Source of the DNA: an uncultured Myxococcales bacterium
Lineage (GTDB): Bacteria; Myxococcota_A; Polyangia; Palsa-1104; JAEUJZ01
Length of the DNA stretch: 42,290 nucleotides
Assembly: GCA_937868485.1 (NCBI GenBank)
Contig: CALMML010000350.1
Span: 1 to 42,290, forward strand
Direction: 5' to 3'
Shown here: piece after piece, positions 1 to 42,290 of the stretch
Layout of the letters: each line of letters starts with the position of its first letter
How positions within the stretch are numbered: the stretch's first letter is position 1
Made by a program: the position numbers and the translations under genes
Notes under the pieces: generated by a model
Seen by the model: only the letters and a program-made list of their open reading frames with translations
What the model was told of the DNA's origin: nothing
The model's database searches: none

Positions 1-848
1 ACCACCGGATTCCACTGCCCATCGATTCCTCGTTCCACCATGATGTTGCTTGGCTTGATGTCACGATGAATGATTCCCAGGCGGTGGGCGGCGTGGATGG
101 CTTCGGACACTGTGCGAACCAGCAGGACCTTGTCATGCAGCGTCAGCTGAGGCGCCAGCTTGTCGAGTGTCTGTCCATCGACAAACTGCATCGCGATGAA
201 GGCCTTTCCTTCCACTTCACCGACTTCGTACACCTTGCAGATTCCGGCGTGATTGATGCGTGCTTGCGCGCGGGCTTCTTGGACGAAGCGCATCGTCATC
301 TGCGGAACGCTGCTATGAACAAACTTCAGTGCGACGATGCGACCCAGTCGCTTGTCTCGTGCTTTGTAGACCGAGCCCATGCCTCCCTGTCCGAGCAGAG
401 AGAGAAACTCGTAGCGCGACCAGCTACGTACTGGAAACTCCTGCGTCTTTGGCTGCATCGCCTCAAAGGCACCGCCGGGTAGCGTCTCACTCGTTGCGGG
501 ATCGGGCTCTCCTTGTGACTGTGCGGATGACTCTGACACCGCGTCCGTAGCAGCGATATCGGGACTCTGCTTGCTTGCGGACGGCTGACTCTTCACTCGT
601 TCTGGGATGCCATCCAAGGTTGTCGCAGTCCGTTCGCGCTGCACTTCCCGGAGCAGACGTTCAATGTCCAGAGAGCTGATTCTCTGACGGTGAATCAGTC
701 GCTCGATTCGAGGACCGAACCGCGTCGGGATGGGCCGGATGTTTTCGAAGGACAGCGGCTTAAGGCTCTCTTCCAAGTCCGAGGGCTTTAGGATCCCTTG
801 TAAGAGCGCACGGCGAAGAATGACTTCTTCCGGAAGCTCATCAGGCAT
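1..848 (-). CDS. Serine/threonine protein kinase, Hanks type (partial, 3' end outside window)
   Basis: Cytoplasmic Ser/Thr kinase reading off the left edge; 282 codons are visible. The first ~145 residues are a charged, non-kinase leader. The kinase fold then starts with the Gly-rich loop GQGGMGSVY (about 153-161), the ATP-anchoring lysine in VALKF (about K175) and the catalytic loop HRDIKPSN (H261, D263). The DFG segment and everything after it lie outside the window, so any C-terminal sensor or transmembrane part is unknown. The start is the ATG at 848; no clear Shine-Dalgarno sequence precedes it. HRD followed by K marks an active RD-type kinase. Such kinases commonly phosphorylate threonines read by FHA domains, and two FHA proteins are encoded in this window (9752-11269 and 38115-39506), but a link is only inference. 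Confidence 0.93.
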   Translation of the reverse strand, partial: MPDELPEEVILRRALLQGILKPSDLEESLKPLSFENIRPIPTRFGPRIERLIHRQRISSLDIERLLREVQRERTATTLDGIPERVKSQPSASKQSPDIAATDAVSESSAQSQGEPDPATSETLPGGAFEAMQPKTQEFPVRSWSRYEFLSLLGQGGMGSVYKARDKRLGRIVALKFVHSSVPQMTMRFVQEARAQARINHAGICKVYEVGEVEGKAFIAMQFVDGQTLDKLAPQLTLHDKVLLVRTVSEAIHAAHRLGIIHRDIKPSNIMVERGIDGQWNPV

Positions 849-1070
849 AAAAAGAGTGTAGCGTAAGGCAGATTATTGATACGACAGATGCGCACGGTCT
901 CTGCTCCGCACGTTGTCCGACGTGTCATGCGCGGTCGGTACGCAAGGCTTCCGATTCATCCCCAGACCGCGCGCTTCCTACGCAAGCAGACGTTGTCTCT
1001 GCGTGCGATAAGCGCTTCGATTCTGCGAATCCGAACCTGTCTGTGGATGGCTCGGTGCGCGCACGAAAAG

Positions 1071-2201
1071 CTACTCTGGAATCCAGCGCTTGCGGATGCC
1101 ATCGACCGTTCCGTTTTCCTTCAGCCGCGCAATCGCCTGATTGATCTGAAGCGCTGTTGCTTCGGGCAGACTTGGTGCAAAGATCAGCCCTTGTGACTGA
1201 CGGTGAACGTTGCGAATTGCTACCTGAAACGGAGCCTTCGGCTTCACCTTCGTCAGGTAGTACTGAATCTGCATGTTGTCCGCGATCACTGCATCAACTT
1301 GACCGGATGACAGCGCGCTCGCTGCTTGTTCCAGGCTGTCGATCTGCTTCATCTGAATCTGTCCGCTCGCTACGCTGGGCGATGAGGCTGCATTCCAGCT
1401 TGTGATCCAGTGCTCGCTCACACTGCCGGTTCCTACCGACACGGTCTTTCCTGCCAGATCCGCAATCGAGTGAACGGCGCTCGCTTCATCTTGGCTCGAT
1501 TTCTTGATGATGTTGACGGATACAAAGCTGAGCAGCACCGACGCTGCGATCATTCGTATGAAGTACGTCAGACCAATCAGGCTGTTGCTGCGCGCAGTCG
1601 TTGCAATCACGTTGGTGCCAGGTCCAGTCAGGAGGATCTGAAACAGCTTGGCAAATGTGCGGACTTGTCCGGTCTTCTTCGTGTTGTCTTGATGGGGATA
1701 GTCTTCCAGCTTCCAGATGACTGCTGCGATCACGAAGATGAACGCGAGGATGCCGCCAAGCAGCTCCAGTAGATCGAGTGACCACAGCGTCCGAACCACT
1801 GGTGTCCAGATGTGAAACGGCTCTTTCCGAACCATCACAGACAGTCCGTCTTCCTGAATCGGAACGCTGAAGCGATACGTTCCCAAGCGATCCGGCGTCA
1901 TGTTGATACAGCCCACTGCGACGTCTACTTTTCCGTCGCTGCCAGCCTGTAGGAGCTGCTTAAATGTCGGGGCCGAAACCACTTCAAACGGCAAGCCTGC
2001 GCTCACCGCGATTTCGTTCCAGGTTTCATAAAATGAACCGCGCCACTGACCATCAGGATTGAACGCGCACGGCATCGACTTGGCCGAAAATCCGACGCGC
2101 AAGGGACTCGCTGCATGGACCTGCGGAGCGATTCCCACAAGCCACAGGAGAAGCAGCGTTCCAAGTATGCGAAATCGTTTGGAAGCAAAGACTGCGCGCA
2201 C
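1071..2201 (-). CDS. Glutamate-receptor-like ligand-gated channel (periplasmic binding domain with two TM segments)
   Basis: 376 residues from a GTG at 2201. A signal peptide (about 1-31) precedes lobe S1 of a family-3 solute-binding fold (about 32-134), with the motif TPDR whose arginine usually binds the amino-acid carboxylate. TM1 follows (about 141-164), then a re-entrant-like stretch (about 181-203), TM2 (about 207-232) and lobe S2 (about 239-376). A binding domain interrupted by a two-TM pore module is the architecture of prokaryotic ionotropic glutamate receptors (GluR0 type). The pore stretch reads LLTGPGTNVIATT and has no TVGYG-like potassium filter, so selectivity is unclear. The open frame extends to another GTG at 2219, but AAGGAG at 2208-2213 lies 6 nt before the GTG at 2201. 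A plain amino-acid-binding protein is less likely because of the TM pair. Confidence 0.8.
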   Translation of the reverse strand: MRAVFASKRFRILGTLLLLWLVGIAPQVHAASPLRVGFSAKSMPCAFNPDGQWRGSFYETWNEIAVSAGLPFEVVSAPTFKQLLQAGSDGKVDVAVGCINMTPDRLGTYRFSVPIQEDGLSVMVRKEPFHIWTPVVRTLWSLDLLELLGGILAFIFVIAAVIWKLEDYPHQDNTKKTGQVRTFAKLFQILLTGPGTNVIATTARSNSLIGLTYFIRMIAASVLLSFVSVNIIKKSSQDEASAVHSIADLAGKTVSVGTGSVSEHWITSWNAASSPSVASGQIQMKQIDSLEQAASALSSGQVDAVIADNMQIQYYLTKVKPKAPFQVAIRNVHRQSQGLIFAPSLPEATALQINQAIARLKENGTVDGIRKRWIPE

Positions 2202-2207
2202 GATCGT

Positions 2208-2213
2208 CTCCTT
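2208..2213 (-). promoter_or_regulatory. Shine-Dalgarno deciding the start of the glutamate-receptor-like gene
   Basis: AAGGAG on the minus strand, 6 nt upstream of the GTG at 2201. It lies inside the longer open frame, so it favours the shorter protein, which then begins directly with a basic n-region and hydrophobic signal peptide. Confidence 0.65.
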
Positions 2214-2256
2214 ATCCACCCCGGATCTTCGTCGCCAAAGGACGGCTAGACGCTCA

Positions 2257-3378
2257 TCATAGATGAAGGACGCAGCTTCCGATCACTTCGCCGCGCCACT
2301 TGGCCCGCAGGGCGTCTTTGTACTGCGCAAACGGAAAGCGGTGAGAGATGTACGGACGAATCTGACCGCTCTCGATCCACTGCATGATCTGGGCAAGTCG
2401 CGGCGGACGGATCGTTGGCTGATGAAGCGTCGAAATCACGGTCGGACAGCCGAGTACAGACAGTCCCTTCATCATGATCAGGTTGGTCGGAAGCTGGTTC
2501 GCGTTCGGTGCTCCACGCTGTCCTTTTCCGTTTGCAACAAAGGGAGTCGCGGCCCATCCCACGATCAGGAATCGTCCGCCAAACTGCATGCAGCGCAGGC
2601 TCTCTGTAGAGACTTCACCACCGACGCCGTCATAGACCACCGCAACGCCTTGTCCAGAGGTGATCGCTTTGACATCATCGCGAAAGCGACGCACCGCTGT
2701 GCTTCCGTCCGTGCTGCGGATGTTTAGGACATGATCCGCACCGTGGGCTTTGACGACCGCCAGCTTTTCATCGGATCGTCCGGTTGCAATGACGATGGCG
2801 CCCAGCTGCTTGGCAAGCTGTACCGCTGCAAGTCCCGTCGAGCCTGATGCTCCGTGAATCAAGACCACTTCACCGGCCTGTAGGTTTCCGCGCGCAACCA
2901 GACAGTGATATGCGGTCTCATAGTTGCCAAGCAGACAGCACGCTTCATCGAAAGACAGACCGCTCGGAATGGGTCGGACAGCTTCCAGCGGAGCCACTGC
3001 ATAGGACGCGAATCCACCCCACTGCTGATACGCACCGATCGATCGTGGACCGGAAAGGAGTCCATCCACATACACCGCTTCTCCGACGGAAATTCCGTGT
3101 TCTGCGGCTTCACTTCCGCGCCACAGCACTTCGCCCGCATACTCCAGTCCCGGTGTGTACGGAGGCTTGGGCATGTGCTGATACTGACCGCTGGTCATCA
3201 GCAGATCGACCCAGCCAACCTGCGCACTTCGCACCGCAATCAGGACATCGCGCGCGCCCAGTGTGTCTACGCTGGGAACCGTCATCTCGACGACAGACAG
3301 ACCTTGTTCAATCGCGGTCGCGGGATCTTCTGAAAACTCGTGCACCACAACGCGCTGACCGATTCCGCTGGGATTCAT
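2257..3378 (-). CDS. NADPH:quinone oxidoreductase-like, zinc-free MDR-family dehydrogenase
   Basis: 373-residue medium-chain dehydrogenase/reductase. The N-terminal GroES-like domain contains VGWVDLLMTSGQY and PPYTPGLEYAGEV, the pattern of quinone oxidoreductases, which lack the catalytic and structural zinc ligands of alcohol dehydrogenases. The Rossmann domain carries VLIHGASGSTGLAAVQLAK followed by an NADP-type ATGRSDEK segment. It probably reduces quinones or enoyl/enone substrates with NADPH in the cytoplasm; the substrate cannot be read from sequence. It lies 55 bp upstream of the receptor-like gene on the same strand, so cotranscription is possible. The AAGGAG nearest the start is 12 nt from the ATG, longer than usual. 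The C-terminal half has an insert after GWAATPFVANG typical of some QOR-like subfamilies. Confidence 0.88.
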   Translation of the reverse strand: MNPSGIGQRVVVHEFSEDPATAIEQGLSVVEMTVPSVDTLGARDVLIAVRSAQVGWVDLLMTSGQYQHMPKPPYTPGLEYAGEVLWRGSEAAEHGISVGEAVYVDGLLSGPRSIGAYQQWGGFASYAVAPLEAVRPIPSGLSFDEACCLLGNYETAYHCLVARGNLQAGEVVLIHGASGSTGLAAVQLAKQLGAIVIATGRSDEKLAVVKAHGADHVLNIRSTDGSTAVRRFRDDVKAITSGQGVAVVYDGVGGEVSTESLRCMQFGGRFLIVGWAATPFVANGKGQRGAPNANQLPTNLIMMKGLSVLGCPTVISTLHQPTIRPPRLAQIMQWIESGQIRPYISHRFPFAQYKDALRAKWRGEVIGSCVLHL

Positions 3379-3724
3379 GGTCTCTGCTGGCTCCTTGCTT
3401 GGGGCTGCTTGGGAATGCTCGGCGGCATCCTATCATGGGCTACTGTGTCAACGCGGAGCCGGGCCGGTATTTTCTTACATTAGGGAAGAAATTAGGCTGA
3501 TAAAGAGCGTAATCAGGATGAAGACAACGCGATTAACACGGTGCATCGTTGTGGTTCGCGGCGCTGCTTTCTTTGCATAGTGAGCGCTCGACAAGGTCAG
3601 AGAATCCCCGACACCTGATGACCCATAAGCGCGTCTATTGTGAACTTCCGCGCTCGGCCTGTGGCGCAAATCCCCGTCGAGAAGAAAGAAATGACACCGA
3701 TTTGTAACAAAATCCAATGGTTCG
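3379..3724. other. Intergenic region, divergent promoters expected
   Basis: 346 bp between the divergent quinone-oxidoreductase-like and desaturase-like genes. It must hold both promoters, but no convincing -35/-10 pair was found; a minus-strand TTGACA lacks a well-spaced -10. The distal part has a 20-codon open frame starting at the ATG at 3691, after a purine-rich GAGAAGAAAGAA stretch, that ends inside the desaturase gene. The 13-mer TGACACCGATYTG occurs at 3692-3704 and again at 3751-3763. No RNA gene was recognised. Confidence 0.5.
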
Positions 3725-3763
3725 ATGACTACGCACTATGGAGCGCGCAGTGACACCGATCTG
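3692..3763. repeat. Direct 13-mer repeat straddling the desaturase start
   Basis: TGACACCGATYTG occurs at 3692-3704 and 3751-3763, 59 bp apart, one copy upstream of the ATG and one inside the first codons. It could be an operator pair or chance; no regulator gene is adjacent. Confidence 0.35.
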
Positions 3764-4750
3764 ACTGTGACATTGCGCACCTTTTTGACAGCACTGCGTG
3801 ATAAAGATCTAAGCGACAAAATCACGTTCCACACAGAGGACAGCAGCAAAATGGCATTCGATATCGAACGATTCGTGGATCTCTCGAAGGCGGTTGAGAC
3901 GTCTGATCTCGACTGGGACTACATCAAGCGCGTCGGCGTCACGAAGGTGGAAGCTCGCATCCTTCGCTATATGGCGGACGTCGAGAGCCACACCATCATC
4001 TATCTGCGCGACATTCTCTCTGGGCACACCGCAGGGGATCCAGAGATCACGCAGTTTATGGCTTGTTGGGTGTACGAAGAGACGCATCACGGACGAGCGC
4101 TCGATCGATTCCTGACCGCGTGCGGATATCCTCCAGAGTCCGGTCGCTACACCAAAGTGCTGTCCAACATGGGCTGGCAGGAACACCTGGAAGCGTTTCT
4201 GACCACCAGCTTGCCGAAGCTGACGCCGCACTTTGCCGCGACGCACATGTCGTGGGGAGCGGTCGATGAAATGATGGCTGCGTCCGCGTACACGATGCTC
4301 GCGTACTACACCAAAAATGAAGAGCTTTCGAAGCTGCTTCTGCGGATGGCCAAGGACGAGCGGCGTCACCAGTCGTTCTACTATCACCAAGCAGAGAAGC
4401 GACTTGCGCATCCGCTTGCGCAGGCGATCTGTGCGACGGCGATGCGGGTGTTCTGGAACCCGGTGGGAGTGGGCGTTGGGGAAGAAAACACGCTCGGACT
4501 CATCGGCGCGCTGCTGTATGACGATGAGCGCGGTCGCGAAGAGCTGGGACGGATGGATCGCTTGATGGCCAAGCTGCCCGGACTCGGCTGGTTTCAGCGT
4601 GCGTCCGTCGAAGTCGGCAAGGCGATCGAGATGTTCCGTTCAACCGAGCCGGACGTCGCGCGTGAGCTGGATAAGAGCAAGGGCGACACCGACCGCCTCC
4701 GGGCCGATCGTCTTCGCAATCCAGAGTTTGCTCTGACCAGCGCGAACTAG
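3725..4750 (+). CDS. Acyl-ACP desaturase-like diiron (ferritin-fold) protein
   Basis: 341 residues, all-helical. The six expected diiron ligands of the soluble acyl-ACP desaturase family are visible: E87 (VESHT), E118 with H121 (EETH), E182 (VDEMM), and E212 with H215 (ERRH). Those enzymes use O2 and reduced ferredoxin to put a cis double bond into an acyl chain held on ACP, so a role in membrane or secondary-lipid unsaturation is likely. The length is close to bacterial family members (about 300-350). It is transcribed alone and faces the lipid kinase gene across a strong hairpin. The start at 3725 has no obvious Shine-Dalgarno, and a short upstream frame overlaps it. Related ferritin-like oxidases acting on other acyl carriers cannot be excluded. 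Confidence 0.8.
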   Translation: MTTHYGARSDTDLTVTLRTFLTALRDKDLSDKITFHTEDSSKMAFDIERFVDLSKAVETSDLDWDYIKRVGVTKVEARILRYMADVESHTIIYLRDILSGHTAGDPEITQFMACWVYEETHHGRALDRFLTACGYPPESGRYTKVLSNMGWQEHLEAFLTTSLPKLTPHFAATHMSWGAVDEMMAASAYTMLAYYTKNEELSKLLLRMAKDERRHQSFYYHQAEKRLAHPLAQAICATAMRVFWNPVGVGVGEENTLGLIGALLYDDERGREELGRMDRLMAKLPGLGWFQRASVEVGKAIEMFRSTEPDVARELDKSKGDTDRLRADRLRNPEFALTSAN

Positions 4751-4785
4751 TCTGTCCGCAGTCTCGAAAGACATCCGAACACAGA

Positions 4786-4826
4786 CAGTCCAATATGAGG
4801 CATATCATCTGCCTAATATTGGACTG
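4786..4826. terminator. Bidirectional terminator hairpin between convergent genes
   Basis: Two 17-nt arms (4786-4802 and 4810-4826) pair with a single mismatch around a 7-nt loop. The hairpin sits midway between the stop of the desaturase-like gene (plus) and the stop of the lipid kinase gene (minus). There is no long T tract, but position and stem length fit a shared terminator. Confidence 0.8.
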
Positions 4827-4853
4827 TGCTGTCTGCTGATTCCGAGTTGCTGA

Positions 4854-5882
4854 TTACGGATGCAGCGCAAGCTGTAGCGTCGGACCCAGATCGACTTCCA
4901 GCGGACCTTCTACCGGAAGCACTTCTCCGTCGAGCGTAAACAGCGGCTCACTGGTTTCAATGCGGAGCTGCTTGGCCGGATGATTCACATAGCGTGGATC
5001 GCGCGGCAGCTCTGCGCGCCCGGTCACTGCGCGTGCCAGCGCTTTCATCGTCGCAAATGGTCGTCGCAGCATGCCAAAGTCGAGCGGAACCTTGCCGTTC
5101 ATCAGCAGCGGAACCATCGCCGCCAGCTCGCGCGCCGAGATCGCGTACGCCAGGAAGTGAAACTGACCATGCGGAAGCGCAGCGGAAAACGGCTCTACCA
5201 AGCGCTGAATCGCTCCCGTGGTGTTCGCAAAGACCGCAGAAAACGCGGAATGGGAAACCGGCATTCCGTCGGCAAACACCGCTGCTGGCTGCTCTTCCAG
5301 CATCGGCGCAAACGCGGTCCGAATCGGGCTCAGCGCTGCCGCAATGGCTTGTACGCCGATTCCCAAGGCTGCCAGCTTTCCTTTCTGTCCGCGCTCATAG
5401 CGATCGAGAATCCGCACGAGCGGTCCCATGCCGAACGTAAAGCCGTAGCGCACCTTGTCGCCGGTCCGTACGCGCAGAAGCGGAATCGCTTCATACGTCA
5501 GCGTTCCTGCGTGATACGCAGAGATCACCGCGCGAAAGTTATCCGACGGTGTTCCTGACATTCCCAGCTTCGTTGCGGTCACATTCATCGTTCCGCCACC
5601 GAGCAGAAACAGCTTGGGAAGCTGCGCTCCTTCGATCGCGGGCAGCTGCAGAAGCTCGTTGATGACGTGATAGATCGTCCCGTCGCCACCGTAGATGCAG
5701 ACCAGATCCGCGCGCTGTCCGACGCCAGCCAGGGCTGCACCTACGTCATCGATGTGATCGGTGACGATGCGTCGCACCCCTTTGGCCTCGGGACTGTCGA
5801 GAACCCCAGCCAGCGCCCGCCAGCGTCCTCCGGCGCGCGGATTACACAGAAGCACCACGTCCTTGCGAGTCTGGTTTGCCAT
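4854..5882 (-). CDS. Diacylglycerol kinase-family lipid kinase
   Basis: 342 residues with the DAGK catalytic domain in the N-terminal half. NPRAGGR (14-20) forms the first nucleotide-binding loop and GGDGT (65-69) the signature that binds ATP phosphate. A glycine-rich LLGGGTMNVTATKLG follows, equivalent to the GTxND region of YegS/DgkB-type kinases with TMN in place of the usual T-A-N-D. The C-terminal beta-sandwich ends with FTLDGEVLP, which in relatives packs against the active site. Expected activity is phosphorylation of diacylglycerol or a related lipid at the membrane face. The altered NxxD position makes the exact lipid uncertain. The ATG at 5882 is 92 bp from the divergent lipoprotein gene. 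Confidence 0.87.
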   Translation of the reverse strand: MANQTRKDVVLLCNPRAGGRWRALAGVLDSPEAKGVRRIVTDHIDDVGAALAGVGQRADLVCIYGGDGTIYHVINELLQLPAIEGAQLPKLFLLGGGTMNVTATKLGMSGTPSDNFRAVISAYHAGTLTYEAIPLLRVRTGDKVRYGFTFGMGPLVRILDRYERGQKGKLAALGIGVQAIAAALSPIRTAFAPMLEEQPAAVFADGMPVSHSAFSAVFANTTGAIQRLVEPFSAALPHGQFHFLAYAISARELAAMVPLLMNGKVPLDFGMLRRPFATMKALARAVTGRAELPRDPRYVNHPAKQLRIETSEPLFTLDGEVLPVEGPLEVDLGPTLQLALHP

Positions 5883-5974
5883 GACCTAGCACCGTACCGA
5901 AAACCGCTCTGTCGTGGAACGGGCTTGCGGGCCGCGTTGACAAGTCGGTGGCCAAAAAGGGAAGCTCGTCGCCC

Positions 5975-7492
5975 ATGGCAGCCAAAACTCCGACAGTGTG
6001 TGCTCTGCTTTTTGCGGCGCTTTTGGGCGCTGGCTGTGGTTCCGCGTGGCCGCAGGTGATCGATCCGACGGACATCGTCACGCTGCGAGAAGGAACCCCG
6101 CACATCCGGCGCGTCGTCGACATGGGCTCGCCGCACATTGGCGCAGCGGGTCCGCTTCTGCCCGCATCAGATGGTCAAGTTGTCGTCGGAGAGCAGCTTC
6201 TCATCGAGGGATCGGGCTTTGGCAAGCAGCCGACGGTGCTCATCGCGGGCCGCGCGGCGGAGGTGCGCTGGCGGACCAGCGGCGGGGGCCTGATTGTGCA
6301 GGTTCCGAGCGGGGGTCCGGCGGGCGCTCAGTCGGTGGTCGTCGAAGCGTCGGGCAAGCGCGCAGAGTCGTCGATCCTGATTCATCGATTGGCGGTGGTG
6401 CTCGATGGACAGCGACGACTGCTTCATGCCTTGCGTGTGCTGGGTGGCAGTGGTCAGCAGCTGACCGTCGAGCCGTTTGGCAAGCCTGTTCCCGTCGGTC
6501 GTGCGCTGGGTCTTTCGCTGTCCAGCGACGGTGCCGCTGCCTATGTGCTTGTGTCCGAAGGAGATCGTGAGCAGGTCGCGATCGTCGATTTGACAGCGTC
6601 TGGTGGGCCGTCGCTGAAAGAAAAAAGACCGCTGCGTCATCGTGCCAAAGCGATCGTGGCTGCGTCGGCGGCTCGGACAATTGCGATGGTCGGTGATCGT
6701 GAGCTGACGCTGTGGGATGTCAGTGAAGCGTGTCGTCCGACGGCGTGGCCAGCGGCGAGCCTGCCTGCTGAAGCGAGCGCAGCGACCACCTTTGCACTGA
6801 GTCCAACAGGAACGCTGCTGGCAGCGGGCTTTGCGACGACCAACGAGGTTGCACTGATTGATGTTCGTCCGAGCCGTACCGAGGTGACACCGAAGGAAGC
6901 GGGTCGGACCGTGGTGCTGCCGCTGGCTCGTCAGCCGATGCTTCACAGCGTGCGGTTTTCGTCGGAAGGCGATCTGCTGTGGACGCTGAGCGGGGAAAAG
7001 CAGGCGAGTGCGGCTGCGCAGGCGACGCAGCTTGTCGCCGTCACCGTCGGAGAAAAAGAACCAAACGGGCTCAAGCGCGAGCTGTCGCTGGGCAAGCCGA
7101 TCGATGTCCGAGACGCAGGATCACCGCTGTCGCTGTCGGTGGCGCGCAGTCAGCCGATCGCGAGTGGCGCAACCATTCGCACCGTGCCCGATCGCTCACA
7201 GGTGGTGTTTGCGACGGCGCCGCGCAGTGAAGGCAGTCATCCGCTGCCGGGCTCGCTGTTTCGCGTCGGGGCGGGCGGGGCGCTCAAGACCTTGCTGAGC
7301 GGCAGTCAGCTGTTTGCCAGCGTCGATCTGAGCCCGGATGCAGGACTCGCGATTACGGCTGAGCAGCCAGCGTCGGGCGCGCTGACCGTGACCGTCGCCG
7401 ATACCGAAGTGCAGAGCACCGTGTCGCTGACGCTGGGAACGGCTCCGCCCAGTGACAAAGAAGCCCCCGTCGAGGTCTTGGTTCAGCCGTAG
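5975..7492 (+). CDS. IPT/TIG-domain lipoprotein with predicted beta-propeller-like body
   Basis: 505 residues from the ATG at 5975. A short n-region and hydrophobic stretch end in the lipobox-like LLGAGC (C21), so the protein should be lipid-anchored. Residues about 58-138 form an IPT/TIG immunoglobulin-like fold, seen in the pattern VGEQLLIEGSGFGKQP with a terminal SVVVEASG strand. The rest contains repeated segments such as LSLSSDGAAAYVLVSEGDR, FALSPTGTLLAAGF and VRFSSEGDLLWTL, which look like WD40/YVTN-type propeller blades. No catalytic motif is seen; a surface or periplasmic binding role is inferred. A GTG at 5948 would add nine residues ahead of the signal peptide. Its stop codon abuts the stop of birA on the other strand with no gap. 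Confidence 0.75.
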   Translation: MAAKTPTVCALLFAALLGAGCGSAWPQVIDPTDIVTLREGTPHIRRVVDMGSPHIGAAGPLLPASDGQVVVGEQLLIEGSGFGKQPTVLIAGRAAEVRWRTSGGGLIVQVPSGGPAGAQSVVVEASGKRAESSILIHRLAVVLDGQRRLLHALRVLGGSGQQLTVEPFGKPVPVGRALGLSLSSDGAAAYVLVSEGDREQVAIVDLTASGGPSLKEKRPLRHRAKAIVAASAARTIAMVGDRELTLWDVSEACRPTAWPAASLPAEASAATTFALSPTGTLLAAGFATTNEVALIDVRPSRTEVTPKEAGRTVVLPLARQPMLHSVRFSSEGDLLWTLSGEKQASAAAQATQLVAVTVGEKEPNGLKRELSLGKPIDVRDAGSPLSLSVARSQPIASGATIRTVPDRSQVVFATAPRSEGSHPLPGSLFRVGAGGALKTLLSGSQLFASVDLSPDAGLAITAEQPASGALTVTVADTEVQSTVSLTLGTAPPSDKEAPVEVLVQP

Positions 7493-8299
7493 CTACAGCG
7501 GCGGTGTCCCGAAGCTGACATCGCCCGATAAGAGCCGCTCGACATAGCCATCGTCTCGACGAAGCAAAAGCGCTCCGTCGTGGTCAATCCCAAGCGAGTC
7601 ACCACTCAGCTTCCCCGACGCGGTCTGGACGTGAAGTCGCCGCCCCGGTGCCGTCAGGTGTGCGCGTGCCGAAAACGCTTCAATCACCCAGCTTGAACCG
7701 TCGCTGACAAAGCGCTGATAGAGCGGCTCGAAGTGATCCAGCAGCGACAGCGCGAAGTCGTGAACCGGCAGCGGTGGCGCGTCACTTCCCAGGAGCTTGC
7801 GCAGGCTGATCGCGGGAACGTCGTCGGGAAAGTGCAAGCCAGAGACGTTTACACCGATGCCGACGATCACAAAGTCACAGCGCGAACCGACGAGCGTCAT
7901 CTCGGTCAAGATGCCCGAAACCTTGCGAAGTCCGTCGGGCGTCGTCGCCAGCAGATCGTTTGGCCACTTGAGCAGAAGTGGAGATTCCGACGCTGCGAAG
8001 CCTGCACTGCGCAGACAGTCGAGCGCAGCAGACTCGACGGCAAGTCCCGCGCACAGCGTCAAAAGCGGAACATCCCGAGGCTGAAGCGACGGACGAAGCA
8101 GCAGCGACAGATACAGGTTGTCGCCCGGTGGAGAAAACCACGATCGACCTTGACGACCGCGACCGTTGGTCTGCGCGTCGGCGGTGACGACGGTGCCGTG
8201 TGGCTTTCCGGCCTTGCCGAGCGCGCGCGCTTCATCGCTCGTCGAGCCGCAGCTTGCGTGATGCAGCCACGGACTTCCAAACTGGCTCAGCGTCGGCAT
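7493..8299 (-). CDS. birA: Biotin--[acetyl-CoA-carboxylase] ligase, monofunctional
   Basis: 268 residues from the ATG at 8299. It activates biotin to biotinyl-AMP and transfers it to the lysine of the biotin carboxyl carrier protein. The biotin/ATP loop GRGRQGRSW is at 46-54, KWPNDL at 111-116, KVSGILTE at 126-133 and GIGVNVS at 147-153, all in family order, followed by the small C-terminal SH3-like domain. There is no N-terminal winged helix, so it should not act as a biotin-operon repressor. The open frame continues upstream for 60 codons, but those overlap the end of tyrS and do not resemble the family. The chosen start is 11 nt after the tyrS stop, suggesting a tyrS-birA operon. Confidence 0.93.
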   Translation of the reverse strand: MPTLSQFGSPWLHHASCGSTSDEARALGKAGKPHGTVVTADAQTNGRGRQGRSWFSPPGDNLYLSLLLRPSLQPRDVPLLTLCAGLAVESAALDCLRSAGFAASESPLLLKWPNDLLATTPDGLRKVSGILTEMTLVGSRCDFVIVGIGVNVSGLHFPDDVPAISLRKLLGSDAPPLPVHDFALSLLDHFEPLYQRFVSDGSSWVIEAFSARAHLTAPGRRLHVQTASGKLSGDSLGIDHDGALLLRRDDGYVERLLSGDVSFGTPPL

Positions 8300-8310
8300 G
8301 GCGAAAGAAG

Positions 8311-9609
8311 CTACTCGAAGCGCAAAAGGTGCCAGTTCTTTTTGCCGCGACGGATCGCCACCAGGCTGCCGTACAGCAGATCGCTTGGCAGCAGCTTGTC
8401 GTCGAGCCCAACCTTGCGACCGTTGAGGCTGACCGAGCCCGACTGCAGGAACTCGCGCGCTTCTCGCTTCGACTTGCACAGCGAGGTCTGCGCGAGCACA
8501 TCGACGAGCACCAGTCCTTCCGACGTGAGCTGCTGTTTGTCGATCTGGCTCGTGGGAACCGCCGCAAAGACCTCGCGCAGCGTCTGTTCGGACAGCTCGC
8601 GAACGTCACCTGAAAACAGCGCTTGGGCCGCTGCTTCCGCCGTCGCTCGCTCGGTGATGCCGTGAACCAGCTCGGTCATGTGACGAGCCAGCGCGCGATG
8701 GGCGACGCGCGAGCCCGGATCCTTTTCATGCGCTGCCGTCAGCTCGGCGATCTCCGACGGGGACAGAAACGTAAAGAGCCGCAGGTAGCGAATCAGGTCG
8801 TTGTCGTCGGTGTTGAGCCAAAACTGATAGAACGCATACGGGCTGGTTCGCTCGGGCGACAGCCAGATGGCACCGGACTCGGTCTTGCCGAACTTGCCAC
8901 CGTCGGCCCGCGTCACGAGCGGCGCCGTCACCGCAAAGCTTTCGTTTTGTCCGTCGGGCAGCAGACGACGAATCAGATCGGTTCCCGACACGATGTTGCC
9001 CCACTGATCGCTGCCGCCAAGCTGGAGCGTCACGTCGAGCGTCCGTCGCAAGTGCAGAAAGTCGTAGGCTTGCAAAAGGATGTAGGAAAACTCGGTGTAG
9101 CTGATGCCTTGTTCGCGGTTTTGCAGACGGTCACGCACCGCATCGCGCTGGATCATCGCGTTGACGGAAAAGTGCTTTCCGATGTCGCGCAGCGCCTCGA
9201 TAAACGAGATCTGCCCCAGCCAGTCGAGGTTGTTTTGCAACAGCGCGCCGCGTGGACCCGAAAAGTCGAGCATCCGCTCGAAGATCTTGCGCTGACGGCT
9301 GACGTTGTGTTCGACCGTCTCTTTGGTGTTGAGCTGTCGCTCCGCTGACTTTCCCGACGGATCACCGATGAGCCCGGTGCCACCGCCCATCACGACCACC
9401 GGCTGATGTCCGGCGCGCTGCCAGTGCATGAGCAGCTTGATCGCGATGAAGTTGCCGATCGTCAGCGAGTCCGCCGTCGGATCAAACCCGACATAGGCGC
9501 GGCGCACACCGCTCGACAAGTGGGCCCGAAGCGCTTCTTCGTGGCTGACCTGATGAAGAAGACCTCGGCTCGATAGCTCCGTCAGAAAGTCGCTGGATGA
9601 TGTGGTCAC
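8311..9609 (-). CDS. tyrS: Tyrosyl-tRNA synthetase
   Basis: 432 residues from a GTG at 9609, close to the usual ~420. It charges tRNA-Tyr. Evidence: GFDPTADSLTIGN in the HIGH position, GDPSGKSAERQL, the tyrosine/tRNA-contact region QLGGSDQWGNI, and KFGKTESGAIWL in the KMSKS position, the form used by E. coli-type TyrRS. A C-terminal S4 RNA-binding domain spans the last ~65 residues (LAQTSLCKSKREAREFLQSG). The HIGH motif reads TIGN, so both histidines are replaced. The open frame runs to 9771, but the extra 54 residues are low-quality and overlap the divergent gene region. It is the first gene of a likely tyrS-birA operon. Confidence 0.94.
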   Translation of the reverse strand: MTTSSSDFLTELSSRGLLHQVSHEEALRAHLSSGVRRAYVGFDPTADSLTIGNFIAIKLLMHWQRAGHQPVVVMGGGTGLIGDPSGKSAERQLNTKETVEHNVSRQRKIFERMLDFSGPRGALLQNNLDWLGQISFIEALRDIGKHFSVNAMIQRDAVRDRLQNREQGISYTEFSYILLQAYDFLHLRRTLDVTLQLGGSDQWGNIVSGTDLIRRLLPDGQNESFAVTAPLVTRADGGKFGKTESGAIWLSPERTSPYAFYQFWLNTDDNDLIRYLRLFTFLSPSEIAELTAAHEKDPGSRVAHRALARHMTELVHGITERATAEAAAQALFSGDVRELSEQTLREVFAAVPTSQIDKQQLTSEGLVLVDVLAQTSLCKSKREAREFLQSGSVSLNGRKVGLDDKLLPSDLLYGSLVAIRRGKKNWHLLRFE

Positions 9610-9751
9610 GGACGCACGATAGCCGAGGCTGGCTGCGCAGTAAACAAACTGGGGCGGTCCGCCCTCGCTGCGCGCAAAGTCCGCTGTGCGAACACAGTTT
9701 TGGCGGCGGCAGGTTGAGACTGCTTGCCCGCATCGGATACGATGCAAAGTG

Positions 9752-11269
9752 ATGGAAAGTGACCACTTCAAGGCTGGTGCCCGCAGGCCGGGCGCAGGAT
9801 GGACGTGGTCGCTTGTGCTTGGCGCGCTGTTGTCGCTGTCGTCGAGCCTTCACGCGAGCAAGCCGCGCTGTCGTCTGGAAAGCGTGGATCTATCCAAGTT
9901 CGGCGACGGTGGTCAGATCAAGGTCATCGGCGGTGTCGTCGAGCTAGAAGGTCAGCTCAATACCGAGCGTCCAGCGTCGGTCTATCGGCTGCTGGTGAAC
10001 GGAAAGCCCGTCGCCAAGCCCGACAAAGTCGATCCGTTCGAGCGCGCCGGACAAGAGCTGTACGTCGTGCTGGCCGTCGAGATCTCCGCGCTGTTTGCAC
10101 CGTCGTTTGACAAGGTCAAAGAGACGCTGCGCGAGTTTTTGGAGTCGCTGCCGCCGCGTACCAAGGTCAAGCTGGTGCAGTTTGGCTACGAGCTGGAGCC
10201 GACGCCGGTGTTTCTGGCGCCGGGCGCGCTGCTGCCGATCATCGACGACATCAACCCGGACGATCAGGGTGATGTGCAGCTCATCAACGCGATTCAGGCC
10301 GGGCTCGTCGCGCTCAACAAGGTGCAGCCGGGCAAAGACAAGAGCGGAGAGTCGCTGCCGCCGCCGCGCAAAGCGATCGTGGTTCTGTCCGATGGAATGA
10401 ACCAGCTGATGGATCGCAAGACGTTCAAGCGCATCGGTGACGTGCTGCGTCAAAATGGCGTGCCGCTGTTCCCGATTGGGTTTTCGCCGCGCGATGACCG
10501 AGGCCCGCTGCTCAACCTGGGCGAGCTGGCGAAGCGATCGAGCGGGACGTTTCGCTGGGCGCAAAAAGACACGGATCTGAAAGAACAGTTCCAGAACCTG
10601 TCCGAAGAGCTAAAAAAGGGTCACGTTTTTACGTTTTCGGCCAAAAAACTGGACTTGGAAGCGCTGCGGACCTCGCAGTTCATGCTCCAGTGTGGGGATC
10701 TCAAGTCGAGCGTGCTGATGCAGCCCGGCGTGCCGCCGCCGAAGCCGAGTACGTGGTGGAAGTGGCTGCTCGGGATTGTGCTGACGCTCGTCGGACTGTG
10801 GGGCGCAGCGCAAGGCGCACTGTTTGTGCTGCGTCGGAAAGCGCAGAAGCTGGGGATGCCGCCGCTTGATCCCGGGTCGCAGGTGCCGGGTCAGCCGGTG
10901 CTGGCAACGATGCCAATCGCTCCGCCGCAGGCTGTGGGATATCCGACGATGAAGGGCGCGCGACAGATCGGCGCGACGCTGATCGGCATCGGCGCACTCG
11001 CGGGACAGCGCGTGGCGATCGAGCACACTGTGATCGTCGGACGCTCCGTCGCGGGATCGACCAACTTGCAGGTTCCTGGCGATACGAGCCTCGGGCCCAG
11101 CCACTGCGAGATCCGTCGGGAGCCCAACGGCTTTTTCTTGATCGACTACGGCGCGCCGTCGGGATCGTTTGTCAACGAGCAGCGCGTCGCAGGCCGAGCG
11201 CTGGTACAGGACGGCGATCTGCTGCGAATCGGCGACGGAACCCAGCTGAAGTTTCGGCTAGAAGACTGA
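9752..11269 (+). CDS. Membrane protein with extracytoplasmic von Willebrand A-like domain and cytoplasmic FHA domain
   Basis: 505 residues from the ATG at 9752. A signal peptide (about 1-35, LHA before SK) leads to a vWA-like domain spanning about 80-300, recognised by alternating strands and the late AIVVLSDGMNQ segment. The first MIDAS motif DxSxS is replaced by VEISALF, so metal binding is doubtful. A single TM helix lies at about 335-360 (WWKWLLGIVLTLVGLW). A Pro/Ala-rich linker follows, then a C-terminal FHA domain with VGRS (about 428-431), GPSHCEI (about 448-454) and SGSFVNEQ, the phosphothreonine-binding pattern. The topology suggests an outside sensing domain coupled to an inside phospho-reader. 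A contractile or secretion-system role is possible, but nothing adjacent supports it. The last 12 bp overlap the convergent hydrolase gene. Confidence 0.8.
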   Translation: MESDHFKAGARRPGAGWTWSLVLGALLSLSSSLHASKPRCRLESVDLSKFGDGGQIKVIGGVVELEGQLNTERPASVYRLLVNGKPVAKPDKVDPFERAGQELYVVLAVEISALFAPSFDKVKETLREFLESLPPRTKVKLVQFGYELEPTPVFLAPGALLPIIDDINPDDQGDVQLINAIQAGLVALNKVQPGKDKSGESLPPPRKAIVVLSDGMNQLMDRKTFKRIGDVLRQNGVPLFPIGFSPRDDRGPLLNLGELAKRSSGTFRWAQKDTDLKEQFQNLSEELKKGHVFTFSAKKLDLEALRTSQFMLQCGDLKSSVLMQPGVPPPKPSTWWKWLLGIVLTLVGLWGAAQGALFVLRRKAQKLGMPPLDPGSQVPGQPVLATMPIAPPQAVGYPTMKGARQIGATLIGIGALAGQRVAIEHTVIVGRSVAGSTNLQVPGDTSLGPSHCEIRREPNGFFLIDYGAPSGSFVNEQRVAGRALVQDGDLLRIGDGTQLKFRLED

Positions 11270-13021
11270 TCGCTTCGTCGCAGGCGTGACCGCTGGTGGC
11301 GTCGGTGCAACCTGGATCACGATGCCGCCGTGGGGACTGCTCTTTTGCATGAACTCGACGAGCGACTGATAAAAGCCCTGGATGCGAGAGCCGGGCCTAT
11401 CGTGGCCCATCAGCGGATCGATGTGGGTCAGCTTGTCGTCGGCGCGCACCGTAAACGCAGCGGACTCGCTTCGCGGCGTGCCAGCCAGGGGGCGACCGGG
11501 ACCGATTGGGACCGCCGAAACCAGCGATCGCAGCGACTCAAAAGCCTGCGGATCGCCCGTGCCTTTGCCGGCCAGCTGCGTCGCGAGTGCATAAATCGGC
11601 AGATCGAGCTTGGCTCCATGCAGCGCGCGCAGTCCGAAGCGAGCCACGGGCCAGTCGGTTTCCTTCATCGTCAGCGTTCCTGCCGTCATGGCGTCGAGCG
11701 TCAGACGGACCGGGAAATACCACTCGGCGAAGTCCAGCGACGGACCTGAAAACCAAGACTTGGCCAGATCGCCAAGCGTTGTGGCCTGCGCGTCGTCGAG
11801 CGGCTCTTGCCAGTCGTAGGTTGCGGTCGGATCTGCGGGTCGCAGCAGCTTGGTACCCAGCACACCGCTGTATTCTTCGAGAGGACCACCGACGGATTGA
11901 CCACAGGACACCGACGCAAACGACAGGTTGCATGACGACTCATCGAAGGCAAATCCGACGATGGCGCGGTTGGTCATCGGCGGTAGATCGCGTCGTCCGA
12001 TGAGCACTCGCATCGCGACATCGCGATCGGGATCGCTGACGATCTCCGTCGGGGAAAAGGCTGCACGCAGCGCGGAGATCGCCGTCACTGGATAGACATC
12101 ACCCCCGAGGAGCGGCAGCACAAAATAGCGATCGTTTTGTCGGATCTGCGAAAGACCCACGCGACCGAACGATCCGACGGTGACGCCGTTTACATAGTCA
12201 TCTTCGCCAAACGGCAGCTTGGCGCTTCCTTCGATTCCGCTGCGTCCATCGACGAGAACCAAGCCAGCCAGCTCGGAATATCCGGCGGTTCCGGCAAAGT
12301 CCCAGGCGGCATACTGCTCGACGATCGATGCCCCCAGCGAGTGCCCGAGGAGAAACAGCCTGGCGCGACGCTCTGCCTGCGGGATCAGGCGAACGACGGC
12401 GCGAAGATCTTCGACGGTGGTCTTGAGTCCCCACTCGGAAACGAACGCCAGCTCATCTTGCGGTCGGACCCCGGCGTAGCGACGGCCTTCGATCTCATCG
12501 CCGGTGAAGTAATAGCGACGGGCCAGCTCGGGATCTTGTTTGACTTCTGCCACATCGAGCCCGTGCTGATCTTCGAGCAGGTTGCTGCGTCGATCGATCG
12601 CCCAGGCTTCGATCGCTCCGTCGGACAGGCTGCGACGAACCAGCGCGCGAGCCAGCGGATCAAAGCTACCCGCTCCGCCGAGAAAGCCCGGCATCAGCAG
12701 CATGATCGCGCGGGCTGGCCGAGGCGGTTCCGTCCCGGTATCGACGCGATAGCGAACCACACGCACAAAGTTGTACTGCGGCGGCGTGGCGGCGCTTTCG
12801 ACCAGCAGCGGATTCGGCGCTGGCGACGGAGCCGCAACCAAAAAGACCTCGCGTCGGATCGCGACTTGGCCTTGTTCCACCAGCGTCGAGGTCGGCGGCG
12901 GCATATAGCCAGGCTGCGGCTGCGGTTCGTCCCCACAGCCAAGTGGCAGCGTCGCAAGCAGCAGCAGCGAAGCCCAACCAGCCCTTCGTTTCGATCGCGT
13001 TGCAAACCAGGTAGGCGACAT
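11258..13021 (-). CDS. Large alpha/beta-hydrolase lipoprotein
   Basis: 587 residues from the ATG at 13021. A basic n-region (RSKRR) and hydrophobic core end in the lipobox-like LPLGC (C29), predicting a lipid-anchored protein. After a Pro-rich linker comes an alpha/beta-hydrolase core: IMLLMPGFLGGAGSF (oxyanion region), then LFLLGHSLGASIVEQ with the nucleophile elbow GHSLG (S228), and a late LTHIDPLMGHD segment that could supply the catalytic His. Expected activity is an esterase, lipase or related hydrolase at the cell envelope; the substrate is unknown. It is roughly twice the usual size, with a long insert between nucleophile and C-terminus. The open frame extends 47 codons upstream, but that part has no signal peptide at its start. 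Confidence 0.78.
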   Translation of the reverse strand: MSPTWFATRSKRRAGWASLLLLATLPLGCGDEPQPQPGYMPPPTSTLVEQGQVAIRREVFLVAAPSPAPNPLLVESAATPPQYNFVRVVRYRVDTGTEPPRPARAIMLLMPGFLGGAGSFDPLARALVRRSLSDGAIEAWAIDRRSNLLEDQHGLDVAEVKQDPELARRYYFTGDEIEGRRYAGVRPQDELAFVSEWGLKTTVEDLRAVVRLIPQAERRARLFLLGHSLGASIVEQYAAWDFAGTAGYSELAGLVLVDGRSGIEGSAKLPFGEDDYVNGVTVGSFGRVGLSQIRQNDRYFVLPLLGGDVYPVTAISALRAAFSPTEIVSDPDRDVAMRVLIGRRDLPPMTNRAIVGFAFDESSCNLSFASVSCGQSVGGPLEEYSGVLGTKLLRPADPTATYDWQEPLDDAQATTLGDLAKSWFSGPSLDFAEWYFPVRLTLDAMTAGTLTMKETDWPVARFGLRALHGAKLDLPIYALATQLAGKGTGDPQAFESLRSLVSAVPIGPGRPLAGTPRSESAAFTVRADDKLTHIDPLMGHDRPGSRIQGFYQSLVEFMQKSSPHGGIVIQVAPTPPAVTPATKRSVF

Positions 13022-13210
13022 GTTGAGCGGACCATACTTGGGAAGCTTGCCTCTCAGCAACCGAAGGCCGTCGGGATCTCCTTTACGAACCGCGTGCCGG
13101 GGTGCTAAGAAGGGTCCGCGCTTGCTGCCTACATGTAGTCTTTCTGGTGGCAGTTTCGGCATCGGCCTTGCGCTGTGACGGACGTTCAGAAATCGGCAGG
13201 TTGGCAGTGA

Positions 13211-14269
<1,059 letters not shown>

Positions 14270-14277
14270 GATTTCCC

Positions 14278-15171
14278 TTGTCGCTCATCCGTCGGGCCAG
14301 GAGCCTTCTCATCGGCGCGGCGCTGCTGCTGATCCTGTCTGTGATCTTGCGCGTTAGCGTCAAGGCACCGGAACGGCAGACGCTGCTCGATCGCGTGGTG
14401 GTTCGTCTGGTTGCGCCGGTCCAAGGCGTGGTCGCGGGTCTGTTCGGACGGGTCTCGTCGCTGTGGACTGGCTATGTGGCGCTCGTCGGCGTGCAGCAGG
14501 AAAACCAAGCGCTGCGTCGGCACAATGCAGAGCTACAGTCGCAGCTCGCGAGTCAGTCCGCACTGGCGCTGCGGGCTCAGCGTCTGGAACGGCTGCTGGA
14601 TCTGCGGGCGCAGGTGTTGGCGGATACGGCGGTGGCTCAGGTTGTTTCCGTCGAGACTTCGCGTCAGTTTCGGGTCGTTCGCGTTCGCATCGATCGCAAT
14701 GGCGTCGAGGTAAAGCCCGGTATGCCGGTGATCGCGGCGGAAGGTGTCGTCGGACGGATCGCTCGCTCGATGGGACCCTACGCGGATGTGCAGCTTCTGA
14801 CCGACGCGCGCTCGGCGGTGGATGTCGTGATCCCACGCAGTGAGAGCCGAGGCGTCATGAAAGGCACCGGCAGCGACAGTCGCTATCTGTGCCGCGTCGA
14901 GTACGTGCTGAAAAAAGAAGCGATCGAGGTGGGCTCAGACGTGCTGACGTCGGGGCTGGGCGGCAGCTTTCCGCGCGATCTTCCCGTCGGAAAGATCGTC
15001 GCCGTTCGTCGCAGTGATGCCAGTTTGTATCAAGAGATCGAGGTTGAGCCGAGCGTTTCGTTTGCGCACCTGCGGGAAGTGCTGATCGTGCTGTCGCCGC
15101 CGCCGCCGCCCGATCCTGACGCGGGCAAGCGTGGCTTCGAGTCTGCGCGAGGCGCCGGAGTTCCGCGATGA
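14278..15171 (+). CDS. mreC: Rod shape-determining protein MreC
   Basis: 297 residues from a TTG start. One N-terminal TM helix (about 9-25) is followed by a periplasmic coiled coil (QENQALRRHNAELQSQLA and RLERLLDLRAQ), then the two beta-barrel domains typical of MreC, with VDVVIPRSESRG and DVLTSGLGGSFPRDLPVGK. MreC bridges cytoplasmic MreB with MreD, PBP2 and RodA and activates the synthase. It ends with a proline run and overlaps mreD by ATGA, indicating translational coupling. The TTG start follows mreB closely without a strong Shine-Dalgarno, also consistent with coupling. Confidence 0.95.
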   Translation: MSLIRRARSLLIGAALLLILSVILRVSVKAPERQTLLDRVVVRLVAPVQGVVAGLFGRVSSLWTGYVALVGVQQENQALRRHNAELQSQLASQSALALRAQRLERLLDLRAQVLADTAVAQVVSVETSRQFRVVRVRIDRNGVEVKPGMPVIAAEGVVGRIARSMGPYADVQLLTDARSAVDVVIPRSESRGVMKGTGSDSRYLCRVEYVLKKEAIEVGSDVLTSGLGGSFPRDLPVGKIVAVRRSDASLYQEIEVEPSVSFAHLREVLIVLSPPPPPDPDAGKRGFESARGAGVPR

Positions 15172-15722
15172 GCGGCTCGCGAGCGGTCTTGCTGCTGCTG
15201 CTTTCGATCGTGGGCTCGATTGTCTCGACGGGACTTTCGCCGCTGACGCGTGTTGCGCTGCCGGACTTTGCGCTGATCGTGGCGCTGTATGCGGGGCTGA
15301 CCAGTCGTCACAGCGGTGGCGGCCTGGCTGCGCAGCGGGATGCGTCGGCGCTGGGGATGCTCGCGCTCGGGGCGGCGATGGGCTATGTGTCGGACTTGAT
15401 TGAGGGAACACCAACGGGACTTCGCGCACTTGGTTTTGCGCTGCTGCTGCTGTTTTTGCATCGCGTGGCTGCGCAGCTTCTCGTCGGAGGTCGTGCCGCG
15501 CAAGGTGCGGTGGCGGGCCTCGCGCTGCTGCTTCTACGGATGATGCTGACGGTGATTGTCTTGATTTCCGACGGAAACCGTGACCTGGCGTGGAGCGGTC
15601 TGCGCAGCCTGCCGATGCAGCTTGTCCTGACTGCGGGGGTAGCGCCGCTCACGATATCTGTGCTATCCCGCATCGACGCTCGGTTTGGATCCAAAGTAGC
15701 CAGGCCGGGCCTGTGGTCATGA
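15168..15722 (+). CDS. mreD: Rod shape-determining protein MreD
   Basis: 184 residues, five or so hydrophobic helices, typical MreD size. It begins inside the mreC stop (ATGA at 15168-15171) and its own stop TGA overlaps the mrdA start in the same way (15719-15722). Recognition rests on membrane topology, length and the conserved mreBCD order, plus segments such as LPDFALIVALYAGL and GYVSDLIEGTPTGLRALGF that match the family. It is an integral inner-membrane component of the elongasome. Confidence 0.92.
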   Translation: MSGSRAVLLLLLSIVGSIVSTGLSPLTRVALPDFALIVALYAGLTSRHSGGGLAAQRDASALGMLALGAAMGYVSDLIEGTPTGLRALGFALLLLFLHRVAAQLLVGGRAAQGAVAGLALLLLRMMLTVIVLISDGNRDLAWSGLRSLPMQLVLTAGVAPLTISVLSRIDARFGSKVARPGLWS

Positions 15723-17701
15723 GACTGTTTCGTCGACGCAAGCTGCACTTTGATCTACGGATCGGGCTTCAAACTTCACTCGCACCGTCGGGTGGAGCCG
15801 CTGGAGAACCGACGACGGCCTTGCTGCGTGTGCCGCTTCCGCTCAAGGTCGCAGCGTTTGTCGCGGTGGCGGCGTTCTTGGCTCTGGCGGGACGGCTGGT
15901 TCAACTGCAAGGCCTGCGCGGCGACGACTACCTGCAAAAGAGCACCAGCAACTTCATTCGCGAGCGAGAGCTGGCGGCGGTGCGCGGTCAGATTCGCGAT
16001 CGCAGCGGCGCGGTGCTGGCGGACAATCGGCCCACGTTTCATGTCTATGCGACGCCGCGCTATGTCTCGGAAGCGACGCTGCTGCGGCTGGGACGGCTGC
16101 TGAAGCTGTCGGAAGAGCAGCGCGAGGCGCTTGGCAAAAAGCTCCAGAGCAAGCGCGGTGCGGATGCGAGCAAGCAGCTTCTCGTCGCGGAAGACATCAG
16201 TCGCGATCAGCTCGCGGCGCTGGAATCGGAAAAAGATCAGCTTCCAGGCATCGACATCGAGGCGCGGACGCGGCGGGTCTACCCACAGAAGAACACAGCG
16301 GCGCACATGCTCGGCTACCTGAACATGGCTGGGCCCGACGATCTGAAGCGCGGTTACAAGCACGGTGACTCCGTCGGACGCTCGGGGATGGAACAGCGGC
16401 TGGAGTCCAAGCTGCGCGGCAGTCCCGGCTTTGAGCGGTTCTTCGTTGATGCGCATGGTCGTCGCAAGAGCGAAAACGATCTGGGTGAGATGGCGCAGCT
16501 GGCTCCGCAAGAGATGCGACGCGATCCGCAGCCGGGTCTGACGGCGGTTCTGACGGTGGATTTAGAGCTTCAGCGAATCGTCGAAGAGGCGCTGTCGCGA
16601 CATGCGTCGGCAGCGGCGGCGGTGGTCGAAGTCGATAGCGGCAGAGTGCTGGCGATGGCGTCGTATCCGAGTCCCGATCCGAACCTGCTCGGTGGGCGAC
16701 TGACGCGCGCCGAGGCGCAGCGAATGGAAAGCGATCCGTTCCGTCCGCTGCTCGATAAGGTGCTGCGCGAGACGTACTATCCGGGCTCGACGTTTAAGAT
16801 CATCCCGGCGCTGGCGGCGCTGGAAGAAGGGCTGATCGATCCCGACCAGAAGCAGGTCTGCCACGGTCGCTACGAGCTGGGACGACACGTCTTTCGCTGC
16901 ATGAAGGCGCACGGTCCGGTGTCGCTCCACGAGGCGCTGGCGCAGTCGTGCAACGTCTATTTTTATCACCTGGCCGAAAAGGTGGGCCTGGAGCGAATGG
17001 CGCGCTGGGCCGAGCGCTTTGGTTTCGGACAGCCGATGAATCTTGGCCTCGGGGAAGCGAGCGGCTTTGTGCCGACGCTGGAGTATTACCGTCAGCACGG
17101 TGGCTTCCGCGGCGGTTACGCGCTGAACACGGCGCTCGGACAAGGTGCGGTGCGCGCGTCGGTGCTTCAGCTTGCGATGGCGTATGCGGCGCTCGGCAAC
17201 GGTGGAAAGCTGTATCAGCCGATGCTGGTCGATCGACTGGAAAAGCCATCGGGAGAGACCGTCGAGCAGTTTTCGCCGCAGCTTCGTGCGCAGCTTCCGA
17301 TTCTGCCGTCGTCGCTGGAGCGGATGCGTCGCGCGCTCGTCGATGTCGTCGCTGACAACAAAGGCACGGCCAGCACCGCGTTTATCGAAGGGCTGGATGT
17401 CGCGGGCAAGTCGGGGACCGCGCAGGTTCGCAAAAATCGTCGCGGCGAGTCGAGCGGCTGGGACGAAAAAAACGATCACGCCTGGTTTGTTGGATACGCT
17501 CCGTCGAGAAATGCCAAGATTGCTGTCGCTGTGCTGGTCGAGCACGGTGGTCTTGGTGGTCACGTCGCAGCTCCGACGGCAACGAAGATCATTCAAGGCT
17601 ACTTTGATCGCGTCTCACCGGAACACAAGCCGCGTCCGGTTGCGGAAGCGCCAGCCTCAAAGCTTTCGACGACGCTGCCCGCTTCTGCCGGGGCCAGATA
17701 A
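15719..17701 (+). CDS. mrdA: Penicillin-binding protein 2, elongation transpeptidase
   Basis: 660 residues from the ATG at 15719, which overlaps the mreD stop. A cytoplasmic N-terminus of about 40 residues and one TM helix (about 43-62) lead into the PBP dimerisation/pedestal domain (RGQIRDRSGAVLADNRPTF). The transpeptidase domain has all three catalytic motifs: SxxK at S357-K360 in YPGSTFKI, SxN at S410-N412 (SCN), and KSGT at 564-567. It cross-links peptidoglycan on the outer face of the inner membrane, paired with RodA encoded next. The C-terminal ~30 residues after the domain are Pro/Ala-rich. The reading frame is open for 43 further codons upstream within mreD, but those lack family similarity. 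Confidence 0.96.
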   Translation: MRLFRRRKLHFDLRIGLQTSLAPSGGAAGEPTTALLRVPLPLKVAAFVAVAAFLALAGRLVQLQGLRGDDYLQKSTSNFIRERELAAVRGQIRDRSGAVLADNRPTFHVYATPRYVSEATLLRLGRLLKLSEEQREALGKKLQSKRGADASKQLLVAEDISRDQLAALESEKDQLPGIDIEARTRRVYPQKNTAAHMLGYLNMAGPDDLKRGYKHGDSVGRSGMEQRLESKLRGSPGFERFFVDAHGRRKSENDLGEMAQLAPQEMRRDPQPGLTAVLTVDLELQRIVEEALSRHASAAAAVVEVDSGRVLAMASYPSPDPNLLGGRLTRAEAQRMESDPFRPLLDKVLRETYYPGSTFKIIPALAALEEGLIDPDQKQVCHGRYELGRHVFRCMKAHGPVSLHEALAQSCNVYFYHLAEKVGLERMARWAERFGFGQPMNLGLGEASGFVPTLEYYRQHGGFRGGYALNTALGQGAVRASVLQLAMAYAALGNGGKLYQPMLVDRLEKPSGETVEQFSPQLRAQLPILPSSLERMRRALVDVVADNKGTASTAFIEGLDVAGKSGTAQVRKNRRGESSGWDEKNDHAWFVGYAPSRNAKIAVAVLVEHGGLGGHVAAPTATKIIQGYFDRVSPEHKPRPVAEAPASKLSTTLPASAGAR

Positions 17702-17706
17702 TCGCG

Positions 17707-18804
17707 ATGTCGGCGCTGCGTCGGACATGGTCGCTGATTGATGGACCGCTGTCGGCGGTGGTTGCGCTGATCATTGCGCTGGGGCTGGTGAACCTGTATT
17801 CAGCGACGAGGGTTGCGCCCAAAGGCATGTTTTCGTCGCAGCTCATGTGGATGGCCATCGGTGTGGTGCTGCTCGTCGGTGTGGCGCTGCTCGATCAGCA
17901 GCTCCTCAAGCGGCTGGCGTGGCCGGGTTATCTGGGTGTGACGGGGCTTCTGGCGGCGGTGCTGGTCGTCGGAAAAGTGGTCAATGGCTCGCGGCGCTGG
18001 TTTGGCTGGGGTTCGTTTGGCATTCAGCCGTCGGAGCTGATGAAGCTGTCGCTCATTTTGCTCGGCGCGCACCTGTTTTCGAGCGATCCGAAAGACATGA
18101 GCCTGCGTCCCTGGCGCTATGCGCTTCTGTGGCACGGGCTGTGGATTGTGCCGGCGCTGCTCATCTTGAAACAGCCGGACCTTGGGACGGCGCTTCTGTG
18201 TGGGCTGCTCGCGCTGTCGGTGTTTTTTCTGGTGCCGCTGCCGCCTCGGCTCAAAGGCTGGGTTGCGACGGTGGGTCTGTCGGGCGCGTTTCTCATCGTG
18301 CGCTTTGGGCTCAAGGAATACCAAAAGAAGCGGCTGCTGACGTTTCTGCATCCCGAGCTAGACCCGACGGGAACCGGCTATCACGCGCGGCAGGCGCTGT
18401 TCGCGATTGGCTCGGGACGGCTGACGGGAAAAGGCTATCTGCGTGGGACGCAGAACCATCTACAGTTTCTGCCCGAGCACTGGACCGACTTTCCGTTCGC
18501 GGTGTGGGCCGAAGAGTGGGGTCTGCTCGGCTGTCTTGTGCTGCTCGCGAGCTTTCTGTTTCTGATCCTGTGGACGCTGCACATTGCGGCGGCGTGTCGA
18601 GACAGGTTTGGACGCTACTTGGTGCTCGGCTGCGCGGCGCTTCTGTTTTGGCATGTCTCGATCAACATCGCGATGGTGATTGGGATGGCGCCCGTCGTCG
18701 GTGTGACGCTGCCGCTTGTGTCCTACGGTGGCTCGTCGGTCCTCACCGTGATGGCTGCGCTTGGTCTTGTCTACAACGTCTCGGCGAGACGCTATCAGTA
18801 CTAA
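17707..18804 (+). CDS. rodA: RodA, SEDS-family peptidoglycan glycosyltransferase
   Basis: 365 residues, about ten TM helices. It polymerises lipid II into glycan strands as partner of PBP2. Family motifs: GIQPSELMKL, LKQPDLGTA, the large periplasmic loop with QFLPEHWTDFPFAVWAEEWG, and the late SYGGSSVLTVMAALGL. The classical HTDFIFAVxAEE loop here has a Trp insertion pattern (HWTDF) but keeps the acidic pair. It starts 6 bp after mrdA and closes the rod operon; the O-methyltransferase begins 10 bp later. Confidence 0.96.
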   Translation: MSALRRTWSLIDGPLSAVVALIIALGLVNLYSATRVAPKGMFSSQLMWMAIGVVLLVGVALLDQQLLKRLAWPGYLGVTGLLAAVLVVGKVVNGSRRWFGWGSFGIQPSELMKLSLILLGAHLFSSDPKDMSLRPWRYALLWHGLWIVPALLILKQPDLGTALLCGLLALSVFFLVPLPPRLKGWVATVGLSGAFLIVRFGLKEYQKKRLLTFLHPELDPTGTGYHARQALFAIGSGRLTGKGYLRGTQNHLQFLPEHWTDFPFAVWAEEWGLLGCLVLLASFLFLILWTLHIAAACRDRFGRYLVLGCAALLFWHVSINIAMVIGMAPVVGVTLPLVSYGGSSVLTVMAALGLVYNVSARRYQY

Positions 18805-18814
18805 CGGAGACCCG

Positions 18815-19471
18815 ATGTCGACACACTTTGTCCCGATGACCCCGGCGCTGGAGGACTATCTGACTCGTCACTCGACGCGTCGTGATGCGCTGCTGGCGGA
18901 GCTGGCGGCTGAGACGGCGCAGCTTGGCGAAGTTCAGGTGATGCAGATTGCGGAGCTGCAAGGCTCGCTGATGTCGCTGCTGACCGGGGCGATTGCTGCG
19001 GTTCGCGCCATTGAGATTGGCACCTTCACCGGCTACAGCGCGATCTGCATTGCCCGCGCACTGCCCGCGCATGGAAAGCTGCTCTGTTGTGATGTCAGCG
19101 ACGAGTGGACATCGATTGCGCGACGGTATTTTGCGAAAGCTGGCGTCGCACACAAGATCGATCTGCGCATCGGTCCGGCGCTGGATACGCTGCGCGCGCT
19201 GCCGGTAGAGCCGCTGTTTGACATCGGCTTTATCGACGCTGACAAGGTAAACCAGCGAAACTATTACGAAGAAGTGCTGCTGAGGCTGCGCAGCGGGGGA
19301 CTTCTGCTGATCGACAACGTGCTGCGCGAAGGACGTGTGCTCGACGCGAGCCTGCACGATCCTGCACTTTCGGCGGTGCGTGCTTGTAACGATGCCGTCG
19401 CTGCCGATCCTCGGGTCGAGGTGGCGATGCTCCCGATTGCGGACGGCTTGACGGTGATTCGTAAGCGCTAG
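18815..19471 (+). CDS. SAM-dependent O-methyltransferase, class I (caffeoyl-CoA/catechol type)
   Basis: 218 residues from the ATG at 18815, preceded by GGAGA at suitable spacing and 10 bp after rodA. Motif I is IEIGTFTGYSAI (the E-x-G-x-x-T-G-Y-S pattern of this family), followed by DVSDEWTSIARRYF, then FIDADKVNQRNYYEE and LLLIDNVLREG, where metal-binding Asp/Asn residues (D, D, N) are expected in cation-dependent members. It methylates hydroxyl groups of small aromatic or catechol-like acceptors; the native substrate is unknown. Its position at the end of the rod operon is probably read-through rather than function. It converges on pspA with only 3 bp between stop codons. Confidence 0.9.
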   Translation: MSTHFVPMTPALEDYLTRHSTRRDALLAELAAETAQLGEVQVMQIAELQGSLMSLLTGAIAAVRAIEIGTFTGYSAICIARALPAHGKLLCCDVSDEWTSIARRYFAKAGVAHKIDLRIGPALDTLRALPVEPLFDIGFIDADKVNQRNYYEEVLLRLRSGGLLLIDNVLREGRVLDASLHDPALSAVRACNDAVAADPRVEVAMLPIADGLTVIRKR

Positions 19472-19474
19472 CGG

Positions 19475-20275
19475 CTAGCTGGCTGTCGAGGTTGGATCTT
19501 CGCTCTTCGGTGGCGTTCCGGTGTCGGTCTTGGGCTCGCCTTCAGGCTTGGTCGTCGCATTCTGCGGCAGGGCTTTCGGTGCTGCCGTCGCAGACGCGGG
19601 CAAAAGTCCCATCTTCTGCTTCAGCTCTGCCAGCGCCATATCCGACGGCGTCTTTTTCGCTTCCAGTGCCTTGAATCGCTGCGTCAGCGAGTCACCTTCC
19701 AGCTCACCCGCCAGCTCGGTATGGGCTTCGGTCTCAGCCTCGAGCAGATCGATCTTTTGCGCCATCCGGTCAAAGGTGTCGAACGCCGAGGTGTCCGACA
19801 GTCCCGCCATCGTGTTCTGAATCGCCTTTTGGGCTTCGGCGCGCTTCTGACGGGCAACCAGGATGTTTCGCTTGCGCTTGGCCTCTTCAATCTTGTTGTT
19901 GAGGATGCGAAGCTGAACCTTGAGCTTGTCGACGGCGTCTTTTTGGCTGACCCACTGCTGCTCGAACTGAAGCGCCAGCTCGTCGTGCTCTTTTTGTCGC
20001 GTCAGCGCTTCTTTGGCCAGCTCATCGTCGCCCGCTTGGACCGCCAGCATCGCTTTGCGTTCCCAGTCTTTCGACTGCGCGACCTGCTCGTCCCACTGCT
20101 TCTTGAGTCGCTTTTCGTCGCCAATGGCTACTGCGACCTGCTTTTTGGCCTCGACAAGCTGGGTCTTCATGTCAACCAGCACTTGGTTGAGCATCTTTTC
20201 CGGGTCTTCAGCCTTCGAGATCAGGTCGTTCAGGTTCGATTTGATGAGCGACCCCAAACGAGAGAAAAATCCCAT
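19475..20275 (-). CDS. pspA: PspA/IM30 (Vipp1) family envelope-stress protein
   Basis: 266 residues from the ATG at 20275, with AAGGA 7 nt upstream. The N-terminus has the amphipathic membrane-binding helix (MGFFSRLGSLIKSNLNDL) and the family hallmark SKAEDPEKMLNQ. A long helical coiled-coil region to about residue 220 follows, with repeated charged heptads. The last ~50 residues are a disordered Pro/Thr/Lys-rich tail, longer than in E. coli PspA. ESCRT-III-like PspA rods bind and repair stressed inner membrane. No pspF-like gene is adjacent. The neighbour upstream on the same strand is a YbjN-like protein 60 bp away, a likely cotranscribed partner. A TTG at 20281 is the alternative start. 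Confidence 0.94.
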   Translation of the reverse strand: MGFFSRLGSLIKSNLNDLISKAEDPEKMLNQVLVDMKTQLVEAKKQVAVAIGDEKRLKKQWDEQVAQSKDWERKAMLAVQAGDDELAKEALTRQKEHDELALQFEQQWVSQKDAVDKLKVQLRILNNKIEEAKRKRNILVARQKRAEAQKAIQNTMAGLSDTSAFDTFDRMAQKIDLLEAETEAHTELAGELEGDSLTQRFKALEAKKTPSDMALAELKQKMGLLPASATAAPKALPQNATTKPEGEPKTDTGTPPKSEDPTSTAS

Positions 20276-20335
20276 CGCCAATCCTTATGCAAAAAGAGTC
20301 TGCTTAGGTTTTGTGTGCTCGCATGTCGTCGGTGC

Positions 20336-20731
20336 TTACGCTGTCTCGGGATCTTTGAACTTCCCAAGCCGACTGTGATGCGATGCGACCGCCAAAGAGA
20401 TGTCATCAATGGTGGCCGCAAACTCGTTGTAGTCGAGGTTTTCTAGCTGCAGTGCGTCGCAGATGACCACCGCATCGCCTTCGACCCCATAGGCGCCGTG
20501 CATCATCTCGCTCGCGTTGAGCTCCAGCAGCGTGCGGAACAGTCCTTCGCGATTGCGCGACGGCAGCTCCATCACTTTGACTCGGAACACCAGAACTGGG
20601 CCCGCGAGCGTAATGACCAGCTTATCGATGCCGTCGAGCCCACTCAGGATCCAGATTCCTTCGCGAGGCTCCTCATACCGCAGATCCATCTTGAGCAGGT
20701 AGGACTGAATGTCCTCAATACCCTTGGCCAT
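20336..20731 (-). CDS. YbjN-like / type III chaperone-fold small protein
   Basis: 131 residues without a signal peptide. The pattern of an initial helix (IEDIQSYLLKMDL), strands (GIWILSGLDGIDKLVITL, LVFRVKVMEL), a central helix (REGLFRTLLELNASEMMHG), a strand (AVVICDALQLENLD) and a final helix resembles YbjN and class I secretion-chaperone folds. That assignment is by overall pattern only. It is transcribed just upstream of pspA (60 bp gap), so a role as PspA partner or regulator is plausible but unproven. Its start is 220 bp from the divergent unknown gene. Confidence 0.6.
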   Translation of the reverse strand: MAKGIEDIQSYLLKMDLRYEEPREGIWILSGLDGIDKLVITLAGPVLVFRVKVMELPSRNREGLFRTLLELNASEMMHGAYGVEGDAVVICDALQLENLDYNEFAATIDDISLAVASHHSRLGKFKDPETA

Positions 20732-20951
20732 CTTGCCTCCGCCGACGAAACTTCAGGGTAGAGCAGCGACCTTGCCCTGTAAAGGGTTCGGCACGGCAGT
20801 TTTCGGAAAAGACCGACGGCGCCGAGCTGCTGTTCACGCTGCCAGGGGAAGGGCGAAGGTTGGCTCAAAACGTGGCAAGCGCGCCGATGTCAGACCGCTC
20901 GGAGAGAAACACCCTTGCGGACTTTCAATCCTTGCGAGACTTTTTCAAGCT

Positions 20952-21920
20952 ATGGCCAAACCCTCTTCCCCAAAGCATCTAGGCGCTGCTGCAACCTCTT
21001 CTGCGCTGGTTCGGCTGCGAGAGCTGGCTTCGGCGGCCAAACCGCCCACGCGTCGTTCCAGCGCGAAATCAGCGGCCAAACAAGCGACAGCGAAGGCTGA
21101 AAAAGCGACAGCGAAGGCTGAAAAAGCGACAGCGAAGCCGGTGGTTGCGACGGCTCCAGCGGTGACTCCTGTGGGGGAAGAGCACACTCCGACGGTGGCT
21201 CCAGAGCTTTCGACGGGCGCGGGGGTGCTGTCGCGGGTAGCGGTGATGCTGGCGAGGGTGCCGAAGGAACATGTCGCAGCGCCCGAGCAGCCGGTTCCGC
21301 ACCTGATCAGTGAGTCGCTGGCGCTGCTGGCGGTGGCTCGACGCTATGCCGATAAGCTGGGGAAGATTGGCTTTTCGGATGCGATGCTCGACGGGCTGCA
21401 GCTCTATGCGCAGGCACTTCACGAGGCGCAGGCTCAGCTGGATTCGCTGCGGGGCAAGCACATCACCCAGGCGGAGCAAAAAGCCTTCCTTCAGGCCTCG
21501 GAGCTGCGGACTCAGCTGTTGCTTGCCGGGAGGCTGGTGCTGCGAAAAGATCGCAAGGCGCTGGAAGCGCTCGACGCGATTGCCGAGGGAGACGGACTGG
21601 CCGACTTGGCGCGTGATCTGCTCGACTTGGCGCTGGTGGTCGAGACCTATCCGACGGATCTCGCGCGCTTGGGTCTGGGCGTCGAAGCGGTGGTCAAGGC
21701 GCGTGAGCTTGCCAAGAAGCTGACGGCGAAGCTGGATGCGCAAAAGCCCAAGACCGATGCCGAGCGAGCGGCGGAAGACCTGCGCAACCGGGCTGCGACG
21801 GTGCTGCAAGAGCTGATTGCCGAAGCCCGACTCGGTGGTGCCTATCTGTTTCGCAAAGAGCCTCGCGTGGCGCTGCTGTTTACCGCGACTCACCTGTCGC
21901 GCCGCCGTGGCTCGCGATGA
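20952..21920 (+). CDS. Unknown Ala/Lys-rich helical protein with 7-residue repeats
   Basis: 322 residues from the ATG at 20952; not recognised. The first ~85 residues are low-complexity and basic, including the tandem ATAKAEK repeat. Residues about 100-300 are predicted long amphipathic helices rich in Leu/Ala (SLALLAVARRYADKLG, ALHEAQAQLDSLRGK, LARDLLDLALVVETYP), suggesting a helical bundle or coiled coil. There is no signal peptide or TM segment. The basic Ala/Lys/Pro N-terminus resembles histone H1-like or nucleoid-associated tails, but this is not evidence of DNA binding. The last 41 bp overlap the convergent M23-like gene. The open frame runs upstream to 20709 but would overlap the divergent gene. 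Composition matches neighbours, so transfer is not suggested. Confidence 0.65.
   Translation: MAKPSSPKHLGAAATSSALVRLRELASAAKPPTRRSSAKSAAKQATAKAEKATAKAEKATAKPVVATAPAVTPVGEEHTPTVAPELSTGAGVLSRVAVMLARVPKEHVAAPEQPVPHLISESLALLAVARRYADKLGKIGFSDAMLDGLQLYAQALHEAQAQLDSLRGKHITQAEQKAFLQASELRTQLLLAGRLVLRKDRKALEALDAIAEGDGLADLARDLLDLALVVETYPTDLARLGLGVEAVVKARELAKKLTAKLDAQKPKTDAERAAEDLRNRAATVLQELIAEARLGGAYLFRKEPRVALLFTATHLSRRRGSR
21084..21139 (+). repeat. 21-bp in-frame tandem repeat (2.6 copies)
   Basis: Units at 21084-21104 and 21105-21125 are identical, with a partial third at 21126-21139; each encodes ATAKAEK. Perfect identity at the DNA level suggests recent expansion by slippage. Confidence 0.85.
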
Positions 21921-23424
21921 TTGGTTCGTCGCTGCGTGCGAGCTTTTCTGCCCAGTCGTTGCTCTGTGCGATGAAGGATGCGCGCTCTGCTTCGGCGATG
22001 CCGGGCTCGCGACTGCTCTTGAGCTTGGACAGCTCGACGACGCGGCCTGCGACCTTCACTTGAAGCCGTAGGTGTGACGCTTCTTTTCCCGGCGGCGTTG
22101 CGACGTAACCGATGACCTGACGCTGCTTGACGACTTGTCCGTCGACCAAGCCTCGCGCAAGGCGTCCGATCGGACCGTAGCTGGACTCTAGACCGCCAGC
22201 GTGAGCGACCATCACCGTCTGAGGCTTGCCCGTGCGACCGGGCTGTAGCTTGACCTTGCCGGTGGCGATCGCCAAGACCGGCGTCTGGGCGGGGACCTGA
22301 TAGTCGAGTAGGTAGCGTCCTTTGTCGCCCTGGGCGCTTGGTGGCGTCGAGGCGGCGGGCTGACTGCTCTTGCTCCACTGAATCGGGGCTTTGCAGACGC
22401 TGCGAACGAGGCTTTCACCGCTGTCGGTGAAGTAGTGCTGGCTGGCACCGGGTGCGGCCCCGGCGTTTGGTGGACTTCCGTCGGTGCGTAAGAAAGCGCG
22501 GAGCCGACGCGTGCGTGGACCACCCGGTACCGGAACGTATTCGACGGCGAGCAAGCGTCCGTAGCGATAGAAGCGATCCCCGAGGAACTGCTTTTCGACG
22601 AGAAGCCGCAGCCTGTCACCGGGCTGTGCGTCGCTGTAGAGGTTTAGCTCACAGGCAAAGACTTCGTAGATGCGGGCAGCCAGCGCGGATGTTTCCGACG
22701 CACGCTGTACGGCGCTAAGCAGATCGCTCTTGGCTTCCAGCTTCAGCTCGATGCGCTGCGTGCTGACGACGAGCGGCTGGGTCTGTTTGACCGGCACAAA
22801 GCGATCGGCACTGCCCGTCTGAACTCGCTCTAGGTGATAGGCCAGTGCGTCGGTCAGTCGATAATCCACCGACTGAAGCCGATCTTCGGAATCGTAATAG
22901 AACGTCAGCGACTGGCCGGGACCAAAGCCGCCGGGGTCCAGGACACTACGCAGCGCGGTCTCTAGCTCGGTCTTCTGACGAGCGGGCACAGCCACTTTGG
23001 TCAGCACATCCGATAGCGAGTCACTTGCGTGAAGGGGCTGCTCGACGATGCGGGGAAAGTCCGCGAGCGGCGGAAGCACCTTCGGCTTGCGAACCGGACG
23101 ACTGGGCTGCGGTGGTGTTCCGACGGGGCCACTCAGCCGTGCGCTCATCGCGCGTCCGGTTTCGGCCTGCCTGAGCAGCGCTGGCAGCGACGTTCCGTGA
23201 CGGTAATACAGCACGTAGAGGTTGATCACGAGCAGCACCGTCAGCGCTCCGAGGATCTGGAGCGGCGCGCGGAGCTTTTGCCACAGCTTCTGCCCCGAGC
23301 GTCGCTCGCTTCGAACGCCCACCGATCCGAAGAATCGGGATGAGCGTGAACCCTTCGCCTTGGATCGCGAACGATTTCCACCACCAAGGCTTAGGCGTAC
23401 GGGCTGGCGACGAGAGCGCATCAT
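21880..23424 (-). CDS. M23-family (LytM) peptidase homologue with lost zinc ligands
   Basis: 514 residues. A basic cytoplasmic N-terminus precedes one TM helix (about 56-74). A periplasmic region includes a MepM-like auxiliary domain (QSLTFYYDSEDRLQSVDY, IYEVFACELNLYSDAQPGDRL, YFTDSGESLVRS), then a C-terminal M23/LytM domain (about 366-465). Active M23 enzymes coordinate zinc through an H-x-x-x-D motif and the second His of H-x-H. Here the first reads R370-Y-L-L-D374 and the second H451-L-R453, so two of three ligands are Arg. It is therefore probably a non-catalytic homologue, as in amidase activators of the EnvC/NlpD type, rather than an endopeptidase. It is the last gene of a minus-strand run, 105 bp after the 305-residue unknown; its 3' end overlaps the convergent gene by 41 bp. 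Confidence 0.8.
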   Translation of the reverse strand: MMRSRRQPVRLSLGGGNRSRSKAKGSRSSRFFGSVGVRSERRSGQKLWQKLRAPLQILGALTVLLVINLYVLYYRHGTSLPALLRQAETGRAMSARLSGPVGTPPQPSRPVRKPKVLPPLADFPRIVEQPLHASDSLSDVLTKVAVPARQKTELETALRSVLDPGGFGPGQSLTFYYDSEDRLQSVDYRLTDALAYHLERVQTGSADRFVPVKQTQPLVVSTQRIELKLEAKSDLLSAVQRASETSALAARIYEVFACELNLYSDAQPGDRLRLLVEKQFLGDRFYRYGRLLAVEYVPVPGGPRTRRLRAFLRTDGSPPNAGAAPGASQHYFTDSGESLVRSVCKAPIQWSKSSQPAASTPPSAQGDKGRYLLDYQVPAQTPVLAIATGKVKLQPGRTGKPQTVMVAHAGGLESSYGPIGRLARGLVDGQVVKQRQVIGYVATPPGKEASHLRLQVKVAGRVVELSKLKSSREPGIAEAERASFIAQSNDWAEKLARSDEPIIASHGGATGESR

Positions 23425-23529
23425 GAGAAGCAGACCTTACGAAGTACCACCGACCGGCAGCGACGTAAAATTTTCACGATCACAGCGTGCGAATGCGCGC
23501 ATCGCGACCGGGAATTCTGCGACGGGAAA

Positions 23530-24447
23530 CTACTCGTGGACGCGGTACAGATAGCGCCAGACGCGCGCTTCGGGGGGAACGCCGAACAGACGCTGCATAT
23601 CCGCGATCCACGACGGAGGCATCAGCTCGGGAACCCAGACGACGATCAGCGCCTGCTCGGCAAAGCGCTCGTCGAGAGGTGCTGACAGTGACAGCGTGTG
23701 CGCGGACAGCTCGCCGTGGACTTCGACCACTTCGTGATAGCGACGGACATCGGCTTCACTGCTGGTCTCTGGCAAGACAAGATCGAGGCTGGCAGTGGTC
23801 TCATCGCCGCTGGCATGCACGATCGCGATCTGACCGGGGAGGGGAACCTGAACAGCCAGCGTCAGCAGATCACCTGCTTGAAACGATCCAAGTCGGGTGG
23901 TCGCCGTCGGGGAGCTTGCTTCATCGGGATGTGGCAGGTGCTCAAAGATGCGCAGCGCAGATCGTTCGACGGTGAGCCGGGCCCGATCGCCCAGCGGTCC
24001 GCGTGCTCGTCGCGTCATCCGTCGCCACCACTGCCGTTTGGGGAACGCTCGGTGGGTCAGCACGTCAGTCAGCCAGGCTTGCTGGGCGGCTACGATCTCA
24101 TCATGAGTCGCAAGACCGTCGGGAAGTGGCCAGCTGTCGGGCGCTTCAAGCTGCGCGGCATAGACGGTCAGCAGCTCGATGATGTTCTCTCGCTCGACGT
24201 CAATGTCGAGCAGATCGTCCCACAGCCCGAGCAGCCCAACCGCGCTCGAGACCGTCGAGCGACTTTCGATCAGTGCGTCGACGGACGGAACCAGCAGCGC
24301 GTGCAGCTCTGCGAAGGTTCGCAGCATCGCTCCGCGCTGTTCATCGTCGCTGGCTGTCTGTGCGCGCGCGATCAAATCCTTGGCGGGCTCCTCTTTGTGC
24401 GCGATCGGCGCAAGCAGGATCCGCAGCGTCGGCGGCACCGTCACCAT
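23530..24447 (-). CDS. Unknown protein, 305 aa, downstream of the cation exchanger
   Basis: Not recognised. The start is the ATG at 24447, with AAGGAA 7 nt upstream and only 4 bp after the exchanger stop, so the two are almost certainly cotranscribed. There is no signal peptide or TM helix. The N-terminal ~110 residues look helical (AKDLIARAQTASDDEQRGAM, then FAELHALLVPSVDALIES). A basic stretch (RRMTRRARGPLGDR) follows, and a C-terminal half of alternating strands (FQAGDLLTLAVQVPLPGQIAIVH, ASLDLVLPE). The tight coupling suggests a cytoplasmic accessory or regulatory role for the exchanger, which is inference from position only. A GTG at 24450 is an equivalent alternative start. Confidence 0.72.
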   Translation of the reverse strand: MVTVPPTLRILLAPIAHKEEPAKDLIARAQTASDDEQRGAMLRTFAELHALLVPSVDALIESRSTVSSAVGLLGLWDDLLDIDVERENIIELLTVYAAQLEAPDSWPLPDGLATHDEIVAAQQAWLTDVLTHRAFPKRQWWRRMTRRARGPLGDRARLTVERSALRIFEHLPHPDEASSPTATTRLGSFQAGDLLTLAVQVPLPGQIAIVHASGDETTASLDLVLPETSSEADVRRYHEVVEVHGELSAHTLSLSAPLDERFAEQALIVVWVPELMPPSWIADMQRLFGVPPEARVWRYLYRVHE

Positions 24448-24451
24448 CACG

Positions 24452-25714
24452 CTATTCCTTGCTGTCTGCTTCCTTGCGAAAGGTCAGGCGCAGGTGCTGA
24501 GGCACATAGCGCGCATAACGAATGAACAGCAGGATCGCGAGCAGCACATACAGCAGCGACAGACCGTAGCGGACGTTGGCTTGCGGGAACGGCAGCTGGA
24601 CCAAGAAAAGCAGCAGCAGGACCACGGCTTCCCAGGCTTCCAGTCGACCGTTGAGCAGCACACCGACGCCAAGTAGGCTCTGCGAGCTGGTCAGCACCAG
24701 CTCTTCGACCTGACGAGAGTCGAGCGGGAGCGCGCCCGGCTTTCCGAGTGCAAGCGAGTACGCCATCGGGAGCGTTCCGACAAGCAGCGTCCACTGATTG
24801 ACCTTCGATGACAACAGCGCACCGATGCCAGCCGAGCCATGACCGTGCAGCGCGAAGATCGTAGCAACCAGTAGCTCAGGGGCTTCCGACGCGAGAGGTG
24901 CCAGCCACTGAACGAGCAAGAAGCGATCGACGCCGAGGTGCTCTCCTGAGCCGATCAGCGACTCCGCGAATGGTTCAGCAGCAGCGAGCAGCGTTCCAGC
25001 CGCGATGGCCAGCAGCAGTGCGACGGTGGATCGGCGACGAACTTTGGGCAGTGAACCCAGCTCGCTGGCGACGCCGGTTAGCTCTGGCTCGGAGTCGGCT
25101 CCACCCGAGACACGCCAGACGTAGAAGCCAAACAGCACAAGCAGACCGGCACCGTTCCACAGCGCAATGTGCTCGAAGAGCGGCATCGTCAGCGACCACA
25201 GCGTCGCGAGGCACAAGATGGTCAGATCGATTCCGAAGCCATCAGCGAGAGAGACACCAGGCGAGGGCGCGGCAGCTTCACCGGGAGCCCGCTTGCGAAG
25301 TGCCGCATACACACTACACAGCGCGACGACGGACCAGCCGACACCGATCAGCAGCCGATTCGAGCCGGTCATGTTTGCGGCGGCGTACTGCGCGTATTCG
25401 GGCTTTTTGGCGGCCATCGACGCAAAGTACAAGTCGACGGCGTACTCGGGCAGCACTGCGATGAAGGCCAGCACCGCCATCGCGAGCCCTTTGGCGATAT
25501 CGACCTGCAAGGCTTCCGCCGCCCACGCGAGGATGAAGGCAGCAGACAGCACCGCACCGCCGTAGACCATCAGACCTTCGATTGGCGGCAAGTGGGTGTG
25601 GTTGATTCTCAGCCCGATCGCGGCCAGGCTGCACAAAAGCGTGACGAGCAGCTTGGCAATGGCGTTACCAGACAATGAAGACCGAGGAGCGGATGAAGTC
25701 GATGGCTCAGACAA
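24452..25714 (-). CDS. CaCA-superfamily sodium/calcium-type cation exchanger
   Basis: 420 residues from a TTG with AGGTG upstream. About ten to eleven TM helices form two inverted halves. Each half has a version of the alpha repeat: LAFIAVLPEYAVDLYFA with AANMTGSNRLL in the first, and LAPLASEAPELLVATIFA with LLSSKVNQWTLLVG in the second. The Glu residues in LPE and APE are the cation-binding positions of Na+/Ca2+ and H+/Ca2+ exchangers. Expected role: calcium or other cation efflux across the inner membrane, driven by Na+ or H+. The second-half GSN motif is replaced by SSKVN, so ion preference is uncertain. It is 4 bp from the downstream unknown gene. Confidence 0.85.
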   Translation of the reverse strand: MSEPSTSSAPRSSLSGNAIAKLLVTLLCSLAAIGLRINHTHLPPIEGLMVYGGAVLSAAFILAWAAEALQVDIAKGLAMAVLAFIAVLPEYAVDLYFASMAAKKPEYAQYAAANMTGSNRLLIGVGWSVVALCSVYAALRKRAPGEAAAPSPGVSLADGFGIDLTILCLATLWSLTMPLFEHIALWNGAGLLVLFGFYVWRVSGGADSEPELTGVASELGSLPKVRRRSTVALLLAIAAGTLLAAAEPFAESLIGSGEHLGVDRFLLVQWLAPLASEAPELLVATIFALHGHGSAGIGALLSSKVNQWTLLVGTLPMAYSLALGKPGALPLDSRQVEELVLTSSQSLLGVGVLLNGRLEAWEAVVLLLLFLVQLPFPQANVRYGLSLLYVLLAILLFIRYARYVPQHLRLTFRKEADSKE

Positions 25715-25873
25715 TGTGCACCTACATTCTCAGCCTACGTTAGGGGGCCGAAGCGCCGCAACGTGACGCCACGAAATTGGGAAGTGGTCCGACGGTAAAA
25801 AACTCGCTGATTGTAGCGCAGGTCGATTCAGCGCAGCAGCGGCAAGCGTGACCGTCGTCGAGCGGAGCAGCGT

Positions 25874-26215
25874 CTAGTTGTCGTCTGAGTCGTCGTCGCT
25901 TGGGGTTGGTGCGTCGGGACGACGGAAGCGATGGATTTTGCCACCGTCGACAGCAGTCAGCTCGGGGCGATCTTTGACGACAGCGATCACCACAACCTCG
26001 CTGAGAGCCACCGCCAGGTCGGGATCTTCATTCGGACGCTCTGCGAGCAGCATGAAGCCGTCTTCGATGCTGATCAGGAATCCTCCACCCAGACAGTTGT
26101 CGTGCTCGTCGCTCTGACGTGGGCCGAAGACGTTGATTTCTTGGCCAATGAAGCGCTCAAGCACGCCGAAGGAGGAGCGACGCGGAAAAGACCACTTGGT
26201 TGGAGGTTTTGACAT
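25874..26215 (-). CDS. Unknown small acidic-tailed protein
   Basis: 113 residues, not recognised. It has strand-rich segments (GQEINVFGP, GGGFLISIEDGFMLLAERP, VALSEVVVIAVVKDR) and ends in an acidic Asp/Ser tail. The pattern of short strands around a glycine resembles an Sm-like or small beta-barrel fold, but this is only a shape impression. It sits 42 bp after the small gene downstream of guaA and 159 bp before the exchanger gene. Low-complexity ends and conserved frame quality favour a real gene; function unknown. Confidence 0.55.
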   Translation of the reverse strand: MSKPPTKWSFPRRSSFGVLERFIGQEINVFGPRQSDEHDNCLGGGFLISIEDGFMLLAERPNEDPDLAVALSEVVVIAVVKDRPELTAVDGGKIHRFRRPDAPTPSDDDSDDN

Positions 26216-26257
26216 GGACAGAAGTGGGTAGCGCAGACCGCGTCGCCGAGCAAGTGT

Positions 26258-26632
26258 CTACTTGCTGCGCGCGGTGGCTTGTCGTTGGTCGTGGGCAGTC
26301 TGGGACAGCTTGAGCGCCTGACGGTACAGATCGCCAGCTAGCTCGGTATCGCCTCGGGTGAGCTGAATGTCCCCGAGCCGCAGATAGCACGCGGCTTGCT
26401 CGACAAGATCGCCTCGCCGACGACTCTTTACAAGCTGACGACGAAGCAGCAGCTCTTGCTGGCGCAGCGACAGCTCTCCGATGGGCGCCGAGGTGTGATC
26501 TTGCGCGACGGGTTCCAGCGCAAGCTGCGGAACAAACATATCGATCTGGGACGAGCGCGAAGACATGGCGCTCGGTAACATCGCTTCATGCATTCGGCAA
26601 ATTTTTGCTTCGAGCGGCTCGCTCACTCCCAC
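26258..26632 (-). CDS. Small protein with a TPR-like helical pair, overlapping guaA
   Basis: 124 residues if started at the GTG at 26632, where it overlaps the guaA stop by 10 bp. Another start at the ATG at 26566 gives 102 residues and fits equally well. The C-terminal half (AACYLRLGDIQLTRGDTELAGDLYRQALKL, given here by its ends) resembles one tetratricopeptide repeat: a Y-x-x-L-G-x-x pair and the YRQALKL end. The N-terminal part is Ser/Gln-rich with no recognised motif. Position makes cotranscription with guaBA likely. It may be a helical adaptor; function unknown. Confidence 0.5.
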   Translation of the reverse strand: MGVSEPLEAKICRMHEAMLPSAMSSRSSQIDMFVPQLALEPVAQDHTSAPIGELSLRQQELLLRRQLVKSRRRGDLVEQAACYLRLGDIQLTRGDTELAGDLYRQALKLSQTAHDQRQATARSK

Positions 26633-28146
26633 TCGATGGTGCCGGGCGGCTTGGTGGTCAGGTCATAGACGACGCGGTTGATGCCTTTGACTTCGTTGAC
26701 GAGCCGAGCGGCGATGGGCAAAAGCTCTGCGATGGAAAACTCGGTGACGTCGGCGGTCATGGCATCGACGGACGAGACTGCGCGAATGGCCAAGGCATGC
26801 TCGTAGCTGCGCTGATCGCCCATGACACCGACGGTGCGAACGGGCAAAAGTGCGACGAACGCTTGCCAGGTGCGAAGGTACATGTCGCGACGGATCAGCT
26901 CTTCGTAGAAGATGGCGTCGGCTCTGCGTAGGATCTCGACGCGCTCGCGACGAAGCTCTCCGATGCAGCGAATCGCGAGGCCGGGACCGGGAAACGGATG
27001 AAGATGCAGGATGTCGCTGTCGATCCCGAGGAGAACGCCCAGCTCGCGCACTTCGTCTTTGAAAAACGGTCGCAGCGGCTCGACGAGCTGAACGCGCGCA
27101 TCTTGCGGAAAGCCACCGACGTTGTGATGGCTCTTGATGTGTGCGGCTCCTCCATGAGCGACGGCGGCGGACTCAATCACGTCGGAATAGATCGTGCCTT
27201 GCGCCAGGTGCGTGAAGCGGCCTTCTCCCACATGATCGGCGAAGGTCTTGACAAACAGCCTTCCGATGGTTAGTCGCTTCTGCTCTGGATCGCTAACACC
27301 GTCGAGAGCGGCCCAAAAGCGCTCTTGGGCATCGACGACTTCCAGCTGGATGTTGGGAAAGTTTGCAAAGACGCGTCGCAGATTGGCCAGATCGTAGGCA
27401 CGTAGAAAGCCATGGTCGACGAACAGCGCACGTACCTTGCACACCTGCGACAGCAGCACCGCGAGCACCGTCGAGTCCACGCCTCCCGAGACGGCGCAGA
27501 CCACTTCGCTTACGTCGCGGAGCTGGGCTCGGAGCTTGTCTTTTAGCTCGGTCAGCTCGGCGCGCAGGTTCCAGTCGGGCGTCTGCTTGCAGATGTCGCG
27601 CGCGAAGGACTCGAGCAGCAGCTTTCCCTCGGGCGTGTGATAGACCTCGGGATGAAACTGAAGACCCCAGATGCGACGGGACGGCAGCGCAAATCCGGCG
27701 GGCTTGCCAGCGGATTCCAGCACGAGCTGCGCACCCGGCGGAAGCGCGACGACAGAGTCGCCATGGCTCATCCAGACTTGAGTCGTCGGTGACAGTCGAT
27801 GGACCAGCGGATCGAGCTTGCCCGCTTGGGTCTTGCGAACCTGCGCGGCTCCATATTCGCGATGGGTGGACTGGGCGACGCGTCCGCCCAGCTGCTGGGC
27901 CAAAAACTGATAGCCGAAGCACAGGCCAAGGATCGGGACACCGAGTGAGACGATGTCGGGATCGGGATCGTGGCCGGTGCCGACGCTGTGAGGCGAGCCC
28001 GAGAGGATGATTCCGCTTGGTTTGCGGGCGGCGATCGCGGAGGCAGCGAGTCGGCCAGGCAGGACCTCGGTGAAGAAGCCTTGGCTACGCAGCCGACGTG
28101 CGATGAGCTGAGTGTACTGAGAGCCGTAGTCGAGAACGCAGATCAT
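26623..28146 (-). CDS. guaA: GMP synthase (glutamine-hydrolysing)
   Basis: 507 residues, the usual length. It converts XMP to GMP with glutamine and ATP. The class I amidotransferase domain has GLCFGYQ with nucleophile C76 and the HPE pair H165/E167 (LQFHPEVYHT). The ATP-pyrophosphatase domain carries SGGVDS at 220-225, and the dimerisation domain has FPGPGLAIR and the terminal TTKPPGTIEWE. All hallmark residues are present. It follows guaB by 8 bp, forming the standard guaBA operon for guanine-nucleotide synthesis. Confidence 0.98.
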   Translation of the reverse strand: MICVLDYGSQYTQLIARRLRSQGFFTEVLPGRLAASAIAARKPSGIILSGSPHSVGTGHDPDPDIVSLGVPILGLCFGYQFLAQQLGGRVAQSTHREYGAAQVRKTQAGKLDPLVHRLSPTTQVWMSHGDSVVALPPGAQLVLESAGKPAGFALPSRRIWGLQFHPEVYHTPEGKLLLESFARDICKQTPDWNLRAELTELKDKLRAQLRDVSEVVCAVSGGVDSTVLAVLLSQVCKVRALFVDHGFLRAYDLANLRRVFANFPNIQLEVVDAQERFWAALDGVSDPEQKRLTIGRLFVKTFADHVGEGRFTHLAQGTIYSDVIESAAVAHGGAAHIKSHHNVGGFPQDARVQLVEPLRPFFKDEVRELGVLLGIDSDILHLHPFPGPGLAIRCIGELRRERVEILRRADAIFYEELIRRDMYLRTWQAFVALLPVRTVGVMGDQRSYEHALAIRAVSSVDAMTADVTEFSIAELLPIAARLVNEVKGINRVVYDLTTKPPGTIEWE

Positions 28147-28154
28147 GGCGGTCG

Positions 28155-29657
28155 TTAGTCCTCGAAGGTGCCCGAGTAGTTGGGCGCTTCGGCTGTGATG
28201 GTGACGTCGTGGACATGGCTTTCACGCAGACCAAACGCGGTGATGCGACGGAACTTGGCGCGGCTGCGCAGGTCGTCCAAGCTGGCGGCACCGACGTAGC
28301 CCATGCCCGATCGCAGACCGCCGATGAGCTGAGAGACGACGCTGCCGAGTGGTCCTCGGTAGGGCACGCGGGCTTCGACGCCTTCGGGGACGAGCTTGGA
28401 GGCTTCGACGACGCCGCCTTGGCCGTAGCGATCGCGTCCGCCTTTGCGCATGGCCGCAAGAGAGCCCATGCCGCGATAGGTCTTGTAGGATCGACCTTGA
28501 AAGAGCACCAGCTCGCCGGGGGCTTCGTCGGTACCGGCAAACAGTCCGCCGATCATGACGGCATCGGCACCGGCGGCGAGCGCCTTGGTGATGTCGCCGG
28601 AATAGCGGATGCCTCCGTCGGCAACGATGGCGACCTGGGGAAAGGCGCTGCGCAGTGCGCGGGTGACTTCGAGAACGGCGGAAAACTGAGCGACACCGAC
28701 GCCGCTGACCACGCGGGTGGTGCAGATTGAGCCGGGACCCATGCCGACTTTGACGATGTCGACGCCCGCTTCGGCCAGTGCGATGGCTCCTTCGGCGGTG
28801 GCGATGTTTCCACCCGACAGAAGCAAGCTGGGAAAGCGACGCTTGATGGCGGAAACGGTGCGAAGCACTCCGTCGCTGTGACCGTGGGCGGAATCGACGA
28901 CCAGCATATCGACGCCTGCTTCCACTTGAGCAGCAGCGCGCTCGAGCGCTTCGTCACCGACACCGATGGCAGCAGCGACCATCAGGCTGCCTTGCTCGTC
29001 GCGAACAGCGTCGGGATGGCTCTTGGATTCGCGCCAGTCGCGTGAGGTGATGAGTCCGCCGAGCCGACCCTGCGCATCGACGAGCGGCAGCTTTTCCAGC
29101 TTGTAGCGACGGAAGAAGTCTTCCGCTTCCAGCCGGGTTGCGCCGAGTGGCAGCGACAGCGCAGGCGTGCTCATGATTTCACCGACGCGCGTCTGCGGTG
29201 TGACGACATAGCGAATGTCGCGACCTGTACACATTCCGACGAGGACGCCGTTTTCATCGACGACGGGGAAGCCGGTAATGCCCGTCTCTTCGATCAGCTG
29301 GTGGACTTCACCGATGGTCTGCGACGGCTTGACCGTGATGGGGCTGGCGATCACCGCGTGCTGAAACTTTTTGACGCGGCGCACCATTTTGGCCTGCTGC
29401 TCGGCGGTGCAGTTGCGATGCAGGACGCCGATTCCACCCATCAGTGCCATCGCGATCGCGGTCTGGGCCTCGGTCACGGTGTCCATTGCCGACGACATCA
29501 TCGGAATCCGCAGCTTCAGTCGCGATAGCTTTGTCGAAACATCGCACTCCGACGGAAGCACCGATGAGTGACCTGGCAGCAGCAGCACATCGTCGAAGGA
29601 CAGCGAAACTTCCAGGGTTGAAATGGGCGATGAGACCCGATCGATTGGCTCGCTCAT
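28155..29657 (-). CDS. guaB: IMP dehydrogenase
   Basis: 500 residues. It oxidises IMP to XMP with NAD+, the rate-limiting step toward GMP. The TIM barrel is interrupted by a CBS-domain pair (about 100-210; [21 protein letters not shown] and [21 protein letters not shown] by their ends). The active-site loop [11 protein letters not shown] carries the catalytic C312, followed by [11 protein letters not shown] and the phosphate-binding GGLFAGTDE. The mobile flap has YRGMGS. CBS domains usually bind adenine nucleotides for allosteric control. It is the first gene of guaBA; its ATG at 29657 is 139 bp from the divergent ppk1 start. Confidence 0.98.
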
Positions 29658-29796
29658 GGGCGCGCATTCTACCCATTTCGGCTGCTGACTCTGTGACGAC
29701 TGCGCAAACCGTCGCGGCGACTGATGAATCGAGGTGCGCAGCCCGGGCGGCGTGCTAACCTCGTGGTTCTTTTCAGCTTTGCGTCAGCGTGTCCCC

Positions 29797-32097
29797 ATGT
29801 CGAGCACTCCGTCACTTCCTACCAGCGGCTCTCCTTCCAGCGTCGGAGAGCTGAGCGCACTAGACGATCCGAGCCTGTACCTAAACCGTGAGCTGTCGTG
29901 GCTGGACTTCAATCAGCGCGTGCTGGATGAAGCGTCCGATCCGTCGGTGCCACTGCTGGAGCGGATCAAGTTTTTGAGCATTACGTGCTCGAATCTCGAC
30001 GAGTTCTTCATGGTTCGCGTCGCGGGAACCAAGCAGCAGATTGTCTCGGGTCTGATCGAGACGGGTCCCGACGGACTGCTTCCGCAAGATGTGCTGAGTC
30101 GCGTCGCGCAGCGTGCGCAGAAGATGGTCTTTGACATCTATCGGCTGTGGCACAAAGAGCTTCAGCCTCGGCTGCATCACGCCGGGATTGCGCTGCTTTC
30201 CGCCGCTGAGCTTGAGCCTGATCAGCGACGGTTCGTGCTCGCGTATTTTCATGCGCAGGTCTATCCGGCGCTGACGCCGCTGGCCGTCGATCCGGGCCAT
30301 CCGTTTCCGAACGTGCGCAACCGGACGCTGAACCTGGCGATCTTGCTCCAGCGTGGATCGTCGGTGGGCCGAGGACAAGAAGCCAGCTTCGCGGTGATGC
30401 AGGTTCCGAGCGTGTTCAGTCGGCTCGTCGAGATTCCAACGCCAGGTCCAAAGCGCGCGTTCATCTGTCTGGAAGATGTGATTGCGCTTCACGTCGCGGA
30501 TCTGTTTCCGGGGACGCGCGTGCTTGGCTGCTGGCCGTTTCGGGTGCTGCGGAACTTCGACATGACCATCGACGAAGAAGAGTCGATGGATCTGCTTCAG
30601 ACGATTCAGAAGGAAGTGCGACGGCGCGATCGCCAGCCTGCGGTTCGGCTGGACTGTCCCGTCGGAATGGATGTGACGGTTCGACGGTTTCTGGAACGCT
30701 CGCTGGAGCTAGAGAGCCATGATGTCTATCCGGTGACGGGACCGCTCAACCTGACCGACCTGATGGAAATCTACGCCAAGGGTCAGAGCAGCGAGGCGCG
30801 AGACCTGTACGACGAGCCGTTTGTGCCGAAGGTTCCGTCGCGACTGCAAGATGCGAGCACGATGTTCGAGGCGATCGCGCAAGGCGACATCGTGCTGCAC
30901 CAGCCGTATGAGTCGTTCGAGAGCGTGGTCGATTTCATCGAGGAAGCTGCCGAAGATCCGAACGTGCTGGCGATGAAGGCGACGCTGTATCGGACCTCGG
31001 GAAACTCACCGATCGTCGCTGCGCTGGTGCGAGCGGCAGAGCTTGGCAAGCAGGTGACGGCGCTCGTCGAGCTAAAAGCGCGCTTCGACGAAGAAAACAA
31101 CATTGTGTGGGCACGCAAGCTCGAAGAAGCGGGCGTTCACGTCGTCTACGGGCTGATCGGACTGAAGACGCACTGCAAGGTTGCGCTGGTGGTCCGTCGA
31201 GAAGGCAGTGGCATTCGTCGCTATGTTCATTTGTCGACGGGAAACTACAACTCTCAGACGGCGAAGGTTTATACCGATCTGTCGTTTTTTACCTGTCGTG
31301 AAGAGTTTGGCATCGACGCGAGCGCGCTGTTCAACATGCTGACGGGCTACTCGCAGCCGCCGCGCTGGCATCGCTTGGTCGTCGCGCCGCTGGGTCTGCG
31401 TGAGCGGATCTTGGAACACATCGAGGCGGAAGCGCAGAACGCACGGGCGGGAAAGCCGGCGCGGATCATTGCGAAGATGAATGCGCTGTCGGAGCGCGAC
31501 GTGATGAAGGCGCTGTGTCGGGCCTCGCAAGCCGGTGTGCAGATCGACCTGATCGTGCGCGGCGTCTGCTGTCTGCGACCGGGCGTTCCGGGGCTGACCG
31601 AGAACATTCGGGTGATCTCGATCGTCGATCGCTTCCTCGAGCACAGTCGGATTTATTACTTCGAGTCGGGTGGAAAGCAGGATCTGTACGTGTCGTCGGC
31701 GGACTGGATGAATCGCAACTTCCAGCGACGGGTCGAAGTCATGTTTCCCGTCGAAGATCCGAAGCTGCGTGCGCGCATCGTCGATGAGATCTTGAGCGTA
31801 TCGCTCGGCGACAACCAGCGGGCGAGGGTTCTGCGTCGAGACGGAACCTATGAGCGGATGCTGCCTGGTCCGTCGGATGTGCCGCTGCGCTCGCAGGCTC
31901 GCTTCATTGAGCTGGCGAAAGCGCAGTCGACAGTGCCACTGCTGGATCGCGGCTTGGCGATTCGTCCGACGATGCGACTGGGATCGCGCAGCAGTGAGTC
32001 TAGCGAGCGTCCGGCTTTGCCGAAGACACCGACGAAGAGCCTGCTGGCCATTCCGGTAAGTCCCGCCAAGTCAGACGAGTCGTCGTCGATCAAGTAG
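29797..32097 (+). CDS. ppk1: Polyphosphate kinase 1
   Basis: 766 residues from the ATG at 29797, somewhat above the typical ~690-720. It reversibly transfers ATP gamma-phosphate to polyphosphate. The family N-terminal signature LNRELSWLDFNQRVLDEA is present. The catalytic phosphohistidine lies in YVHLSTGNYN (H478), and SSADWMNRNFQRRVEVMFPV (by its ends) marks the C-terminal PLD-like domain. The first ~20 and last ~60 residues are Ser/Pro-rich and lack similarity, which explains the extra length. The open frame extends 21 codons upstream; ATGTCGAGC at 29797 fits the family best. It converges on the fumarylacetoacetase-like gene. Confidence 0.96.
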   Translation: MSSTPSLPTSGSPSSVGELSALDDPSLYLNRELSWLDFNQRVLDEASDPSVPLLERIKFLSITCSNLDEFFMVRVAGTKQQIVSGLIETGPDGLLPQDVLSRVAQRAQKMVFDIYRLWHKELQPRLHHAGIALLSAAELEPDQRRFVLAYFHAQVYPALTPLAVDPGHPFPNVRNRTLNLAILLQRGSSVGRGQEASFAVMQVPSVFSRLVEIPTPGPKRAFICLEDVIALHVADLFPGTRVLGCWPFRVLRNFDMTIDEEESMDLLQTIQKEVRRRDRQPAVRLDCPVGMDVTVRRFLERSLELESHDVYPVTGPLNLTDLMEIYAKGQSSEARDLYDEPFVPKVPSRLQDASTMFEAIAQGDIVLHQPYESFESVVDFIEEAAEDPNVLAMKATLYRTSGNSPIVAALVRAAELGKQVTALVELKARFDEENNIVWARKLEEAGVHVVYGLIGLKTHCKVALVVRREGSGIRRYVHLSTGNYNSQTAKVYTDLSFFTCREEFGIDASALFNMLTGYSQPPRWHRLVVAPLGLRERILEHIEAEAQNARAGKPARIIAKMNALSERDVMKALCRASQAGVQIDLIVRGVCCLRPGVPGLTENIRVISIVDRFLEHSRIYYFESGGKQDLYVSSADWMNRNFQRRVEVMFPVEDPKLRARIVDEILSVSLGDNQRARVLRRDGTYERMLPGPSDVPLRSQARFIELAKAQSTVPLLDRGLAIRPTMRLGSRSSESSERPALPKTPTKSLLAIPVSPAKSDESSSIK

Positions 32098-32119
32098 CGG
32101 CGACCCAGGATGCCGCCGC
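32097..32119. terminator. Possible weak hairpin between ppk1 and the convergent gene
   Basis: GCGGCG (32097-32102) and CGCCGC (32114-32119) can pair around an 11-nt loop between the ppk1 stop and the convergent gene end. Short stem, no T tract. Confidence 0.3.
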
Positions 32120-32130
32120 GTCGGAATTGC

Positions 32131-32967
32131 TTACGATCGATTCGGCAGCGTCGGTAGCGCTGGGGCCGCAATCACCGGATTTCGCAGTCGTCCGATTCCG
32201 TCGACGGATAGCTCGATCACGTCGCCTGGCTGTAGGTTTCCCACACCCGCTGGCGTTCCCGTCGAGATCACATCGCCTGGTTCCAGCGTCATGACGTGCG
32301 AGATAAACGACACCAGCTCTTCGATGCTGAAGATCAGCTCGTCGCTCGCTCCGTCTTGGACCAGCTTGCCGTTTAGGTGACTGCGGACGGCGGCGCGTCC
32401 CACATCAAAGTCGGTCGTGATCACCGGCCCGAGCGGACAGAAGCTGTCGAAGCCTTTGGCGCGGGTAAACTGACCGTCTTTCTTTTGCAGATCGCGCACC
32501 GTGACGTCGTTGCACAGCGTGTAGCCGAGCACGTAGTTCATCGCGGTGGACACCGGCTGACGATGACAGCGACGGCCAATCACCACCGCCAGCTCGCCTT
32601 CGTAGTCGCAGCGCTCAAAGCCTTGGGGTCGCGCAATCGGTCGTCCTGGCGACAACAGCGCCGACGGAGGCTTGAGAAACAGCAGCGGCTCCGACGGAAT
32701 CGGCTTGCCCATTTCTTTGGCGTGGTTGCGATAGTTGCTTCCGACGCCGATGATCTTTTGCGGAACCACCGGGACCAGCAGCTCGACCTCGCTTCCGTCG
32801 GGATCGTCCTGCCACTGTTGTGGTGTGAAGGCGAGCCGCTCGCCGGTGGGCTTGCCACCAAGCAGCGGATCTCCGTCGAGCAGCTCAACTACCTCGGGTT
32901 CGTCGTCGAGAACTCGGCCAAAGCGGGGCGCACGGTCCGGCTTTTGGAGCAGGCGAAGAAGCAGCAT
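32131..32967 (-). CDS. Fumarylacetoacetate hydrolase-family protein
   Basis: 278 residues. A short N-terminal domain leads to the FAH catalytic beta-roll: IGVGSNYRNHAKEMGK, FLKPPSALL, the metal-binding CDYEGELAVVIG (E-x-E pair), GYTLCNDVTVRDLQ (Asp ligand), AKGFDSFCPLGPV, and FSIEELVSFISHVMTLEPGD with STGTPAGVG near the end. Members hydrolyse fumarylacetoacetate or decarboxylate/hydrate 2-oxo dienoates and acylpyruvates; the specific reaction is not decided here, though GTPAGVG and the length fit acylpyruvase/oxaloacetate-tautomerase-like members. It follows the 74-residue gene by 43 bp. Confidence 0.88.
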   Translation of the reverse strand: MLLLRLLQKPDRAPRFGRVLDDEPEVVELLDGDPLLGGKPTGERLAFTPQQWQDDPDGSEVELLVPVVPQKIIGVGSNYRNHAKEMGKPIPSEPLLFLKPPSALLSPGRPIARPQGFERCDYEGELAVVIGRRCHRQPVSTAMNYVLGYTLCNDVTVRDLQKKDGQFTRAKGFDSFCPLGPVITTDFDVGRAAVRSHLNGKLVQDGASDELIFSIEELVSFISHVMTLEPGDVISTGTPAGVGNLQPGDVIELSVDGIGRLRNPVIAAPALPTLPNRS

Positions 32968-33010
32968 GACCCCTTCATATCACGGACTTGGACTCGAGCA
33001 AGCGGCGTCC

Positions 33011-33235
33011 TCACTCACGCTCGTCGTGCGGGGGCGCTGCTGGCGCGGTGTGCTCGGCGACTTGCTCATCAATCAGCCGGAGCGCGCGCGAAAGCTCGGC
33101 AAGCTGTTCGTTCCAAGTGACCGCTTCGTCTTCGTCGCAGTCATCCAAAAATGCGCGAATTTCCGCGATGGCTGCTGCGATGTGTGCCCGCGCAATGAGC
33201 GCTTGGGAGACGAACGATTCCGGCTGCGGCGACAT
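33011..33235 (-). CDS. Small acidic helical protein, unknown
   Basis: 74 residues. Two predicted amphipathic helices (FVSQALIARAHIAAAIAEIR and EQLAELSRALRLIDEQVAEH) with acidic turns between. It resembles many small helical proteins but is not recognised. It lies between the glycosyltransferase-like gene and the FAH-family gene on the same strand, which supports a real gene. A competing frame on the same strand (33073-33384) is less protein-like. Confidence 0.5.
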   Translation of the reverse strand: MSPQPESFVSQALIARAHIAAAIAEIRAFLDDCDEDEAVTWNEQLAELSRALRLIDEQVAEHTAPAAPPHDERE

Positions 33236-33302
33236 GTCCGCACACTAGCGCTTACCTGCTGAGCTTGGCTACAAGACCGTATGTCGCACTGCGTCGTCGG
33301 GG

Positions 33303-34256
33303 CTATTCGCCGTCTTCTTTGCGGTGTGCGAAGTATTCGCGGGCCCAGCGATGAAGCTCTGGCTTGTCGCTGTTCCAGTCCCACGCGCCGCTGTCCGACG
33401 GTCGAAGATCGCTGCGTGGATCAAAGCCGAGCGAGATCAGCTCGACGTTGCGATCGCTGTAGCGACGGTTTTGGTGATCTCCGTGCCACAGGTGCAAGAT
33501 GGTTCCTTCCGTCGCTGTGAGCTGTCCGCCGGTATGTGCGAAGAAGCGATCACAGTAGCGACGGAACTGTTCGCGATGCGCGGTGTGCTTGCCCAGCACT
33601 TTGTCGATGCACTTGCTGTCGTGATCTCCGACGGCAGCGTGCGCGATCAGGTGATCGCCGCTTCCCGATAGCGCGGTGTCAAATAGGCCAATTCGCTGGA
33701 GCAAGTCTCGACGAGCAGCCCAGCCAAAGCCGGTGTGTCCATGCTGATGATAGTGACCGGCTCGGTGAACGGCTGCGTCGCTGGCATAGATCGACGCAAA
33801 GCTGGGAATCGTCTCTTCATCCCCGACGGAAGAAATGGCTCCGCGAGACAGTCGGACGACGCTGGAAAAGACCTGAACGATGGCATAGCGATCGAGCAGT
33901 CGCGAGGTCTGAATCGCCCAGTCGGCGCGCTCAAACAAGATGTCGGCATCGAGCCACGCGACCTTGGTACACGTCGGTGGAAGCTGGGCAATGGCGACGT
34001 TTAGCAGCCGCTCTTTTTGCCACAGCACCGACGCACAGCGACAGGCGAGCACATCGGGACCGCTCGGCAGCACAAATGGTTCGTCACCAAACGCACACTC
34101 GACGGTCAAAAGTGCAATGCCGCTTCGTCGCAGGCTGTCGGCAAACAGCGCGTGGTTGTGCGCGCGCGTCTTGTAGCCGTGCGGGTTGTAGTACGCAGCG
34201 ATGACCCACAGATCGCTGCTGGGCTGGTAACGAGACGCCGGGGACAGCGCGCGCAT
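33303..34256 (-). CDS. Glycosyltransferase-like protein (GT-A fold, DxD motif)
   Basis: 317 residues from the ATG at 34256, 11 bp after the MoxR stop. LWVIAAYYNPHGYKTR near the start and VAWLDADILFERADW (DxD metal/nucleotide-sugar motif) match GT-A glycosyltransferases. The later GHTGFGWAARRDLLQRIGLFD with SGSGDHLIAHA resembles the C-terminal acceptor/His-Asp region of galactosyltransferase-type enzymes. It probably transfers a sugar from a nucleotide donor in the cytoplasm or at the membrane face; acceptor unknown. The open frame extends to 34424 inside moxR; the extra residues do not look like protein. Cotranscription with moxR and pgi is likely. Confidence 0.7.
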   Translation of the reverse strand: MRALSPASRYQPSSDLWVIAAYYNPHGYKTRAHNHALFADSLRRSGIALLTVECAFGDEPFVLPSGPDVLACRCASVLWQKERLLNVAIAQLPPTCTKVAWLDADILFERADWAIQTSRLLDRYAIVQVFSSVVRLSRGAISSVGDEETIPSFASIYASDAAVHRAGHYHQHGHTGFGWAARRDLLQRIGLFDTALSGSGDHLIAHAAVGDHDSKCIDKVLGKHTAHREQFRRYCDRFFAHTGGQLTATEGTILHLWHGDHQNRRYSDRNVELISLGFDPRSDLRPSDSGAWDWNSDKPELHRWAREYFAHRKEDGE

Positions 34257-34267
34257 CAGCCACGATG

Positions 34268-35221
34268 TTATCGCGATTTGGTCACAGCGTCGGCAAAGAG
34301 CGTCTTTTTGTGTTCGATTGCGGTCTCGATGTCGCCTTGGTACTTGAGCACCAGGCTCAGCGTCTGCTCCGCGACCTGCGGATCGAGGCTGCTCTGACCC
34401 AGCACCGTGAGCGCGCGCACCCACTCGATCGTCTCGGCGATGCTCGGGCTCTTTTTCAGATCCAGCTTGCGCAGCGACTGAACCACCGTCACCACCTCAT
34501 GCGCGAGCCGCTCTGGCACGTCGGGCAGCCGACTTTTGACGATCTCTAGCTCTCGCGCAGCGTCGGGAAACGTCACATGCAAAAACAGACAGCGACGCTT
34601 GAGCGCATCGGTCATCTCTCGGGTGCTGTTCGACGTGAGCAGCACGAGCGGAATGTGATGCGCGCGCAGCGTCCCCAGCTCGGGAATCGACACCTGAAAG
34701 TCCGACAGCACTTCGAGGAGAAACGCTTCAAACTCCGACTCAGCGCGATCGACTTCATCGATGAGCAGCACCACCCGTCGCGGCGCTCGCAGGGCTCGCA
34801 GCAGCGGACGCGCCAGCAAAAAGCGCTCGGAAAAGAACGCATCTTCGTGGCTGGCAATCTTCGCCACCGCCTCGCTCAGCGAGTCACTTCCGACGAGCAG
34901 CTCACCAATTTTGTCGCGCAGGATCTGCGTATACAGAAGCTGCTTGGGATACGCCCACTCGTACAGCGCCTTGGCCTCGTCGAGCCCTTCGTAGCACTGG
35001 AGTCGATACAGATCGGTCCCGAGCGTCTGCGCCAGCACCTTGGCCAGCTCGGTCTTGCCGCAGCCCGCCGGACCCTCGATGAGCAGCGGCTTGTGCAGTC
35101 GGTCTGCCAAGAGCACGCTCGTCGCGATCGAGGGATTGGCAATGTAGCCTTGCTCTCGCAGGCGCGCGGTCACGTCGGAGACGCTGTGAAACAGGTGTGA
35201 ATCGGTAACGGCTTGGCTCAT
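34268..35221 (-). CDS. MoxR-family AAA+ ATPase
   Basis: 317 residues. Walker A GPAGCGKT at 50-57, Walker B LLIDEVDRAE at 152-161, sensor-1 VLLTSNSTREM, and the MoxR-type helical lid DLKKSPSIAETIEWVRAL. MoxR ATPases act as chaperones that often mature metalloenzymes or work with vWA proteins. Here the usual DUF58/vWA partners are not adjacent; the neighbours are a glycosyltransferase-like gene (11 bp downstream) and pgi (9 bp upstream). The vWA-like protein at 9752-11269 is distant and its domain lies outside the membrane. Length and start (ATG at 35221) are normal. Confidence 0.9.
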   Translation of the reverse strand: MSQAVTDSHLFHSVSDVTARLREQGYIANPSIATSVLLADRLHKPLLIEGPAGCGKTELAKVLAQTLGTDLYRLQCYEGLDEAKALYEWAYPKQLLYTQILRDKIGELLVGSDSLSEAVAKIASHEDAFFSERFLLARPLLRALRAPRRVVLLIDEVDRAESEFEAFLLEVLSDFQVSIPELGTLRAHHIPLVLLTSNSTREMTDALKRRCLFLHVTFPDAARELEIVKSRLPDVPERLAHEVVTVVQSLRKLDLKKSPSIAETIEWVRALTVLGQSSLDPQVAEQTLSLVLKYQGDIETAIEHKKTLFADAVTKSR

Positions 35222-35230
35222 GGGCGATTC

Positions 35231-36868
35231 CTAGCGACGCTGATAGCGCGAATCAAGCGGGGACTGTTCGTCGCTGCGCTGACGACAAATGCGATCGTTT
35301 TCGGCCAGGTGTTCCAGGATCTTCCACGCGACGAAGGCCCGGTCGCTCGCGCCGATCTGAGCGGCCAGCTCCGTCGCGGTCTTCGCTGTCCCGTCGAGCG
35401 CCGACAGCAGCTTCTTTTGCAGCGCCAGCACGCTCGCGGCAGCGCGCTTCCCCGCTTCGACGCCGGGCTGATGATAGGCGTTTACGTGAACCAGCTCTGC
35501 GTAATATCCGACGGTGCGTTCAAACAGCGCGATCAGGGCCCCGAGGCTGCGCGCCGACAGCTCACTGACCGTCAGCGTCAGGCTGTGCCGACCTTTTTCC
35601 GCGAGCGCTTGCTCTGTTCCCAGCAAAAAGCCGAGCAGATAGTCACCCGGCGTCACGTCTTCTTCGACGAGCAGCGCATCGGGCAGCCGCTCAACCGGCT
35701 GGCTGCGATCGCGCAGCACCTCGATAAACGTCACAAAGAAGTTATCGACACCGTCGCGGAGCTGCTGAACGTAGGCATGCTGATCGGTTGCGCCTTTGTT
35801 GCCGTAGACCGCGATGCCTTGATGCACCGTGTTTCCGTCGCGGTCCAGCTCTTTGCCGAGCGACTCCATGATGAGCTGCTGCAGGTAGCGCGACAAAAGC
35901 TCAAGCCGATCTTTGTACGGCAACACCACCAGATCACGGCGACCTTTTCCGTCGGTGGCTTTGTGCCAGCAGACCGCCATCAGCATCGCAGGATTGCGCG
36001 TCGGATCGGCTTGTCTCGTCGCTGCGTCCATCGCTTTGGCCCCCGCGAGCAGCTCAGAAATCGCAAGTCCTTGCAGCGCGGCGGGCAGAAGTCCGACGGC
36101 AGACAGCTCGGAGGTGCGGCCTCCGACGAAGTCCCACATCGGAAACTGCGCCAAAAAGCCAAGCTGCGACGCGGTCTTCGCAAGCTCGCTGCCTTCTTGG
36201 GTGACAGCGACGGCGTGCTGCGCAAACGACAGACCGGATCGCGAAAACGCCGTCTGAGCCGCCAGCATTCCGTTGCGGGTTTCCTTGGTTCCGCCCGACT
36301 TCGAGACGATGAGCACCAGCGTGGTCGCGAGCCCTCCGTCGCTGCGCTCAAGCTGACTGAGCACCCGATCGAAGCCATCGGGATCGGTGTTGTCGAAGAA
36401 GTACGGCGTCAGACGATCGCGCGATCCACCGAGCGCCGACGCGACAAGCTGCGGACCCAGCGCCGAGCCACCGATGCCAATCACCAGCAGCTTGTTGAAT
36501 ACTGCTCCCGTCGAAGAACGAGTCGTTCCGTCGAAGATCGCGCGCGAAAAGTCCACGATCTGACGCAGGCAAGAGGTGATTGCGCTGCGAATTTCATCCG
36601 ACGGAGCCCGCTCGGGATCGCGCAGCCAGTAGTGTCCGACCATGCGTCCTTCGTCGGGATTGGCGATCGCGCCAGCTTCCAGCGCCGTCATCGCTTGGTG
36701 CGCGCGGTGCAGGGCTTGGCCAAAGCGACTGGGCCAGTCGGCGGGAAGATCCATGGCTGCAGCGTCGATGCGACACTCACAAAGCGGGGTGCCTTCGTCG
36801 CTGAGCGCGGTATACAGAAAGTCACGTCGAGTCAAAGAGGCTGCGTCAGACATGTGTTTGTCCGCCAT
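35231..36868 (-). CDS. pgi: Glucose-6-phosphate isomerase
   Basis: 545 residues from the ATG at 36868 (36853 and 36925 are possible alternatives). It interconverts glucose-6-phosphate and fructose-6-phosphate. Family motifs: [25 protein letters not shown] (phosphate binding), the active-site [11 protein letters not shown], and [13 protein letters not shown]. This bacterial subtype carries a C-terminal helical/winged extension (about the last 70 residues, [16 protein letters not shown]), as seen here. It is the first gene of a likely pgi-moxR-glycosyltransferase unit and is divergent from the alcohol dehydrogenase gene, whose start is 65 bp away. Confidence 0.94.
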
Positions 36869-36933
36869 CGTACGCTGTTTGGTCGCGAGTTTGCTTTTGC
36901 TTACAGGCGCTGCGCTTTGCATCATCTTGCGCC

Positions 36934-37956
36934 ATGCGCGCCCTTACGCTGTCTGACACGCTGTCGCTTCAAGTCGATCTCCCGACGCCCACGCCCCAGC
37001 CAGGAGAAGTGCTGATCGCGCTTCGTCAGGCGGGAATCTGCAACACCGATCTAGAGCTTGTGCGCGGCTACATGGGCTTTGCGGGCACGCTCGGTCATGA
37101 GTTTGTCGGGACGCTCGCGTCGGTGCCTGACTGCGCGGTCGATGCGTCGGGTCGTCCGCTCGAAGTCGGCTGTCGTGTCGTCGCTGAGATCAACTGCTCT
37201 CCACCGGGAGGTCCATCGGACCCAGCGCTGCGTGCCCATGATCCGCAGCGGACCACGCTCGGGATCTTTCGCAGAAACGGAGCCTTTGCCGACTATCTGA
37301 CGGTGCCCGCGCAGAACCTGCATCGCGTGCCGGATGCTGTCAGCGACGATGAAGCGATCTTTACCGAGCCGCTCGCCGCCGCGCTTCAGATCCTGACGCA
37401 GTGCCGGCTGTCGCCGACGGATCGGGTCGCGGTCCTGGGCGATGGCAAGCTGGGGCTTCTGTGCGCGCAGGTCTTGTCGTCGGGAAGTGCCGCGCAGGTG
37501 TTCGCGATCGGCAAGCATCCGTCTAAGCTCGCGATCCTGTCCAACCTGGGCATTCAGACGGCGCTCGTCACGGATGTCGAATCGACCCGCAGCTTTGATC
37601 TGGTCGTCGAGTGTACGGGTTCGCCGCGAGGGCTCTTGACGTCGCTGTCGCTGCTGCGTCCGCGCGGAACGCTGGTGTTAAAGAGCACGTACGCGCCCCC
37701 GTTGCCGAGCACCGATCCGCACGAGCAGCGTGCGCTACAAGCCGCGCTGACAGCGGCGCTGACGCAGGTGGTGATCGATGAGATCGCCGTGCAAGGCTCG
37801 CGCTGTGGTCCGTTTGCGCCCGCGCTGCGCTTGCTGGCCGACCGTCGGGTGAGCGTGCAGCCGCTGATTGCCGCGCGCTATTCGCTTGCGCAGGGCATCG
37901 AGGCGTTTCACAAGGCCAGCACGCGCGGAACGCTCAAGGTGGTGCTGCATCCGTAG
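36934..37956 (+). CDS. Zinc-type alcohol dehydrogenase (MDR family)
   Basis: 340 residues. The catalytic zinc site is complete: C36 (GICNTD), H55-E56 (GHEFVG) and E145 (FTEPLAAAL). NAD(P) is bound by LGDGKLG (169-174) in the Rossmann domain. The four-cysteine structural-zinc lobe is absent; only C88 remains in the region where it should be. It probably oxidises an alcohol or polyol; the substrate cannot be assigned. Its neighbours are pgi on the other strand and the convergent sigma-54 regulator, from which it is separated by a strong terminator hairpin. Confidence 0.85.
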
Positions 37957-38001
37957 CGTGAACTGGGTCTGCTGGATCTGACAAAAAAGGATGCGCGCAG
38001 G

Positions 38002-38027
38002 TGATGGATGAGTGCTTTGTTCCATCA
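38002..38027 (+). terminator. Small hairpin downstream of the alcohol dehydrogenase
   Basis: TGATGGA (38002-38008) and TCCATCA (38021-38027) pair around a 12-nt loop and are followed by GTTTGTCTT. It could terminate the plus-strand gene; weaker than the hairpin 50 bp further on. Confidence 0.35.
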
Positions 38028-38076
38028 GTTTGTCTTATCCGTCCTGCTCACACGGAATCGGCCAGTGATCTTGATT

Positions 38077-38107
38077 CAATAAGAGGCGCTTTATATGCCT
38101 CTTATTG
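38077..38107. terminator. Bidirectional terminator between convergent genes
   Basis: Perfect 11-nt arms CAATAAGAGGC (38077-38087) and GCCTCTTATTG (38097-38107) around a 9-nt loop, located 7 bp beyond the regulator stop and serving the dehydrogenase from the other side. Confidence 0.8.
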
Positions 38108-38114
38108 GTCTTGC

Positions 38115-39506
38115 CTATTTGTCTAGATCGATCTTGTGTGCGCCTGCATCGGGGGAAAATCGCTGCGGATCGATGCCGTGACGCTCGATCAGTCGTCGGA
38201 GCTGCGTGCGATGAAGTCCGAGCGCTCGTGCCGTCGCTGCGACGTTTCCTTGCTGCATGCGGAGTGCTTGTTCGATCCGTGCGCACTCGGCGGGATCGGT
38301 GGCGCGAATCGATGGTGGTGTGTAGTCATCCAGCATCCCTTCCTGCGGCTGTCCCAGCGCCCGCAGGATCGTTCCTGCGCCTTCTGGAAGGTGACGCGAT
38401 TCAATGCGCGGACAGGTCTGGATCGCTGCGTTTTGCACCGCACTGCGTACTTCCACAATCAGCTCGCGGATGTTGCCCGGCCACGGTCGCAGAAGACACG
38501 TCTCGATGAGCGAGGGATGAACCTGCGCCATCGTGGTCGTGCGCTTGACCGCCGCATCAATCAGGTAGGGAATCTCTTCCAGGCGCTTGCGCAGTGGCGG
38601 AATGTGAACGCAAGGTCGCGCGATTCGATAGTACAGATCTTCGCGAAAGCGGCCCTGCGTCACCAGCAGCTTCAGATCTTTGTTGGTCGCAGAGCAGATG
38701 TGAATCTCGACGCGATGCGGACGATTGGCACCGAGCGGCAGCAGCTCTTTGGTTTCGATCACACGCAGCAGCTTGGCTTGCACTTGCAGATCCAGATCTC
38801 CGACTTCATCCAGGAACAGCGTGCCTCCGGCTGCGGCTTGAATGTAGCCCTCTGCATGGCTGTCTGCACCGGAATAGGCACCGCGTCGTGCACCGAACAG
38901 GAGCCGCTCTGCCACTCCCTGTGGAATGGCTGCGCAGTTGACTGCAACAAACGGACCTCCGGCGCGTGGACCACTTTCATGAAAGGCATGCGCGGCCATC
39001 TCTTTTCCTGCGCCGCTTTCTCCGGTGATGTGCAGGGTGTCCCCGAACAGCGCCGACTGCTTGGCGATGGCAAACACGTCTTGCAGCGCTGGTCCCAGCA
39101 CCTTTCCTGCGCTGATGATGACGCCGCGCTGATACAGCGGAGTGATGTCGTGATAGACCGCGAACAGAGAGTCTCCCATCCGAATCACGCGCTGGATTTC
39201 GACCTGCTGCTGCGACGGAATCGGCTTGCCATCGACCGCCGTTCCGTTGTGACTTCCCAAGTCGGTAGCCAGAAAGCGCCGACCATCGTACACAATGCGC
39301 GCATGGCGTCGCGACATCCGCTGGTCTTGCTCCATGTGGTGACTACCTCGACCCACTTCGACAGACCCGCTGATGATAGGAATGACCATCGTACACGGGC
39401 TGCCACTGCGTGAAAGCAGAGCAATTCCGGGACTTCGCTCTGCGGACAGGTGCTGATCGGAGCGCGGTGTCTCCGCCTCCTTCAGGGTCGAGGCCTGGTC
39501 GGACAT
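38115..39506 (-). CDS. Sigma-54-type transcriptional activator: FHA, AAA+, Fis HTH
   Basis: 463 residues from the ATG at 39506. The N-terminal FHA domain has VGRG (51-54), SRRHA (65-69) and GSHNGT (84-89), binding phosphothreonine. The AAA+ domain has Walker A GESGAGKE (162-169), GAYSGA (209-214) in the place of GAFTGA, Walker B LFLDEVG (230-236), RFREDLYYRI and WPGNIREL (342-349). A Fis-type HTH lies at 407-441 (ECARIEQAL, then GNVAATARALGLHR). This is a sigma-54 enhancer-binding protein whose activity is probably set by Ser/Thr kinases rather than by a response-regulator receiver. The altered GAFTGA loop is conservative (F to Y, T to S), so activity is likely retained but not certain. The open frame extends to 39665; those codons lie in the promoter region and start 5' of a TATAAT box. 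Confidence 0.93.
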   Translation of the reverse strand: MSDQASTLKEAETPRSDQHLSAERSPGIALLSRSGSPCTMVIPIISGSVEVGRGSHHMEQDQRMSRRHARIVYDGRRFLATDLGSHNGTAVDGKPIPSQQQVEIQRVIRMGDSLFAVYHDITPLYQRGVIISAGKVLGPALQDVFAIAKQSALFGDTLHITGESGAGKEMAAHAFHESGPRAGGPFVAVNCAAIPQGVAERLLFGARRGAYSGADSHAEGYIQAAAGGTLFLDEVGDLDLQVQAKLLRVIETKELLPLGANRPHRVEIHICSATNKDLKLLVTQGRFREDLYYRIARPCVHIPPLRKRLEEIPYLIDAAVKRTTTMAQVHPSLIETCLLRPWPGNIRELIVEVRSAVQNAAIQTCPRIESRHLPEGAGTILRALGQPQEGMLDDYTPPSIRATDPAECARIEQALRMQQGNVAATARALGLHRTQLRRLIERHGIDPQRFSPDAGAHKIDLDK

Positions 39507-39512
39507 GGGCCC

Positions 39513-39518
39513 ATTATA
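39513..39518 (-). promoter_or_regulatory. Putative -10 box of the FHA regulator (leaderless transcript)
   Basis: Perfect TATAAT on the minus strand, followed by GGGCCC and then the ATG at 39506. Transcription from this box would begin at or next to the ATG, giving a leaderless mRNA. No good TTGACA lies 17 bp upstream; the heptamer cluster at 39532-39587 occupies the -35 region and beyond, implying autoregulation. Confidence 0.5.
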
Positions 39519-39531
39519 CGGGAGAGGACGA

Positions 39532-39587
39532 TGGCACAGGCGATGGCACAGATCGTGGCACAGCGCTGTGCCACATCCGATGTGCCA
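39532..39587. promoter_or_regulatory. Heptamer cluster, probable enhancer (UAS) with an 18-bp palindrome
   Basis: TGGCACA occurs at 39532, 39544 and 39556, exactly 12 bp apart, and its reverse complement TGTGCCA at 39567 and 39581. The third and fourth form a perfect palindrome, TGGCACAGCGCTGTGCCA (39556-39573). It lies between the divergent sigma-54 activator and the ADYC lipoproteins, 150-210 bp upstream of the sigma-54 promoter, the normal position for enhancer sites of such regulators. Binding by the adjacent Fis-type HTH protein is inferred. Confidence 0.72.
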
Positions 39588-39740
39588 GGTGAATCCCTTA
39601 GGTGGGATACCTGGCTCTGTTCCACACAGAATGCGGCGACTGGTCGCGATTCCTAAGCAGTTCAAAAGACAAAGGAATCAGCAGCAGCAGTCGCTTGGGA
39701 GTCCGCCAGGGACACAGGTCAGCGGAGGCTGTTTTCGTCG

Positions 39741-39756
39741 TGGCATGGCCTTTGCC
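39741..39756 (+). promoter_or_regulatory. Sigma-54 promoter of the ADYC lipoprotein genes
   Basis: TGGCATGGCCTTTGCC matches the consensus TGGCACG-N4-TTGCW in all but one or two positions, with the invariant GG (39742-39743) and GC (39754-39755) separated by exactly 10 bp. Transcription should start near 39767, giving a ~110-nt leader before the lipoprotein start at 39880. Confidence 0.75.
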
Positions 39757-39879
39757 TAAGTCTCTGTTCAGATGCGTGAACGTACAGAAAATGTAGTTTC
39801 ATCCCAAGGGATTGCGGGCAGCGCTCGCACGCTACAGATGCTGGACGTTACAACCAACAGCTTGCAGCGGGGGATGTCC

Positions 39880-41040
39880 ATGAAACGCTCTCTGTTTTCG
39901 TCGGTGATCGGTGTCTGTTTGCTCGTCTCTGCGGGATGTAGTGTCGCTGGCGCTGACATGCAGGACAGCGTAGACCGCACGATCAAGGTCTGCACCCGGG
40001 GTGATGGCTCGTGTATGGAGTCAAACTGCGATGAGCTGTATCAGCCCTATCAGGGGCCAGGTAGCATGTTCGGAATGCAGCACCCGGACTGGGGCACCGC
40101 GACCACGTACAAGGTGGTGGGATTCCGGCCTCCGACCGATCTGGAAGTACAAAGCAGCGGTGACAAGCGCTGGATTGTACGCGGCTACGCAGTGACCGCA
40201 GGGGTTCATACCTACGTCGAAGGTCGCGTGGTGGCGAGCAGCTTCAAGAACATCGCCACAACGTTTCTCGAGATGGAAGCCAAGGAAAGTCAGCTGGTGA
40301 TCCGGCTGGACTCAGGCAACGGTCAAGTGCTGGTTGTGGCAAGCAAAGATCTGGTCGGGCTGCGACTGTGGCTGACGGTTCCGAGCCTGAGTGCGCGGTC
40401 GCGTGGAGAGCAGACGTTTGAGTGGTCGTTTGCGAGTCCGCCGAGCGATCTTGCCGATAGCTGGGCGGAAGGCATTCCCATCGTTGGCTATCCCGTCAAC
40501 TGGGAAACCAAGGCAGGTGTAGGCGTTCATCCGCTGTGTGCGGGCGACGGTGGGGCTCCGCAGCGCGCGGTGTTTCTGCAAGGTCAGACCTGGGATCCAG
40601 AGACCTTTGCGCTCAGCGGCAGTGTGACGGATCGAACGGTGACGGTGGCCTGTGAGCTGGGGGCGATCGCTTCGTGCCACAACTGGGGCTATGCTCCGTG
40701 GACGGAAGGGACGCGAACGGCAGATGGTCAGTCCGCGGATATGACTGCGGTGGAGCAGACCTGCATTCGCATGAAGACTGCGGACTACTGCGGAACGGGA
40801 CTGGTTCATACCCAGTACGGAACGCAGATTGTGGTGAACACTCCGATCGAGAAAGTTCGGCATCTGTCGGCTCAGCCGAGGCTGGAAGCCATCTGGAATG
40901 AACATGGTGCGATCTGTGTCATCGACAACAACCGTCGTCACCAGAACATGTACTACGCCTGTGATGCCAGCATTCCGCAGTGTGACAAGGACTACATTGC
41001 GAAGTTTGCTCCGTACTTTATGTCCTCTGGTTTGCCGTAG
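39880..41040 (+). CDS. ADYC-domain cysteine-rich lipoprotein, copy 1
   Basis: 386 residues from the ATG at 39880, with a purine-rich GGGGGA upstream. The signal peptide ends in the lipobox-like LVSAGC (C20). The mature protein has eleven cysteines at positions shared with the next gene: three in KVCTRGDGSCMESNCDE, one in HPLCAGD, two in CELGAIASCHNWGYAPW, two in CIRMKTADYCG, one in AICVIDNN and two near the C-terminus. The ADYC motif (in KTADYCG) names a domain largely confined to myxobacterial secreted proteins of unknown function. The middle region (about 75-190) looks like a beta-sandwich. It is predicted to sit on the cell surface or outer membrane with several disulfides. The frame is open from an ATG at 39772, 5 nt after the predicted sigma-54 start site, but only the later ATG gives a signal peptide. 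Confidence 0.88.
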   Translation: MKRSLFSSVIGVCLLVSAGCSVAGADMQDSVDRTIKVCTRGDGSCMESNCDELYQPYQGPGSMFGMQHPDWGTATTYKVVGFRPPTDLEVQSSGDKRWIVRGYAVTAGVHTYVEGRVVASSFKNIATTFLEMEAKESQLVIRLDSGNGQVLVVASKDLVGLRLWLTVPSLSARSRGEQTFEWSFASPPSDLADSWAEGIPIVGYPVNWETKAGVGVHPLCAGDGGAPQRAVFLQGQTWDPETFALSGSVTDRTVTVACELGAIASCHNWGYAPWTEGTRTADGQSADMTAVEQTCIRMKTADYCGTGLVHTQYGTQIVVNTPIEKVRHLSAQPRLEAIWNEHGAICVIDNNRRHQNMYYACDASIPQCDKDYIAKFAPYFMSSGLP

Positions 41041-41058
41041 CTGATGGTTTCGGTTTCC

Positions 41059-41076
41059 GGCTCTGTTCGCGGAGCC
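41059..41076. other. Short hairpin between the two ADYC genes
   Basis: GGCTC (41059-41063) and GAGCC (41072-41076) pair around an 8-nt loop in the 71-bp gap. It may attenuate read-through or stabilise a processed 3' end; no T tract follows. Confidence 0.3.
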
Positions 41077-41111
41077 AGGTACTCCCAACGATGTTTAAGG
41101 TGAAGACTTCG

Positions 41112-42266
41112 ATGAAAAAGAGCGCGCTATGTTCCGGTCTGTTTCTGCTGCTTGGGGCAAGCTGTGAGCCGAGTCAGGTTGGGTCCGAGCAGTCCACCGT
41201 ACGCGAGCCGATCAAGGTCTGTACACGCAGTGATGGAACCTGCACAGATTCCAACTGCGACGACATCAACCAGCCGTATCAGGGGTCCGGCTCTGACTTT
41301 TCGATGAAAGAGCCGAACACGCTGAGCTATCGCTACAAGCTCACCGGCTTCTATCGGAATGCGACCGGAAGCTGGCTGGTGCGTGGCTATCACGTCAAAC
41401 AGACTCCGCTGTCACCGACGCACGTTCCTGCGGACGGAACGGTCACGGGACTGACGGTCGGGGGCGTGAGTCAGAAGCTGGTCAACTTCGATGCACAGAA
41501 CGGCAATGTGAAGCTTACCTATTGCACGCCAGGCGCGGCGGGTTGTGGGGCCGGCGTCAATGTGGTTGCGACAGGAACGTCTCTGTTGGGGGTGCAGATC
41601 AAGCTGCAAGTGCCCTATGCCCCGGGGCTGACTGCGGGTGGCTTCATCGACTACACGCTACAGTTTGACTCGATTCCGCAGGTCTTGAACCTGGTCAGTC
41701 CCAGCTCTGTGGATGTGCGAGGGTTCAAGTTCAGCTACTTCTACACAGGGCTTGCGCCGCAGTCGCTGTGTCAGGGACCGCTCGGGGTGTCGCAGCGGAC
41801 GTTCTTCTATCAGGACTCCTACTGGCATCCAGAGACGTTTCTGCGTACCCAAGAGGCCAGCGCCATCACCGTCACCTGCGAGCTTGGCGCCATCGCGGCG
41901 TGCATGAGCTGGGGCTATCGTCCGTGGGATACGCGATCCTTCAACAGCAACACCGTGAGCCTGCGATCGTGGCATGCGGCCTGCGTCAACATGAAGACTG
42001 CGAACTACTGCGGCGATGGCGTGGCCTGGACGCGCTACGGAACGTCGATCTATGTAAACGATCCACTGTCGCCTCAGGTGATGGGCGGTAGCTTGGCGCG
42101 ACTGGAAGCATTCTGGGATGAAAACGGCGCGCTCTGTGTCAACGATGGGAATCGCCGTGTGGCGTCGCTGCCGTGGTCTACCTCAAGCTGCTACGCGAAC
42201 ATACCCAGCTGCGACACCCTGGGATCGAGCGCAGCGTCCAGCTTCCTCGGCTCTGCCATCCCGTAG
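41112..42266 (+). CDS. ADYC-domain cysteine-rich lipoprotein, copy 2
   Basis: 384 residues from the ATG at 41112 (an ATG at 41091 adds seven residues before the signal peptide; AAGGTGAAG precedes 41112). The signal peptide ends in LLGASC (C18). It is a diverged tandem paralogue of the preceding gene: KVCTRSDGTCTDSNCDD, CELGAIAACMSWGYRPW, CVNMKTANYCGDG, RLEAFWDENGALCVNDGNRR. The eleven shared cysteines are kept, with one further pair (YCTPGAAGCG) in the middle. The name-giving motif is ANYC here, a conservative change. There is no separate sigma-54 motif upstream, so it is probably cotranscribed with copy 1. It ends 24 bp before the window edge. Confidence 0.88.
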   Translation: MKKSALCSGLFLLLGASCEPSQVGSEQSTVREPIKVCTRSDGTCTDSNCDDINQPYQGSGSDFSMKEPNTLSYRYKLTGFYRNATGSWLVRGYHVKQTPLSPTHVPADGTVTGLTVGGVSQKLVNFDAQNGNVKLTYCTPGAAGCGAGVNVVATGTSLLGVQIKLQVPYAPGLTAGGFIDYTLQFDSIPQVLNLVSPSSVDVRGFKFSYFYTGLAPQSLCQGPLGVSQRTFFYQDSYWHPETFLRTQEASAITVTCELGAIAACMSWGYRPWDTRSFNSNTVSLRSWHAACVNMKTANYCGDGVAWTRYGTSIYVNDPLSPQVMGGSLARLEAFWDENGALCVNDGNRRVASLPWSTSSCYANIPSCDTLGSSAASSFLGSAIP

Positions 42267-42290
42267 TCTGTCTCTTCACTCCGCAGACTC

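Follow-up and report, generated by a model that had tools for sequence, protein, structure and literature searches.

A candidate kinase-linked FHA/sigma-54 cassette for tandem ADYC lipoprotein genes in an uncultured Myxococcales bacterium

How sigma-54 activators of the FHA type are triggered and what they control are questions on which a compact cassette of an uncultured Myxococcales bacterium bears. The cassette lies near the right end of the window, the stretch of 42,290 nucleotides that was analysed, and an earlier note had described it as a self-contained, kinase-controlled module in which an activator drives two divergently transcribed lipoprotein genes of the ADYC family.

The activator and the two lipoprotein genes

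The activator gene is located on the reverse strand at 38115–39506, and Pfam finds the FHA, Sigma54_activat, and HTH_8 domains that had been claimed for its product. The open reading frame as called (38115–39665, reverse strand) begins at a mechanical TTG start at 39665, and the start was placed at the ATG at 39506. The FHA domain (39240–39356, reverse strand; Pfam and sequence) possesses the conserved residues of the phosphopeptide-binding motifs VGRGSHH, SRRHARI, and DLGSHNGT. The AAA+ domain matches PF00158 (3.7e-54) and contains Walker A (GESGAGKE), Walker B (LFLDEVGD), and R-finger (REDLYYRI) motifs, and a Fis-type helix-turn-helix, GNVAATARALGLHRTQLRRLIERHG, is encoded at 38175–38249 (reverse strand). 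The L1 loop for sigma-54 contact (38865–38882, reverse strand), previously given as GAFTGA, actually reads GAYSGA, a variant common to the subfamily. Natural variants with GAFSGA or GAYTGA are reported to retain activity at sigma-54 promoters (PMC6615313), and Tyr is the sole tolerated substitution for the loop Phe of PspF (PMC2941729). GAYSGA combines the Tyr and Ser changes, and this double variant may be functional as the single variants are reported to be. Activator surveys have been filtered on GAFTGA (PMC12316311) and would miss a GAYSGA subfamily. The orthologs of the activator are 81–87% identical, and the source genome (G000) carries one copy of rpoN, the gene for sigma-54, a factor that M. 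xanthus cannot do without. In an NCBIfam equivalog search with the activator, no model passed its cutoff.

The Walker A and B motifs, R-finger, L1 loop, and inverted half-sites 150–200 bp upstream of a −24/−12 promoter are shared with enhancer-binding proteins of the NtrC/PspF type, whereas here an FHA domain replaces the receiver or GAF domain and the loop is GAYSGA. The combination of FHA, sigma-54 AAA+, and Fis helix-turn-helix domains is that of the FHA-domain enhancer-binding proteins of Myxococcus xanthus, which Jelsbak, Givskov, and Kaiser (PNAS, 2005; cited in PMC4320627) are said to have described with a proposed link to Ser/Thr kinases. In contrast to those proteins, kinase, array, −24/−12 promoter, and target are found here in one locus, the loop is GAYSGA, and the cargo is ADYC.

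Both downstream genes on the forward strand, at 39880–41040 (lipoprotein 1, 386 aa) and 41112–42266 (lipoprotein 2), match the ADYC family PF20032 as had been proposed, with E-values of 1e-36 and 4e-34 and scores of 127 and 118.7 bits versus a gathering score of 27. In the lipobox of the predicted signal peptide, C20 is invariant in all 15 relatives compared. The starts had been placed at 39772 and 41091 and were corrected to 39880 and 41112; for lipoprotein 1, the start was placed by its start context, GGGGGAtntcnATGAAn, which is common to three species. A coding extension from the ATG at 39772 was rejected: although three species keep this frame open, their aligned codons, by inspection, differ mostly non-synonymously. 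The activator and ADYC genes are under purifying selection (dN/dS 0.10–0.23, simple pairwise method). A PDB fold search with the predicted ADYC structure (pLDDT 77, pTM 0.77) returned nothing below an E-value of 0.2, and no mention of the ADYC domain (PF20032) was found in a literature search; the cassette would give the family its first regulatory setting.

Given the start at 39880, the 5' leader (39767–39879, forward strand) is approximately 113 nt long and contains the conserved blocks GTACAGAAAATGTAG and ACAGAAAATGTAGTTTC (39785–39825, kept in the genus). An RNA element was considered and rejected, since the sequence is conserved but does not fold in any unusual way (z −0.8 to −1.2), and an Rfam scan of the leaders from two related loci (L035 and L036) gave no match.

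Half-site array, promoter, and their conservation

A cluster of heptamers had been described, and five exact TGGCACA/TGTGCCA half-sites are indeed present within 56 bp (39532–39587), at 39532–39538, 39544–39550, and 39556–39562 on the forward strand and 39567–39573 and 39581–39587 on the reverse strand, against a chance expectation of approximately 5e-9 per window. The array includes an 18-bp palindrome, TGGCACAGCGCTGTGCCA (39556–39573), which occurs once in the 6.36 Mb of the source genome and so supports the description of the module as self-contained. The array is 26 bp away from the start of the activator gene, and a −10-like TATAAT box (39513–39518, reverse strand), kept in two other members of the genus, is 6 bp before the activator ATG. 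Because of this short distance, and because the array overlaps the −35 region, leaderless and self-repressed expression of the activator is suggested. Between the array and the promoter (window 39650–39720) there is a second motif that is repeated, as GCTTGGGAGTCC and, inverted, as GGACTCCTAAGC; it recurs in the intergenic regions of paralogous modules (L035, L038, and L012) and is a possible binding site for another regulator.

The −24/−12 promoter, TGGCATGGCCTTTGCC, was found where it had been predicted, at 39741–39756 on the forward strand, with a predicted +1 at 39767. Its core, TGGCATGGCCTTTGC (39741–39755), is the sole strict match to TGGCAYG-N4-TTGC in the window (0.07 expected). Across the genome, the strict string occurs 5 times versus 4 for a reversed control pattern, so that the string by itself is poor evidence and a chance match has to be weighed. 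Against chance, TGGCAYG-N4-TTG precedes ADYC in eight loci, where approximately 0.0005 would be expected per 300 bp, and the box forms an island of identity within poorly conserved DNA; a fortuitous match is therefore considered highly improbable, and the case for the box is carried by its position and conservation. In several paralogous promoters (TTGT, TTGG, and TTGA), the −12 dinucleotide differs from GC, which counts against control of the cassette through sigma-54 as proposed below.

Orthologous divergent loci were compared in three genomes of the same family as the source genome, G002 (JAEUKB01, a 'Myxococcales bacterium' MAG), G001 (CALLYL01), and G003; the near genomes are all drafts, at least two of them MAGs. 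The earlier note had regarded loss of the −24/−12 box or the heptamers from such loci as fatal to its idea, and all three loci keep both the array and TGGCATG-N4-TTG. The distance from the first half-site to −24 is 206–209 bp in four loci, and the DNA between is poorly conserved. Three further groups retain this layout in altered form. A paralog on contig C110 carries TGACACA-N7-TGTGTCA together with TGGCATG-CTTC-TTG. In tandem paralogs (C112, G002:C53, and G001:C111), TGACACA/TGTGTCA lies between activator and ADYC, with TGGCAYG-N4-TTG beside ADYC, and G007:C179 has CGGCACA half-sites. A recognition helix with Arg (HRTQLRRL) pairs with GG half-sites in five loci and one with Thr or Lys (HRTQL(T/K)RL) with GA half-sites in four. 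Because the half-site changes match the changes in the recognition helix, these pairings support the array as the activator's own predicted binding site, the loci representing a few related groups rather than independent events.

The position of the array, so close to the activator start and over its −35 region, could also mean that it is mainly the activator's own operator and that the ADYC promoter uses another factor. The fixed spacing to −24 argues against this explanation, as do the tandem paralogs, in which the half-sites are away from the activator promoter and the −24/−12 box is beside ADYC, and it is judged improbable.

In the source genome, all three activators of the subfamily adjoin ADYC genes. 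The subfamily was found in 38 of 193 sampled genomes of the class, and among the loci retrieved from outside the order, none has an ADYC gene near the activator; linkage across the class was thus rejected, and the association that the earlier note had suggested seeking across myxobacteria holds for this order, to which the link of ADYC-domain proteins with a sigma-54 module appears confined. In genus g26 (L070, L073, and L075) and the related L069, the gene divergent from the activator encodes another kind of lipoprotein, one with CxxCH motifs; these four loci contain a −24/−12-like box, TGGCACG-N4-TCGCT, and three of them have a GGCACGTGCC palindrome between the two genes. A CxxCH lipoprotein gene is also near the activator in L045 and L048. 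Since relatives outside the order carry such a lipoprotein, the general kind pairs an FHA activator with a lipoprotein encoded beside it, and ADYC is this order's cargo.

The adjacent kinase and a proposed mechanism

A Ser/Thr kinase gene is convergent to ADYC in all eight related modules (L035, L036, L037, L011, L012, L038, L039, and L041). The kinase of L035 (G002:C20, 43533–47069) is 1179 aa long, possesses a kinase domain, a transmembrane segment, and TPRs, and ends 140 bp from the second ADYC gene. The window ends 24 bp past ADYC 2, before the expected kinase position. The best match in the source genome for the kinase of this module is on contig C15, in the right orientation and interrupted, and C15 probably follows the window after a short gap. 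The location of the kinase on another contig and its interruption count against the mechanism proposed below; intact copies are present in G002 and G007. Of the kinase-controlled module claimed earlier, the adjacent kinase was thus found in the related modules, and signalling from kinase to activator and dependence on rpoN are presumed.

Based on the conserved array, box, and spacing, the matched half-sites and recognition helices, the unique palindrome, the presence of rpoN, the kinase adjacency, and purifying selection, local control of the ADYC cassette by a kinase through the FHA activator and sigma-54 is considered likely. The membrane Ser/Thr kinase encoded beside the lipoprotein genes, outside the window, would phosphorylate a protein, and the FHA domain of the activator would bind the phospho-threonine. 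This binding may free the AAA+ ring or assemble it on the TGGCACA array, from which the ring could loop over approximately 150–200 bp to the sigma-54 polymerase at 39741–39756 and open the promoter for both ADYC genes, which we infer to be co-transcribed. Binding to the array, which overlaps the activator promoter, would probably also repress the activator gene. With several diverged copies of so compact a cassette and their matched half-sites, a single reporter construct could serve to test how Ser/Thr phosphorylation leads to sigma-54 transcription.

Interrupted kinase genes

Interruptions affect most module kinases and fall mainly at the catalytic-loop codons HRDxKP|xN. In L011, L036, and L038, the kinase ORF starts exactly at (Q)PSNIM, and in L037 it starts just before HRD; a 9-bp core is duplicated on both sides of the insert in the three loci for which both sides were available. 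In C112 of the source genome and C53 of G002, the N- and C-lobes are separated by 4.5 kb containing cysN, cysD, and a ClC channel gene; the insert is flanked on both sides by AGCCGTCTA, the arrangement is common to the two species, and both kinase halves are under purifying selection (dN/dS 0.13–0.22, simple pairwise method). The insert in the C15 kinase is 4.8 kb long and bears a further kinase gene as well as a 16-bp duplicate. A pure assembly artefact was rejected for C112/C53, where both junctions are common to two species and lie on long contigs, and group I/II introns were rejected as a cause of the splits, as no Rfam match was obtained. Interrupted module kinases were recorded at window 1–848, L112 (C110) 7653, L102 3063/7606, L110 10416/14999, L101, and L116 5507/L036 535.

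These interruptions, together with the many other kinases in the genome, would fit an activator that controls ADYC with its FHA domain served by another kinase or working free of phosphorylation, the adjacent kinase being a relic or unrelated. This explanation is regarded as rather unlikely, since the kinase is adjacent in every one of the eight modules, its split halves keep the low dN/dS given above, and the gene is intact in two genomes. Control by the adjacent kinase is thus preferred.

The insert ends have a common motif, CTTCCS-N24-(T)CTCGACGGA, which is present in 41 copies in G000 versus 3 for the reversed control and in 40 versus 6 in G002, and is close to background levels in most of the other genomes searched. 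Many copies border directly on kinase C-lobes, and some directly follow a Phage_integrase (PF00589) gene; PF00589 was found at insert ends in L122, L191, L192, and L195, and the module inserts seen whole are without an integrase. In G002, three integrase ends with 89–95% identity adjoin three different kinase C-lobes. The counterpart of the filled C104 kinase of G002, C445 in G000 (78% identical DNA), is empty. An apparent family of mobile elements targeting Ser/Thr kinase genes is enriched in G000 and G002. Gene-interrupting recombinase elements include nifD/XisA and sigK-skin, which the kinase inserts resemble in the tyrosine-recombinase genes at several ends, the short direct core repeat, and the retention of both gene halves. 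Unlike those elements, the inserts target many kinase genes, at their catalytic-loop codons.

Because both halves of the shared split are under purifying selection, a second switch at the DNA level is tentatively put forward, though considered less likely than not: tyrosine-recombinase elements would interrupt the module kinase and many other kinases of the genus, and reversible excision would restore the kinase. If so, rearrangement of the DNA would turn the lipoprotein circuit on or off, as happens with nifD elements.

The left end of the window (1–848, reverse strand) encodes an N-terminal fragment of the Ser/Thr kinase that belongs to a neighbouring paralogous module (C110), with which it has an exact 55-nt overlap, as expected at an assembly branch; the two appear to be one gene. 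The window reads across an uninterrupted HRDIKPSNIM site and represents the empty site, and C110 represents the filled one. Two strains in the MAG could also account for this pair.

Tyrosine-recombinase genes were further observed beside the end motif, mostly with a kinase fragment, at L190 9796, L191 2597, L192 10427, L195 5995, and L196 8790, and L122 728 has an integrase and the core without the end motif. In L197 (G000:C381, 6337–10205), two head-to-tail units of 1908 bp (1907/1908 identical) separate the N- and C-halves of a kinase gene, an arrangement suggestive of two integrations of a small circle.

Follow-up and report, generated by a model that had tools for sequence, protein, structure and literature searches.

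What does an ordered cluster of identical heptamers do in front of a divergent gene, and which protein reads it? We addressed this question in a contig of an uncultured Myxococcales bacterium (the whole 42,290-nucleotide stretch analysed is called the window here), in which TGGCACA recurs as an exact word five times over a short intergenic segment:

39532-39587, no strand: putative upstream activating sequence made up of five TGGCACA half-sites (> > > < <)
39532-39538, plus strand: half-site 1, TGGCACA, overlapping the place expected for a -35 element of the activator promoter
39544-39550, plus strand: half-site 2, exact heptamer
39556-39562, plus strand: half-site 3, exact heptamer, left arm of the dyad
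39567-39573, minus strand: half-site 4, exact heptamer, right arm of the dyad
39581-39587, minus strand: half-site 5, exact heptamer, 14 bp from half-site 4 here and 13 bp in congeners
39555-39574, no strand: perfect 20-bp palindrome GTGGCACAGCGCTGTGCCAC, 100% complementary, with arms 7-N4-7

A first-pass annotation had described five heptamers, three of them direct and 12 bp apart, as too ordered for chance and intergenic. All five were recovered, with direct spacings of 12 and 12 bp; the palindrome that it reported is indeed perfect, its length being 20 bp and not 18 bp. The upstream region contains 5 heptamers versus 0.08 expected from 1000 dinucleotide shuffles, and first-order Markov simulations of the window (n = 30) gave at most 3 copies of any 7-mer per 56 bp, never 5. 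Besides TGGCACA, the only word with at least four copies per 56 bp in the window is CTGTGCC, a shifted word from the same array. Outside the array, TGGCACA appears just three more times in the window, each time isolated, and close pairs of the heptamer, direct or inverted, occur in the whole genome only within the array. A genome-wide scan for dyad-like sites, as the annotation had proposed, returned one exact copy of the 18-bp dyad, and all other sites at up to 3 mismatches have exactly 3. The array is located 26-81 bp upstream of the divergent activator gene (ATG at 39506). We excluded a conserved coding reading of this segment, since in the congeners the interval from half-site 4 to half-site 5 carries a 1-nt indel.

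The gene on the left of the array encodes a predicted sigma-54 activator:

38115-39506, minus strand: activator gene, 463 aa, FHA domain, AAA+ (sigma-54 interaction) domain and Fis-type HTH (Pfam PF00498, PF00158, PF02954)
39513-39518, minus strand: TATAAT, probable -10 box, 6 nt before the activator ATG, kept in 4 of the 4 orthologous loci compared

Its AAA+ sigma-54 interaction domain (PF00158, E 3.7e-54) contains both Walker motifs (A, GESGAGKE; B, FLDEVGD), the C-terminal Fis-type HTH (PF02954, E 1.5e-8) carries the recognition helix GLHRTQLRRL, and the conserved residues of the FHA domain are present (GRG at 52, SRRH at 65 and NGT at 87). A search of solved structures with the HTH returned weak relatives only. 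Sigma-54 itself is encoded in the same genome (rpoN; TIGR02395, E 6.3e-135). The sigma-54 contact loop, L1, is GAYSGA in this protein and GAFSGA in its paralogues, not GAFTGA. This double variant counts against the activator reading, the variants taken as active in the literature being related ones only: in PspF, the change from Phe to Tyr in the contact loop is tolerated, as cited in PMC2941729, and GAFSGA, found in presumed activators, is among the variants expected to stay active (PMC4641369). The position of TATAAT suggests that the activator transcript is leaderless, because the box lies only 6 nt upstream of the ATG. Scanning the region for sigma-70 promoters gave no hit, although the conserved TATAAT is visible.

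To the right of the array, starting 154 bp from it, lies a target absent from the first-pass annotation. It is a conserved sigma-54 promoter, and it precedes two genes probably sharing one operon:

39741-39756, plus strand: predicted sigma-54 promoter of the ADYC genes, TGGCATG-GCCT-TTGCC (-24/-12), from sequence and its conservation in orthologues
39880-41040, plus strand: ADYC-domain lipoprotein gene 1 (PF20032, E 9e-37), signal peptide ending LVSAGC
41112-42266, plus strand: ADYC-domain lipoprotein gene 2 (PF20032, E 4e-34); the contig ends just after it

The consensus of sigma-54 promoters is TGGCACG-N4-TTGCW. The ADYC promoter departs from it by two mismatches, with GG and GC intact and 10 bp between them, and TGGCATG-N4-TTG is kept in three orthologues. 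The centre of the array is about 195 bp from the -12 element here, and this distance ranges from 99 to 195 bp across ten loci.

We consider it highly likely that the array is the upstream activating sequence, or bacterial enhancer, of this sigma-54 promoter, bound by the adjacent FHA-AAA+-Fis-HTH activator and serving to switch on the ADYC genes. What is seen directly is the presence and conservation of the sites, the sequence of the promoter and the three-gene neighbourhood that recurs as described below; the steps that we infer are binding, ring assembly, looping, kinase input and autoregulation. An activator dimer would occupy the central palindrome; more subunits would be drawn in by the direct and inverted half-sites around it, so that an AAA+ ring is formed beside the DNA. 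The ring would then loop over the intervening ~195 bp to RNA polymerase-sigma-54 at 39741-39756, and this contact would switch on the two lipoprotein genes. The signal that feeds this switch is probably phosphorylation on threonine, sensed by the FHA domain; the likely kinase, proposed on the basis of gene neighbourhood, is a Ser/Thr kinase-TPR protein whose gene lies past the ADYC genes in relatives. Binding to the array may also repress the sigma-70-type promoter of the activator, autoregulation being possible because half-site 1 overlaps its -35 position. With five half-sites including orphan direct repeats, the locus offers a handle on how AAA+ rings nucleate on DNA.

We compared the intergenic region with those of two congeneric genomes (Myxococcales MAG JAEUKB01 and uncultured Myxococcales MAG CALLYL01; activators 89% and 82% identical). 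All five half-sites are kept and their bases are invariant at 35/35 positions in the three genomes, versus 57/172 elsewhere in the region (linkers 10/21, remainder 47/151; Fisher p = 6e-15). In the sister genus, G003, where the activator is 60% identical over the aligned part and TGGCATG-N4-TTG is kept, the array is rearranged into six clustered half-sites (five TGGCACA/TGTGCCA and one CGGCACA), mostly 13 bp apart, one of them inverted. In G007, from another family, the segment between the FHA activator and the ADYC gene holds CGGCACA copies at 10-bp spacing together with one in inverted orientation. Judged by these genomes, it is the heptamer word and its clustering that are conserved and not the 12-bp phase, because the spacing is 13 bp in G003 and 10 bp in G007; the phasing given in the first-pass annotation does not hold as a general rule. 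Twelve base pairs do not make an integral number of helical turns.

The arrangement of an FHA activator, an ADYC gene and a Ser/Thr kinase gene recurs in G002, G001, G003 and G007, in two further contigs of the genome of the window (C110 and C112), and in G002:C53 and G001:C111. The kinases mostly have TPR repeats (none reported for G003), and that of C112 is assigned by a phmmer match, as a partial protein with no match in the Pfam scan. In relatives the ADYC gene has the kinase gene as its neighbour, a position that the contig of the window does not reach. In C110, C112 and the C112 orthologues the half-site is TGACACA, not TGGCACA, and the TGACACA clusters of the paralogous modules stand 130-183 bp before the -12 element of a TGGCAYG-N4-TTG promoter. 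This promoter form, found in most paralogous loci, continues after TTG with C, G, T or A, the exception among the modules being G007 (CGGCCCG-N4-TTGC); in several paralogous loci the -12 element is TTGG, TTGA or TTGT instead of TTGC, which counts against the enhancer reading. As a side observation, the GAYSGA/GAFSGA loops (window activator; loci L044, L047 and L051) and the -12 forms TTGG/TTGA/TTGT of the targets are possibly linked. Another comes from G002:C53 (L048, reverse strand of 3300-3780): a 14-bp unit, GGCTTGGGAGTCCC, is repeated four times in tandem, its final copy diverging at the end, directly upstream of the TGACACA cluster that belongs to the ADYC gene.

These modules bear on a different reading of the array, as mainly an autoregulatory operator that represses the activator's own promoter, the ADYC genes not being the main target. 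Half-site 1 does overlap the expected -35 of the conserved TATAAT promoter and the array starts only 26 bp from the ATG, but the arrays of C112, G002:C53, G001:C111 and G003:C13 precede the ADYC sigma-54 promoter and not an activator promoter, and we regard this reading as unlikely. In modules with an upstream co-directional activator, the array is found between the activator and the ADYC gene, off the activator's own promoter. The conserved target would therefore be the ADYC promoter, and autoregulation, by the same arrangements, is not the conserved role of the array, since in some modules it lies away from the activator promoter.

Is the adjacent activator the protein that binds? Inverted TGACACA-N2-20-TGTGTCA pairs were sought in five whole genomes and found twice in the genome of the window and once each in G001, G002 and G003 (none in the reversed control), exclusively beside ADYC genes (2/2, 1/1, 1/1 and 1/1); the first four of these matches are the modules that supplied the word and are thus not independent, while G003:C13 is new. 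In this locus the pair is ~170 bp before TGGCACG-CGGT-TTGAC, an ADYC gene and a convergent kinase gene:

L184:7994-8034 and 8170-8184: ADYC-kinase locus of G003:C13, TGACACA array and TGGCACG-N4-TTG promoter

The stretch of G003:C13 that was read yielded no activator gene. Elsewhere in that genome, the C178 activator has the helix HRTQLKRL, which matches the array type of G003:C13, so that this array is possibly controlled in trans.

Counting against the enhancer reading, several FHA activators with 45-50% identity have neither such an array nor an ADYC neighbour. Likewise, an ADYC neighbour is absent from the distant FHA activators of G003:C125, G003:C178, G009, G017, G026, G029, G037, G137, G314, G356, G380, G383 and G385, and no comparable array was seen at the activators themselves, although absence means little in a phylum-wide search that scored only four candidates per genome. 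Two isolated observations belong here. In G380, a TGGCACA-type triplet is present ~0.8 kb upstream of the FHA activator, where an open frame resembling a Ser/Thr kinase begins:

L136:4669-4734: G380 cluster, two TGACACA copies beside three TGGCACA-type copies at 13-bp spacing

In G001:C623, a TGGCACA repeat with a 15-bp period, which may be inside an open frame, lies upstream of another ADYC domain.

The type of array follows the recognition helix of the activator. HRTQL-R-RL activators go with the G-type heptamer YGGCACA (the window, C350; G002, G001, G003 and G007), and HRTQL-K-RL or HRTQL-T-RL activators with the A-type TGACACA (C112, G002:C53, G001:C111; C110). That another DNA-binding protein, encoded elsewhere, recognises the array is very unlikely: the G003:C13 array has no activator gene in the stretch read, but the array type tracks the recognition helix of the neighbouring activator, and hardly any paired sites lie outside these loci. 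It is most improbable that TGGCAC recurs here as a series of sigma-54 -24 elements, as decoys or overlapping promoters, which its identity with the core of the -24 consensus might suggest, for none of the copies is followed by TTGC at the proper distance, the 12-bp repeat places GG where GC is needed, the paralogous TGACACA arrays have lost the GG, and the inverted copies are conserved. Tandem sigma-54 promoters were rejected on spacing.

The preferred reading thus remains that of an enhancer read by the FHA activator; as the first-pass annotation had implied, the array would be regulatory and very probably belongs to the adjacent AAA+/HTH protein. The covariation between helix and half-site, noticed after the fact and spanning about four independent lineages, is suggestive of a specificity code. 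We propose, tentatively and as the less probable case, that the paralogous kinase-TPR/FHA activator/ADYC switches are insulated by such a DNA code, in which the residue after HRTQL would set base 3 of the heptamer (Arg for G, Lys or Thr for A), giving about one target array per activator per genome. The paralogous modules provide a natural experiment on how activator paralogues keep their specificity.

FHA-domain enhancer-binding proteins have reportedly been described in Myxococcus xanthus by Jelsbak et al. in 2005. They share the FHA and AAA+ sigma-54 activator architecture. Nla28, also from M. xanthus, has repeated 8-bp half-sites upstream of TGGCACG-N4-TTGC promoters (PMC7910581), but its half-site is CTSCGSAG and its targets are many, whereas the genome of the window has no second array like the present one. 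At E. coli norR-norVW, several enhancer sites likewise lie between the activator gene and a target with a sigma-54 promoter, and the enhancer sites of NorR scaffold the AAA+ oligomer (PMC2941729). By analogy with these three sites, the role in oligomer loading suggested by the first-pass annotation is plausible; NorR, however, senses NO through a GAF domain, in contrast to the five mixed-orientation heptamers and FHA domain found here. CbrB of Pseudomonas putida resembles our case in that, at crcZ/crcY, a sigma-54 promoter is preceded by short, variably spaced subsites of mixed orientation (PMC6296734); it differs in having three subsites 20-25 bp apart, no palindrome and a two-component response regulator. 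The 18-bp site of GcsR in Pseudomonas aeruginosa, two 7-bp arms separated by 4 bp, has the geometry of the central dyad (PMC4894688), but GcsR is a TyrR-like activator with three complete dyads and no orphan direct half-sites. The kind of element is already known, while the open-licence papers searched appear to contain no description of the ADYC-kinase-FHA module or of the possible code linking helix and half-site; a full-text search of such papers found none on ADYC lipoproteins. The module represents a complete, testable switch for these lipoproteins, with a kinase signal, a reader, a DNA site, a promoter and an output.

A second repeat is present in the region, as single copies between the array and the sigma-54 promoter:

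39648-39657, minus strand: CTTRGGARTC, single copy
39694-39703, plus strand: CTTRGGARTC, single copy

CTTRGGARTC is a genus-specific dispersed repeat, often in tandem at 11-12 bp, as in (TTAGGAATCGA)n. Tandem pairs number 47 in the genome of the window, 128 in G002 and 5 in G001, with none in G003, G004, G007 or the reversed control. Some of the arrays are intergenic, such as that of L173 between two convergent open frames, and open frames also contain single copies.
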